Source: Dinochytrium kinnereticum
Taxonomy: Eukaryota > Chytridiomycota > Chytridiomycetes > Chytridiales > Chytridiaceae
Reading direction: 5' to 3'
NCBI GenBank assembly: GCA_027604005.1
Contig: JADGJT010000099.1
Location: 1 to 56,859, forward strand
Length of the DNA: 56,859 bases
Shown: positions 1 to 56,859 of the stretch, piece by piece
Position numbering within the stretch: the stretch's first letter is position 1
Layout of the letters: each line of letters opens with the position of its first letter
Position numbers and translations under genes: made by a program
The notes under the pieces: model-generated
The model's input: the letters and a program-made list of their open reading frames with translations, nothing else
The model's database searches: none
Told to the model about the DNA's origin: nothing

Positions 1-536
1 CGCGCCGCGCCCGCCCACCCCAACCACCCCCCCCACTCTACACCCGCGCGCCACCTACTTTCTCCCCCCCCCCCCCAAACAAATCACACCACCGCCCGCG
101 GCGGGCCGGCCCCCCGGGTAAAGGTGAGAAAGCAGGGGAGAGATAAAGCACGGACTAAAAACAATCGGCATAATCGCTGTCGGACCTCGAATATCGATAT
201 CACCTCACAGAGGGAGATCAATAAAAACAAAACTACAGAGGAACGGCCACGAGCGCTTTGGGGACCCGGAAAAGGGGCAAAAAGAAGAAAAAGAATCACT
301 TCACAGGAAGGATTAATAAATAGGGGAAAAGAGGGGGGCAAAAACAAGGTCATTGAACAAAACAACAAAAAACTGCTATAAAAAGGGAATCCAGAGGTAA
401 ATAAATTAAGAGGTAAACTACAAGCGACGCGCAAAAAAGAAAAAAGAAAAAGAAAAAGAAGAAGGACTGATGAAGGAAAATAAAAACAGTTGTGCAAGAA
501 AGAATGAAAGAGACAAGGACGACCCCAAAAAAGTCC
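1..536. other. GC-rich and low-complexity contig edge, no gene
   Basis: The first 120 bases are C-rich and G+C-rich with several runs of 8 to 14 C. They are followed by A-rich, purine-rich sequence up to the stop codon of the Myb gene. No open frame here has family character. It probably holds the 3' flank of the Myb gene plus an assembly edge. I see no telomeric repeat array. Confidence 0.5.
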
Positions 537-2410
537 TCACCCATCCATTTCCTCCACAAAGTCCCCATCGTCCCCCCCAAGCCCAACCACAAACCCTTCA
601 GCCTCTAACCTCTCCTTAATCTGCAACCACCTAGTCCTGCACTGCCTCTGCGTCCTCCCCCTGATCATCCCAGCAATCTTCACCCAACTCTTTCCATGAG
701 TCTTCAGCCCCTTTCTCAAAGCCATATCCTCATCCGCGCTCCATTTACCTTTCCGAATCTCAGGGTCAAGCGCCTCCTGGTACCTAGCGATACACTGAAC
801 AGCAGTACGGCCAGGGATGCGTTCCGCGATGCGTTGCCACGGGATCAAGCTCGACGACGGAGAAATGTCGGCGGTGGGGTCGGACACTCGGAGCGTGTCA
901 CATGCGTCTCGGAAGGCCTGCTTTAGAATCGTATCTTCCTCCGTCGACCATTTCCCTTTATGAATCCTCGGGTTGAGAGCGCCCGTCCATCGAGTGGAGC
1001 ACTGAATGGGGGTACGGCCAGGAATGGTGGCGGCAATCAGCGCCCATTTCCCTTGAGTCCCATGTCGAGAGACAGCCGATCGCAAAAGAGCGTCCTCGGC
1101 CGCAGTCCACTTGTTATAAGTTGAGGTGCGAACGGCTCGTTGCCGTTTTCGGGAGGGCGCTGCGGCGGATGGAATGGTGGCAGTCACAGGTGAAGGGTTG
1201 TACATAACTGACGCAACGGGCAGACGGCCGTTCATGTTGGCCGAAGAGAGCGGGTGAATCCTTCCACCAACAGCAGCAGATATGTTCAGAGGAACCCCGG
1301 ACGAGCAAAGAGGCGGCTGAGCAACGATCTGCTGGGGCGGGACCCGAAGCGTCGGGTGTGCAGGTCTAACCATTTGGTAATACTGCTGCGGAGCCGGGGT
1401 AGGGGACACAGAAGCGGTTCGGGGCTGTGGTGGCGACGCGGAACCTGAAAGAGAGGACGCCATCGGGGATGGAGGGGCGGTCACCATGCCAAAGAGGGGT
1501 TTGGATGTTGGGAAGTCCATCACAGTGAATGACGGGCATAGAGAGGGCGAGTTTGCGGGGGTCGCGTCAGGGGTGGGCTGACGGATAGCATCGTTTAATG
1601 ATGAGGTGCTCATTTTTGACTGGGATTCCACGATCTGGAGGATGTTTCTCATTAGAACTAATGACAGAGAGCTGGGAAATGATCAACCAGAAAAGCAAAA
1701 CGCCGGAGTAGGTTCTAAATGTACCTGGCGTCGGAGCTCTTCAATGTGGGCCTCGGGGGAAGATAAGAGACTGCTCATTTGCTGATGGTAGGCGTCAGCA
1801 ATAACATCTGGAGATATGGTCCATGCTCCTTCACCGATCATGTCTGACGACATTGTTGTAGGTCCTGAGACGGGTTCAAAAAAGTCCGAATCCGGGTTCA
1901 CTAGGAACTGTGGATAGAGAGGAGAAAAGGATAGGCGTGTTAGGGGGGTCATGAGGGATGAGCGAAGTATTGTAACTATATGTAAAGGCACATGCTTTGC
2001 TAGAATGGCAGACTCACCTGATCCAACATATCATCCATCCCCTCAACCTTTGCATCCTCCGCAGAGCTCAAAGGAGGCGAAAGCAAAGCAGAAGCAGCAG
2101 CCCCCAACCACGCTTGGTGCGACAACATGGCCAGATCATGCCCACTGGGAGCAGCAAACACCATGGGCTCCTCATCCATCATCCTCTTTGCAGAGAGAGG
2201 AGCAGGAATCATGGAGGTGAATGAGGAGGCCAATGTGGCTGATGTGGCGGTTGGAGATGAGGAGGAGGGGAAGCAGAGGAGATCTGTGAATGAAAAGTCA
2301 ACGGGGAGGCCTCCTCCAACATTGACGGATGATGATGGTGAATGCAAGCGGTTGTCGTTGCTTGGTGTCATTGTGAGCAGTGGTGGTGTTGGGGGGGTGG
2401 GGAAGGTCAT
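537..2410 (-). CDS. Three-repeat Myb-like DNA-binding protein
   Basis: Probable nuclear transcription factor, about 557 aa in three exons: 2410-2018, 1907-1725 and 1634-537. The introns are GTGAGT...CAG and GTACAT...CAG, both phase 0. The first ~360 residues are Pro/Ser-rich and look disordered. A basic stretch (SRKRQR) precedes three SANT/Myb repeats near the C-terminus, starting at KWTAAED, KWSTEED and KWSADED and each carrying a GRT-x-x-QC recognition-helix core. Repeat 2 has a Ser/Pro-rich insert of about 20 residues between helices 1 and 2, and its third Trp is Tyr. Repeat 3 keeps all three Trp. The start at 2410 is the first Met of the open frame; an upstream non-coding exon is possible. 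The Myb call is firm; the target genes are unknown. Confidence 0.85.
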
Positions 2411-3754
2411 CTGTGCTGCGATTGAAGAGTGGTGAACGCGTTAACGGGGTGTTGATGGAGGAGAGGGATAGACGGATCGAGGGATAGAGTGATAGAGGGA
2501 GGGATGGAGGGAGGGAGGGAGAGGGTGGCAGGGAGATTGCTGGGAGGGGGTGAATGCAGGCGCGGAGGGCAGCAATCCCACCAATGGGAGTGAGTGTCGT
2601 GCATGTGCAACGGTGTGACAGGTGGGTTGGTGATGAGCCGTGAGCAGAGGTGGTTCCAACCAATGGGAGGGGCGCATGCATAAAATTTGTCCTTTCCCCA
2701 CATCAAGGACCGCAGGCAAAGGGACGCGTCAAGAGACAGACGTGATGGACAAGGGGCAAACAAATGGGAGGGAGGAGAGGAGAGGAGAGGAGGCAAGGAA
2801 GGAATTAAGTGCCCGTCTCAGCTGAGACCGACGCTGTCGGCTTCAAGCCAAAAAGAAAGACTGAACATACCGTAAGCAGAGCTGATCCTCAATCCGACGA
2901 TGCGTTGGGTATAATAATAATAATGATAATGATAATATGGAAAGAGTGGATGGATGAAAAAAGCAGCAGATCGCTCCTCTGGGTCTCTCGCAAACGATCG
3001 ATCAGATGAATGCAATGCTAGAGCGATGCGATGCTGCTGGTGCTGATGAGGATCTTGTGGATGCAATGAGGTCCGTCCAAGCGATGGGAGAACCGAGCAG
3101 AGTGCAACAGAGCAAGCAGTGGTGCAGCTTGTTATCGATGGTGTGGTGGCCGAATGGAGGGGTTGGGTGGGTCCGCTATGAGTATCGCTTTCTGAAGCGC
3201 CGTGGGGTTGGTGGGGGGCAATGAGGTCCTTTTCCTCCGTTGTTTCCTGAGTGCTGCTGCTGTGCTGCTGTCTGCTTGCCTTTGCTCGGTTTTTCTTCGC
3301 TCTCGTTTTTCTTGTGTTGAAAAGATTTGGGTTTTTTCTCCCTGCGTCCTGTGTTCGGAATCGAGCAAATGCTGCTGCTCCACAGTCAAATCTCACGGCA
3401 GGAATTCCCTCACTGTGAAAAACACAACGGGCAAACAACAGGGTGAGTGCCCATTGGCCAGACACCATCAAATCATGCAAGTGCTAACGCATTTGTCAAG
3501 TGATGATACAGAGCTCATGTCTGAAGTAAAGTTACTTTCTGATTCTGAGCTTGAAGCATCAGTTCATCTGCCGCTGGAAAAGCGAGCGAAGAGCTTTCCT
3601 CACACGCTCTGCTAAGCTTGCCCGCTCCTCGTCTGCATGTGCATCGAGCGATTATGGCTCTGGTGGACGCAATGCCACTGCGTTCTTTCCTCTCTTATGA
3701 CTGTAGGAACCCGCTGACCCCCCAATCATTTCTTATAAAAAATTAATTAATTGA
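2411..3754. other. Intergenic, purine-rich divergent promoter region
   Basis: This stretch lies between the divergent Myb and CDF transporter genes. It holds GA-rich tracts (about 2455-2530 and 2760-2800) and GATG/GATGC-rich runs near 3005-3075. The open frames on both strands show biased composition and no family signal. I see nothing else that supports a gene. Confidence 0.5.
3734..3740 (+). promoter_or_regulatory. TATA-like box close to the CDF transporter ATG
   Basis: TATAAAA lies only 15 bp before the ATG at 3755. If it is a real TATA box, transcription would start at or after that ATG, which favours the in-frame ATG at 3908 as the true start. Confidence 0.35.
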
Positions 3755-5723
3755 ATGGCTGACAGTCTGGGAAATCTGGAAGCCCCTTGTTGTTGTCTGC
3801 TCCGCTTCCAACGGATTGCAAACGTCGTTGACGCTCTGGAGAAACACACAGCCCTCACCGCTCAGTCCCCACGCCTCCTGCTTCTTGGAACTGGATCCCA
3901 AAGCAGAATGATAGGTGGTGAGAGTGATTGTGGGGATGGGCATCGCCTTGGCCTCCATAATGCAGCAGAAGTACAGCCATCACTTTGTTCATCCTCCATC
4001 ACACAACATCAACATCAGCTCACCAAAGACCACGACTCAACCCACATTTTCCTTCCCATCGATGCCACCGACACCCAATCAACATCAATACCACCGCTCA
4101 ACCAAACCTGGGTCAAATCCTTGTTCTGCTCCCACCCCACTGTCCCATCCTCCCATAACCTCAACCATGTCCTCTTTGATGCCGCAGCCTCGGACGACGA
4201 AGTGGATTTGAAGGAATGCGAAAACCCCGTGGAATGCACCACAGACAACCAAAAAAGTTCTCAAAGAGAGGTTAGCCAAAAACGTCTCCGGATGGCTGTT
4301 GTGCTTTGCTCAATGTTCTTTTTGGTTGAGTTGGGGGCTGGCTATGCTGCTGGTGAGTTTTGAGTTTGTTTTTTTTTTATCCGTTTACTTTTGTTTGCTT
4401 GTCTGTTTGACGTCGTCCCCCAGCGTTTGAATTCTGACCATTCCTCCCATCCAAAAGGGTCACTCGCGATTTTGTCGGACGCGTTCCACCTTCTTGGAGA
4501 TATTGCGGGGTTTGGTATCGCGTTAACGGCCATCCATCTTTCAAAGCTTCGTCCAACGCCACGTAAGCCCCCCAACCTCCCCTTTCCTAAAGAGCGCAAA
4601 CAAACATACAGACAAACAAGCAAATAACTAACAAACCAACTAACCAAAAGAATACACCTACGGCTACACTCGCACCGAGCTTCTCGGGTCACTCCTCTCC
4701 ACAATCTTAGTATGGGTGTTAACAGCCTACCTTGTTCTCGAATCCTTTGACCGGCTCTTGTTTCATCCTCAACCGGTTAATCCACGGATTATGCTTATCA
4801 CTGCTTGTGTTGGGGTGGCTGTTAACCTCGTTTTGGTCGGGACGTTGCATGGGGGATTTGGTGGGTTGATGGGTGGGGTTAATGGAGAGTGCTTGCATCA
4901 TGGTCATTTACTTTCACACCCTCCGAGTCATCACCATCATCATGATCATGAAATCGAGACTTGGTGTGAGGCTGAGAACGGAGTGGGAGATAAGCATAAT
5001 GAAAAAGTTAATCACCATGACGATTACCACCACTGCCATGGTCACGCTTCGACACATATTCACCATCCGCCCCAACTACCCGTCATCCGAAACAAAGAAA
5101 CCGACCTTAACATCCGCGCTGCAACCCTTCACGTGATAGGCGATCTCCTCTCCTCTCTCGGTGTCCTTATCTCTTCCCTTATCCTAAGCTTCTACCCAAC
5201 CCTCCACTTTATAGATCCCATCTGCACCCTCCTCTTCGCCCTCCTAGTAATCATCACGACCCGACAGATATTCATGGAAACTCTAAGAGGCCTAATGGAA
5301 TCCTCACCAGCACATCTCACCGGCACATCAGTGACCCAAGCCGTGATGACCGTTCCCAAAGTGGTGGACGTCCACTGCTGTCACGTTTGGGATGTTTCAG
5401 GAGGTGTGACGTGCGCGAGTTTGCATGCCATTGTTCGAGTTGATCCGGACGAAGCCGCGGCATTCAACAAGGCTCATGCATCACCCACGCGGTCACCGCA
5501 ATCCGCCTCAACCTTGACTCAACATGTTCCGTCACCGCCATCTGACTCGCATCCCGTCTTGAAGGCGCTGAGAGACGTTCGGAGGGTTGTGAAGGAGATT
5601 GGGGTTGCCCATGTGACTGTTCAGATTGAGCCGGTTTTGGAGGAAGGAGAATGGGAGGCTGGTAGGTGTTTGGGGGATCGGGAAGGGGGGGAAGATGTGT
5701 GCTTGTTTGGAGGCGTGGAGTGA
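3755..5723 (+). CDS. CDF (SLC30/ZRC1-type) zinc transporter
   Basis: Cation diffusion facilitator that should export Zn2+ (or a related ion) from the cytosol into an organelle in exchange for protons. Exons 3755-4352, 4458-4562 and 4651-5723 give up to 591 aa. The CDF core begins at about residue 180 with TM1 (RMAVVLCSMFF). The metal-site motif H-x3-D occurs in TM2 (SDAFHLLGD) and TM5 (ATLHVIGD). The TM4-TM5 loop is very His-rich (positions about 4897-5080), typical of zinc-type members. The cytosolic ferredoxin-like C-terminal domain follows, around VDVHCCHVWDVSGG and VTVQIEP. The ~175-residue N-terminal extension is unlike the core and may be shorter; alternative ATG at 3908. Zinc specificity is inferred from the His loop and HD/HD sites. 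Confidence 0.87.
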
Positions 5724-6564
5724 AGTTGTGTGAGAGGGAGGTCACCTTTTTTACCATGATACCCCTAGTTGAGAAATAAAAACTGCTGCTGCGCGTACAC
5801 AGTATGGAAAGAATATTGTAATAGTTCGAGGAAAGGGGGCCAAGAACGAATTACATTATGTGGAGATGGAAGCAAAACAAACAACAACAAATTGATTTTC
5901 CACAACACAACACACAAACCATCCTCACCGTCCGACCCGTCACCAACTCTTACTGCACTCAACCCTCACAATCCCATCGGCATCTTTCAAGGCAAAGCTG
6001 TCGACTATTGACTTCTCTCAACATTCATCGTAGGTTCATGATGAGGGAGGGACCTTAGCCTCCTTCTTTGTGTGAGGTGTGGTACAAGCTTCAAATAAGG
6101 GGATATTTAAGAGTCGACTGTCCAATGTTCAAGCATGCAAAGAAAGCGTTCGTTCTGTCAACATTGATCAGACCAGATCAACGTGTTCAGTAAATAGTCG
6201 GGTGAAGGCGATGATGGGAGGTGGTGTTTGGCAGCACATTACTTATATTTCGTGCAGCCCTTGAAGTGCGCAACGTGCATCAAACCATCGCACGGCATTA
6301 AGCTAGCGGCATGCCGTCTCTCTGCTGCATATCATTTCTCGGCCATCTGAGCAGCGCGTCCGTCCCAGCAGCAGCAGAACACAGTCAGCCAAACGCGCTG
6401 ACGCGTCAGCAGGGAGGAAAACAAAAAATTTCCTCTTTCCCACGCACGTCGTTCACTGTGCAACCGTTCAAAGAAGGTCGGTCACACAGCGTCTGCCTCG
6501 TGAGCATTCAGGTCTTTCTTTGCCATGGAAGAACTCTGTTGAACCGAACCCAACACACACCAGA
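5724..6564. other. Intergenic region
   Basis: No convincing coding region. The sequence contains the 3' flank of the CDF transporter and the promoter of the small secreted peptide. I see nothing specific in it. Confidence 0.45.
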
Positions 6565-6905
6565 ATGCTCACCCTCACCCCGCTCCTCACCCTCCTCGCC
6601 GTCCTCTCCGTCACCGTCACCGCATCGCCCACCCAGCATCATCTGTCACCACGAGAGTTCCTGACCACCGAATGCAAGAGCTGCTGGGGTGGCTTCCCCG
6701 TTTGCTTCCCTGTGTTTGATGCGACCTGCAGGAAGGCTTGTGCTGAGAAGGGGTTGAAGACTTGGGGCGTTAGCTGTGTGCTTAATGCCGGTAAGCAAAT
6801 TGCTTTTGTTTATTTTTTTACTGCATATATAAGTAACTTTTTTGTTGGTTTTGTTTCGATGGTGTTAAAGGTGACGGCAAACATTTCTGCGAGTGCCCAA
6901 AGTAA
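6565..6905 (+). CDS. Small secreted eight-cysteine peptide, CSαβ/defensin-like pattern
   Basis: An 86-aa predicted secreted peptide from two exons (6565-6790, 6871-6905; intron GTAAGC...AAG, phase 1). A hydrophobic signal peptide covers about residues 1-22. The mature part has eight Cys: C-x2-C-x6-C-x7-C-x3-C-x11-C-x10-C-x-C. The C-x3-C followed by a terminal C-x-C is the spacing of cysteine-stabilised alpha-beta (CSαβ) peptides such as defensins. The C-x-C pair is created only after splicing, since exon 2 encodes just the last 11 residues. The start is the ATG directly before the hydrophobic segment; an in-frame ATG at 6520 would bury the signal. Function is not known: antimicrobial, signalling or structural roles are all possible, and other disulfide folds are not excluded. 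Confidence 0.65.
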
Positions 6906-7775
6906 TTCACCAGTCAGGCTGATCATTTAGTATTCTTGAAACATAATCGATTGTTCCTGTCGTTTTATTGCGGGTCTCTTATGCCCGCTTATTTTCTGAC
7001 GTCCTTCTTTTCGGTTCCATTATCAGTTCCAATTGCTCTCTTGAGCCTATCATTTTCTTTATCGTCTTTTTTTGATCCTTTCCCATGCCGCTTTGATCGG
7101 TTGTTTTGATTCTTTTCATATTTCAATAATGCCGCAATTGTATCTGTACTTTTTGTTGAGTGATATGCTGGCATTCATGTGCTGCTGTAAATGAATGAAT
7201 GCAAGACATGTCAAAGACTTTTTTCTGTGGTGAGAGTTTTGTGCGGATCCTGGTCTGTTGCAAAGGTGCTCTCCGTGTCTTTGGCGGCATGTCCTGAGGT
7301 GCACTTAGGTTATTACTGCAGCCATTGAAGAAGTCTCAAAAACAAATCAAAACTCCACCGAGAGACATTTCAATTGTTTTTTTTAATCTCCAACGGCACT
7401 TGACCCTGTTGCCTGCCAGAAAGCATCCCTTTCTTTCGTTGATTTAGTTCAACGAACCATTACAGGCTAAGCCTTTGATGAAGGTGGAAGATTTTGGTGC
7501 TGTTTATAGTTGCCTTCAACGAATGTTAAAGATGGAAGGCTTACAAATGGATGGCGCTGATGAGATGGCCATGAACAATGGGTACTCCAAGAACATGCAC
7601 AGACGTTCAGAGCAAACTTCTCAACCATTTCATTCAACTTGGACCCAATAAAGCCGACCCACACCTCTTTCTCTATACATGAGAGGTCGTCAACGGATCG
7701 GTAAAATGTCCAATAGCAATAAAACTGACAAACTTTACCCAACCTCCCCATCCAGAATACCCTCAGACCTCTTGA
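6906..7775. other. Intergenic region
   Basis: An AT-rich 3' flank and promoter region with a few short open frames of no recognisable family. I see nothing to annotate. Confidence 0.45.
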
Positions 7776-9337
7776 ATGCGTCCCCTCCTTCGCAACCTCA
7801 CCCTCCTAGCTGGAATCCTGATTCGACTTCCATTCATTCGTCAACCTCTTCTAAGGGGCCTTGCAAGTGTTATCCCAGACTCTTACCTCATTCCATTTGC
7901 TCCACAACGAAAAGAGGGTGTTCCAACGGCTGCCTCCACGATGAGTGATTCACAGTCATTCAAGAACGTTGTTCAGCAGGTTTTGTCTCTGGTAAGGACT
8001 TTTTGGTGGTGTAGTTATTCTTTTTTTTGGGGGGGGGGGGGAGGGGGGGGAGGGTTGGCAGGCATGTTACAGGTTGATGTTGGGATGATTTACACAGGAT
8101 GCCCTTGTTTGTGTTTTTGCTTGTAGGAAAAAAGTGAGGGAGCTGGTGCTAGAGTTCGGAGGTCGATCGGGACAAGCGAATTGAGGAATCTAGATCCATT
8201 CCTCATGCTTGACGAATTTGTGGTTGTCGCGCCAGCAGGTTTTCCGGATCACCCACATAGAGGGTAAGCCTTTTTTTTTTCAATGTCATTTAGACGAAAC
8301 CGATAATTAGATCGTCTAATCCAATGTTTTGCCGCTTCCCTCTGATACCCATGCCAACAAAAAATAAAACAAAATGAAAGAATAGGTTCGAGACCAGCAC
8401 TTACATGCTCGAAGGCAGCTTCATCCACGAAGATTTCACGGGCCGTAAAGGCATCATCAACCCAGGCGATCTCCAATGGATGACCGCGGGTCGTGGGATT
8501 GTGCACGCCGAGATGCCCATCGCCGATCCTCCAGGAACAGTCTGCCGAGGACTCCAATTGTGGATCAACCTACCTGCTGAGCATAAGATGGTTGAACCGA
8601 GATACCAGGAGCTCAAGGATGAGGATGTCCCGAGAGCTGAGAGTAAGGATGGGAAGGTTAAGGTGAAGGTGATTGCGGGGGAGAGTTTTGGAGTGAAGGC
8701 GGCGGTGAGGACGTATACGCCAATTTTTTACTTGGATTTTAAAATGGATGCAGGGGCTAAAGCAGTGCAGGTTTGAGGGGTTTCACTTAGTCTCTCATTT
8801 GCATCTTTGTTCCTTGGTTTTATTGACACGCTGCTGCATTTTCATTCGCCTTTTCACATCGCTTCTCAACATCAAATCCAAACTTTTGTTTACCATCGCC
8901 CTCCGGTGCGGTTTCCAGCCCATCCCAGAAGGCTACACGACCTTCATCTACACACTATCAGGCACACCCAAATTCGGCTCAAACAATACCCGCGTACAGC
9001 CACACACCACCGTTGTTTTTTCAAGAGATGGAGAAGCGGTGCCCATGGAATCCAGTGATGACGAGCCCTCTCATTTTGTTTTAATCGCTGGCAAACCGAT
9101 CGGAGAAAAGATTGTTCAGTACGGACCCTTTGTGATGAATGATCAGGCTGAGATTTACACGGTTAGTAGTTTTTCGCGCTGAGGTTGAGGGGGGGCGTGT
9201 GGCTGTTTTCTCTTCGTTGTGCATGGCTGACCGCGGGTTCTTTTCTGTTTTTTCTCAAGGCCTTTGACGACTATCAGAACGGAAGGAATGGCTTTGAGGA
9301 TGCGGAAGGGTGGTCCTCGCAGATTGGACACGTTTGA
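7776..9337 (+). CDS. Pirin (bicupin) family protein
   Basis: Pirins are iron-binding bicupins linked to transcriptional co-regulation or quercetin dioxygenase activity. Five exons (7776-7991, 8127-8263, 8386-8770, 8919-9161, 9260-9337) give 352 aa. Translation from the internal ATG at 7941 gives 297 aa, the usual family size. The first cupin keeps the metal ligands: two His in FPDHPHRG, then His and Glu in GIVHAEMP. LRNLDPFLMLDEF and PGDLQWMTAGRG are also family hallmarks. The second cupin starts around IPEGYTTFIYTLSG. The extra 55 N-terminal residues (MRPLLRNLTLLAG...) are Arg/Leu-rich and free of acidic residues in the first half, so they could be a mitochondrial leader or simply 5' UTR. 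All joins preserve family sequence across the introns. Confidence 0.93.
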
Positions 9338-9594
9338 AAATAAAGACAAGTCGTGTATCACTGCAATGATTTGTGGCTCCCTTCACCTTCATTGGTGGTT
9401 TCTCTGGAACAAGCTTCTGGCCCTTCCATCGACACACCCTGGTCGTTTCCGACACTCACCCAACGAAAAGCATCACTGAACCGCATCGCTGCGCTGATCC
9501 ATCCCTCGTCAACTGGGTTCGATAGCAGTGGAAGACTGTCCTTTCGATACCTGTCCCAAAGCATCAACGCAGCCTGCTATACAACCATCAAATC

Positions 9595-10382
9595 ATGTCA
9601 CCAAGAGCCATCCTTGTCTCTGCCTTTGTCATCGCATCCGCCCTGCTGACAGCGATGCCTTCAGCCATGGCAAGTGACGTGCTATCTGCTTCTGTTTTGT
9701 TTGGTGTGGCCGTAAAAAGGCTAACGATCTTGTCTTATCATCGCTGCGATCATCACCGTTCGTCCACAGGCTGCGGATGCGACCATCAACATTGGCAATG
9801 GTGGGACTGCAGCCGTATCAAACGCCAACGTCACCATTCAAGCAGGCCAATCTGTTCAATGGGTTTTCTTCAGTAAGCTCACACCCACTTTCCGCTCGTT
9901 ACCCCTAATCCCAAATCTCTCTTCTTCCATAAGGCCTCTCCTACTACCTCTACCAGCAACCCAGCCTCAACAACTGCACAGCCTCGACTCCCTCCGAATT
10001 CGGAGGCAACCTTCTTATCAGCGCAGGCAACGAAGGCTACACCCATGTCTTCCCTCGGGTCGGGGAGTACTTTTGGTACGTTGAGCGTCTCACTCGATCC
10101 GAGTGCCAAAATGGTGGGCAGGGCTCCATTCGGGTGATTGAGAGGTTACCCTCGACTTCCTCTGTCGTGAGAACTGGCACAGGGTTTGTTCCGGGGACGG
10201 CGGCGACCACTACTTCTGCGGGGATCACTCAGATTGTGATCACTGGGGCTCCCAATGTTCCTACGGGGCCTTCGGTGCCGTATGTTACTTTTGGGGGTGC
10301 GGTTTCTGGGAGTGCGGTTAACTTTTTGGGGGTCTTTGTTGCGTTTTTGGTGGTGGTTTGTCTGGGTGGGGTTTGGGCTTGA
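9595..10382 (+). CDS. Secreted GPI-anchored cupredoxin-like protein
   Basis: About 211 aa. Exons are 9595-9678 (donor uncertain), 9770-9872 and 9934-10382. It has a signal peptide, then a single cupredoxin-like beta domain (IQAGQSVQWVFFS ... GEYFWYV ... GGQGSIRV). A Ser/Thr-rich spacer and a C-terminal hydrophobic tail (GVFVAFLVVVCLGGV) look like a GPI-anchoring signal. In fungal blue-copper-like proteins the strand before the last loop normally supplies Cys and His. Here the corresponding segment reads YFWYVERLTRSEC, without the usual Cys-x-His, so copper binding is doubtful. The predicted place is the cell surface or wall. The first splice junction was set by frame only: GTGCTA at 9679 is a weak donor, and GTAAAA at about 9709 is an alternative. 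Confidence 0.7.
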
Positions 10383-11720
10383 GGTGGGGGGGTTTTGTCT
10401 TGTTTTTCTTTTTTTTTTCTTCTGTTCGTCTCTTTGGTTTTTGAAAACGCATCCCTTATCAACACGATTTTACCTGAAGTTCAATCTTTATTTCTTTCAT
10501 GACTTTAAAGGTACTTTTTTATGAAGTGATTATTCTTTCTTCTTCTTGGAGCGGTGGTTTTTCATTCTGTGTCGGGGTGGCAGCATTTGCTCGCCCATTT
10601 TTTTTTAAACCATGCATTAAACTTTATTCTCATTGAAGTAACTTTAACTATTTATATGTCTTTCTTTTACCATTGCAGCCATCTTTGCAAAAGTTATATG
10701 AGGATCTAGAATGATGCTGTACCGGTGTTATCAAATATTGGAACCGATCAAAATGCTTCTGAAGTCAAGCTCAAGAATCACAGATGGGTCATAGTCGGTT
10801 TCTCACTGTAAAAGTCTCTTGAGGTCAAACTATGAAAACAGCAACGAATCCAGACTCAAGTGAAGGTTTTTCAGAATGACTATGGCTGAAGACTAGGACG
10901 AGACGGTGAGAGGAGCCAATACGGTTTTTGGAGCGGAATCAAAAAAAGGAGATCAACCGCAGCTGTTTATTTATCACGAAAATGTAGACGTGGTGAAAAT
11001 TGGAGAGGGAGCCAGTGACGGGTGGGTTAAATCCAGAAAAGAGTGACGGCAGCTTTTGAATTCTGAGCATGGTGGAAAACGGATGTAACGGACGAATTGA
11101 ATGTGGATTAGATGTGAAGGCTTCAATCTGGAAGGAATGAAAACGAAGAGAGAGACGCACTGGATTATGAATGCGCAGCCTGCCATCCACAAGAGTGACC
11201 AATGTAATAGAGCATTGCACTTTAGAAAGAGGTAATTCACAAAAGAGATATTGGAAGATTCACCAGGTTTCTAAACTAAACGCCAGAACTCGGCATTCGG
11301 TGGAGAGAATCAATAAAAAATGTTCAGGAATCAATGACCTGTCCATCCCACCCCCTCCTGAAGTCTTCCTCATGATCTCGCTAGTTTTGGTAATCAATCA
11401 CTTACTTATTGCATCTCCGTAGAAGCCAAATTATCAATGTAAATAACAGCATACTGATTGTATTTAATACTGTATGCTAGATTATTGTTTGTGGTTTCAT
11501 GGAGATATGTAGGTTTCTTTGATTACGACACGAGAGAATATACTATGGGTTCATAATAAAAAACGTTTGGTAAGTATTCGCCCCCTTTCTTGAGGGAATA
11601 TTTATTTCTAGTGATAACACAACGGAGAGTGGGGCATCGTTGAACGAGGATTAGCAGAGCTGGATGGTCGAAAAGAACAGAAAAAGGGCTATAGGTGAGC
11701 GTACAGAGCCAGTGAAAGGC
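10383..11720. other. Intergenic region, AT-rich
   Basis: About 1.3 kb between two convergent genes. It contains T-rich stretches (about 10390-10440 and 10590-10620) and no open frame with family features. I see no RNA gene or repeat. Confidence 0.5.
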
Positions 11721-12519
11721 TTATCGGTAGACAACGGGCTGGTTCTGGCCGTTGGGAGCAGCAGGCTCAGTGTATCCACCAGCTGGAGGGGCATAGCTGT
11801 TAGGCTGCTGAGGGGCGCCATAAGGCTGCTGAGCAGCGTAGGTAGGGCCAGCAGGGGCAGCCGCGTAGGTGGGGCCAGCAGGGGGGGCCGCAGCGTATTG
11901 CTGCTGGTCATAGGTTGGTGCGCCGTAAGCCTTTTGGTCGGCAACACCACCCTGGTAGTAGGCGGGGGCAGCGGGGTCAGCGGCAGTGGTGTAGACAACC
12001 GAGTTGGAGGCGGCGATAGCGGCAGCCCTGCGCTTCTTCTGCTGGTTCCAGATCATGTAACCGACGATGCCGGCAATGACGAGGAGGACAACGGAAACGA
12101 TCAAGGAGATGATGGTGGTGGAGAGACCCCTACGGCAGTAACCACCGCTCTCGCAAACAGTTCCCTCGGGGCAGGCGTAGACTTAAGATAGAGAGTGCAA
12201 GTTAGCAAGAGGACAGGATGCGTGATGTCAACACGGGCAAAGTGAAGAAGAAGTGGGAATACTCACTGCCATCCGGGCAACAGAAGTAGCCGACCAACTA
12301 GAAGAACGCAGAAAGGGGAAAAGATTGTAAAAAAAACTTAGATAACAGAACCTGTGGGATGGAGCAGGAAGGAATGCATGTGCGTATGCTTACCCTTCCG
12401 CAGGAGCCCCTGGTAACGAGCGTGTGCTCATGGCCGCGCACAGCGTCCCTTGGCTGCACCTGGTCAATGATGATCAGCGCCCGTGAGATGAGGGAGATGC
12501 CATTTGCTGTGCTGATCAT
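11721..12519 (-). CDS. Type I membrane protein, Cys-rich ectodomain and Pro/Ala/Tyr/Gln tail
   Basis: 205 aa from exons 12519-12394, 12297-12267 (31 nt) and 12181-11721. A short ectodomain contains CCPDG, ACPEGTVC and GGYC, reminiscent of half a granulin module or of Shisa-like Cys clusters. One strong transmembrane helix follows (ISLIVSVVLLVIAGIVGYMI), then a basic stop-transfer stretch (QQKKRR). The cytoplasmic tail has about 110 residues and is rich in Pro, Ala, Tyr, Gln and Gly, with repeats of AGPTYAA and several PTY/APPxG motifs suited to WW- or SH3-type binding. The N-terminus lacks a clear signal peptide, so the start may be wrong. No known family is assigned with confidence. Confidence 0.6.
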
Positions 12520-13570
12520 AGCTGCGGTTGACGGGTGTGCGGTGTGGTGAGGTGGTGAGGAGGAACGGGGGGGATATCGTCCGTCTTATAAGCGAGCCTG
12601 AGCATCGCACAAGCATCGCACAAGGGGTGGGGGAAGGTTGCACAAGGGGTGCACTCATCAAAGCAGCAAATTAAAGAAATAAATAAGTGATAACTATACA
12701 GTGTGCATACGCACAGATGCTTCACCTGCTCACTGTCAACTCTGATTGATTGGAGTGATCAGAGACACTCACTCACTCGTTCACTCACTCATTCATTCCT
12801 CCCGTCACTGTCAGACTCAATCAATCAATCAATCAATCCATGCATGCCATCCATGCATGACACATGCGTGCTGCATCGTGCAGTGGGTGCGCTCTCTCCC
12901 AGTCCTCGCTGTCCCGTCTCCTCGCCTGGGAGCAGTCTCTGTCCACAACGTTGATCGTGATGTTCAACATGAGCAAGCCACCCGTCACGCCTCCAAACAG
13001 ACAACTGCCAACGTCCAACGGACTGCAAGATGTGAAACGCATGTGTTGCACGAGCATCTCCAACCAAAATCATCTAGGAGGAGAATTTTAATTGAAATCT
13101 TGGGCTCTCCCTACTCCACAAGTGTGCGTCTTATTTCGTTCCGACGTTGGCGCTTACACAGGCTGAATAATGTTCCTTACTGCCATGGCGCAGCGAGTGC
13201 CCACACAATTCATGTTCTGACTGAGACCGCAAGCCATCTCTGCCTGAATAACACTCATCAGCCACAGCGTCTCATGCAGCCCTCCAGCGGATGCAGTTCT
13301 GGTAATATGATCGTTATGCCTGTCGCCAATTTACCACCGTGCTTAAAAACAAGGGATAGCAGCTCGATTGCAATCTGCCTTCAACGTTGGAGCCAAAGGG
13401 AAACACTGTTGCTCCTTCTCACACAAGCATATCTTAACACAACAATGGTTTTATAGCGGGGATTACCCCAGGAAAAGAAATAAACGGTGGGGTATACGAA
13501 AAAGCTACGCGTTATCAAAAAACTGACACGCCTCGGAAGAGAAAAAACACCGGCTTAGCAGGTAAGCCCA
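12520..13570. other. Intergenic region with simple repeats
   Basis: Contains CACT- and CAAT-type tetranucleotide repeats (12764-12838) and no supportable gene. The long plus-strand open frame near 12746-13456 is repeat-derived in its first part and has no family signal. Confidence 0.5.
12764..12838. repeat. Tetranucleotide microsatellites (CACT)n and (CAAT)n
   Basis: Imperfect CACT/CATT units at about 12764-12796 are followed by five consecutive CAAT units near 12818-12837. Ordinary simple repeats. Confidence 0.8.
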
Positions 13571-14282
13571 TCAACCTATCCAACCGTCCACAAACTCACG
13601 GCCGTAAACGGCGGTAGTTGCCAAAACTGCAGCACTGAGAGCAATAGGGCCAGGGCGCCGTGCCTGGAAAGTCGTGCCAGAGCACAGAAACATGTATGTG
13701 ATCCCCCAAGCTACAAAAAATTATTTGGAGTATATGTGCGTTAGAGTAATCATGGGATAATCCGAATGAATATTAGTTACTGCATTGATAAAATGAAAAC
13801 ATACCCGTGGCACTGGATGGTCCCTGATCAGTGTCGATGCTGGTGACATATCTATAGAATAAGAGGCAGAGGATGAGAAGAAGTAAAGAGGTTTTGAGTT
13901 CGGGAAGCAAACGTTAACAAGGATGGCAAAAAAAGATAAAAGTAGCTCACCCAGATGCCGCATAAGCACCGGCAAATCCGACAAGAGGAAAGATCCCAGG
14001 CCATCCAGGACGTCTCGCTAGCGACGGGACAGTTGAGAGAATAACTGAAAGAGAAAGGCAAGACCAGAGAGAATCAAAGTCCAAAAGCCGTCCGGCATGA
14101 AGGAAAAGAAAGTGTCAGCCACCAACGAGGGAAACTATTTCCTCAAACACTTCCAAAAAAATATATCCTCGCAAGCTGATATACAATGAGAACATTCCAC
14201 GCTTACATGCGCTAGCGAGGGCCCATGCAGGGTAGGGTGTCAATCCAGGACGCTCCAAATCCAATTCAGGCAGCTTAGACAT
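13571..14282 (-). CDS. AIM19: Aim19-like mitochondrial membrane protein
   Basis: 118 aa in four exons: 14282-14207, 14044-13951, 13851-13805 and 13710-13571, with all phases consistent. It resembles fungal Aim19 (altered inheritance of mitochondria). An N-terminal LTPYPAWALAS matches the conserved TPYPALA-type start. Three or four short hydrophobic segments follow. The C-terminal LSAAVLATTAVYGREFV matches the family's terminal SLANAVLYGQRF-type segment. Two similar RRPG motifs (ARRPGWPGIFP and ARRPGPIALS) flank the middle helices. The family is an inner-membrane component of unclear molecular role. The start is the only ATG in the first exon. It shares a 59-bp divergent promoter with the next gene. 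The family assignment is from memory of the yeast sequence and is moderately firm. Confidence 0.72.
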
Positions 14283-14341
14283 GGAGCAAAAAAAAGAGCA
14301 AATTCCTGGTTTTCATCAAGGTTTTCCTCATCTCTGTCAAA
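14283..14341. promoter_or_regulatory. Very short divergent promoter
   Basis: Only 59 bp separate the ATG of the Aim19-like gene (-) from the ATG of the presequence-bearing unknown gene (+). Both 5' UTRs and the core promoters must lie within or overlap these genes, suggesting co-expression. No TATA box is visible. Confidence 0.5.
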
Positions 14342-14927
14342 ATGCATCGCCGGTTCGCAAGCATCCCGCAACGGTGCGCCCTCACGAGGCCGACGCAGTC
14401 ATCCCCGTTTCCAGCTTCCTCCCCATCCCAGAATGCGTCCATCCGACCGTCTATACCGGCTTTACCAAATCAACCATCTTTAAGGTCTTTCTTGACCACA
14501 CATCCTGTCAGACAAAACAACATCGCGATTCACACACCCTCCGCATCCCAGCCATTCACATTTTCTACTTCTCTTGGATTACCTTATACCGTGTCATCGG
14601 TGACATTGGATTCTCTTGGATTCAGGTCTACTCATGGATTGGATGGAGTCTTGCCAGAATCTGCGTCAGCATCCTCGCCTGGCTTTGAGGCTGGTGAGGG
14701 GATTCAGAACAGCGGGAGGAACTCAACTGCCTCGGTTTGTATTTTCTTTCATCTTTCTTTGACGATGTTTTCGTTCTTTTTTCTTTGCAACCCTTTTGCT
14801 TTGTTTAACTTCTGGGAAAAAAAGGTTGCAACAGCCTGCGGAACAAGTTTGGCAGCGCTTGGACCTCATGTTGCCGGTCTCGTCCCGTGGTTATGCAAGC
14901 CGATCGACGACTCTTGACAGAAATTGA
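14342..14927 (+). CDS. Hypothetical protein with mitochondrial-type presequence
   Basis: 161 aa from exons 14342-14734 and 14835-14927; the acceptor AACAG at 14834 restores a sensible frame. The N-terminus (MHRRFASIPQRCALTRPTQ) is Arg-rich and free of acidic residues, as in mitochondrial targeting signals. The remainder is Ser/Pro-rich with little predicted structure, apart from the last exon, which begins AEQVWQRLDLMLPVSSRGY. I recognise no family. Its divergent pairing with the Aim19-like gene supports a mitochondrial role. An alternative acceptor 12 nt upstream, after GAAAAAAAG, also gives an open exon in another frame. Confidence 0.5.
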
Positions 14928-15114
14928 TACCAACCCATGTTCATAAACATCTTTTGATATGAATAGTGGTAAAGTGTATGGTTGGCAACCAGACATCAAC
15001 CAACTTTCTGCTGAAGGAGATATATTTGCATTTATGTATGGAGGATGTCCTGCCTGCATCCACGACAAAATAATAGCACGATTCTTAAATATTAAATACA
15101 AAGACCAAGCACTT

Positions 15115-16822
15115 TCACGGCCGCGTCGCCACCAGCGAAACCTTCCGATGACAGTCTCCTGCATCCTCATTCTGACGAGCACGCGTTACAGGCGAGACCA
15201 CATCCTCCATCACAGCCCCAATCCTCGCAAACTCAAGCTCCCGATCTCTTCTCTCCAGCTCATCTTGATACCAAGCCTCAACGCGTCTCAGCTCCGTATA
15301 TCTTTGTAGAAGCTCTTCCTCCAGCCCATCCCTCTCCCTCTCCAAAGACCGTACACGTGATTCAGTGGACGCTGACGATAAAGTGGGAGTGACGACGCCA
15401 ATGGATTCCCTGGGGGTTACGAGATGGTGGGTGACTGAGACTGGTTGAGATGCACGATGGGGAAGATCCGATGTGGTTGGAGAGTTGTTGGTTAAGTATC
15501 GAGAGGTGACAAGGGATTGAGGGCGAAAAGAATGGCTGGACTTTTTGCTTGATTTGACTTTCTCGATCTTTGGGGGGCTCCGATCCACGTTAAGCCACCG
15601 AATAGGCTCTCGCCCGTCAACATCGCCTCGAATATCCTCAAAGGCCTGCGTCACCACAAACTTCTTTGTCGGCTCCGTCACAACAAACGACTTTGCCGCA
15701 TCCGTGTAGCTGACCGCGATCCGTGATCCGGGATTCTGCGCCTCATACAGGTTACACTTGGAGACGTTGGTTGAAGACTTCTTCGACTCGTCATCAGTGT
15801 CGGGATGGACGGGCTCAGAGTGGTTGTCCATAGAAGCCTCCTCCAATGTGTGATACTGATATTCTTCACCCACCATTCCACCCAAGCCTTTCATTCCCTT
15901 GGGCGCCTCCCCGCGATTGCTCATTCCTTTCGCAACCTCTGCGAAGGCAGGTAGTCGAACACCTCTTAGTGCATCAACCTCCATTCGAAGGGACTTTGCC
16001 TCTGATTCCAAAAGACGCTCTCGTTCTCTTAAAGCCGTCACTTCTTCCCGAAGGGTGCGAATGGTGTTTGACATGGTCATTATGGTGGTGTCGCGAGACT
16101 CGAGGAGGGAGAAAAGGTGAGGGATAGTTGCATCCTGGGGTTCTGAATCGACTTTTTTCGAGGATTCAGGTGGAGAAATATCTGGAGCATCCGCCTTCTC
16201 CTTTTCAAAGTGAAGAATTCAGGAATTGTAAGCACAATAGCACAAACAAACAGCATTAAACCAGAAAACAGGCAAAAAGACAAACAACAGCGTTTGCTGG
16301 CAAACTCACCATCTCCTTCCGCTCCTCCACAGCAGCCGCTAGAGCATGCTTCAGCACCACCAATTCTCTGGCCTGCCGGGAATTCTCAGCATGAGCGTCA
16401 ACCAGCAGCGAGGTAAGATGCTGGTTCCGAATTCTGAGCTCTTCCTGAGCCCTCATCAGCGATCCTGCACTGGTCAAGGCCTTTGAATTACTCGATGAAG
16501 CTAGAGCTGATTGCTCAATCATTTCTGCTGCACCTGCATTTGATTCTGCGATGATGGGATCTGGGTGAGTGTTGTTGGTTGTCGTGCAGGTTCGAACAGG
16601 CCTTCTTCGCCCACGACTGGCGTTTCGTGTGGAAAGTTTAGCTGCCAAGCAGTTGTTTAAGGAACATCGCAAAGGGTCGGCATAGAAGGTTTGCGGCTTA
16701 CCGAAGGGTGGTCCTGTCTTGGTGGCTCTCGTGATGAGGTCTGAACATGTATGGGTGACAAGTGACTCCAAAACTTTGATTTTCTGAATACTTTGGAATG
16801 CTTTGGGACGATGTTTCTTCAC
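15115..16822 (-). CDS. Coiled-coil protein, unidentified, 5' end unresolved
   Basis: At least two exons: 16310 and upstream to about 16822, and 16200-15115 (donor ATG|GTGAGT, acceptor AAAAG|GAG, phase 0). Heptad-rich coiled coils occur near the exon junction (AENSRQARELVVLKHALAAAVEERKEM and onward through SNTIRTLREEVTALRERERLLES, noted here by position 16400-15960) and again near the C-terminus (about 15350-15220). The middle is Ser/Pro-rich. The open frame upstream of 16822 begins at GTG and meets an in-frame stop without an ATG, so a further 5' exon must exist, or the true start is an internal Met. A GTAAGCC near 16703 could be another donor. No family is recognised; a scaffold or cytoskeletal role is possible. 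Confidence 0.55.
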
Positions 16823-17372
16823 AACTCGTTCAGCATGTTCAAAAAAAACGAGTCACGTAGTTTAGCTGCATTGGAGAATACCAGGGAAATTACTTTATAC
16901 TGCAACTTTGAATAAAAAACATCTATTATTTAAGTCTTTTCACCCAACCTCATAATTCTACAATAAGACCATGGACACAGATAAAAGAATTGCTATGATG
17001 GACCGGGGTAGTGAATACAGGACATTCACTTGTAATTGAAAGGGCTCTTTCCGCGGAACGATTTTAAAGCAGCCAGATTATTTCTGGATTAAAAAACAGC
17101 CAAGCCTACAAAAACGTTAAGAAGGCTAGCATTCCTAAGCTTTTGCCGAAGAGTCCTTCATCCGGTCAGCCTCTAAATGCACTGTAATGCCCCTCCTGGT
17201 CACATATATCAGAAAATAAAAGGAAACTCATAGCCAAGAGATACAGCACCCGCACCTCCTATTGAAGCCCAGACCCGAATGAGGCATAATCCGATAAAAA
17301 GAAAAAAAACAGACATCTTTTAGAAGACGAACATCAAGCATATATATATGTATAAAAAGATTTCCGCACTAA
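16823..17372. other. Intergenic, may hold a 5' exon of the coiled-coil gene
   Basis: AT-rich sequence upstream of the minus-strand coiled-coil gene and downstream of COX8. The missing first exon of the former probably lies here. A run of (TA)n occurs at 17340-17348. Nothing else is supported. Confidence 0.4.
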
Positions 17373-17880
17373 TTACTCAGCGGCCTTCTTTGCTCGCTCG
17401 GCAGCCCTCAAGGGAGCAATCTTCATCTCAGTGTCTACAAACATAATTAGCAAACATAGTTAACGACTGGTGCTTACTGATAAAAGGGACCAAGAAGAAG
17501 GTGGTGGTGACGACAGCGAAGGAAGTGTACCAAACGAATCGGTTGCGGAAGCCAAAAGGAAGAGCCTGTTAACATCATGTAAGCATACAAATCATCAAAC
17601 CATCAATGTCATAGTCAAAGCCTACCCCGTTCTTGACCCAGTTGACACCCCTTTAAAGAAGATTCTAGGTAAGTATATCTCTCAAGATCGTCCTTAAAGC
17701 CAACAACAAAAGACGTCTTACTCAAAGGAGATGGGACCTATTGCAACCAAAAAAATGAAAGTTAGATCCGATATCAACCCCTCCATCATCTGGATATAAC
17801 TAACCCCAAGCGGACTTTGCGCCAGAGCTGGCGAAACGCCTGGCAATGGCCATGGAAGGGTTTGCGACTCTCGAGATCAT
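17373..17880 (-). CDS. COX8: Cytochrome c oxidase subunit VIIc/Cox8
   Basis: Small nuclear-encoded subunit of respiratory complex IV in the inner mitochondrial membrane. It has 88 aa in five exons: 17880-17805, 17737-17722 (16 nt), 17650-17626 (25 nt), 17565-17478 and 17434-17373. All phases close. The N-terminus (MISRVANPSMAIARRFASSG) is a classic matrix presequence. The mature part follows the family plan: GVNWVKNG before the signature LPF, a basic/aromatic RNRF, one transmembrane helix (WYTSFAVVTTTFFLVPF) ending in PF, and a charged tail (RAAERAKKAAE). The two internal microexons encode the segment just before LPF. The family match is by pattern (human COX7C: NLPF...FATPF); it could be confused with other tiny single-helix subunits. 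Confidence 0.75.
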
Positions 17881-18037
17881 GTTTGATTCAATATGTGGTA
17901 CGGAAACGACGAAACTTTTCTTTTTTTTCAAGAGCAGTCACCTCTGACTCAACCGAGTCGCACAAATGTCAACCAACACAGGACAACGTGTTCAACTGGT
18001 AGAGAAATTAAAAGCATAAATATTTAGGAAGATAATC

Positions 18038-19715
18038 TTAACGCCTATCTGGAGAGTCTTCGGTAATTCTGCATTGGAAAATAGAAATTTGTTCAGAGGT
18101 GGCAAGAAAAGAGATACATCAACGTACCGAATGACCCCTGCCAGTATCGTGACGTCGTCCAGCTTCCCGCCTTGATAATAAAGTCCCTCCTGAATAGCCC
18201 GCGTTTGAAATGGGCTCGAGATAGTCTTGTTATCTTCAGAAACATCCCTAGCTTTTCGCAAAAGGGCGTCGGTTATCTTCTGAGGGTCGCTATAAGCCGG
18301 ATTCCCTCCTTTAATCACACCCTTCACAATCTCCAATACCTCCTCATCAAAAACATTGTCAAAAATCCCATCAGACCCCATAATCACAATGTCGCCTTCA
18401 AGAACTTTTACAACATAACGCTGCGCGCTGGTTGGCCCGTCCCTGCTGCCTGTGCCGAGCTGAAATGGAAAGTTGAATGAGTGTTGTTGCTCCTCTGAAC
18501 GAAATATTGTTTCATTGTTTCGGATAATCATGAGACCACAGTCTCCAAGGTTTGCAATTCGGAGCTCGTCGTCCTTTTGAAGCAAAAAATAAATTAGAAT
18601 CTGAGATAGTCAAATAGTTATTCTGACCCTCAAAATTACGATCATAGCGGTAGTAGAACCGACAAGGCCCTCCGCCTCTGCATCCCGGCAGGTCATATCA
18701 TATGCATTTGAGAGAACCTGAATTGGATCCACGTTGTAATAGTCGTTGATGTCGTAATCGCAGTTTGCAATGTCATCAAAAGCCTCTAGCTGTTCACAAG
18801 CATAATGCATTATTTTTCGCGAATAAAGGGCTGGGTTCGCACCTAAGATAAAAGTGAATTGAACTATAAGCAATAATCATAAAAGCAACCAACAATTCTC
18901 ACCTTTAACTTGTGATTGCGACCATCCCCCAACCCCATCTGCCACTCCCATGGAATCATATCGACTAAAGTAAGAATCTTCGCCCACTTGCACACTGTAA
19001 TATTGGGAGGTCTTGTCCATCTTCGCTTTTCGATTCTTTGGAGCACCCGAAGCGGCGTGAATAAACTGAAAGGAAGGCCGTGTCTGCGGCATAGCCTTTT
19101 CACCAGCAAAAAAAAAAAACCCAAGTTAAACCACCTTCAAACCTCTACAGCCGCCAAAGAAAAAATCAAACCCACCATCTCAAGCATCTCAAAGATACTC
19201 GACGAATTCTTCTTGTCGAACCAAGCAAACGCTGGAGGTGGTATAGAACTGGCATCAGGTGCCAGCACCGACGCCATTCTCTTACTATTGATCTGCTTCA
19301 CCGCCCTCGGAATTCCTAACGTCTGTCCATGATCTGTCAGAGGTCCGGCCCGATGCGACGGGTCCAAGGCGTCTGAAGAATGCGATCTTTTCATCGCTGG
19401 CCTGTCATGTTGACAAACTGATGACGAGTGAAATGAGGAAGGACGACTGATTGCGAGAGATTGAGAAAAATGGGTGTCCTGAGATGCCCCTATGATGGGG
19501 TTTGAGCGAGGTTGACGGATTACTGAGTGTGATGAATGATGGCGTGGAGTAAGCGATGTTTCGGATTGGTAGTGGAATGGGCGAGAAACAGCATGATTCT
19601 TTGAACAGGCTTTAGGGCGTGAGGACGATTTAGATGAGAGCCAAGGATGGGGTGGAGGTCTGGGGTGCGTGAAGAGCAATCGGCGTGTTAGCTTGGTTGT
19701 TGGTGGGCAAGACAT
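18038..19715 (-). CDS. PP2C-type phosphatase, Ptc7/PPTC7-like
   Basis: Metal-dependent Ser/Thr phosphatase, probably mitochondrial; Ptc7 acts in coenzyme Q and mitochondrial phosphoprotein homeostasis. Five exons (19715-19176, 19095-18903, 18842-18628, 18573-18128, 18068-18038) give 474 aa. PP2C motifs appear in order: GVADGVGGW (metal-binding Asp), GSTTAMIVIL, ANLGDCG, GSDGIFDN and KLDDVTILAGV. The missing first metal-site Asp-Gly pair is replaced by the Ptc7-type EDSYF/DSMGVADG. The first ~170 residues are basic and Ser-rich and could carry a targeting sequence. The donor of intron 3 is an unusual GTCAGA but is forced by the family sequence (VILR|DDELRIANLGD). The last exon is only 31 nt. 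Confidence 0.88.
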
Positions 19716-20466
19716 CTATCTGTATTATTATTATTCAAATATATTATTTTTATTCAGAAATTTATGAGTTTTCGTTCTCCATCAGGCAACATGTATGGCA
19801 CATGATTACTTTAATTAAAGAGTGAGGGTGAATCGTCAGTAAAGGATGAGAGAATCACACGTCGAAACCACTCAGACGTGCGATAGCTCCTGATTGCAGG
19901 ATTTCAAAGAAACATCAATTCTCATTATTCTTCAATTTTTGCGATTACTCGCTGACAACCAAAAGGAAAGCGGGTTAGATTGAAGAAAATGAGCTTGTGA
20001 GAATGAGCACATGTGGTCGATAAAACAATAAAAGACTAGTACAGCTTTGATCAGCGTTGACCGTTTGTTACTGCAACCCCTGTTGTAAATGACAAACCCA
20101 CAAAAGTCTAAAAAAAGTGTGGCGCATCCAGCCATTCCGTCCCCACCTTCACTCCAAAATACGACTTTAGTTGCGTCAAATTGAATTGACTCGAGCGGAA
20201 TCCCAAACAGTGCAGTGAGTGATGGGGTATAGACGCTCCTTCATTTGTCATCTCGACAAAAAGTGTTAAGACAGAAATTTGCCAGCTGTTGTTGTCTCTC
20301 AAAGAATATCGGACGACGTCCGATCTCGTGGAGGTATAAAAGGCAGGCTTGTTCCCCCCCTCGGACAAAGGTCAGTCCTCTTATAGCCTTTGGCTCGCCG
20401 ACTTCACCACCCTCCTCAACGCAATCCATTCCTTCTCACCCCACCACCATTGGTTAAGGCGCAGCC
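19716..20466. other. Divergent promoter region between PP2C and RNR1 genes
   Basis: Contains the TATA box of the ribonucleotide reductase gene (20335) and an inverted pair GGACGACGTCC at 20311-20321 just upstream of it. No gene is seen. Confidence 0.5.
20335..20342 (+). promoter_or_regulatory. TATA box of the ribonucleotide reductase gene
   Basis: TATAAAAG lies 125 bp before the RNR1 start codon, at a plausible core-promoter distance. The 11-bp palindrome GGACGACGTCC just upstream could be a regulator site (ACGT core). Confidence 0.6.
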
Positions 20467-23305
20467 ATGTACGTCGTAAAGAGAGGTACGATTGGTGTGC
20501 TTGACTGTCCCGTTGTGTTTGCTTTGCTCGTAAGCGGTTTCCGTGGCGATGCTAACCATATTCGGACATCAATTGAAGATGGCAGGCGGGAACGTGTTGC
20601 TTTCGACAAGATTACCGCCCGTATAAACAAGCTTTGCTACAACCTTGACGTTAACTTTGTGGACCCTGTTCAGATCACTCAGAAGGTGCGTACAGCTTTC
20701 CTACAACTTTCCCTGAATGAGCTATGACTTACTAGTGTTGGTATGCAGGTCATCAGCGGTGTCTATCAAGGTGTGTCCACTGTCGATTTGGACAATCTTG
20801 CAGCAGAGACTGCCGCATATCTAACGGTAAGCCATCTTTATATTTGCGGGATTATGGCTGAATCATATGTAGACTACCCACCCGGACTACGCGACTCTTG
20901 CCGCTCGTATTGCCATTTCCAATCTCCACAAGGAGACTAAAAAGCAGTTCTCTGCGGTTATTGACGACCTTTACCAGTATGTCAACCCCAAAACCAATGA
21001 GCGTCAGCCAATGCTTGCCAAGGCTTTCCATGAGACCGTCATGGCTAATGCAGAGGTCTTGAACGCTGCCATTATTTACGATCGTGATTTCAACTACAAT
21101 TTCTTTGGGTTCAAAACTCTTGAGCGTTCCTACCTTCTCCGTATTGATGGTCGTATCGTCGAAAGACCGCAGCACATGCTGATGAGAGTCTCCGTTGGCG
21201 TTCATGGTAACGATATTCAGTCCGCGATTGAGACCTACAACCTTCTTTCGGAAAAGTACTTCACGCATGCTTCTCCCACGTTGTTCAATGCTGGAACACC
21301 TCGGCCTCAGCTTTCATCTTGCTTCCTTTTAACAATGAAGGATGACTCTATTGAGGGGATTTACGAGACCCTTAAATCTTGTGCCATGATTTCTAAGACT
21401 GCTGGAGGCATTGGCTTAAACATCCACTGCATTCGAAGCCAAGGTTCCTTCATCGCCGGCACTAATGGTCATTCGAACGGAATCATCCCTATGCTCCGTG
21501 TATTCAACAACACTGCCCGCTACGTCGATCAGGGTGGAAACAAGAGGCCAGGAGCTTTTGCAATCTACCTTGAGCCATGGCATCCAGATGTTTTTGAGGT
21601 ATTCTTTTTCCTTATTGTTTGTTCATCTATAACTAACATTCTTTTGCAGTTCCTCGATTTGCGGAAGAACACTGGAAAGGAAGAAAACAGAGCCCGTGAC
21701 TTGTTTTACGCTTTGTGGATTCCCGACCTGTTCATGCAGCGCGTTGAACAGAACGAGGATTGGTCGCTCTTTTGTCCTGCGGAAGCGCCGGGTCTTCACG
21801 AAGTCTGGGGCGAAAAATTCAATGTATATATCTTCTATTTTGTAACTTTATGCCCTAACAGTTGTATAGGATCTTTATAAATCGTATGAAAGGCGTGGCC
21901 TGGCTCGCAAGGTTGTAAAGGCCCAGAAGCTCTGGTACGCCATTCTTGAGGCTCAAACTGAAACGGGTACGCCGTACATGCTCTACAAGGATGCTTGCAA
22001 CCGCAAGTCCAATCAACAAAATCTTGGAACCATCAAGTGCAGCAACCTTTGCACCGAGATCATAGAATATTCGGCTCCCGATGAGGTCGCTGTTTGCAAC
22101 TTAGCCTCGATCTCTTTGCCTCAGTTCGTGATCAACAAAGATTTATACGATTTTAAGAGGCTGCGCGAGGTAATTTTCTATTCTTATTGCAACCTTTCCC
22201 TTTTTAATTCTCTCTCTTGATCTTATTGCAACCTTTCTCTTTTTTGATTATCTCATGAGACCTAATTCTGACTTTAATGTAAGGTTACGAAAGTTGTTAC
22301 CAAGAACCTTAACAAGATCATTGATGTCAACTTCTACCCTGTTGTGGAGGCAAGTAACTCAAACATGAGGCACAGGCCCGTTGGTCTTGGTGTTCAAGGT
22401 CTCGCAGACGCCTTCATCAAGATGAGAATGCCTTTCGACTCGGACGCAGCTAAAGCTCTCAATAAGAAGATTTTCGAGAATATCTACTATGCAGCTCTAG
22501 AGGCATCAAGCGAGATTGCCGAAAAGGATGGACCGTACTCAACCTACGAAGGGTCGCCCGTTTCAAAGGGTATTTTGCAACCAGACATGTGGGGTGTGGA
22601 CCTCTCGTCTTCAGATCTTGATTGGGATGCATTAAGGGCTCGCATTGCGAAGCACGGTGTTCGGAATTCTTTATTGCTTGCACCTATGCCCACTGCCTCT
22701 ACGTCTCAAATTTTGGGCAACAACGAATGCTTTGAGCCTTACACCAGCAACATCTACACCCGTCGAGTTCTCGCAGGAGAGTTCCAGATCGTCAACCCGC
22801 ACTTGCTTAAGGACCTCACTGAACTTAATCTTTGGAATGATAGCATGAAGAACCGCATCATTGCAGAGAATGGATCTGTTCAGAGAATTCCTTCGATACC
22901 CAGTGACATTAAGGCTATATACAAGACAGTTTGGGAGATTTCTCAGAAAGTTATAATTGATATGGCAGCCGATCGTGGAGCATTTATTGGTAAGGCTATA
23001 TCCCAATCCTCTTACATGATCTTAAATATTACGTAGATCAATCGCAGTCCCTGAACATTCATCTCGCGGATCCAACCTACGGCAAGCTCACCTCAATGCA
23101 TTTTTATGGATGGAAGAAGGGGCTCAAGACTGGAATGTACTACCTTCGAACTAGACCCGCGGCTGATGCCATCAAATTCACTGTTGACACTCAAAAATTG
23201 AAACAGGATGATGCAACGGCAGCTGCCGAGGCTCGTGCTCAGAGTGAAGCTGCTTTGGCCTGTTCTTTGGAGAATCGTGAGGCCTGTGAGATGTGCTCCG
23301 GTTAA
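20467..23305 (+). CDS. RNR1: Ribonucleoside-diphosphate reductase large subunit (class Ia)
   Basis: Catalytic R1 subunit that reduces NDPs to dNDPs, paired with an R2 radical subunit in the cytosol. Eight exons (20467-20485, 20579-20685, 20749-20826, 20873-21598, 21650-21823, 21870-22169, 22284-22989, 23037-23305) give 792 aa, the same as the human protein. The ATP-cone starts at MYVVKRDGRRE. The active-site Cys residues are present in LSSCFLL, in SNLCTEI (thiyl radical Cys with catalytic Asn/Glu neighbours) and in VAVCNLAS. The family motif [19 protein letters not shown] is intact. The tail ends EACEMCSG, the Cys pair that passes electrons to the active site. Exon 1 codes only 19 nt. A TATA box lies 125 bp upstream. 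No disruption is seen. Confidence 0.98.
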
Positions 23306-23732
23306 TGGAATTTTTTGCTTACTTTTCTTTCATACGCATGGCACCGTTGGTGTGCAATCTCTTAATCTTAATATTTCATATGCTTTCCATTCGTAGTGTT
23401 AATAATAAAGAAGTCTTTATCAACAAAAGGCGATACAACATGGCAACACATGTTAATTAGCTTCAAAAGTTTCCTTTCAAGGCTCAGAATATGGTAGTGC
23501 TGATACGGCTTTAGCAAGCTTTTGCCACCGCATGGGGTAAAAGCGAGGTGCACTGGCTGTGGTTTGAGCAGGAGTATTGGGCGTCTTGATTTTACGGAAC
23601 GGATACTCGCTCCACCAGCTTGTGCGATGAGCTATTCATGGATGAAATTTTTTTTCGCTGGATCTCTTGTATTGATTAAACGCCAGAACAACTACCGCGA
23701 TACTACCAAGCAACGAGGTGCAGAGAGGGAGT
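23306..23732. other. Intergenic region, RNR1 3' flank and corepressor promoter
   Basis: No coding feature. AATAAA occurs at about 23403. It may contain the 5' UTR of the following Groucho-like gene. Confidence 0.45.
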
Positions 23733-26171
23733 ATGCATGCGCAGGATCCTGGTATTCAAGCGAAACCTCCGCCTGGATCTTTTGATCCGACTGGACGGCA
23801 CATGTCGCCACTAGCAAACCGACCATCATCAGGCTATGTTTCGGCAAAACCTGTTGCACCCACAGATGTACCTGGGATGGGGAATGGAGCAGGGGGTTCA
23901 TATTATGAATTATATACGGGGCCTCCTTCGAGCTTCAGACCTCCAACTAGACTTGTTTCGTTGGATTACTTGGATAAAGTGAGAGATGAGCTTTTGGCCT
24001 TGGAGTCCAAGGTTGAATTACTGTCGCGAGAGAAAGCAGACCTTCATCCGGTTTGTGACGGGCTACACTAGACCCAGAGAACTGAATCTCTCTCCAGTAC
24101 TATGATCTTTACCAGAAAGCCCAACAGGACGTAAATCGGTACATGGATGTGAATAATCGCTACCAAGCGATCATAAATCAGCTGCTACCCATGCTCACTC
24201 TTCCTGTTCAAGAAGGAGTTAGGCAGGATATGGAATCTATTAAACTATTAGCGTTTAGTGTAAGAGTTTTTCATACGTTCCTTCTTTGTTATTAAAGTGT
24301 CGAAAGTCTGTTCCTGCCCCTCAGCCGCCACCGCCAGCTTCCGCCGCACCACCTCCCGTTGATGCGAATGTAATTATAAGGTTTCTTCTCATTTTTAATG
24401 CATTCAGATCTCGTCCAATCCTTCACGACCCCCTCCGAGTTTGTCCGGGCAGCCACCTTCTTCGGCGACAAACAATGGATACAATTCAGTTGAGGCTGAT
24501 AGAAAATCACGGGGCAGGCAATCACAACCATCTAATACACCTCAAGGTAATCTGCTTTATCTTTCATGTCTGTTTGTCTAAAGAATTTCAACTTGGCTTA
24601 GGCCCTTTGAAGAGGCAAAAGGTTGACGAGAGACTGGATGGAAGTTGTGAGTTGCTTCATGTTTAACTTCTCTTTTGGGTCTTTTGGGTTAATTGCCTTG
24701 TTTTCTGGGTGTTTTTTTTCTTCTTCTGAACTAATTAATTCTACGTAGATTATGAGAGCACCGCAGATTACAATTATGGAAGAACTCAATCACCGCCTCC
24801 ACAACCGCCAATTGCACCACCTCCGAATCCTCTATACCCAAGGTTAAATCGATAGTGTTTTTAAATTTATTAATCACACATACCAGTCAGCCGCCTTTAT
24901 CGAGTCAGCCAGCTGACTATACAGGCTACAGTGCGGCACCTCTTGCACCATCCCGGCCTCTGGTCCCGCAGGGTGCTAGACTTCTGGCATCATTAAATCA
25001 TAAGGAGGTTGTGTGCTCGTTCGCAATGACGAACCCGTTCTCTTACGTGTTTACTGGGGGCAAGGTATTTTTTGCTACGGTTCATTTTTTTAATTCTCTG
25101 AAGGGTGCCGTTAAAATATGGGATGTTACTCGCGTGAGAGAAACAAAATCTGCGCCACTAGTCGGAACTATGGACTGCATGGTTTGAGTGGGCAGTTTTC
25201 TTTCGTCTAATGGGTGGTAAAGGATAGCTATATTCGGGCGACAAAGATGACAAATGACGGCCAGAGGCTTATTGTTGCCGGGGAGGTGCATCATATGGTT
25301 ATTTGCGATATTGCTTCGGTATTTTTATTACCCTTTTCAGTTGTATCTAATGATTTCGTAGTCTGTTCCTAGAGTTATTGGAAGGATAGAAACACCGAAT
25401 GTGTTGACGTATGCACTAGCAACCAGCAACGATTCAAAATACCTATTTAGCTGCTGCAGCGATGGTGCTGTTAAGATGTGGGATATCAACCAGAAACGGT
25501 TGGTTCGCACTCTCGGTCATCATGCATCTACAGTTACGTGTTGCACTTTAACCCCGGATGGTCATCGCCTTATCACTGGATCTTTGGATAAATCGGTGAA
25601 AGTATGGGATGTGCTTGGTGGAAAAGAAATAGCCCATCTTGAATACCCGACACCTATATACTCCCTTGGATTTTGCCCTATACAGCCTTCTCGTATCACA
25701 GTCGGGTAAGTATGCAGTAATATTTCACTCTGTGAATGCAATTTGGTAAGACTTGATTTAACAAGCTTTTATCTGTTTAGCCTGGAGAAGTCCATCGAAA
25801 TCAGAAATATTTCTCAACCAACCGAAAAGAGGGAAATCATGGGAGTGCACCAGGACTGCGTCCTCTCTGTGAAGTATTCTGCGAGTGGCAACTGGTTTGC
25901 GACGACAGGAAAAGATAAGAAATGGGTATGCTGGAGAACATCCGACTACAGTTCAGTTTTCGAGGTATGTTTTCAAAAGAGCTTTTTGGGTTTGCGCCTA
26001 AGTCGTTCTTTTCTTAGATGCCGGAATCTTCATCCATCTTGTGCGCTGAAATCTCCGCTTGCGGTGATTATATGGTATCTACCATTACTTCCTCTTTTGT
26101 TTTAATCATGTTGAGTTTAGGCTACTGGCTCGGGTGACAGCGTTGCGAACTTGTATTCAATGGTCTATTAG
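23733..26171 (+). CDS. Groucho/TLE-like WD40 transcriptional corepressor, copy 1
   Basis: Likely nuclear corepressor. Thirteen exons (23733-24050, 24098-24259, 24298-24369, 24408-24546, 24602-24643, 24749-24842, 24887-25064, 25104-25181, 25223-25318, 25362-25705, 25781-25964, 26018-26074, 26121-26171) give about 604 aa. Residues ~75-160 form a coiled coil like the Groucho Q domain (KVRDELLALESKVELL, then an Asn/Gln-rich helix ending QAIINQLLPML). A Pro/Ser-rich linker follows with a basic LKRQKVDE nuclear-signal candidate. The propeller shows Groucho-type rather than Tup1-type sequence: LNHKEVVCSFAMTNP, VFTGGKGAVKIWDV, LFSCCSDGAVKMWD, IYSLGFCP, HQDCVLSVKYSASGNWFATT and a terminal ATGSGDSVANLYSMVY. 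Exon 3 may start 9 nt later. Compare the opposite gene at 29489-32446. Confidence 0.88.
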
Positions 26172-27284
26172 ATATGTCTGCAGATGCCACTTTATTTAAT
26201 AACCGATGCGTGGCTCCCTACCTGTACTTTTGTGCTATTTCCCTTTGCCAAATCTTTCTGTTCTTTTTTATAATATATTATTTTTTGAGTATCCCATCGT
26301 CTCAGTATTTTATTGATCACAATTTCATAAGAAGTTTGACTCTGTTTTTCTCTGTCAAAATGTCCGATTTTCGAACAACATCTTCAACACCATTTGACGT
26401 TTGAAGGGAAGTAAACGATGCCGCAGCATGTCCTCAAAGTATGATAGCACGCCAGCTCTCTTCTCCGCTGATATACTCTTCGCTGATATCACCACCTTAG
26501 ATACTCGACCTCCCTCCTATCACAATGATCACACGTTGTGTGAGACATACTCTTAAGAACAGCGAAGAGCTAGACCATCATTGTGCTCCTTTACGTAGAG
26601 AAGGGTGCTTATCTTCACTTGAAATCTGCCCTTGCAAGACTTAAGGCAGGTCTAACTCTTAACTTCTCAGAACTAGCTATTTACGTACGCTTTTTTTCAT
26701 ATTGCATTTATCCAAATAGTAATTTAACAAAGGCAATAGGTCGGCAACAGAATAATGTGATACTGGATGGGTGATCTCTGAAGCTCTCTCTGGGTCACCA
26801 TCCATGTGCTGCATTATCACGTACAAACCTCATTTGATGTGGTAAGTTTTGCAACTTTCTTTTTAAGCTTTATGAGATTGATCGGACACATTGCTTGACA
26901 TCGCTGTAAGCAGCAGGCTATCAAAGCACTATCAAGGCACTCTCAAATTTCTGCTAAATGAGCCTCTTAGCGATCGGTGGAGGGTAATTCCTACTCTACA
27001 TTAGTTGTCTCAACTTGATATGGGCGAACGCGCATCAAAATACTTGAAGGTTGCCTCAACCACAGCATACACTCCTGCTGTTCAAGGTAGTGACCTCTGT
27101 ACCAGTTGGGTAGCGAGGATGTCGATTTTACTGAAGTGCAGTTCGCCTGACAACCTGTGCTACCATTTTGAAAAATCCACAAACTGAGCAGTAGTTGACC
27201 CAGGATCCTCAACGCCCGTAAAACCCGCATGCGCCTTTCCTCCTTCTGCTCCTTTCAGCGTCTTCTAGCAACTTATTGGCAGCA
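26172..27284. other. Intergenic region, AT-rich
   Basis: About 1.1 kb without a supportable gene. Short imperfect direct repeats occur near 26455-26490 (CGCTGATATA/CGCTGATATC) and 26920-26945 (TATCAA(A/G)GCACT). I see no coding structure. Confidence 0.45.
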
Positions 27285-28665
27285 ATGATTAATATTCGAA
27301 GTGGAGGAGCAGAAAGTCGAGGGCATGTGAACAGCCCTCAACCTTCCCACGCTCCCATGGCTGGTCGAAACAGTTTCAGCACCTTTCCTAGACGGAAGGT
27401 CTTTCAAACACAGTATCAGTTTAATCCTTATGGTGCCAGTGAGAAGCGTCATCAGCCGGATACCTTGCCGCATGTGCCTTCGATGAGACGGCGGATATCT
27501 ATTCCTGGATCTGGCATTTCGCCAGCCAAAGCTGCGAGTGGGCTCGCGGACACATTAGTATCAGATATCATTGAGTCTGGGAAGTCGACTTATGACTTGA
27601 GGTAAGGCACTTTGAGTGAGGTTTAGGGTTGCTTAGTTGGATTCTTTTTTTTTTTAAATTTGTTTGTTTGCTGTAAGCTTATTTCCTTCTCTCGATTCTG
27701 TATTTTTGTTATGCCATTTTTTAGCTGTCAACAGTTTGATAAGATCCCAGAAGTTGTTTTTTGCCTGGTTAGTCTATATCTTCCGAATCTTGTTCTGTCT
27801 GCTAACAAGCACAACAGCAACATTTTGTTACAGTCGACCATAAGCAAGCCATTACAAATGGCATTCAGCTCTTCCTTCACACAAATGCATTGAGATTTCT
27901 GGATAATCGACTCTTCAATTTGGAAAACCTCACGGTGTTGAGCTTACGTAAGTCGCAACAGCAAGAACCATTATACTAATTTATGTAGGCATCAACCAAA
28001 TCGAAATATTGCCACCTCAGATTCTTGCACTAAAAAATCTGGTTGAACTTTCTGTCGGTTCAAATCTTTTGGTGAGAAATGACGAGAAGAAATGCCATCT
28101 AACAGCCTCTTTCATAAGAAATACCTTCCGGGGGAGTTGAACGACCTTCCCAATCTCACCAGTCTTCAAGCCGAAGCAAATCCGTTCCTCCCACAGCCCT
28201 CCGACGCCATCTCTGTCCCATACAACGCCAACAACCGCCGGTCACCACCCTCCTTGCAGGAGTTGGCTCAGATTGAGCTGATCCGCAGCCGACGTCTAAC
28301 GGACAAGCATGGTATCCTTCAGCTTGGATGGATCTCGCAGGCTAACCGGAATGATTTGCTGGACGCTGTTGAGATGAAGCGGTATGGACAGGGGTGCAAG
28401 AGGTGTGGCAAGTTCTTTATTAGCGCTGGGTACGAGAGTCTTGTATGGCAGACCTGTAAGGCGCCTAAATTGAGGAGGGGGGAAACTGTGTATCCGTTCT
28501 TGATGAGGTCAGTTCAATTTGTTCTTGCTCGAACCTCCTTTTATCTTCTTAAATCGTGTTCGTGTCTGACTGACCTTCCGAAATTCCTTTGTTTTGTTTG
28601 TTTTTTGTGCTCTTAGGTTTTGTTCTGCTTATTGTGGGATGCAGTACTTGTCGGCAGTTCCGTAA
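27285..28665 (+). CDS. Leucine-rich-repeat protein with C-terminal Cys pairs
   Basis: 336 aa from six exons: 27285-27601, 27725-27767, 27818-27947, 27989-28071, 28119-28507 and 28617-28665. The N-terminal ~80 residues are basic and disordered. Three or four LRRs follow (FDKIPEVVF; ALRFLDNRLFNLENLTVLSL; INQIEILPPQILALKNLVEL; LNDLPNLTSLQAEANPF). A C-terminal module contains CKRCGKFF and RFCSAYCG, two Cys pairs about 45 residues apart that could bind zinc. Similar LRR plus C-x2-C/C-x3-C proteins occur across fungi; their function is not settled. It sits between two convergent Groucho-like genes. The 47-nt intron at 28072-28118 is forced by frame. The start is the first ATG of the open frame. Confidence 0.75.
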
Positions 28666-29488
28666 TTTTTTGTTGCCAGTCTCCACCGCACTCCACTTGG
28701 TTCACATCTCCCTGCTTTTTTTTCACAAATGATTTGATGTGAAATCCTCTATGATTCCCTCTTTTTTTTTCACTTTTTTTTTTGCTGTATATTTGATGAG
28801 AAGAGATTTGCTGTCGCCGCTTTATTGTTTGATATACCTTTGTCCGCCTTTTCCTTTCTTTGTTTTTTTCGCCCTCCTTTTTTTTGCTTTTAGATCGCTT
28901 GTCGTTTGTCATTTCATCTAGACGGCCTGTCATCATTCAATCAAATATATCTGATGGCGGTTGAAGTGTTTAAAATCTTCTTTTTCCTTTTTTTTTTTTT
29001 TTTGGTTGTTCCTCTCATCCAGTTTGTAAAACACTTAACATTCAAGCCCGAGTTTAAACAATAAATAGAAGTAGGTGGTTTGGGTGGAGGGCCTGACACA
29101 CTGAAACAAGCAACAACGGTAGACCAAGGGAAACAACATTACAGAAGAGGAAGAAAATAGAGAGAGAAACAAAAAAAATAAAAATAAAAATAGACTGCGC
29201 CTCCAAGTATAGAGAAGAAATCAAATGAAGATTTGCAATCTGTCCTTAGAGCAGAGACGTCAGTAAAACAATAAAGAAACCACTAGAGTAAATAAGACGT
29301 ATTAAAAATAAAAAAAAAGACTGAAAGAACCATCGAATTACCAAGAAAAAACAACCATAGCGTTTGGCAAAAGATAAATAGATAAATATTACGCCAAAGA
29401 ACGGGACTAACTAAGGTACTTGGCGAGCAAGAAAAGGGTCTATAAACGATGGGTAGAGGGGTGGGCGGCATTTTTTTCTTTCGGCCGT
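28666..29488. other. Intergenic region with homopolymer tracts
   Basis: Shared 3' flank of the LRR gene and Groucho-like copy 2. It contains T runs (for example 28987-29003) and A-rich sequence. No gene is seen. Confidence 0.5.
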
Positions 29489-32446
29489 TTAAGCATCGTA
29501 AGATATCTTATACACAGTGGCTGTTGAGTTACTCGATCCCGTCACCTGTGAAAGAAGAAGACTCACATTACCAAATGAAAAGAAGAAAGAAAAGGAAGAG
29601 AGAGAGAGAGAGAAAGAGAGAACGAAAGCTCACCACAAACCCTCCACACCCCGCCACATCCGCACAGAGCACAGCATCCGTCTCTGAGATCTCTCCAATC
29701 TTTTGCGAATCGAGGCTTCGAAACATCTGAACTTTTCCAAACGTGTTCGCTCCAATGTACCATCCCCCGTTACGGCTGTATCGAATCGCGGGCCATGAGC
29801 AGCCTTCCACTGTGGGGAAGGGGGGTTTGTCGGTTGCCTCTGAGGGGTCGTGGAGACCGTTGAGGAGGGATTTTTGGACGATGCTGTCTTTTAAGCTATT
29901 GGAGAGTTTTTGTTTTAGGGTGTGGGGGGGAGGGGGGGGCGGCGGTGCGAGGATTAGTTGATCACTCATCTTCTTTTTCTTTTCTTCTCTTTTTTTTTTT
30001 TTAAAAAAAATGAATGTGGGATGTAGTAATCTTTTGGATTCTGATTGTGACTTACCCGGCCGTCATGATAGATGAGAAGGGGTCCAGGTCAAGACTGTAA
30101 ACATGAGTTGGGAACGTGAAGACGCCAAGAGTTTCCCCTGTCTCCATGTTCCAGATTCGAATGGTGTCATCGATAGAGCCTGATTATTATTTTTTTTTCG
30201 CAAAAAGTCATTTTTAAAGAAAAACAAAACAAGAGTGAAACCATTTATAGATTAGCGTTTGTAGTGAAGAAAGGGAAAGATAGAAAAGTATAAGTTTGAA
30301 TAAGTCTTGTTTGTTTTTTTTTGGTCACCAACCTGTGTAAACTTTAGTCATGTCCGCGCTTAATGCACAACTTGTGACGGGTCCTGAATGTCCGCTGAAA
30401 GACCTGACCGATTCAATAAAAAAAATAAGGCCAAAGAAAAAAAAAGACGTTAGACCACCCCCTTAAACTCAAAAAAGAAACGGACGAGAAGAAAAGAGAG
30501 AGAAAAAACCCGTACCTAATCAGCTCCTTGGTCCTAATCTGCCAGAGATGTGCCATATGATCGCTTCCACACGTAATGGCCCTGATCGAGTCAGGGGTGA
30601 CCTCGATAGCGTAAGTGTCAATATTGGGCGTGGGAATAGTCCCAGTGATGTTCGGGTTGGTGGTGCCGATATCGCAAATAGCGATCTCCTGGAACTCTCC
30701 GGCGGCGAGCAAGGTGCGGCCGTCAGGGGTAATCTTCATGCCTCTAATATAGTTCTTTCCCTGAAATGGGTCACAATGCTTTTGTTAATGTCATGAGGAG
30801 AAAAGGCTTCAATCAAAAAAGTGGCACTCACGCTACACTCAATGCTGGCAACCATTGCAGGCGTGACACCACCCTTTTCCACATCCCAAATCTTGATGGT
30901 CCCACAACTGGCCGTAAAGAGATACTTGAACGGTTTGCTGATGGCCATCGCGCAGACAACCTCATCATTCTGAATCTGACAGTGAACACCGAGCACCCTT
31001 GGCATCCTTGTCGCGGGGGGATGCTGGAGGTGCGCAGTATGGGTCATGATTGGGAAGCTGGTGTTTGGTGGGTTGGTGGTAGGGGTTGTGGGGGATGGAA
31101 GGGTGTTGCTTGTGGTAAGCCGGGCTAGGCCGTCAGTGGTGGTGATGGACGGGTTTCGGGAGATAGGGGTAGAGACGGATCTAATTGATGGTAAGGGTGA
31201 GTGAGTATGTCAGAAGTGAGAAGAGGATTTATTTGTTCTTACCTTCCAGGAATGGCCACCATGGCAGGTGGTGGTGCGGTCTCAATCACCATCGGCTTAA
31301 CGGACTCGTCATCGGATTCTTTGGTGTGGTAAGGATAGGGAGATTGAGAAGAAGAAGAAGATAGTAAATAAAAAAAAGAAAAATAATGGAGGGTTGGATA
31401 TAGGGGCATACCCTTCTTTCTCTTTATGGAATCGCTTGGAGGGGAGTTGGTCTTTGCGCGCTTTTGAGGGGGCTGTCCGGTGGGCGATTGTTGAGAGGTT
31501 TGGGGGATTGGAACCATTGCCGGAGCCGCAGCTGGTGCGACCATAGTGGCTGGCATAGGAACGTGCATCGCAGGATGAGCTGATAAGAGAGAGGGCTTTG
31601 GAGAAAAGTAAAGGGTTAGACATGGTGTCAATTACCTTGCTTTTTTAATCTTCATCGAAGGAAACTTACGTCGTTCGATATTTTGGCAATTTCATCCAAA
31701 TCCATTTTAACGCCAACCTGAACATGAATGGGCACCATCGGTTGCAGCTGCTTGATAATCGCGACGTATCTTCTTCCAACGTCCCTCTGCCTCGACATGT
31801 CATTCACAAGCATTCGAGTCATGTCAGCAAATTGATTCCTCTCCTTTACCGCCTGAGCGGTGATGGCATCCAACTTTCTCAGCGCCTTCCGAATGGGCTC
31901 CGAGATGGACTCCACCTTCAACTCCTCCAAAACAGGCGTCGACCAGCTGGGCGTCGGGCCAGAAGGGCTGCTGATATTGACAGGAGGCGGCACGGCGGTG
32001 GCATTCAAATGAATATGCGCCATCATCCCCGTCATCCCCACTACAGGGGCCATTGGCACCTGTGATTGCACGAGAAGCGTCCCAGGAGGGTGGTTCGCAC
32101 CAGCGGGAATGGCCATCATGGGTTGACCTTGTATGGAGATCAGAGTGGGTTGCTGATGGCCTGGAGGAAACGAGGGGACTTGAATGAGGGTGGTGGTCGC
32201 GGGCTTCCTAAGCTGAAGTGGGATGGAACCTGCCGCCGTGGGTTGTCCTGGGAGAGGCTTGTCGGTGGACGCCTTGAGGGGTCGCTTGACGTTTTGATTA
32301 GCGGTAGCGTCGGTTGATATTTGGGGCTCGGCGGTGGCGGCCACGGCGATGGTTGGGTTGGTTGAGGCTGGGACCGAGAGAGGGACATTATCAAAGTGCG
32401 CCGAGGCGTTCTTCCGAACGGCGGCCTTGGTGTGTTCCGATATCAT
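29489..32446 (-). CDS. Groucho/TLE-like WD40 corepressor, divergent copy 2
   Basis: Nine exons (32446-31670, 31595-31412, 31318-31243, 31180-30832, 30760-30516, 30403-30333, 30179-30056, 29895-29634, 29545-29489) give about 714 aa. A Pro/Ala/Thr-rich N-terminus of ~175 residues precedes a coiled coil (LEELKVESISEPIRKALRK to AIIKQLQPMVP) aligning in plan with the Q-domain-like region of copy 1. The linker carries PPQKRAKTNSPPSDSIKRKK, a strong nuclear-signal candidate. The propeller matches copy 1: NDEVVCAMAISKPFKYLFT, IKIWDV, NYIRGMKITPDGRTLLAAGE, THVYSLDLDP and VTGSSNSTATVYKISY. It is more diverged, with a poorly conserved fifth-sixth blade region (30056-29700). Three introns coincide with copy 1 in position and phase. 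The exon 8 acceptor (CCAATAG at 29896) was chosen over a purine-rich alternative. Confidence 0.82.
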
Positions 32447-32830
32447 TTTTTCTGCGTTCTACTCTCTTTTATCCCTTTCACCTACTAGAAAACTTGCTTA
32501 GAGGCTTAAGTATGGATAGGATGAGGAGAAGGGGGGTGAGGATGTTTTGCGGGAAGGTAAGGCGTCTTTGGGTCAACAGGCAGACAGAGGAAGAAGGCGA
32601 GCGATGGGAGTGTGTGCAAGGTGATGCGAGGATTGTGTTTTTTATCCCGTGTCGAGCTGAGTTTTTGGGAGTGCGAAGCGATGCGAACTGCTTACCTTCT
32701 TTGGTTGGTGATGGTGGGCGGAGGGGAGTGATGAGAGCAAGAAGGTTGCCACGCAGGCAGAGGTGGACAGGTGTAGGGGAGGAGAGGAGGGGGAAGCCTA
32801 CCAGTGACGCGCAGCACGCAGGAAGCTTAC

Positions 32831-32855
32831 GCAGCAGCAGCAGCAGCAGCAGCAG
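32831..32855. repeat. (GCA)n trinucleotide repeat
   Basis: Eight consecutive GCA/CAG units in the non-coding region upstream of the Groucho-like copy 2 gene. Confidence 0.85.
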
Positions 32856-33118
32856 GAGCAGGTTTGGAGAGGGCGACTGGGTGAGGTGAGAGGGTGAGGC
32901 AGAGGGAGTGGTAGCACCAGCAGGTGACAAACCTGCTGCAATCCTCTGTCCCACCGCAGCATTTGCAACTCCGACGCGTGTCCCACCATGAATATTCCAG
33001 CAAAAAGATTCAGGATGATAACATGTAATAATTAACAAATATTTTTGACATTATTATTTATTTATTTATTTCAGGCTGAAGCATTTCAGAGAGAGAGAGA
33101 AAACAAAGAAAGAGAGAA

Positions 33119-33190
33119 GGAATGAATGAATTGAATGACTGAATAATAATGAATGAAATGAATTGACTGAATGAATTGAATGAATGAAAT
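33119..33190. repeat. Imperfect (GAAT)n repeat
   Basis: GAATGAAT/GAATTGAAT units alternate over about 70 bp. Ordinary simple sequence in a promoter region. Confidence 0.8.
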
Positions 33191-33664
33191 AAACGAAATG
33201 CTACTTGCATGCATGAATGCATACTGCCTACTTTCACCCTTGCTGCTGCCTGCTCGCTCTCCACCCCGTCGTCGTCGTTGTTGGTGTTTCCTCTTTTGAT
33301 CAGTCGGAGGAAATTTTTCTGTTGAAGCACCTTCAACCAACTTTCGCACCCGCTCGCTCCCTTCTTCCCTTCCCACACATCCCTTCATCTTCATCAGGCC
33401 GCATCTCCACACAAAGCGCCTGGCGAGCAACCACCACTGCGAGATCATCAGTCTGACCTGTAAGGGAGGCTGCTTGACACCCGCACCTTTGCGAGAAGAC
33501 AGAGGGACACCCTACTCCGCGGGCTTTTGGACGAATCAAGTCCGACCCTTGCCTCACCTTCGCAAAAAAAAATAGGTTGACCGTATTATTATTCTGTTGT
33601 TGAGAGACGGGTAGGCATCAGCAGATCATCAAACACCTGAACGCCGGTGGAGCTGCTGGCTTCC

Positions 33665-36600
33665 ATGATTGCAACAACAATGCTGCTTGAGCCCCCGTCC
33701 TACGACATACCTCGGGCTGCCGAGCAGCATGTCGTGGATTTGGATGCATCCATCCTCAGTGAGGCCTCTGTGGAGATGAGACTCTCGGATCTCGACAGCG
33801 TTGAAGAGAAGGCGAGGCGTCAGCGTACCTTCACCGCCATGGTGCACAGGTTGATCGGTTCCGATATCACATCCATTCACATATCAGATGTGATTCCGCT
33901 CTTCCAAAGGATGGCACAGGATTCGACTTGCCACGAGGTTGGGGGACTTTCTTTGGGGGAATCGACACTGGCTCAGCTGAAGAGGCACGAGGATGATGTT
34001 CTCAAAACACAGCCAGACTTGAATATGACCCTTGACGAGCTATGGGGGCTTTTTGAGGGCTGTCTAAGGCCGACTTCAGACCTCCAGGCCATCGAGGGCC
34101 ACAGTGACGCATCAACGGAGCCAACCTTTTTGTCATACCCCTCACCGCACTCCTTGCTCCCTCGAGCCATCCCCGGCAGCCCATTCTTGGAAAAGGCAAA
34201 TGCTCTCCCATGCACCAATGAATCCGAAACTACCACCACTCCACCCCGCCCTATTTCAAGACCCAAATCACCGCCCTCATTTGGGCGAAAACGAACGACT
34301 CCCATCATGAGCGACAGCACTACAGCTCGACGTGCGTTCGAAGCCTCCCGGGCTCGCTCCCTGTCTTCCACAGAGGATGGGACGGAGGGTGGAATGGTGG
34401 GCGACATTGATGAGGGTCCGGAACTGTTGAATGACGAGCAGATTCCTGAGCTTGAACATTCTCGGGCGTCTCCACTTGATGTGGGGGAGGACCAGGATTT
34501 TCTCTTGTCCAAGGCTGAAATGGAGGCTTATGGCTCGGCTTCTGTTTACTACCCTGCTTCGAGCGGTGCGTCGGACTCTGAAATGGGTGATTATGAGGGG
34601 GCCAACCCGTTCCTCACCAAGTCATTGCACAAGAGAATTAGCGTCTTGACCAACGGTGCGAGTTTCAACAACGTGACTCCTCGCAAGGAGCTCGGGGAAG
34701 CCTTTCACACCCCTATGACTTCCATTAAACGGAACTTGAATGCCAATAACTCAAGATCCACTCCCTCACCATCCCTTGGCGGGTTCGGGTCGCGAGAGTC
34801 TCCGCAAATGACACCGCTGCAGGATTCGTGGAGTCCACTGGAATCTTCTGGATATGATCGTTCAAGGGGTAATTCTATCAGGCTTTCCCCGCGCCGGTAT
34901 CGAGATATTCAGGAGATAGTCAAGAAGCTTGGATTGCCCAATGAAACTTTTCGTAAGATCTGCAGATTGGACCTTGAGGCTTCGTCTGAGAGTGACGAGA
35001 ATGAGGAGTTAAGCTCCAGCGAGGTTTGTGACATTTATTCAATTTTGTTCTTTGTTGTTTTCTTTCTGGCGCTTAATATGCTATATGTGCCTTTTTTCTA
35101 GATCGCACGTATCACACAAGTCGTAGTGGGTTTAGCCGTGAGTCTAAAAGAAAAGGACGAGGAGCTCCGAAAGTCTCACAGAGACTCGGAACATCAGCTC
35201 GAAATTCTTCAAAGACGTATTGACGAGCTGATCGCTGAGTTGAAAAATAAGAAGAAAACTTTAGCAGCATCAAAGCTGAGCGAAAACGAGTATCTGACTC
35301 AGATTGAAACGGTAACTACTTTTTTTTTCCTGTCCTTTTGCTTTCCTCTTTCTTCTTCTGTGCTTGTCTATGCCTTTGGCTCTTTAGGGTTGAATGCGGG
35401 TTAACTCAAACTTTGGTTGTTCATGTCGCCGTTCCTAGCTTGAAACGGAAATTGAACGTTTGCAAAATGAAATCGCGCGGCAAAAGTTGATTTCGGAGGC
35501 TCTTAAATGTGAAGTCGAAGAACGTACAGGTAGTGTGTCGTTTAATAAATCTTTTCATGGGGCTCACGGCTACGCATCCTAACTCTTTTTTTTTTCTGAT
35601 TCTCTTTCCATTCATCTGCACCGATGCCCCAACCCCTTCTGGATAAACACAGAAATCAATCTCCGTTTGACAAGGGATCTTAAGTGGAAAGAGGAGGAGA
35701 TTTCAAAATCACGTTTAGAAATGGAGGTCATGCAAAAGGATAAATTTAAGGTGAGCACTCCCTCATCTCAATAGCAAGGCAGATTTAACCTTCCCTTTGG
35801 ATTAGAGCACGGAAGAAAAAACCAAGCTTGAAGATAACGTGCAACTCCTGACTGACCAAGTCACGATTTTTCAGCAGCGGATGAATGATCTTCGGGAGGT
35901 GAATATGCAAATGTCCGTAAAGCTTGATAGCGTCGAGGCGGGCAGGGATGATGCCCTTAGTGAAGCTACAGATATGGCCGCATTCTTGGAAAGTAGCCCA
36001 CGATCTCGAGGCACACATATCAAATCTCTAAGCGCAGAGTTGCATTCTGCGGCACAAACTGACGTTGAGCCATGTGATTTGGTAGGCTCGCTTTGTTTTA
36101 TCTTTCATCGTACGTAATGCTGACGTGTCTGTCTCTTCTACCTTCTACCCCTGTGACGATCTAGGTCCAAAATAAATCGTCCGATGCCATCACATGCGAC
36201 CCACCCCCTTCATATCATCCTACTAAAACCCCAACGGAGAGCATCGAGACCCAAACCGAAGGTTCCACAATTCCAGTCTCAACCTCCTCCACCCAGACCC
36301 CTCAAGTTCTCCTGGTTGACCAAGGCGTCTCACCTTCACCTGATATCACCGCGATAGATTTCACTTCGCAGACCGACCCAAAGCTTGGTCAATGGCGACC
36401 CATGCCCAGGCTGAGTGACTCCGATAGGAGCACGGACGTGGTCTTTCCTCAGACTGTAAAGGTTGATTCGGCCAGCCAGTGCTATGTGACGACGCTTACC
36501 GTCGGTGTCCAGGCTGGAGGTGAGGTTGCGCGCCGGGATTTGGAGAGGCATGGGGAGAGTCAGACGGAGGAGACGGTCACCTCTTTGGAGGAAAGGGAGA

Positions 36601-37744
36601 GGGTCGCGGAGATGTTAAGGGAGAGATGTGAGGCTTTGCAAGCGGTTGTGGAGGGGTTGGAGGGTCAAAGTATGTCGATTTTCTTCTCTTCTCTTTTCTT
36701 TTTTATCTAGGCGCAAGTTGGGTTCGTATTGACTACTCAATGTTTTTTCAACATCCAGTCGAGCAATTTGATTCTCTTAAAGGGTCTCTTGATGAATTGG
36801 AGCAATCTAATGTGAGATGAATCAATGGTTACTCAATATGTTATCTCTTACATGATCACATCAAACCTTTTGTAGGCCAACCTTCGTGACGAACTTCGAA
36901 AGGCACACGGGGCTTCTCAGGATAATCGTCGCCGGCTTAACCTTCGCAAGCACTATGATGATGAAGTCGAAAGGTGGCTTGCTGGAATGAGGCAACAACT
37001 AGATGCTGTGAACGAGTCTGTGGCAACTGCAAAGGATGGTGAGTGACTACTGTAATTTTTTGTGAAGGCGTGGAAGATTTGTCGCTATGTCTAATGTATC
37101 GCATTTCTTGGTTTTAGCCCTTGATATCAACGCCGGGAGACAAGTATCTGCTCTTGCAAGGATAGAAGAGCTCGAGAATGAGTTGGAGCATCATAAAGAG
37201 TTAAATTCCATCTTATCGGTACGAGGTTTAACCATTAAATACTTTCTCCATCCTTGTCCTAGGCTAATATCAGACCTCTTGTTTTCACATTCAGGCACCG
37301 GCCAATCCAGATAACGGCAGAGCCACACCGGAAACCTGGTCCTCTCCCTCCCACACCCGCGCAAACTCCTCCAACATGGTGGATCCTATCTTCTCCACAA
37401 TAACCACATCAACCGCCATGACCGCGGCACCCCTGATGAGGTTGTCCCCCAACGCCAACATCTTCTCTGTACCCCGCTGGGCCGTCCCTCTTCTCGTCTA
37501 CACCGTCGTCGTGTGGAACGCGGGCGCGAATTTCGGGGCAATGACGCTGCAACCCACCCTTGAGGCGTTTTCGACCTACCTTTATGCCGCGGGGATCATC
37601 CCTTCACCGACGTTTTTTGGGGTGGGATCGGATTTGACGGGGCAGTATGCGACGGGTGTGACGACGCCGATGATTGATAATTCGTGTAGGACGTCGTTTT
37701 TTGGGGGGTTGTTTGATGGAGATAGTGGGATGCCCCCCATGTAG
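33665..37744 (+). CDS. Large coiled-coil protein with C-terminal membrane anchor, KASH-like candidate
   Basis: 1,101 aa from ten exons: 33665-35023, 35102-35311, 35439-35529, 35653-35750, 35806-36081, 36165-36669, 36759-36811, 36876-37038, 37118-37218 and 37295-37744. All phases close. Residues ~1-150 form a compact acidic helical region (DVIPLFQRMAQDS; LNMTLDELWGLFEG). Residues ~150-440 are Ser/Pro-rich and disordered. Extended coiled coils fill ~455-600 and ~750-950 with a Thr/Ser-rich interruption. Near the C-terminus a single membrane helix (VPLLVYTVVVWNAGANFGAM) precedes ~75 residues ending in DSGMPPM, with one Cys 18 residues before the last. Coiled coil, tail anchor and a terminal Pro-Pro-x plan resembles KASH-domain linkers of the nuclear envelope (for example fission-yeast Kms proteins). 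That identity is inference; an SPB- or Golgi-anchored golgin is an alternative. Confidence 0.6.
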
Positions 37745-38364
37745 ATGATTGCTGGGGGGTGCGGGTATGGGTATGGGGGATTTTGTGAGTTTTGAATTCC
37801 CCCTTTTCCCCTTTTTCGTACCTCTCTCTACTTTTCTTCCTCGACTTTTCGTATCGTTTAGGCTGGCACTGGAACGAGTTAAACCAGCCTTACACCCTCC
37901 TACCCCCCTCCCCCTTTTTATTTTATTTTATTTTTTTGCAGTTCGTTTCTCTCCCTCTTCAGCCGCCATGATATGTAGCCAGCCACCTATATTTCTTTCT
38001 TTCTTTCTTTTTGGCGAGATGGTTGGTCTCCCGTTTTGTATATGTAGTAGTGATATGTTGTTTTTATGTTGGGTGTGGATGCTATGGAAATAGAAGGTGT
38101 GAACGAGCACATGTTATTTTTTTGAATCTTGGTTCTTTGCTGGTTGTCTGGCGATCTTTAGCCGAGGATGAGATGGTCGGACTTTTGGGATAAAAAATTG
38201 ACTCATGGTATTGGCACGACTCAAGGTATGACCAGACAATCTACACACTATCCATCACTCAACCCACCAACCCATGCCGCCGTGCCTTAACTAATCGCAT
38301 TGCAACGATAACCACTCCAGGTGGCTTTAGATACCTTAGAAACTAAGACGGAAGTTAGAAAGCC
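37745..38364. other. Intergenic region
   Basis: T-rich sequence with a TTTC repeat (37992-38010). No gene is seen. It holds the 3' flank of the KASH-like gene and the promoter of the mitochondrial carrier. Confidence 0.5.
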
Positions 38365-39605
38365 ATGTCGTCAACACCAGCAAGTAAACAACCCCCATCC
38401 TTTGATCGCAGCAAGTCACTTTGGTGGTTTGGAGGGGCGGCCTCCATGTTCAGCGCATTATGCACGCATCCTCTCGACACTCTCAAGATCCGGCTTCAAA
38501 CTTCTACCGTTCAGTCATCGTTGGTTAGGACTACAGTTGATATTATCTCGAAAGAGGGGGTTCTCGCGCTTTATGCTGGGGTGTCTGCCAGCTTGCTTCG
38601 TCAGGCTACTTACAGCACGGTGAGGTTTGGGGCGTATGATTACCTAAAGTCAAAGCTTGATGCGAGGGATAATTTTTATAAGCAGCTGTTTGCTGCGTGT
38701 GTTGGTGGTGCTGCTGGCGGCATCGTTGGATCGGTAAGGATCGTTTGTTTGTTGTCTGATGTTGTTTTTTTTTTGTTTTTTTTTTTGTTGCTGTCTGTGT
38801 TCTTTTCTCGGTTCAATTCATTTATGTGATTTGCCACCTCCTTATTGACAGCCCGCGGACCTGACGAACGTACGCATGCAGAATGATGGGAAACTGCCTG
38901 TTGAAAAGAGGAGGGGGTATAAGAATGCTTTTCATGGGATCTATAGGATTGCGACGGATGAGGGTGCGTCAGCGCTGTTTAGAGGGCTGGGACCGAATGT
39001 TCAGAGAGCGATCTTGATGACCGCGTCGCAGGTTGTTAGTTATGATGTTATTAAGCTTCAGATGCTTTCCACGGGATTCTTTAAGGATAATTTGGTCACT
39101 CACTTTGGGGCAAGTCTTTCTGCTGGGTTGATCGCGACTACTGTGAGTTGCATGGGGATTGGGTCCTTTTGGGTTCTTTATTTAACCTATCTTTTTTTTA
39201 CTTCTTTTTATTTGATATGCGTATAGGTGTGCTCACCTATTGGTATGGAGGTTTTGTTTTTTTTTATCCGGTGATATTTACAAGCATTCCTTTTCTCTTC
39301 TTTCAGACGTATTGAAAACTCGAATTATGGCCGCGGAAGGAAAGCCATACTCGGGGGTGACCGACGCGTTTGTGAAAATTCTCAGAAGTGAAGGCCCGTC
39401 CGCTTTCTTGAAAGGATGGTATGTAGTTGAGAGAGAAGAAAAGAAAAAAAAGAAGCAAAAATCACCTAAGTATTATATCTAATTTTTTATCAGGATCCCA
39501 TCTTTCACTCGTCTTGGTCCTCATACTATCATCACATTTATTGCTTATGAGCAATTGAAAACTTGGTATGGGATGTTAAGGGCGTGGAAAGAAACGAGAG
39601 CATGA
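38365..39605 (+). CDS. DIC1: Mitochondrial dicarboxylate carrier (SLC25 family)
   Basis: Inner-membrane exchanger of malate/succinate for phosphate by family analogy. Five exons (38365-38733, 38852-39142, 39227-39242 of 16 nt, 39307-39418, 39494-39605) give 299 aa, matching yeast Dic1 in length. The three SLC25 repeats carry P-x-D/E-x-x-K/R: HPLDTLKIRLQ, PADLTNVRMQ and SPIDVLKTRIM. The start WWFGGAASMFSALCTHPLD, the segment RRGYKNAFHGIYRI, MTASQVVSYDVIK and the final PSFTRLGPHT are typical of DIC-type carriers. The 16-nt microexon encodes VCSPI of the third signature and is needed to restore it. Substrate assignment rests on similarity to Dic1; oxoglutarate or other dicarboxylates are possible. 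Confidence 0.92.
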
Positions 39606-40481
39606 TTTTGTATTATTATTTTTTTTTTTTTTGATTCTCTCATAATGACGAGAATCGATGGATTGGCCATGTATTTTGAGACATGGCTTAGCTGGTCTAT
39701 TAAATGATCCTCATATTCGCATTTCTCCTTTTTTAATAAATGCACCGTATTTACTGTTTTATAGATTATTTTTTTTTTTTAAGTCACCTGGTTGTTTTAT
39801 TGACTTATGGCTAATTCCCCCAACTGCATATGATGGAGCAAAAATACGAGCAATGTAAGATACATTAAGCTGTCTTTTGGAATTGTGTCCTATACCAGTA
39901 AAGATAGCTCGCCATATTAGGCGACTACTTGAGAAATTAAATAGTTGATGATTTAAAGCAATAAATTCTTATTGGTGTGGTCTTTACGACAATGTCTTTG
40001 AGTCATCACTGTTCTTTGCTCTTATCATTCTACCCACCTACAACTGATAATTAGGAATTCTTTTGGTGAGATCGAACGCGTCGGGACGAGCAGAGCCTTT
40101 TTGTATTTTCCCTGCTTCCAATCTTGGTGACTTAAGGCATTCAAAAAGTACAACAGTTCTGATAAGGAGAAGAAAGAAAAGAAAAGAATAATATTTGGCG
40201 CAGTCTAAATATAGTTGAAAATGAAAATGTAAAGAGAGTGAGAACAGCGAAAAATGTAATAGTGAAAAAGAAAAGAGAAGCAACATGTATCTCAAAATCA
40301 AAAGATAGAGAGTACAAAGGGGGTATTGAGACATCTGAATCGGAAAATCTATAAATGTACTAAGTTAACCGGAAATGGGGAGGGTCAAACATGTAAAGAA
40401 GCCACTTCAGGGATAGATTTAAGACATCGCAACGTCTTTAAAAACACCTTCAACCAAAAGAAGGAAACTCAACCAGGCCTT
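39606..40481. other. Intergenic region
   Basis: AT-rich sequence between convergent genes, with T runs near 39620 and 39770. No gene is seen. Confidence 0.5.
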
Positions 40482-41288
40482 TCACACGCCACTCCCGAGA
40501 CCCGAAAAGGCTATAGACCCCAGCGTAATCACTGCAGTATACCGCAAAAATTTCATGACTGATCTTCGTAGAGCGGAATTTGGAATCTGTGTCGTAGGTA
40601 ATACTCTCGTTGAGGATGAATGGGACGATGGCGAAGTATTGATGAGCGGTAGAAGGCTTCCACTCCTAATGGTGGTAACTACTAATGTTGAAATGACTCC
40701 GCCGCCGTTAAATAAAGATGTGGAAGTAGATCGAGCAGGTTCATTGATCACTGTCTGTTTTCAGTCGGATTGAGTAAGCTGATATGAATCTTACGGATGT
40801 ACCCCGCAAGGGATTTTTGCACTCACCAAAAAACTCAGGCTGGAGGGATTTGAAGGGGTAACTGAATCCATTTGTGATGAGGGACCATTAGGAGAGGAAG
40901 GCGGAGGACCAGTAACAGGTTGAGGAGGGTTTGTGGGAGAGGGAGAGGGAAGTGGCTGTGTTGATAGTGCAGGAGGGGGTAACTCAGTAGTGGGGGTGAT
41001 CTTGGCGGAAAAATCCAGGCCATACATGTAGAGATAGAGCGATGAATTATGTAGGTTGCAAGCGATGCAAAGAGAGTTGAAATTGCCAGACGCCCTGCGA
41101 TTAAGGTCTTCTTGACGTATGCAATAGCAGATGGCTGAGTCCTGATAAACAAAGACGCCGAAGTTCACAATGTCGTTACGTAGGTTAACACAGTAACGGT
41201 TGCAGTCGTTGAAGTCTGTGTCTTTTGAGCCTTGGAGGGATGCGGGGATGACACCATAATTAAACTTGACGCACTGCCCGGTAGCCAT
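40482..41288 (-). CDS. WSC-like Cys-rich surface protein, possibly GPI-anchored
   Basis: Two exons: 41288-40827 (start uncertain) and 40754-40482. The donor is TTG|GTGAGT and the acceptor AACAG, phase 0. The N-terminal module has the Cys spacing of a WSC carbohydrate-binding domain: GQCVKFNYG, then DCNRYCV, GVFVYQDSAICYC and SLCIACN. A long Pro/Ser/Thr spacer follows, then a hydrophobic C-terminus (AVITLGSIAFSGLGSGV) fitting a GPI signal. WSC proteins sense or bind cell-wall glycans. The Met at 41288 lacks a signal peptide. The open frame continues upstream, so the signal probably lies in an unrecognised exon between here and the neighbouring gene on the other strand. Confidence 0.6.
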
Positions 41289-41421
41289 CCTGTACAATGC
41301 CGTTGCGTGAATGAGGCTATACCGTAGACAGGAAGTGGCGGTAGAGGATGCCTGACGGCAACGCCGTGCAGTAGGCAGGAGAGTGGTTGAGTCTCCAAGA
41401 CAACCTTTGGTCACACAAGTA

Positions 41422-42420
41422 ATGCAGATGCAAGTGATCCTCCAAAGTATCCCATTCAGGGATGTTGAGGAGAACGCGGCGAACTTCAATTCCAACAACC
41501 ATCTATATGAAGACGTCCAACGAGATCTCGGAGACTCAATTGATCTTTCCCTCTTCGAGACACCCATCCAAAATAGCGATGAGTACTTTGCGAGAATGTC
41601 TGCCACTCGGGTTGGCAACTGGATAAAGCTTCTTCCATTCTGCGACCGCATCTTCTCCACCCAACTTAGCCGACAAGAATGTGCTTTTATCGTTCAAGCT
41701 GCAAAAGTTGGATCTATAACCGGCCAGCGCCCCAAACTTTTTGATGATGAGCTGGCACCTCTTGAAAAACGGTTAGCAGGCCTTATCACTTCTCATTGCA
41801 TCGATGGACAAGCCCCACCTTTGTATTTTGTTCGAACGGATGGGGTTAGCCTAAAGGATGGACTGAGAGGACCAGGGCCCTTCCAAAATGCTCAAGAGAT
41901 TGTGGATGCCATGACAACGAGCCGCAGGTGCGGTGTTGATTTAGAAAAGTATTTGCCCCGTTCTCGAACCAAGGACGGACGAGCAAACACAGTGCAATTG
42001 CCAAATCTTTACTTTTATCCATGGATTCCGGAGCTCGATACATCGGACGAGTGGCGGGTTTTCGTGTTTCGCCGAAAGGTCACAGCTGTTTCGCAATATT
42101 CTTGGGCGAAGCCTTGCTCTTATAAGGACAAGGATCTACTTCGGCAATTGGCAGTCGATTTATCAAGTTTCCATGAATCCTTGGTGAAAGAGGCGGAATT
42201 CAAGGGTGTGAAATTACCGGAGAGTTATGTAATGGATACAACTGCATTCCTTTGCGCTGAGCAAACATGGTCTATTTCGTTGATTGAGCTCAATAGTTTT
42301 GGATGTCAGTGTGCGGCTGGGTCGGGATTGTTTCATTGGGTTCGAGATTTTGAGATACTCTACGGGAACACTTTGGAGTCAGCTGTTTATTTAAGGACCT
42401 TAGGTGAAAGTTGTGAATGA
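41422..42420 (+). CDS. CDC123/D123-family protein, divergent
   Basis: D123 proteins are ATP-grasp-like; the founding member Cdc123 helps assemble translation factor eIF2. One uninterrupted exon codes 332 aa, unusual in this intron-rich region. Family features are DEWRVFVFRRKVTAVSQYSWA (core of the ATP-grasp-like fold, positions 42049-42111) and IELNSFGCQCAAGSGLFHW near the C-terminus. The latter replaces the Cdc123 D-F-N-P-W-G segment with E-L-N-S-F-G. Conserved motifs of the N-terminal half are weak, so it may be a paralogue or a D123-like enzyme rather than the orthologue. The start is the first ATG of the frame. Confidence 0.72.
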   Translation: MQMQVILQSIPFRDVEENAANFNSNNHLYEDVQRDLGDSIDLSLFETPIQNSDEYFARMSATRVGNWIKLLPFCDRIFSTQLSRQECAFIVQAAKVGSITGQRPKLFDDELAPLEKRLAGLITSHCIDGQAPPLYFVRTDGVSLKDGLRGPGPFQNAQEIVDAMTTSRRCGVDLEKYLPRSRTKDGRANTVQLPNLYFYPWIPELDTSDEWRVFVFRRKVTAVSQYSWAKPCSYKDKDLLRQLAVDLSSFHESLVKEAEFKGVKLPESYVMDTTAFLCAEQTWSISLIELNSFGCQCAAGSGLFHWVRDFEILYGNTLESAVYLRTLGESCE

Positions 42421-42710
42421 AATAAATACACTTTTATATTTTTAGAGTATAAATTATAGTTTCATATCCTTCTCTCTCAGCTCGACATCAGATAGTTTTC
42501 TGGTTTTATCTGACAAAAATTAAGTAATTCCAGGCTTAGTACATGAGCGACAAGAATCAAGAAAGTTGTATATGTGAAAAAGTTAGTTATTTGGGACTTC
42601 AGAAGATGAACGAACTCGTGAGATGATTATTAAGAGAAGTGTGAAAAAATAGAGACAGATAGGGAAGGCAGCGAATTGTTTCGCCTCTATTTTATATATA
42701 TAAATTAAGA

Positions 42711-43965
42711 TCACAATTGTTTGGTTAACTTTTCTGCTTCACTTGCTGAATTGTTCAGGTATCCTAGGAGTGCATCGCCAGAGTCGATCTGAAGATTTCC
42801 CGTCGGCAAAGGCACAAATATGCTGCGAGCGTGCAGCATGGTTCGAGGGGACTCGGCCATGAGAGGCTCTTGGTAAAGGTAGTCGCCTACGATAGGGTGC
42901 CCAATAGAGTGAAGATGGACCCTAATCTGGTGCCGGCGGCCAGTGATTGGAGTAATGTGGAGATATGAGACGGGCTTCGAGTGAAAAGTCGTTCGTATGA
43001 GGGTTTTAAAAAGGGTTTTGGCAGGCTTTCGTTTAAGAGTTAGCCTATGTTAGACTTGCATTTGATACTTTCAACAAAAAGAGACCGAAAAAGGAATTGT
43101 AATGAAGCCGAGAGATACTGATTCCTACCCTTCCAGGATTCTCTATACTTCCAATGCACATGCGTTTATGTGGATCATTGACCATGTCAGCAATGTGCTT
43201 ATCAACCTCAAACCTTTTGATAGTAGGAGAGTAAAAAGATGTAGTAGTCAGTTTCTAGTAGTATTAGTTGCTTTAAATTTCTTTTCTGGCTGACTCTTCT
43301 ACGAATTCGCAAAAAACAGAGAAAAATAAAGTTGGAGAAGTTAAGACATACATACTCGTCCAAAACTATGTGTCCTTCCACTATCGCATTGTATGTCTTA
43401 CGGACAGTGCGTTGAGCAAACTGCGAGCACCTTTTGAAGCATCAAGTTAATAAACCAGTCATGGAACAAACAGCATTAAAACAACTCACGCTCTCCGAGC
43501 AGCATGTCTATTTAACCCCCATACGTGGACTCCTGAGGTAACGAAATCAAGCTGATGAATAAGATGGAAAACCGGAACAGTAGGAAAAGCGGTTTTTAGA
43601 ATGTGTTCGATGGTCGGGCTTTTATCGGTAGGGCCGTCGATGCGAACATAAAAGCTGGAGATAGAAAAGAAGAAAAAACTGAGTTTCCCTCAATCGAAAA
43701 CTACTTGTGAACTCGAGAGCATGGTTGATGCTCAAGAAATAAAGAGAAAAAACAGAACTTACGGCTTGTCAATTACTATATAGTTCTCGTCAAGGTGAAG
43801 GATCTCGATCTCAAACGAACGATTGTATTGTGGATCAAATCCATGCAGTAAGCGTTTGGATCCATTGGTGACTAAAGCATGTGCAGTGACCTCGACTGAT
43901 GAAGTTAACATGTCCAGTTGCTGATCACCGACAGATGGCAAATTGGACTCATCATCATCTGCCAT
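42711..43965 (-). CDS. RluA/RPUSD-type RNA pseudouridine synthase
   Basis: Converts uridine to pseudouridine in rRNA or tRNA by family analogy. Five exons are supported: 43965-43763, 43654-43490, 43430-43356, 43213-43129 and 43025-42711, giving at least 280 aa. It contains the ENYIVIDKP entry strand, the catalytic motif HQLDFVTSGV (active Asp; the usual Arg of HRLD is Gln), RTVRKTYNAIVEG, LHITPITGRRHQIRVHL and the terminal HARSIFVPLP segment. The closest plan is that of RPUSD1-like proteins. The 5' end is uncertain: an upstream open segment (44123-43990) encoding EQDQNGVRFKDVACPM could be an additional exon. It is divergent from the SSX2IP-like gene, about 270 bp away. Confidence 0.85.
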
Positions 43966-44231
43966 CCCACCAAGAAACCAACAACCTGGAAAGGTAAAAG
44001 AATAACTCTTTTGACCCTTGGCTGTCTGCGGAGTTTTTTTGTGTAGATTTTGTGACCGTCCTGGTTGGACATTGGGCATGCAACATCTTTGAAACGGACT
44101 CCGTTTTGGTCTTGCTCGACCACTGCTCAACAAAAAGAAATAACAAAGGATTTCAAACGATCTTGCTGTTGAAGACGGGAAAGCTTGCAACCAACTAAGT
44201 AATTAGGCAACGAGACTGGACATACACAAGC

Positions 44232-45710
44232 ATGCTGAGCCTCCAACACCAATCCCCTCTGTCAACGGATGGAGATACCTCGTCATTGGGAAACACCTCA
44301 TTCCATCCATATCCAACCCCCTCTCAGGAAGAGCGAAATGAAATGGTCAAATCCCTTAATGAGATTCTCGAGGCATCTGGTCTACCACTCCTAGCCTACC
44401 CCCGAGACGGCCTTTTGCCTTTTGATGAATGCATAGTAGTTATACACTCTCTCCTCAAGAGCAACTCAACCCGGCAAGAGTCGGTATCAAGTTACGAGAC
44501 TGCTCTATCGAAGAGCGCTAGTGATAACAAGGTTCTGAGGGAGCGAGTGGCGAGGCTGAGTCGGGAACTTAAAGCAGAAGAGAGAGCATGTGCTGAAGCT
44601 AAAATGCTTGCTGAGAAGCATATGAACAAGGTCAAGGAGATAGAAGGTCGCATGGGATCTCTTGAGGCACAGCTCAGGACAATCAAAAAAGATTACGAGA
44701 AAGCCGTTAGATCTCCCAGCGTTGACAAGAGAAGAGAGTCATCGGGGCCGGGCATCCCCCTAGGTCTCCCATGCAAACGTTGTGTCAACAAGGCCAAGGC
44801 AGATGGATCCATTGGTGACTGCGACCATGGTTCTGCACCTTCTTCTCCCTCAAGCACTCGGCGAACGATCGTTGGATCACCTGTGATGTCCCCTAAAGCC
44901 TCATGGGCCCCAAGAATCGCCATGTCAAGAAACCATTCCTCGACTTCGACTTCCCCCGACACGTCACGTCGAAACTTGATATCCCCAGATCTGAGATCTC
45001 CGCAGCCTCACTCCAAAAGTATACTTCCCCTATCACCTAAACCTTCGCCTGGAACCCAGCCTGCCCAGCTCTCGCCTGCACTGTTGACGAAGAGGTCGAT
45101 GTCGCAACAGCCAAGCATGTCCTCTGGCATTTCGGAACCAGCCGCAGACACGTCAAAAAAACTCGTGACTGCCGCGACCCGTGAGGTCGAGTTCAAACTT
45201 CTTCACTTGTTTGACGGTGACGGTGATGAACAAAATAACCCACCGCAGCCAAGTTCCAACCTCCGTTTTGAGCCCGTAACCCTCCGGTCTTCCGACCCTA
45301 CCGCCGGCCTCAACCGCTCCATGATCATATCTAACGATGTCTTACCCTCAAGCACGAGTCCAATATCCCCTACTAACGATACTATGGAATCCTTACTACA
45401 ACGTCAAGCCAATCTTCTCAACATGCTAGTGACCGCCAACTTCCCTCAAGCAGCACCAACCGCCGGGCTAAGCCGACCTGTTTCTCCATACTCATTCCCG
45501 TCATTTGCGGAGCAGCAGGAATCTTTGCTTGAGAGACAGAGACTACTTGAGACTCAGAGGAGGGAGATTACGCTGGCGGCTGTTGAGCTAGCAAGAGAGA
45601 GGCAGGCTTTTCGGGATGAGAGGGAGGAGTTTTTTAAGGATATGTTGAGCGCTGAGACTGAGAAGACTTTGAGGAGCATGGATAGCGTTTTGGGGGACTT
45701 AGAAGTCTAA
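44232..45710 (+). CDS. SSX2IP/ADIP-family centrosomal coiled-coil protein
   Basis: A 492-aa single-exon protein. Residues ~35-150 match the ADIP family plan: a short helical head (VKSLNEILEASGLPLL; FDECIVVIHSLLK) followed directly by a coiled coil (ASDNKVLRERVARLSREL to LRTIKKDYEK). Animal SSX2IP/ADIP is a centriolar-satellite protein; fission-yeast Msd1 in the same family anchors microtubule minus ends at the spindle pole body. The middle (residues ~170-370) is Ser/Pro-rich with many SP sites and one CKRC motif. A second coiled coil (~420-480, rich in Glu/Arg) ends the protein. The head similarity is moderate, so the call is probable. Confidence 0.7.
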   Translation: MLSLQHQSPLSTDGDTSSLGNTSFHPYPTPSQEERNEMVKSLNEILEASGLPLLAYPRDGLLPFDECIVVIHSLLKSNSTRQESVSSYETALSKSASDNKVLRERVARLSRELKAEERACAEAKMLAEKHMNKVKEIEGRMGSLEAQLRTIKKDYEKAVRSPSVDKRRESSGPGIPLGLPCKRCVNKAKADGSIGDCDHGSAPSSPSSTRRTIVGSPVMSPKASWAPRIAMSRNHSSTSTSPDTSRRNLISPDLRSPQPHSKSILPLSPKPSPGTQPAQLSPALLTKRSMSQQPSMSSGISEPAADTSKKLVTAATREVEFKLLHLFDGDGDEQNNPPQPSSNLRFEPVTLRSSDPTAGLNRSMIISNDVLPSSTSPISPTNDTMESLLQRQANLLNMLVTANFPQAAPTAGLSRPVSPYSFPSFAEQQESLLERQRLLETQRREITLAAVELARERQAFRDEREEFFKDMLSAETEKTLRSMDSVLGDLEV

Positions 45711-46543
45711 ATAGGGATTGAGGAGTGTCTGAGGCGATCTTTCCATATTCGTTACTTCATTTGTTATTCTATATTTTACATCGTCATGGTATCTCATCGG
45801 GTTTTTTCTTCTTTTGCTGCACACACCGGCAGGGATATTCCCTCCGCATGCTTCCCCGGCCCCCTTCGTATTATTTAAAATGCATATTCAAATACGGCGG
45901 GCAAAGCCCGGTCATAACAACTTCTCCGGATATTCGTGTAATCAAGACACATTATCCTTACATTATCTTTCTTTCTTTATTTCTTTCCTTTCTTTGTTTT
46001 CCTTGTTTTTTCTAGCTTTCTCACCACTGACTTTTGGCGAACTTATCATTAAAATGGTTGTGTTGTTTTGCTTCATTGAGTATACGGAAGACATGTTTCT
46101 AAAAAGAGTTGGTGCGTCATATCACATATATATTTAAGGGTTCGGAATGTGAGGATCGGCATTCTATCCAAATCAAAGAGGAGTGGGGATGTGATGACGT
46201 GTTGACATGAATTGAAAGGTTGCAACAGATCAGGTATCGTTTTAAAAAAAATAGAAAGGCTCGAAGCAAGAAGCAAAAAAGTGAAACATTGGCAGGTGAA
46301 TCAAATAGATTAATTGCATGCAAGCGACAAGTAGAAACGGCGATAAATAGGAATTACTTTGGATGTGAGTGGGGAAAGATTGTAACATTTGCTATAGAAT
46401 TCACTGTGCTTATATGCCAGACGGGGAACAAAGCTAAGAAGAGTAGGGAGGGAAAAGAATCGTGAGCCACGGAAAGAACCCGTCATAGCATCCAAATTTC
46501 CCCAGATACCTCTACCTTGCAGACCAGACCAACTTAAAAAGAC
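45711..46543. other. Intergenic region between convergent genes
   Basis: T-rich and AT-rich 3' flanks with no supportable gene. Small open frames on both strands have no family character. Confidence 0.5.
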
Positions 46544-49407
46544 TCAAAGGTTTAACTCATCCACAATGCTAGCATAAATATCCCTGAATACAAATGCACT
46601 CCCCGAAAGCCTCTTTATCCTTATCCCATGCACCTTCAATAACCAAATCTTGCAAACCTCCACCTCAAATTCAACATCATTCTCAGAGTTCGGTTCCGCC
46701 AGTCTGCAGTTAAGCTGATAAAAATCATCCACCCTGCTGAAACCAATCCGATTATCATATTGTCTTTGAAGTATCAGAAGGACTCTATGAACTTCTTGGA
46801 AAATTGCCGCTGGGTTTAATGTTGACGTGGTTTTCGAGCTAAAGTTGTATCGAACCGCTCGGATCTCCTTTGCCGGACGGTGCATCAGATGCCAATCCTC
46901 AATCTCCTGCTTGGAGGGTACTACCGTCTCAGCTACACCACCTATTGAAACATTCATTTTATCGCCTGAAGATGCTCTTTCCCGCGTAGATGTAGTGCTG
47001 TCTGTTATCGTGGTCCCAACAATAATCGTGCTGGAAGGAGAGGTCGTGGAATCAAATGCAGACTGAGTAGGAGACACCTCCTTTGGCCCAACTGTCACCA
47101 TCGACATACGACGCATCAGGTTCAAGCTTCTGTCATCTCCATTACCGGTTGTGATAGTTGCTCTACGTCCTCTTCCTCCTCTTCGATCCATCGACATAGT
47201 ACTGCAGACTTCCGGTAACACCGCTGTCGGGGCTCCATTAGCTCCAACCGAGGACCGTGGCCCGGAAAGACATCCGGATGAGGTCTCATCCGCCGTAGAT
47301 GGAGCTGAAGATGTTGGGCTGCCTCTCGGTTCCTCCGTGCTAGACCTCGCGTGACTCCCCATCCCAAACAAGGGTGAAACGGGTGAAGAAGGAGCTCCGT
47401 CCTCCTTCCCACCACCAAATAAAAGTGTAATAGTGTTCCTACGCTTACGTTGATAAGGTGGCGCTTCCTTCTTGCCCATCTCTGCGCTTCCGTTATGATC
47501 AGGTGCCATAGAAGGAGTGGGTGTTGGCGCCGGTGGTTGAGTTGATCGAGTGGAGAGGTGGTTGGAGAGAGGGGATGGCTTTGAGGTCTCAAGAAGTGAT
47601 AACCTTCTTCCGCCTGTCCTACTTGCTCGTGGAAGGCTACCAGAGCCATTAAATCCTCTCGCAGGCAACTCTCCAATCTCATCTTCACCATCCTCCCGAA
47701 TAATCGCTGCCCTAGATCCAGGTGAGACAGATCGAGATGGCGAGGGTTGAGGCCGAAGGTCTTGCGCATTCGGAGGGGGGGCAAACGATGAACTTCGACG
47801 ACGCTGTGGCCCCACAAGAGAAGCAGAAGAGGTTTTGCGACGCTGCAGAGGCTGCTTGTTTTTGTCTGGAGCACCGTTAATGCTTTTGCCGTCTCTCATG
47901 TGGTTACGGATAGTATAAATTATGCAATCACTGTCTCGAGTGATAGATGCAATGAATTGGCCAACTTGAGCTGAAGTGGGGGGTCCCATCACCTTTGGAA
48001 CGACACGCAAGGGGGGTTCATCTTCGCCCATATTCACCCATGGGTCCGTTCTGAGTCCGTCCATATCAATGCGGGCCTTGGGATCCTTTTTTAAAATCTT
48101 CCCGAAAAGTGCTTTGAGTTCTGTATAGGGCAACAGATCAAGGGAGTGAAAGTTATAGAAGCGTTTGCTTCTGTAAAAAAAACATCTTACCTGATGAAAA
48201 ATAGTCCGGGCAGGTATAGTCTACAGCCTTAATCTTGCTGTAAAGAGCCGATATGTTCTCCCCTGTGAACGGGGGCTTCCCTGTCATCATAACATAAAGC
48301 ACAACGCCCATAGCCCAAATGTCCGACTTGACACCAATATATGGAATTCCTGATATTAGCTCAACTGCTGCATAGTTTGGAGTCCCGCAAAAAGTCTATT
48401 CGCGAGTAGTGAAAAAAATGGAACGATTAAAACAACGTCAAACCAACCCCCCCCCAGTTTTAATTATATCCTTGATCAAATATCAAACACACTAGAAAGC
48501 ACAAACCTTCATATACTCATCCGTATCATTCTGAAAAGTCCTTCCAAGACCGAAGTCCGAAATAATCAGCGTCTTGTTATCGGTCAAAAGAAGGTTCTCA
48601 AGCTTTAGATCGCGGTGCACGACATTAGCCATATGACAGTGATCCATGGCTGAAATGAGTTGTCTAAAAAATCTCCGCGCTTCCTTTTCATTGAGATGGT
48701 TCCGTGCAGCAATATACTCAATCAGCTCGCCCCCTGAAGCAAACTCCCTGCAAATAAGTTTAGTGGTTTGGAAAACAATTCGGAAAAAACTCACATAACA
48801 ACATAACACTCGTCCTCCGTCTCCATAACCTGATAAAGCGTGATAACATTCGGATGATCCAATCTCATTAAAAGCTGCACCTCAAGCTGCAACGCCGAAA
48901 CGAAAGATGGAGTAGACGACGAGCCAGCTTCACCAGTCTTTGGTTTCTCACCCTCACCACCAGCATTTTTGGCAGATTCTTCCGTCGTTACAGGTTTAGC
49001 TTCAGAAGCAGAGGCTGGTGCAGGCTGATCAGACTGCGGCGAAGTTCCAGCTGATTTGGTTGGTTGAGGCTGACCCTGATTTTTCTGCTGCTGCTCCCGC
49101 TCTGCGCGCTTCCTTCGTTCACGATCCTCATTGGCTTTTTTGGCTTTAGCAGCTTTAATGGCCATTTGCTTCTTATCTATAATTTTGATGGCAACCTGTT
49201 TGGGACGTTTTTTCGTCATTTTGTTTGTTTAAGCGTCAGTGGAATGGGGCGGTGTTGGGGGTTTCTGTCGGCTAAAAAAGCATTATCAAAAGTGTCCCTC
49301 ACCTTTTGCCCAGTCTCTTTATGAACACCCAATTTTACCTTGGAGAAGGCTCCTTGGCCAATTGTCTTCCCAACATGATAACTACCCAGTACCTTTTTCT
49401 CTGTCAT
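46544..49407 (-). CDS. MARK/Kin1-type Ser/Thr kinase with KA1 domain
   Basis: 842 aa from five exons: 49407-49303, 49195-48795, 48747-48507, 48395-48191 and 48120-46544. The kinase domain begins at the N-terminus: Gly loop IGQGAFSKVKLG, VAIK lysine, HRDLK catalytic loop, DFGLG, activation loop end TFCGTPNYAAVEL. The APE motif reads AVE. Between VAIK and the αC helix (LEVQLLMRLDHPNV) lies an insert of roughly 80 low-complexity residues, basic then Gln/Pro/Ala/Ser-rich (about 49165-48915). The long C-terminal region is Ser/Pro-rich. The end is a KA1 domain (EVEVCKIWLLKVHGIRIKRL ... IVDELNL), as in MARK/PAR-1 and yeast Kin1/2, which binds acidic membrane lipids. Likely roles are polarity or microtubule control. 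A decayed copy of its 5' third lies upstream. Confidence 0.92.
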
Positions 49408-50015
49408 CTCCTCAATTCGTAGACTTAGTTTAGACTAAAAGTCACAATCTCTCTACAAAGTCTATCAGGTTGCTTGATGTCCCCGTTAAGGGGAAAGGTT
49501 ATGGATAGGAAACAACGTCCCTGTGGTTTCTTTAAACAAATACACGGTCTTCCCGATTCCTGTGGATTACGATTCAGCAAGCTATCCTTTCTTCTGTTGC
49601 GGAGATAATGGAAACAAAGGCGTATGCATCCATTGGTCCAGCCGCAGTCGGAGAAGCAGGAGTAACCTGGCGCTCAACGTATCAGAGACATTTACATGTT
49701 CATTGTTGCAAGTGAAAGATACCAACCAAAAAGGTATGATGATGTACGCGATTTACACAAATTTAAAGGACACGAAGGCCAATCCCTCCAATACCTCTCT
49801 GAGACTGTCTTCTACAGACATGCATACGAATCCCTCGACTATGGCGCAGAGCGGTCTGAAATTGCCTTCTTCGTGAGGTTGTGTCTTGCGTTCCGTTCGT
49901 AATGTAAAAAGAAAAGCACGGTGGAATGCAACGCTGCCTTAACCGTGCGACTCCGATCCCAAAGCGGTGTACCAACTGTGATTATAATGTTGAAAGCCGT
50001 TGTATGTCGTCCTGC
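48811..50015. repeat. Tandem segmental duplication, unit A
   Basis: This segment (kinase exon 2, intron 1, exon 1 and upstream DNA) is colinear with 50150-51312. Matched anchors are GATCCAATCTCAT(C/T)AAAAGCTGCACCTC at 48855-48883 and 50194-50222, GGGGCGGTGTTGG at about 49246 and 50602, and GCCGTTGT(A/G)TGTCGTCC at 49996 and 51294. The offsets are about 1.30-1.36 kb. Confidence 0.75.
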
Positions 50016-50116
50016 AGTGGGTTGTCTACGAAATCGTTGCGCTTCTTTGATTTCACTTCATTTTGTTCCGATAATAATATTACTATTATAGTCAATCTGC
50101 TCCCCACCTGACGCAA
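49408..50116. other. Kinase upstream region, relic of a duplicated promoter
   Basis: This region holds the kinase promoter. From about 49540 onward it is similar to the region preceding the Erf4-like gene (50870-51310). The similarity stops where that gene's ATG would be, so the Erf4-like 5' end is absent or lost here. The short plus-strand open frames are not supported as genes. Confidence 0.5.
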
Positions 50117-50770
50117 ATAACTAGAATAAACTCACACAACAGCGAAACACTCATCTCCGTTGCCATAAAGTGATAAAGAGGAACAACATTCGGGTGATCC
50201 AATCTCATCAAAAGCTGCACCTCTGCCGCAACGCCGAAATGAACGACAGAGGAGACGACCACCCCTTCAACAGTCTTTGGTTTTCTCACCTTTACCACCA
50301 CCACTTTTAGCAACTTCTTCTTACAAGATTACCTTCAGATGTAGATCCTGGGACTGGGGGTGCTACCCAAGTAGATATTTATGGGTACTGGGGTGGGTTG
50401 GGTACGCGCTACCAATATCCGGTATGTAGGTGCCAGAGATTCGGGGCCAAAGATTTGGTTGAGGATGTGGTTTTGTTGCTACCCGTTTGCTTCATGATTC
50501 TCATTTGGCTATATTTGGAGATGGCATCTTTAATCGTCCTTTGTTTATTCCTGTTTGGTATGATGTTGTTATCTTTTATGTTTACGCGTCAGCTGGAGTG
50601 GGGCGGTGTTGGTTTGTTGAGTACAAAAAAGTAAAAAATACTTGGCGCCTAATAATACTAACCCACTGCACCCTTTTCACCATCATAGTGTCAAGTCGGG
50701 CACAATCTTGCTCAACGCAACTGGCCATTATTCAAAAGCTACAATATATTATCTCTACTCCGTCTATCCC
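50117..50770 (-). pseudogene. Decayed copy of the 5' third of the MARK/Kin1-type kinase
   Basis: The minus-strand reading contains EVQLLMRLDHPNVVPLYHF, nearly identical to LEVQLLMRLDHPNVITLYQV of the functional gene. It is preceded by a KPKTVEG counterpart of KPKTGEA and followed by the same exon 2 donor (GTGAGT). Small insertions and deletions break the frame, including an extra A in GAGAAAACC and a missing base before ATGAGTG. Counterparts of the insert region, of intron 1 (GGGGCGGTGTTGG) and, weakly, of exon 1 (to about 50770) follow in order. Kinase parts after exon 2 are absent. It cannot make a kinase. Confidence 0.8.
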
Positions 50771-51312
50771 ATAGCTCGATGCCTCCTTTAAAGGGAATGG
50801 TTCTGGATAAATATCGACACCCATTCAAGCAAAACCATTGGCTTTGTTCCTCCTTTATATATATATATGGCTTCCCAATTCCTATTTTACAATTCAGTTA
50901 CCCTGCCTATTCCTGCTCTTTTTCTGCGTCGGAGATATTGTATAGCGGGATCGCATCCATCTCATGGGCAACCATTTTTGTATCATGATTATTCAAAGAC
51001 ACCGAGTGCCCAGGCAGAATTATAAGATGGATACGCAGCCGTACGCCGCACCGCGCCTAATGAATGCCAACCTGACCCCCATGTATCTACTTTATTTGGG
51101 ACTATTTTGAACACCAGTTCACCTCACTTGGCAGGCTGACGAGGCTGTGACAACTCCTAATCCGTTGCTTGACGTTGCGGCACAACGGTCCTGTAAAATG
51201 ATGAGCCCAGTAGTGTGCAACGCAGCCTTGACATTGCAACTCCGATGCGAAAAAACGGTCAACCTACGAAGAACTGTGAGTATAAAATGGTAGGCCGTTG
51301 TGTGTCGTCCCG
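50150..51312. repeat. Tandem segmental duplication, unit B
   Basis: Second, degenerate unit of the duplication described at 48811-50015. It ends just before the start codon of the Erf4-like gene, whose promoter it contains. Confidence 0.7.
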
Positions 51313-51331
51313 CACATATCAAACTTCAAAC

Positions 51332-52128
51332 ATGCCCAGTGCCAACGACAGAACCTACCAAGACCTCGAATTGCAAGCCACTACCTCTCCGGATGGCCAG
51401 GCGAGGTACCCTCCCTCCAGTCCACCTGTGACTGAAGAGGGACCAACCAAAGTGATTGCCAAGACGGAGCTCCGCTACGGGAAACGACCTGATTACTTTT
51501 CCAACGACTTACCTGCTCCTCTGCAAGGGATTGTAAGTTTCTTCACAGAGTTCACGAAAGGATTTTTTTAACACATCCTTAGATCACGCCAGAAGAGTTC
51601 GCACGGCGCATCACCACCCTGAACAACAAGCTCGCCAGTTTCAAGTCCATTAAAGACGATAGCATTGTCATGTTTACATGGATTAGAACCGTATCCACCA
51701 TTTTCGCGTTGGTCGGTGTAGTCTCCTTCATTCTCTATTTCACTGGAGCCGTCAAGTCCGCAATTGTGGGGATGATTGCTCTAGCTGTTGTCCTCGTTGA
51801 TCTTTTGCCCAGTCTTTTTTTCTACTTCTTCTCCCCTCCCAAGTTTGAGGTAATGGCCGTTTTAGAATCCCATGTTCAACCAACACATACACTCGCATCT
51901 AATAGCACCTTCCTGATCCATGTCTTTTCATCAAAAAAGCCTGAGGAACGGGTCAAAGAGATCCTTCAAGGTTGGAACGTTCTTGATGGTGACAAGAGGT
52001 TGGTTTGGATCAGTGCTCGAACCAGATCCCTCCACTTTACTCGAACCACACCGCCATGGAGCATTGAGGTGCACAAATTGGCCTTGCCTACGATCCATCA
52101 TACTCTGCCGATTTACGCGTCAGCCTGA
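51332..52128 (+). CDS. Erf4/Golgin-A7-like palmitoyltransferase subunit
   Basis: Erf4-type proteins stabilise DHHC acyltransferases (Erf2 in yeast) that palmitoylate Ras-like proteins on ER/Golgi membranes. 248 aa from exons 51332-51532 and 51583-52128. The family plan is seen in YFSNDLPAPLQGIITPEEFA followed by RITTLNNKLASF, equivalent to the F-P-x-x-L-x-x-x-I...EF...I..LN signature of Erf4/GOLGA7. Two hydrophobic segments follow (VSTIFALVGVVSFILYF; AIVGMIALAVVLVDLLPSLFFYF), then a soluble tail. The N-terminal ~55 residues are disordered. Its promoter lies in unit B of the tandem duplication. The two-helix topology is closer to fungal Erf4 than to animal GOLGA7. The call is probable, not certain. 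Confidence 0.62.
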
Positions 52129-53696
52129 AAGAGCCTCATGCTTCACACCAGTTTAAAGCCTCATAACCCCGTGATAGTGTTTAGTTGATGCCCTCTATAC
52201 CAGGTTTAAATTCAGGTTCTCAAAAAGTAACAAATCTCAACAAAGCGTGTATGGTGCAGTGCTACAAAATCGTGATTTACTGTACAAAGAATAAAAGTAG
52301 TGACTATCAGCGAAAATCTACCATTAATGGCATTCTGACTTGCTTTGGTGTTGTACGTACAAGGCAAGGGAAAGGAGTTCATGGCCAGCCACCAACAGCA
52401 TATCAAGCAAAATCGAGTGAAACGGGGTCAACCAAAAGAAACTCACACTTCTTCTTCCCAACAGTCAGGATAGAGTAGGAATAAGAACTTAACCGATAGA
52501 TGGTTGTTAATGCTAAATCGCTAACCAACGAAGGAAAACATTCGGGTGGCACATGGGCGACGGCGGAGGAAAGAAGAGAGTAACCCGCTGCTGTGGCAAA
52601 CGAGGCCCAACAGCTACGGGCCATGGTGGCGGCCAGAGCTGAAAGCTGGAGGCGGGTGGGGATAGCAGCGGCCGCGTGGATGTAGGTCAATGTGAAGGCG
52701 ATAAGCGATGGAGAGTATCGGTAATAGCGTTTGTTGGCACACACGAAGCCACAGAGACCGTTGGGCGTACTGCCGCGAAAGCGTGAGCCAGGAGGCAGAG
52801 TGCAGTGACATGAGCTTGGACGGCTCGATGGACGCGTTCATAACACGGGCAAAGACCTGGGATTATATTATACGGTGGGTATGACGAAAATGCTAGAAAC
52901 GAAGTCCACCAGGATGCCAAGGTATCGAGCTCAGGTAGAGGGTTGTGGTTTTGATTTAGAAAGGGACACCAAAAAAAAAAGCCGCATGAGACTAAGAGCA
53001 GGCAAAGTACGGTGGTGGAGTGAAAGGTCTGGTCGCTCTGACGTGGTCTGAGCAGAAAATCGTCAATACACACAGTAGTAGCGGGAATAGCTCAAGTCCG
53101 AGAATAATGAACGATAACCATAGCCTAACCAACGATTGGTAGGCGAAGGGTGAGGACTGAGGAGGAGCAACCAAAAAAGCAGGACCGTAGCATAAAGAAA
53201 CCACTTAGGGCCATCGAAAGGTCCAATGAACGATAAGTCCTTGCTGAGGCGGCCGCTTCAGTAATCCCCAACTTATCGCATGACTAAATTGCTCCATCAG
53301 TTTCAGAAGCAAGCCGCAGATAGATTCGCGGATTCTCTAGCCACAGTTGTCCTCTAATATTTAGGAAACAGCTGTTAGCCCAAGCCTCACCACAGCTGCC
53401 AGCCAAATCACTATTGGTACAGTATCCCCCTAGGGCGAAAGAAAAAAAGTCTTTCATAGAAAACCTCACATTTTATTCTCCCTCACAAAAGAGAGCAGTA
53501 AGGAAAAACCAGTATTTAACGAAATAAAGGACAATGATCAACAGCAGTGTGAACAAACTACCAGATAAGTCGAGGAAAATTAAAAAGAAAAAAGACTTCC
53601 TCCATATTTAAAGGACTCCGTCAAACCGCAACACTACTAGTCTATGACAATGAAAACAAACACACTAAACAGAGACGACAATCCATGTCCGCCGCT
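52129..53696. other. Unassigned region, possible decayed minus-strand gene
   Basis: About 1.5 kb without a firm gene. Hydrophobic open segments lie on the minus strand in successive frames: 53204-52992 (SLVRLWLSFIILGLELFPLL), 52841-52700 (MSLHSASWLTLSRQYAQRSL) and 52744-52403 (SPSLIAFTLTYIHAAAAIPT). They overlap without clean splice sites. This could be a frameshifted relic of a membrane protein gene or chance. I could not join them. Confidence 0.35.
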
Positions 53697-54407
53697 TTAG
53701 AAGAGAGCTGCAACAAACACGGGGGCGACGAGCGCCACAAGGGACGCAACAAGCCCCTGAGCAGAGGACGGGGTGGAGGTGGTGGCGGTAGTGGTACCAG
53801 CCTTGGTGGTGGTGGGGGCGGCTGGAGAAGCAGCCCTCGAGGTGGAAGCGGTCGTGGTGGCGGCCGACGTGGCGGGGCGGGACACCGACACGCTGGCGCT
53901 GGTGGAAGCGGGGGCGGTGGCGCTGATGGAGACGTTGGGGTCCCTGGTGATGGTAATCTATAGAAGAATGAGCAACATAAAAAAAAAAAAGGTGGGCTCC
54001 ATGCCAAACTGCGAGGAATAACGTACCATAGGGGAGTAGAAAAGACCCTGAGCGCCAAGGGAAGGAACCTCAACAAGGATGGCGTAGTAGCCAGTGTCGA
54101 TGGAGGAGGGGACCTGGACAGTGTAGCCAGCAGCGCCAGAGGAAGCGGGAACGTTCTGAGCAATGACGGCACCCCTCCTGCCAGTCTCCGGGTTGCCACC
54201 GGGGTAGATCTGCCAGTAGATGTTGAAGGTACCAGTGTTGAGGGTGGCCTGGTTCACAGCCCAGGTGACCTGGATCTGGTCTCCAGTCCTGAAGGCAGAG
54301 CCGGTGAAGGGACGGATGACGGTGACAGGAAGAGGGGCAGCGGCACCCTGTGCCATGACGGAGGCGGCGAAGCCAAGGATAGCGAGGACGATGGTGGAGG
54401 CGTACAT
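53697..54407 (-). CDS. Kre9/KNH-like Ser/Thr-rich GPI-anchored wall protein
   Basis: 213 aa from exons 54407-54027 and 53957-53697 (ATG|GTACGT donor, ATAG acceptor, phase 0). A signal peptide (~20 residues ending in VMAQ) precedes one Ig-like domain of the yeast cell wall synthesis Kre9/Knh1 type: a VIRPFTGSAFRTGDQIQVTW start, then VIAQNVP, YTVQVPSSIDTGYYAILVEV and YSPM. The second exon encodes a Ser/Thr/Ala-rich stalk and a hydrophobic GPI-signal tail (LVASLVALVAPVFVAALF). Such proteins sit on the plasma membrane or wall and are tied to beta-glucan assembly or wall structure. The split into globular exon and stalk/anchor exon is neat. It is codon-biased (mostly C-ending codons), suggesting high expression. 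Confidence 0.85.
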
Positions 54408-55427
54408 TGTGCTGTAGCGTAAAGAATTGAGTTAGGCGAAGAGAATAGAGGGTGCAGAAGACGGAGTGTGCAGATGAAAAGAGTGTGGAGAAAATGGGGG
54501 ATGTCAAATCAGGGGTTGGGCTACGTTGGGTTGAAGTGGGTGGGGTGGTTGCAATTAATTCATGTCCGATTGGATCGAACGTTCCTGGAAAAGGTTGCAC
54601 TGACAACTCTGCGTGTCTGTCAGACTGTCACACGGGGGTGGTACAGCCCTACACACCTGCCTTCCCTTCAACCCGTTGTTCTTCCATCCCCTTCCACCCG
54701 CTTCCATCGCACTTCGCAGTGCTCACCCATACTCAATGCATCCGATGCAATGCTGCTCTCCCGGCTGCCCATGGCCTTACCCAGCACTCAGATCATGCAC
54801 TGTGCGCAAGCAAGCGCGGATGGGATCGCTTGCATCCATTCATTCCGCTTGCATCGATCCCTTCCAGGTGTATGTGATCCTTCCGCATTCATGATCATCG
54901 CAGGAAATGGGCCCAAGGGAGGGAAGAGAGAGAGCGAGCGAGAAGGAAACGGGACAACGCAAGCGAAAGAAAGAGAGACAAGGAGGCACAGGGAAAGGGG
55001 AGAGGATTGCGATGCGAAGGCAGGGGCGGGGGAAGGGGCGAGTGCGTGCTGGCAGTAGAGGAGAAGGACCACCTCCTCGATCAGTGGGAGAGACGACAGC
55101 TTACCTTGTGACTGAGGGGTGGTTGGAGAGGAGCAGCAATGGGGTGGGGTGGTGGGTGGGTGGAGAGGGCGGAAAGGGCAGGGGCAGTATTTATTGCTTT
55201 ATCTCTTGAGGTTGGCCGAGTCATCTTGTGTGACGCGCTGAATGCAAATTTTGAACTGACCTGCCCAGGGACGCACAAAAGAGAATCCTTCCCATGCAAC
55301 ACTGCAAATATAATATTTTTTAAGTTTAGGTTTTTTGCAAGGAATATCCTGGCAAAATAATCCTGCTGGAATATCTCCAAGGAGCTTGGTCGTTATTTGC
55401 ACACCATCCATCTACCTACCACCAACG
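54408..55427. other. Divergent intergenic region with purine-rich tract
   Basis: Promoters of the Kre9-like gene (-) and aldo-keto reductase (+). A strongly purine-rich segment (GA/GGGA) runs from about 54905 to 55060. No gene is seen. Confidence 0.5.

Positions 55428-56859
<1,432 letters not shown>

What the first reader, a model, noticed from the sequence alone, without database searches (positions are those of the whole stretch)
23733..32446. Two Groucho/TLE-type corepressors in a putative fungus, facing each other around one LRR gene
Both genes combine a Q-domain-like coiled coil, a linker and a propeller whose motifs (LNHKEVVC...TNP, GGKGAVKIWD, SCCSDG, FSLG(Y/F)CP-like, H(E/Q)(S/D)CVLS(L/V)K, TGSGD...VY) follow animal Groucho/TLE rather than the Tup1 corepressor usual in fungi. 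Groucho/TLE is generally described as a metazoan family, so two linked, strongly diverged fungal members would bear on its origin.
Basis: partly seen in the sequence, partly recalled or inferred. Interest (0 to 1): 0.88.

Follow-up and report, generated by a model that had tools for sequence, protein, structure and literature searches.

The report
True Groucho corepressors in a fungus
A small flagellated fungus appears to carry three genes for Groucho, a gene-silencing helper usually described from animals, next to the ordinary fungal counterpart Tup1, which suggests that the two proteins were already separate before animals and fungi split.

Summary
Gene A (+, 23733-26171, 605 aa) and gene B (-, 32446-29489, 745 aa) face each other around an LRR-like gene. 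A's propeller hits human TLE1 above all else in the PDB (254 bits, one stretch, 41% identity); TLE1 against its paralogue TLE6 gives 195. A tree puts A, B and a third copy (A', contig C60) with TLE1/TLE6 at 100/100 support, apart from yeast Tup1 and this genome's own Tup1 (C392). A and A' share 12 intron positions, show propeller dN 0.043 at saturated dS, and keep five of six TLE1 residues of the WRPW pocket (the sixth is F to Y). The Q domain is weak: TLE_N is the top family for A and A' but below cut-off; B has no hit. Zn2Cys6/Fungal_trans regulators, Tup1 and IFT57 point to a zoosporic fungus, unnamed. A and A' lie in an old collinear duplicated block. Most likely: Groucho-type corepressors recruited by short peptides; the partners are unknown (no convincing WRPW or eh1 motif in the few regulators read). 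The protein database was off, so other fungi are untested. New member of a known kind, unexpected range.

The parts
23733..26171 (+). Gene A, Groucho/TLE-type corepressor, 13 exons, 605 aa
   Evidence: Model; TLE1 254.2 bits; tree
23928..24259 (+). Q-domain-like coiled coil of A (exons 1-2, about residues 66-160)
   Evidence: TLE_N 20.7 bits, E 5.8e-4, cut-off 32; best PDB hit TLE1 Q domain, E 0.12
24298..24944 (+). Pro/Ser-rich linker of A with basic patch GPLKRQKVDE
   Evidence: Read by eye from the translation
24945..26171 (+). TLE-type WD40 propeller of A (residues 297-605)
   Evidence: Aligned to TLE1 WD in one stretch; pocket residues
29489..32446 (-). Gene B, diverged Groucho/TLE-type paralogue, 9 exons, 745 aa
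   Evidence: Model; TLE1 140.3 bits; tree
31670..31924 (-). Coiled-coil region of B that resembles exon 2 of A'
   Evidence: 38.6% over 57 residues, E 1.3e-7 against C60; no TLE_N match
29489..31014 (-). Propeller of B with an insertion in blade 6
   Evidence: Alignments; acceptor of exon 8 uncertain
27286..28640 (+). LRR-like gene between A and B (extent approximate)
   Evidence: LRR text by eye; no Pfam match in the three frames scanned
20458..23305 (+). Ribonucleotide reductase large subunit, partner of A in the duplicated block
   Evidence: Copy on C60, 96% in the main exon
17431..19715 (-). PP2C-type phosphatase, member of the duplicated block
   Evidence: PP2C 36.1 bits; copy on C60
33641..37741 (+). 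Unknown gene(s), member of the duplicated block
   Evidence: 60% over 449 residues with C60; no Pfam match for the first frame

Best explanation
A and its paralogue A' are genuine Groucho/TLE-family corepressors of a zoosporic (flagellated) fungus, inherited from an opisthokont ancestor that already had separate Groucho and Tup1 genes; B is an older, faster-evolving paralogue. Shown by sequence: a TLE-type propeller, an N-terminal coiled coil that resembles the Q domain, a Pro/Ser-rich linker with a basic patch, conserved peptide-pocket residues and strong purifying selection. Inferred from the animal family: the coiled coil makes oligomers, the mouth of the propeller binds short hydrophobic motifs (eh1/WRPW-like) of DNA-bound repressors, and the complex silences the gene. 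B, with an altered pocket and blade 6, probably has other partners or modulates A.
For: A to TLE1 254.2 bits in one stretch, against 195.4 for TLE1 to TLE6. TLE1 used on this genome finds A and A' first (88.5 and 85.4 bits; next 47.0; Tup1 exons 25.2 and 24.2). Tree: 100/100 for A, A', B + TLE1/6 against both Tup1 and two other WD40 proteins. TLE_N is the best Pfam family of A and A'. Five of six WRPW-ring residues identical in A and A', the sixth F to Y (ring from PMC3419727). 12 shared intron positions in A/A'; dN/dS about 0.02 in the propeller. Fungal context: Fungal_trans on 8 contigs, Zn2Cys6 by eye, Tup1; IFT57.
Against: TLE_N scores under its cut-off in A and A' and is absent in B. 2ymu outranks TLE1 on summed stretches for B and for the joint profile. 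In the search with TLE1, other WD40 exons (C92 47.0, C434 43.8) score above B's best exon (42.6). No partner motif was found.
Confidence: 0.78

Rival explanations
1. They are Tup1 or generic WD40 proteins that only resemble Groucho.
For: WD40 profiles cross-match: 556 PDB sequences pass E 0.001 with A; for B a repeat-rich WD-40 protein ranks first.
Against: One-stretch TLE1 alignment, tree 100/100, a separate Tup1 with Tup_N in the same genome.
Confidence: 0.03
2. A Groucho gene came into this fungus from an animal by horizontal transfer and was then duplicated.
For: Groucho is described as absent outside animals (PMC2959043, passage); no other fungi could be searched.
Against: A, A' and B form a sister group of TLE1+TLE6 (99/97); 12 short introns; two old paralogues. 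Only three animal rows were in the tree, so an early donor is not excluded.
Confidence: 0.07
3. The contig, or the genome, is not fungal (mixed assembly or another opisthokont).
For: 18S not obtained; T-box and IFT57 are also found in holozoans (recalled); composition of the two Cpn60 loci agrees poorly with the window (0.44-0.45).
Against: Fungal_trans at 11 places on 8 contigs, Zn2Cys6 by eye in 4 of 6 loci, Tup_N; window composition agrees with the Tup1 and Fungal_trans loci (0.72-0.82; shuffled 0.13-0.14); 7 Cpn60/TCP-1 loci, not double the usual 9.
Confidence: 0.07
4. They belong to the family but no longer act as motif-recruited repressors, for example a scaffold role as for mammalian TLE6; Tup1 does the repression.
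For: No convincing eh1 or WRPW partner; B has an altered pocket and blade 6; Tup1 is present.
Against: A and A' keep the peptide pocket almost entirely under strong selection; only three forkhead genes and one T-box gene were read for eh1.
Confidence: 0.15

Closest known systems
Human TLE1 / Drosophila Groucho (WD domain 1gxr, Q domain 4om2/4om3)
   Same: Propeller aligned over its whole length at 41% identity; pocket residues; order coiled coil - linker - propeller.
   Different: Q domain barely recognisable; short Pro/Ser-rich linker; in a fungus; partners unknown.
Mammalian TLE6
   Same: TLE-type propeller in a diverged paralogue, as B is.
   Different: A is closer to TLE1 than TLE6 is (254 against 195 bits).
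Fungal Tup1 (yeast 1erj; own copy on C392)
   Same: Coiled coil, linker and seven-blade WD40 propeller; corepressor.
   Different: Other N-terminal family (Tup_N), other branch of the tree (100/100); both kinds are in this one genome.

Membership tests
Groucho/TLE | C-terminal propeller closest to TLE | tested here: met
   A: TLE1 first, 254.2 bits. B: TLE1 second, 140.3 bits, behind 2ymu on summed stretches.
Groucho/TLE | Reciprocal best match in the genome | tested here: met
   TLE1 finds A and A' first. Not met for B: its best exon (42.6) is below C92 (47.0) and C434 (43.8).
Groucho/TLE | Monophyly with TLE, apart from Tup1 | tested here: met
   100/100 on ten rows; small sampling.
Groucho/TLE | TLE_N (Q) domain | tested here: inconclusive
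   Top family but under the cut-off of 32: A 20.7, A' 24.6 bits; B no match.
Groucho/TLE | WRPW/eh1 pocket residues | tested here: met
   A and A': 5 of 6 ring residues identical, F661 to Y. B: 3 of 6 identical.
Groucho/TLE | Partners with eh1 or WRPW | tested here: inconclusive
   WRPW-stop at chance level; no convincing eh1 in 3 forkhead genes and 1 T-box gene; other regulators not read.
Groucho/TLE | Tetramer; repression through deacetylases | not testable with these tools
   Needs bench work.
Tup1 | Tup_N (PF08581) N-terminal domain | tested here: not met
   The only genome-wide matches at E 0.001 are two exons of the C392 gene; none at A, A' or B.
Tup1 | Propeller closest to Tup1 | tested here: not met
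   1erj is not among the 60 best chains shown for A or B, but is third (225.5 bits) for the C392 gene.

The most novel reading that the evidence does not exclude
Groucho and Tup1 are not one protein under two names in animals and fungi but ancient separate corepressors. This fungus still runs both, and A/A' read eh1/WRPW-like peptides of fungal repressors, so that the 'animal' short-motif code for repression is older than animals.
Probability: 0.5. Interest if true: 0.78.

Novelty: new member of a known kind. Interest (0 to 1): 0.62.

Why it matters
[quoted passage not shown] A fungus with both makes the question directly testable: if Groucho and Tup1 coexist, their split is older than animals, and Dikarya may simply have lost Groucho. 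It also offers a non-animal Groucho with which to ask whether eh1/WRPW recognition, central to developmental repression in animals, arose before animals.

Tried and rejected
18S identification: five attempts without an answer; dropped. Viral-contig scan for Groucho relatives: 28 stretches matched a pattern, none confirmed. WRPW-stop pattern: 9 matches against 5 for the reversed control; 3 of the 9 end in a true stop and lie in open frames of 40, 12 and 22 residues; rejected as chance. eh1 at the forkhead genes: one string (FDLNPLL) upstream of one of three genes, in a frame not shown to be coding; rejected. eh1 at the T-box gene: a loose pattern matched hydrophobic stretches of several frames and one string inside the T-box exon; none convincing. 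First model of B was out of frame and was replaced. Ribonucleotide reductase as a marker: best chains 372.7-373.3 bits, the chains that I recall as yeast 342.6; not informative. C60 as a second genome in the assembly: not favoured.

Papers: PMC5684314 (passages and section 7), PMC2959043, PMC1939712, PMC3419727, PMC4901127 (passages), PMC10608142 (abstract and outline); all others only as search listings. Searches made: in an open-licence library only. No paper there holds both 'groucho' and 'chytrid' or 'groucho' and 'aphelid', nor 'transducin-like enhancer' with 'fungal' and 'chytrid'.
Full report
What is there. The window is contig C99 of a 22.43 Mb genome in 558 contigs. Gene A starts at 23733 (+), 13 exons, 605 residues. 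Gene B starts at 32446 (-), 9 exons, 745 residues. The 20 introns are GT..AG and 38-153 bases long. The models were set by hand; the acceptor of exon 8 of B is the weakest point. Between A and B lies an LRR-like gene, legible by eye, without a Pfam match in the three frames scanned.

Family. phmmer of A against the PDB puts TLE1 WD (1gxr) first: 254.2 bits, E 2.4e-74, one stretch over residues 297-605. The repeat-rich WD-40 protein 2ymu follows with 201.7 bits, summed over 11 stretches of at most 29.1 bits each. For B, 2ymu is first (172.0, summed) and TLE1 second (140.3 bits, of which 125.6 in one stretch). With a joint profile of A, A' and B, 2ymu is first at 275.2 (summed; at most 38.1 per stretch) and TLE1 has 268.9 in one stretch. 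As a yardstick, TLE1 against TLE6 scores 195.4. In the reverse direction TLE1 finds A and A' first in this genome (88.5 and 85.4 bits), then C92 (47.0), C434 (43.8) and B (42.6); the Tup1 exons have 25.2 and 24.2. Among the 25 Pfam families shown for A (of 47) none is Groucho-specific; the top one, Beta-prop_THOC3, is far under its cut-off.

Tree. Ten propellers (A, A', B, TLE1, two TLE6, yeast Tup1, own Tup1, two other WD40 proteins of the genome), 344 columns, IQ-TREE: Groucho+TLE against the rest 100/100, A+A'+B 99/97, TLE1+TLE6 94/91, the two Tup1 98/96. B has a long branch (1.35). The rows of yeast Tup1 and TLE6 were pieced from printed alignments and are not quite complete.

N-terminus. 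TLE_N is the top Pfam family for A (20.7 bits, E 5.8e-4) and A' (24.6 bits, E 3.6e-5), both under the cut-off of 32; B has none. Searched over the genome, TLE_N matched only A' at E 0.001. The best PDB hit of A's region is the TLE1 Q domain, E 0.12, with bicaudal D at 0.25, so that alone proves nothing. B's region matches exon 2 of A' (38.6% over 57 residues, E 1.3e-7 against C60). Basic patches in the linkers look like nuclear signals; this is by eye.

Third copy and duplication. A' lies on C60:46876-49385, with the same 12 intron positions and phases as A and 82% identity overall, 93% in the propeller. C99 and C60 share, in order and orientation, PP2C, the ribonucleotide reductase large subunit, Groucho and an unknown gene, over about 20 and 53 kb; other genes lie between. 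B matches C60 only at A', and the LRR stretch has no match there at E 1e-6. Synonymous change is saturated (NG86 dS 2.1-2.6; 139 of 234 fourfold sites differ between A and A'), while propeller dN is 0.043: an old pair under strong constraint. Three intron positions with phase are shared by A and B in the propeller (before YIR, in the glycine before LEKS/EEKK, before TGS), read by eye.

Pocket. The hydrophobic ring of TLE1 that binds WRPW is Y532, Y578, L636, F661, L702, L743 (PMC3419727, passage). A and A' keep five and have Y for F661. B keeps Y532, Y578 and L743, has I for L636 and Y for F661, and P in a poorly aligned stretch at L702. V486, C488, R534 and E550, which I recall as positions of known mutations, are identical in all three.

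Organism. Fungal_trans matches at 11 places on 8 contigs; a Zn2Cys6 cluster is visible by eye beside it in 4 of the 6 loci read. A Tup1 gene with Tup_N (36.9 and 28.5 bits) lies on C392; its propeller finds yeast Tup1 at 225.5 bits, third behind two repeat-rich proteins. IFT57 (57.0 and 46.0 bits) suggests a flagellum; the same profile also rings below its cut-off in 3 of 14 control prokaryotes. A T-box gene is present (59.9 and 34.6 bits); T-box genes in chytrids are recalled, not looked up. Together: a zoosporic fungus or close kin. The 18S search did not complete, so no name or phylum is given. A mixed assembly is disfavoured: one Tup_N locus and one IFT57 locus, 7 Cpn60/TCP-1 loci where a single eukaryote has about 9 (recalled) and the count is a lower bound; composition correlates 0.72-0.82 between the window halves and the Tup1 and Fungal_trans loci, against 0.13-0.14 after shuffling, but only 0.44-0.45 with two short Cpn60 loci.

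How it likely works. By analogy with animal Groucho: oligomers through the coiled coil, peptide capture by the mouth of the propeller, repression of the bound gene. Shown: domains, residues, selection. Inferred: oligomers, binding, repression. Not found: partners. The WRPW-stop matches are at chance level; three forkhead genes and the T-box gene have no convincing eh1, in line with the report that yeast Fox proteins lack it (PMC1939712, passage).

Known or new. A table in PMC2959043 lists Groucho as absent from non-metazoan eukaryotes, and PMC4901127 calls Tup1 the yeast Groucho homologue (passages). In the open library no paper holds both 'groucho' and 'chytrid' or 'aphelid'; five hold 'groucho' and 'capsaspora', of which I looked into one. 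Subscription papers and protein databases could not be searched; automatic annotation may well show Groucho-like entries in other zoosporic fungi already. Hence: a new member of a known kind, of unexpected range, with a useful consequence for the relation of Groucho and Tup1.

Noticed in passing
window 17356-37741 and C60:8239-60825: Old collinear duplicated block (PP2C, ribonucleotide reductase large subunit, Groucho, unknown gene) with different genes in between: remnant of a segmental or whole-genome duplication.
   Followed up: partly
C163:15953-16573 (L060): T-box transcription factor gene in the same genome, 59.9 and 34.6 bits over two stretches.
   Followed up: partly
window 537-1682 (minus): Three-repeat MYB protein, 128 bits.
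   Followed up: no
window 46544-48220 (minus): Frame ending in a KA1 domain (56.5 bits), probably the tail of a protein kinase.
   Followed up: no
window 4644-5723 (plus): Cation-efflux (zinc) transporter, 88.9 bits.
   Followed up: no
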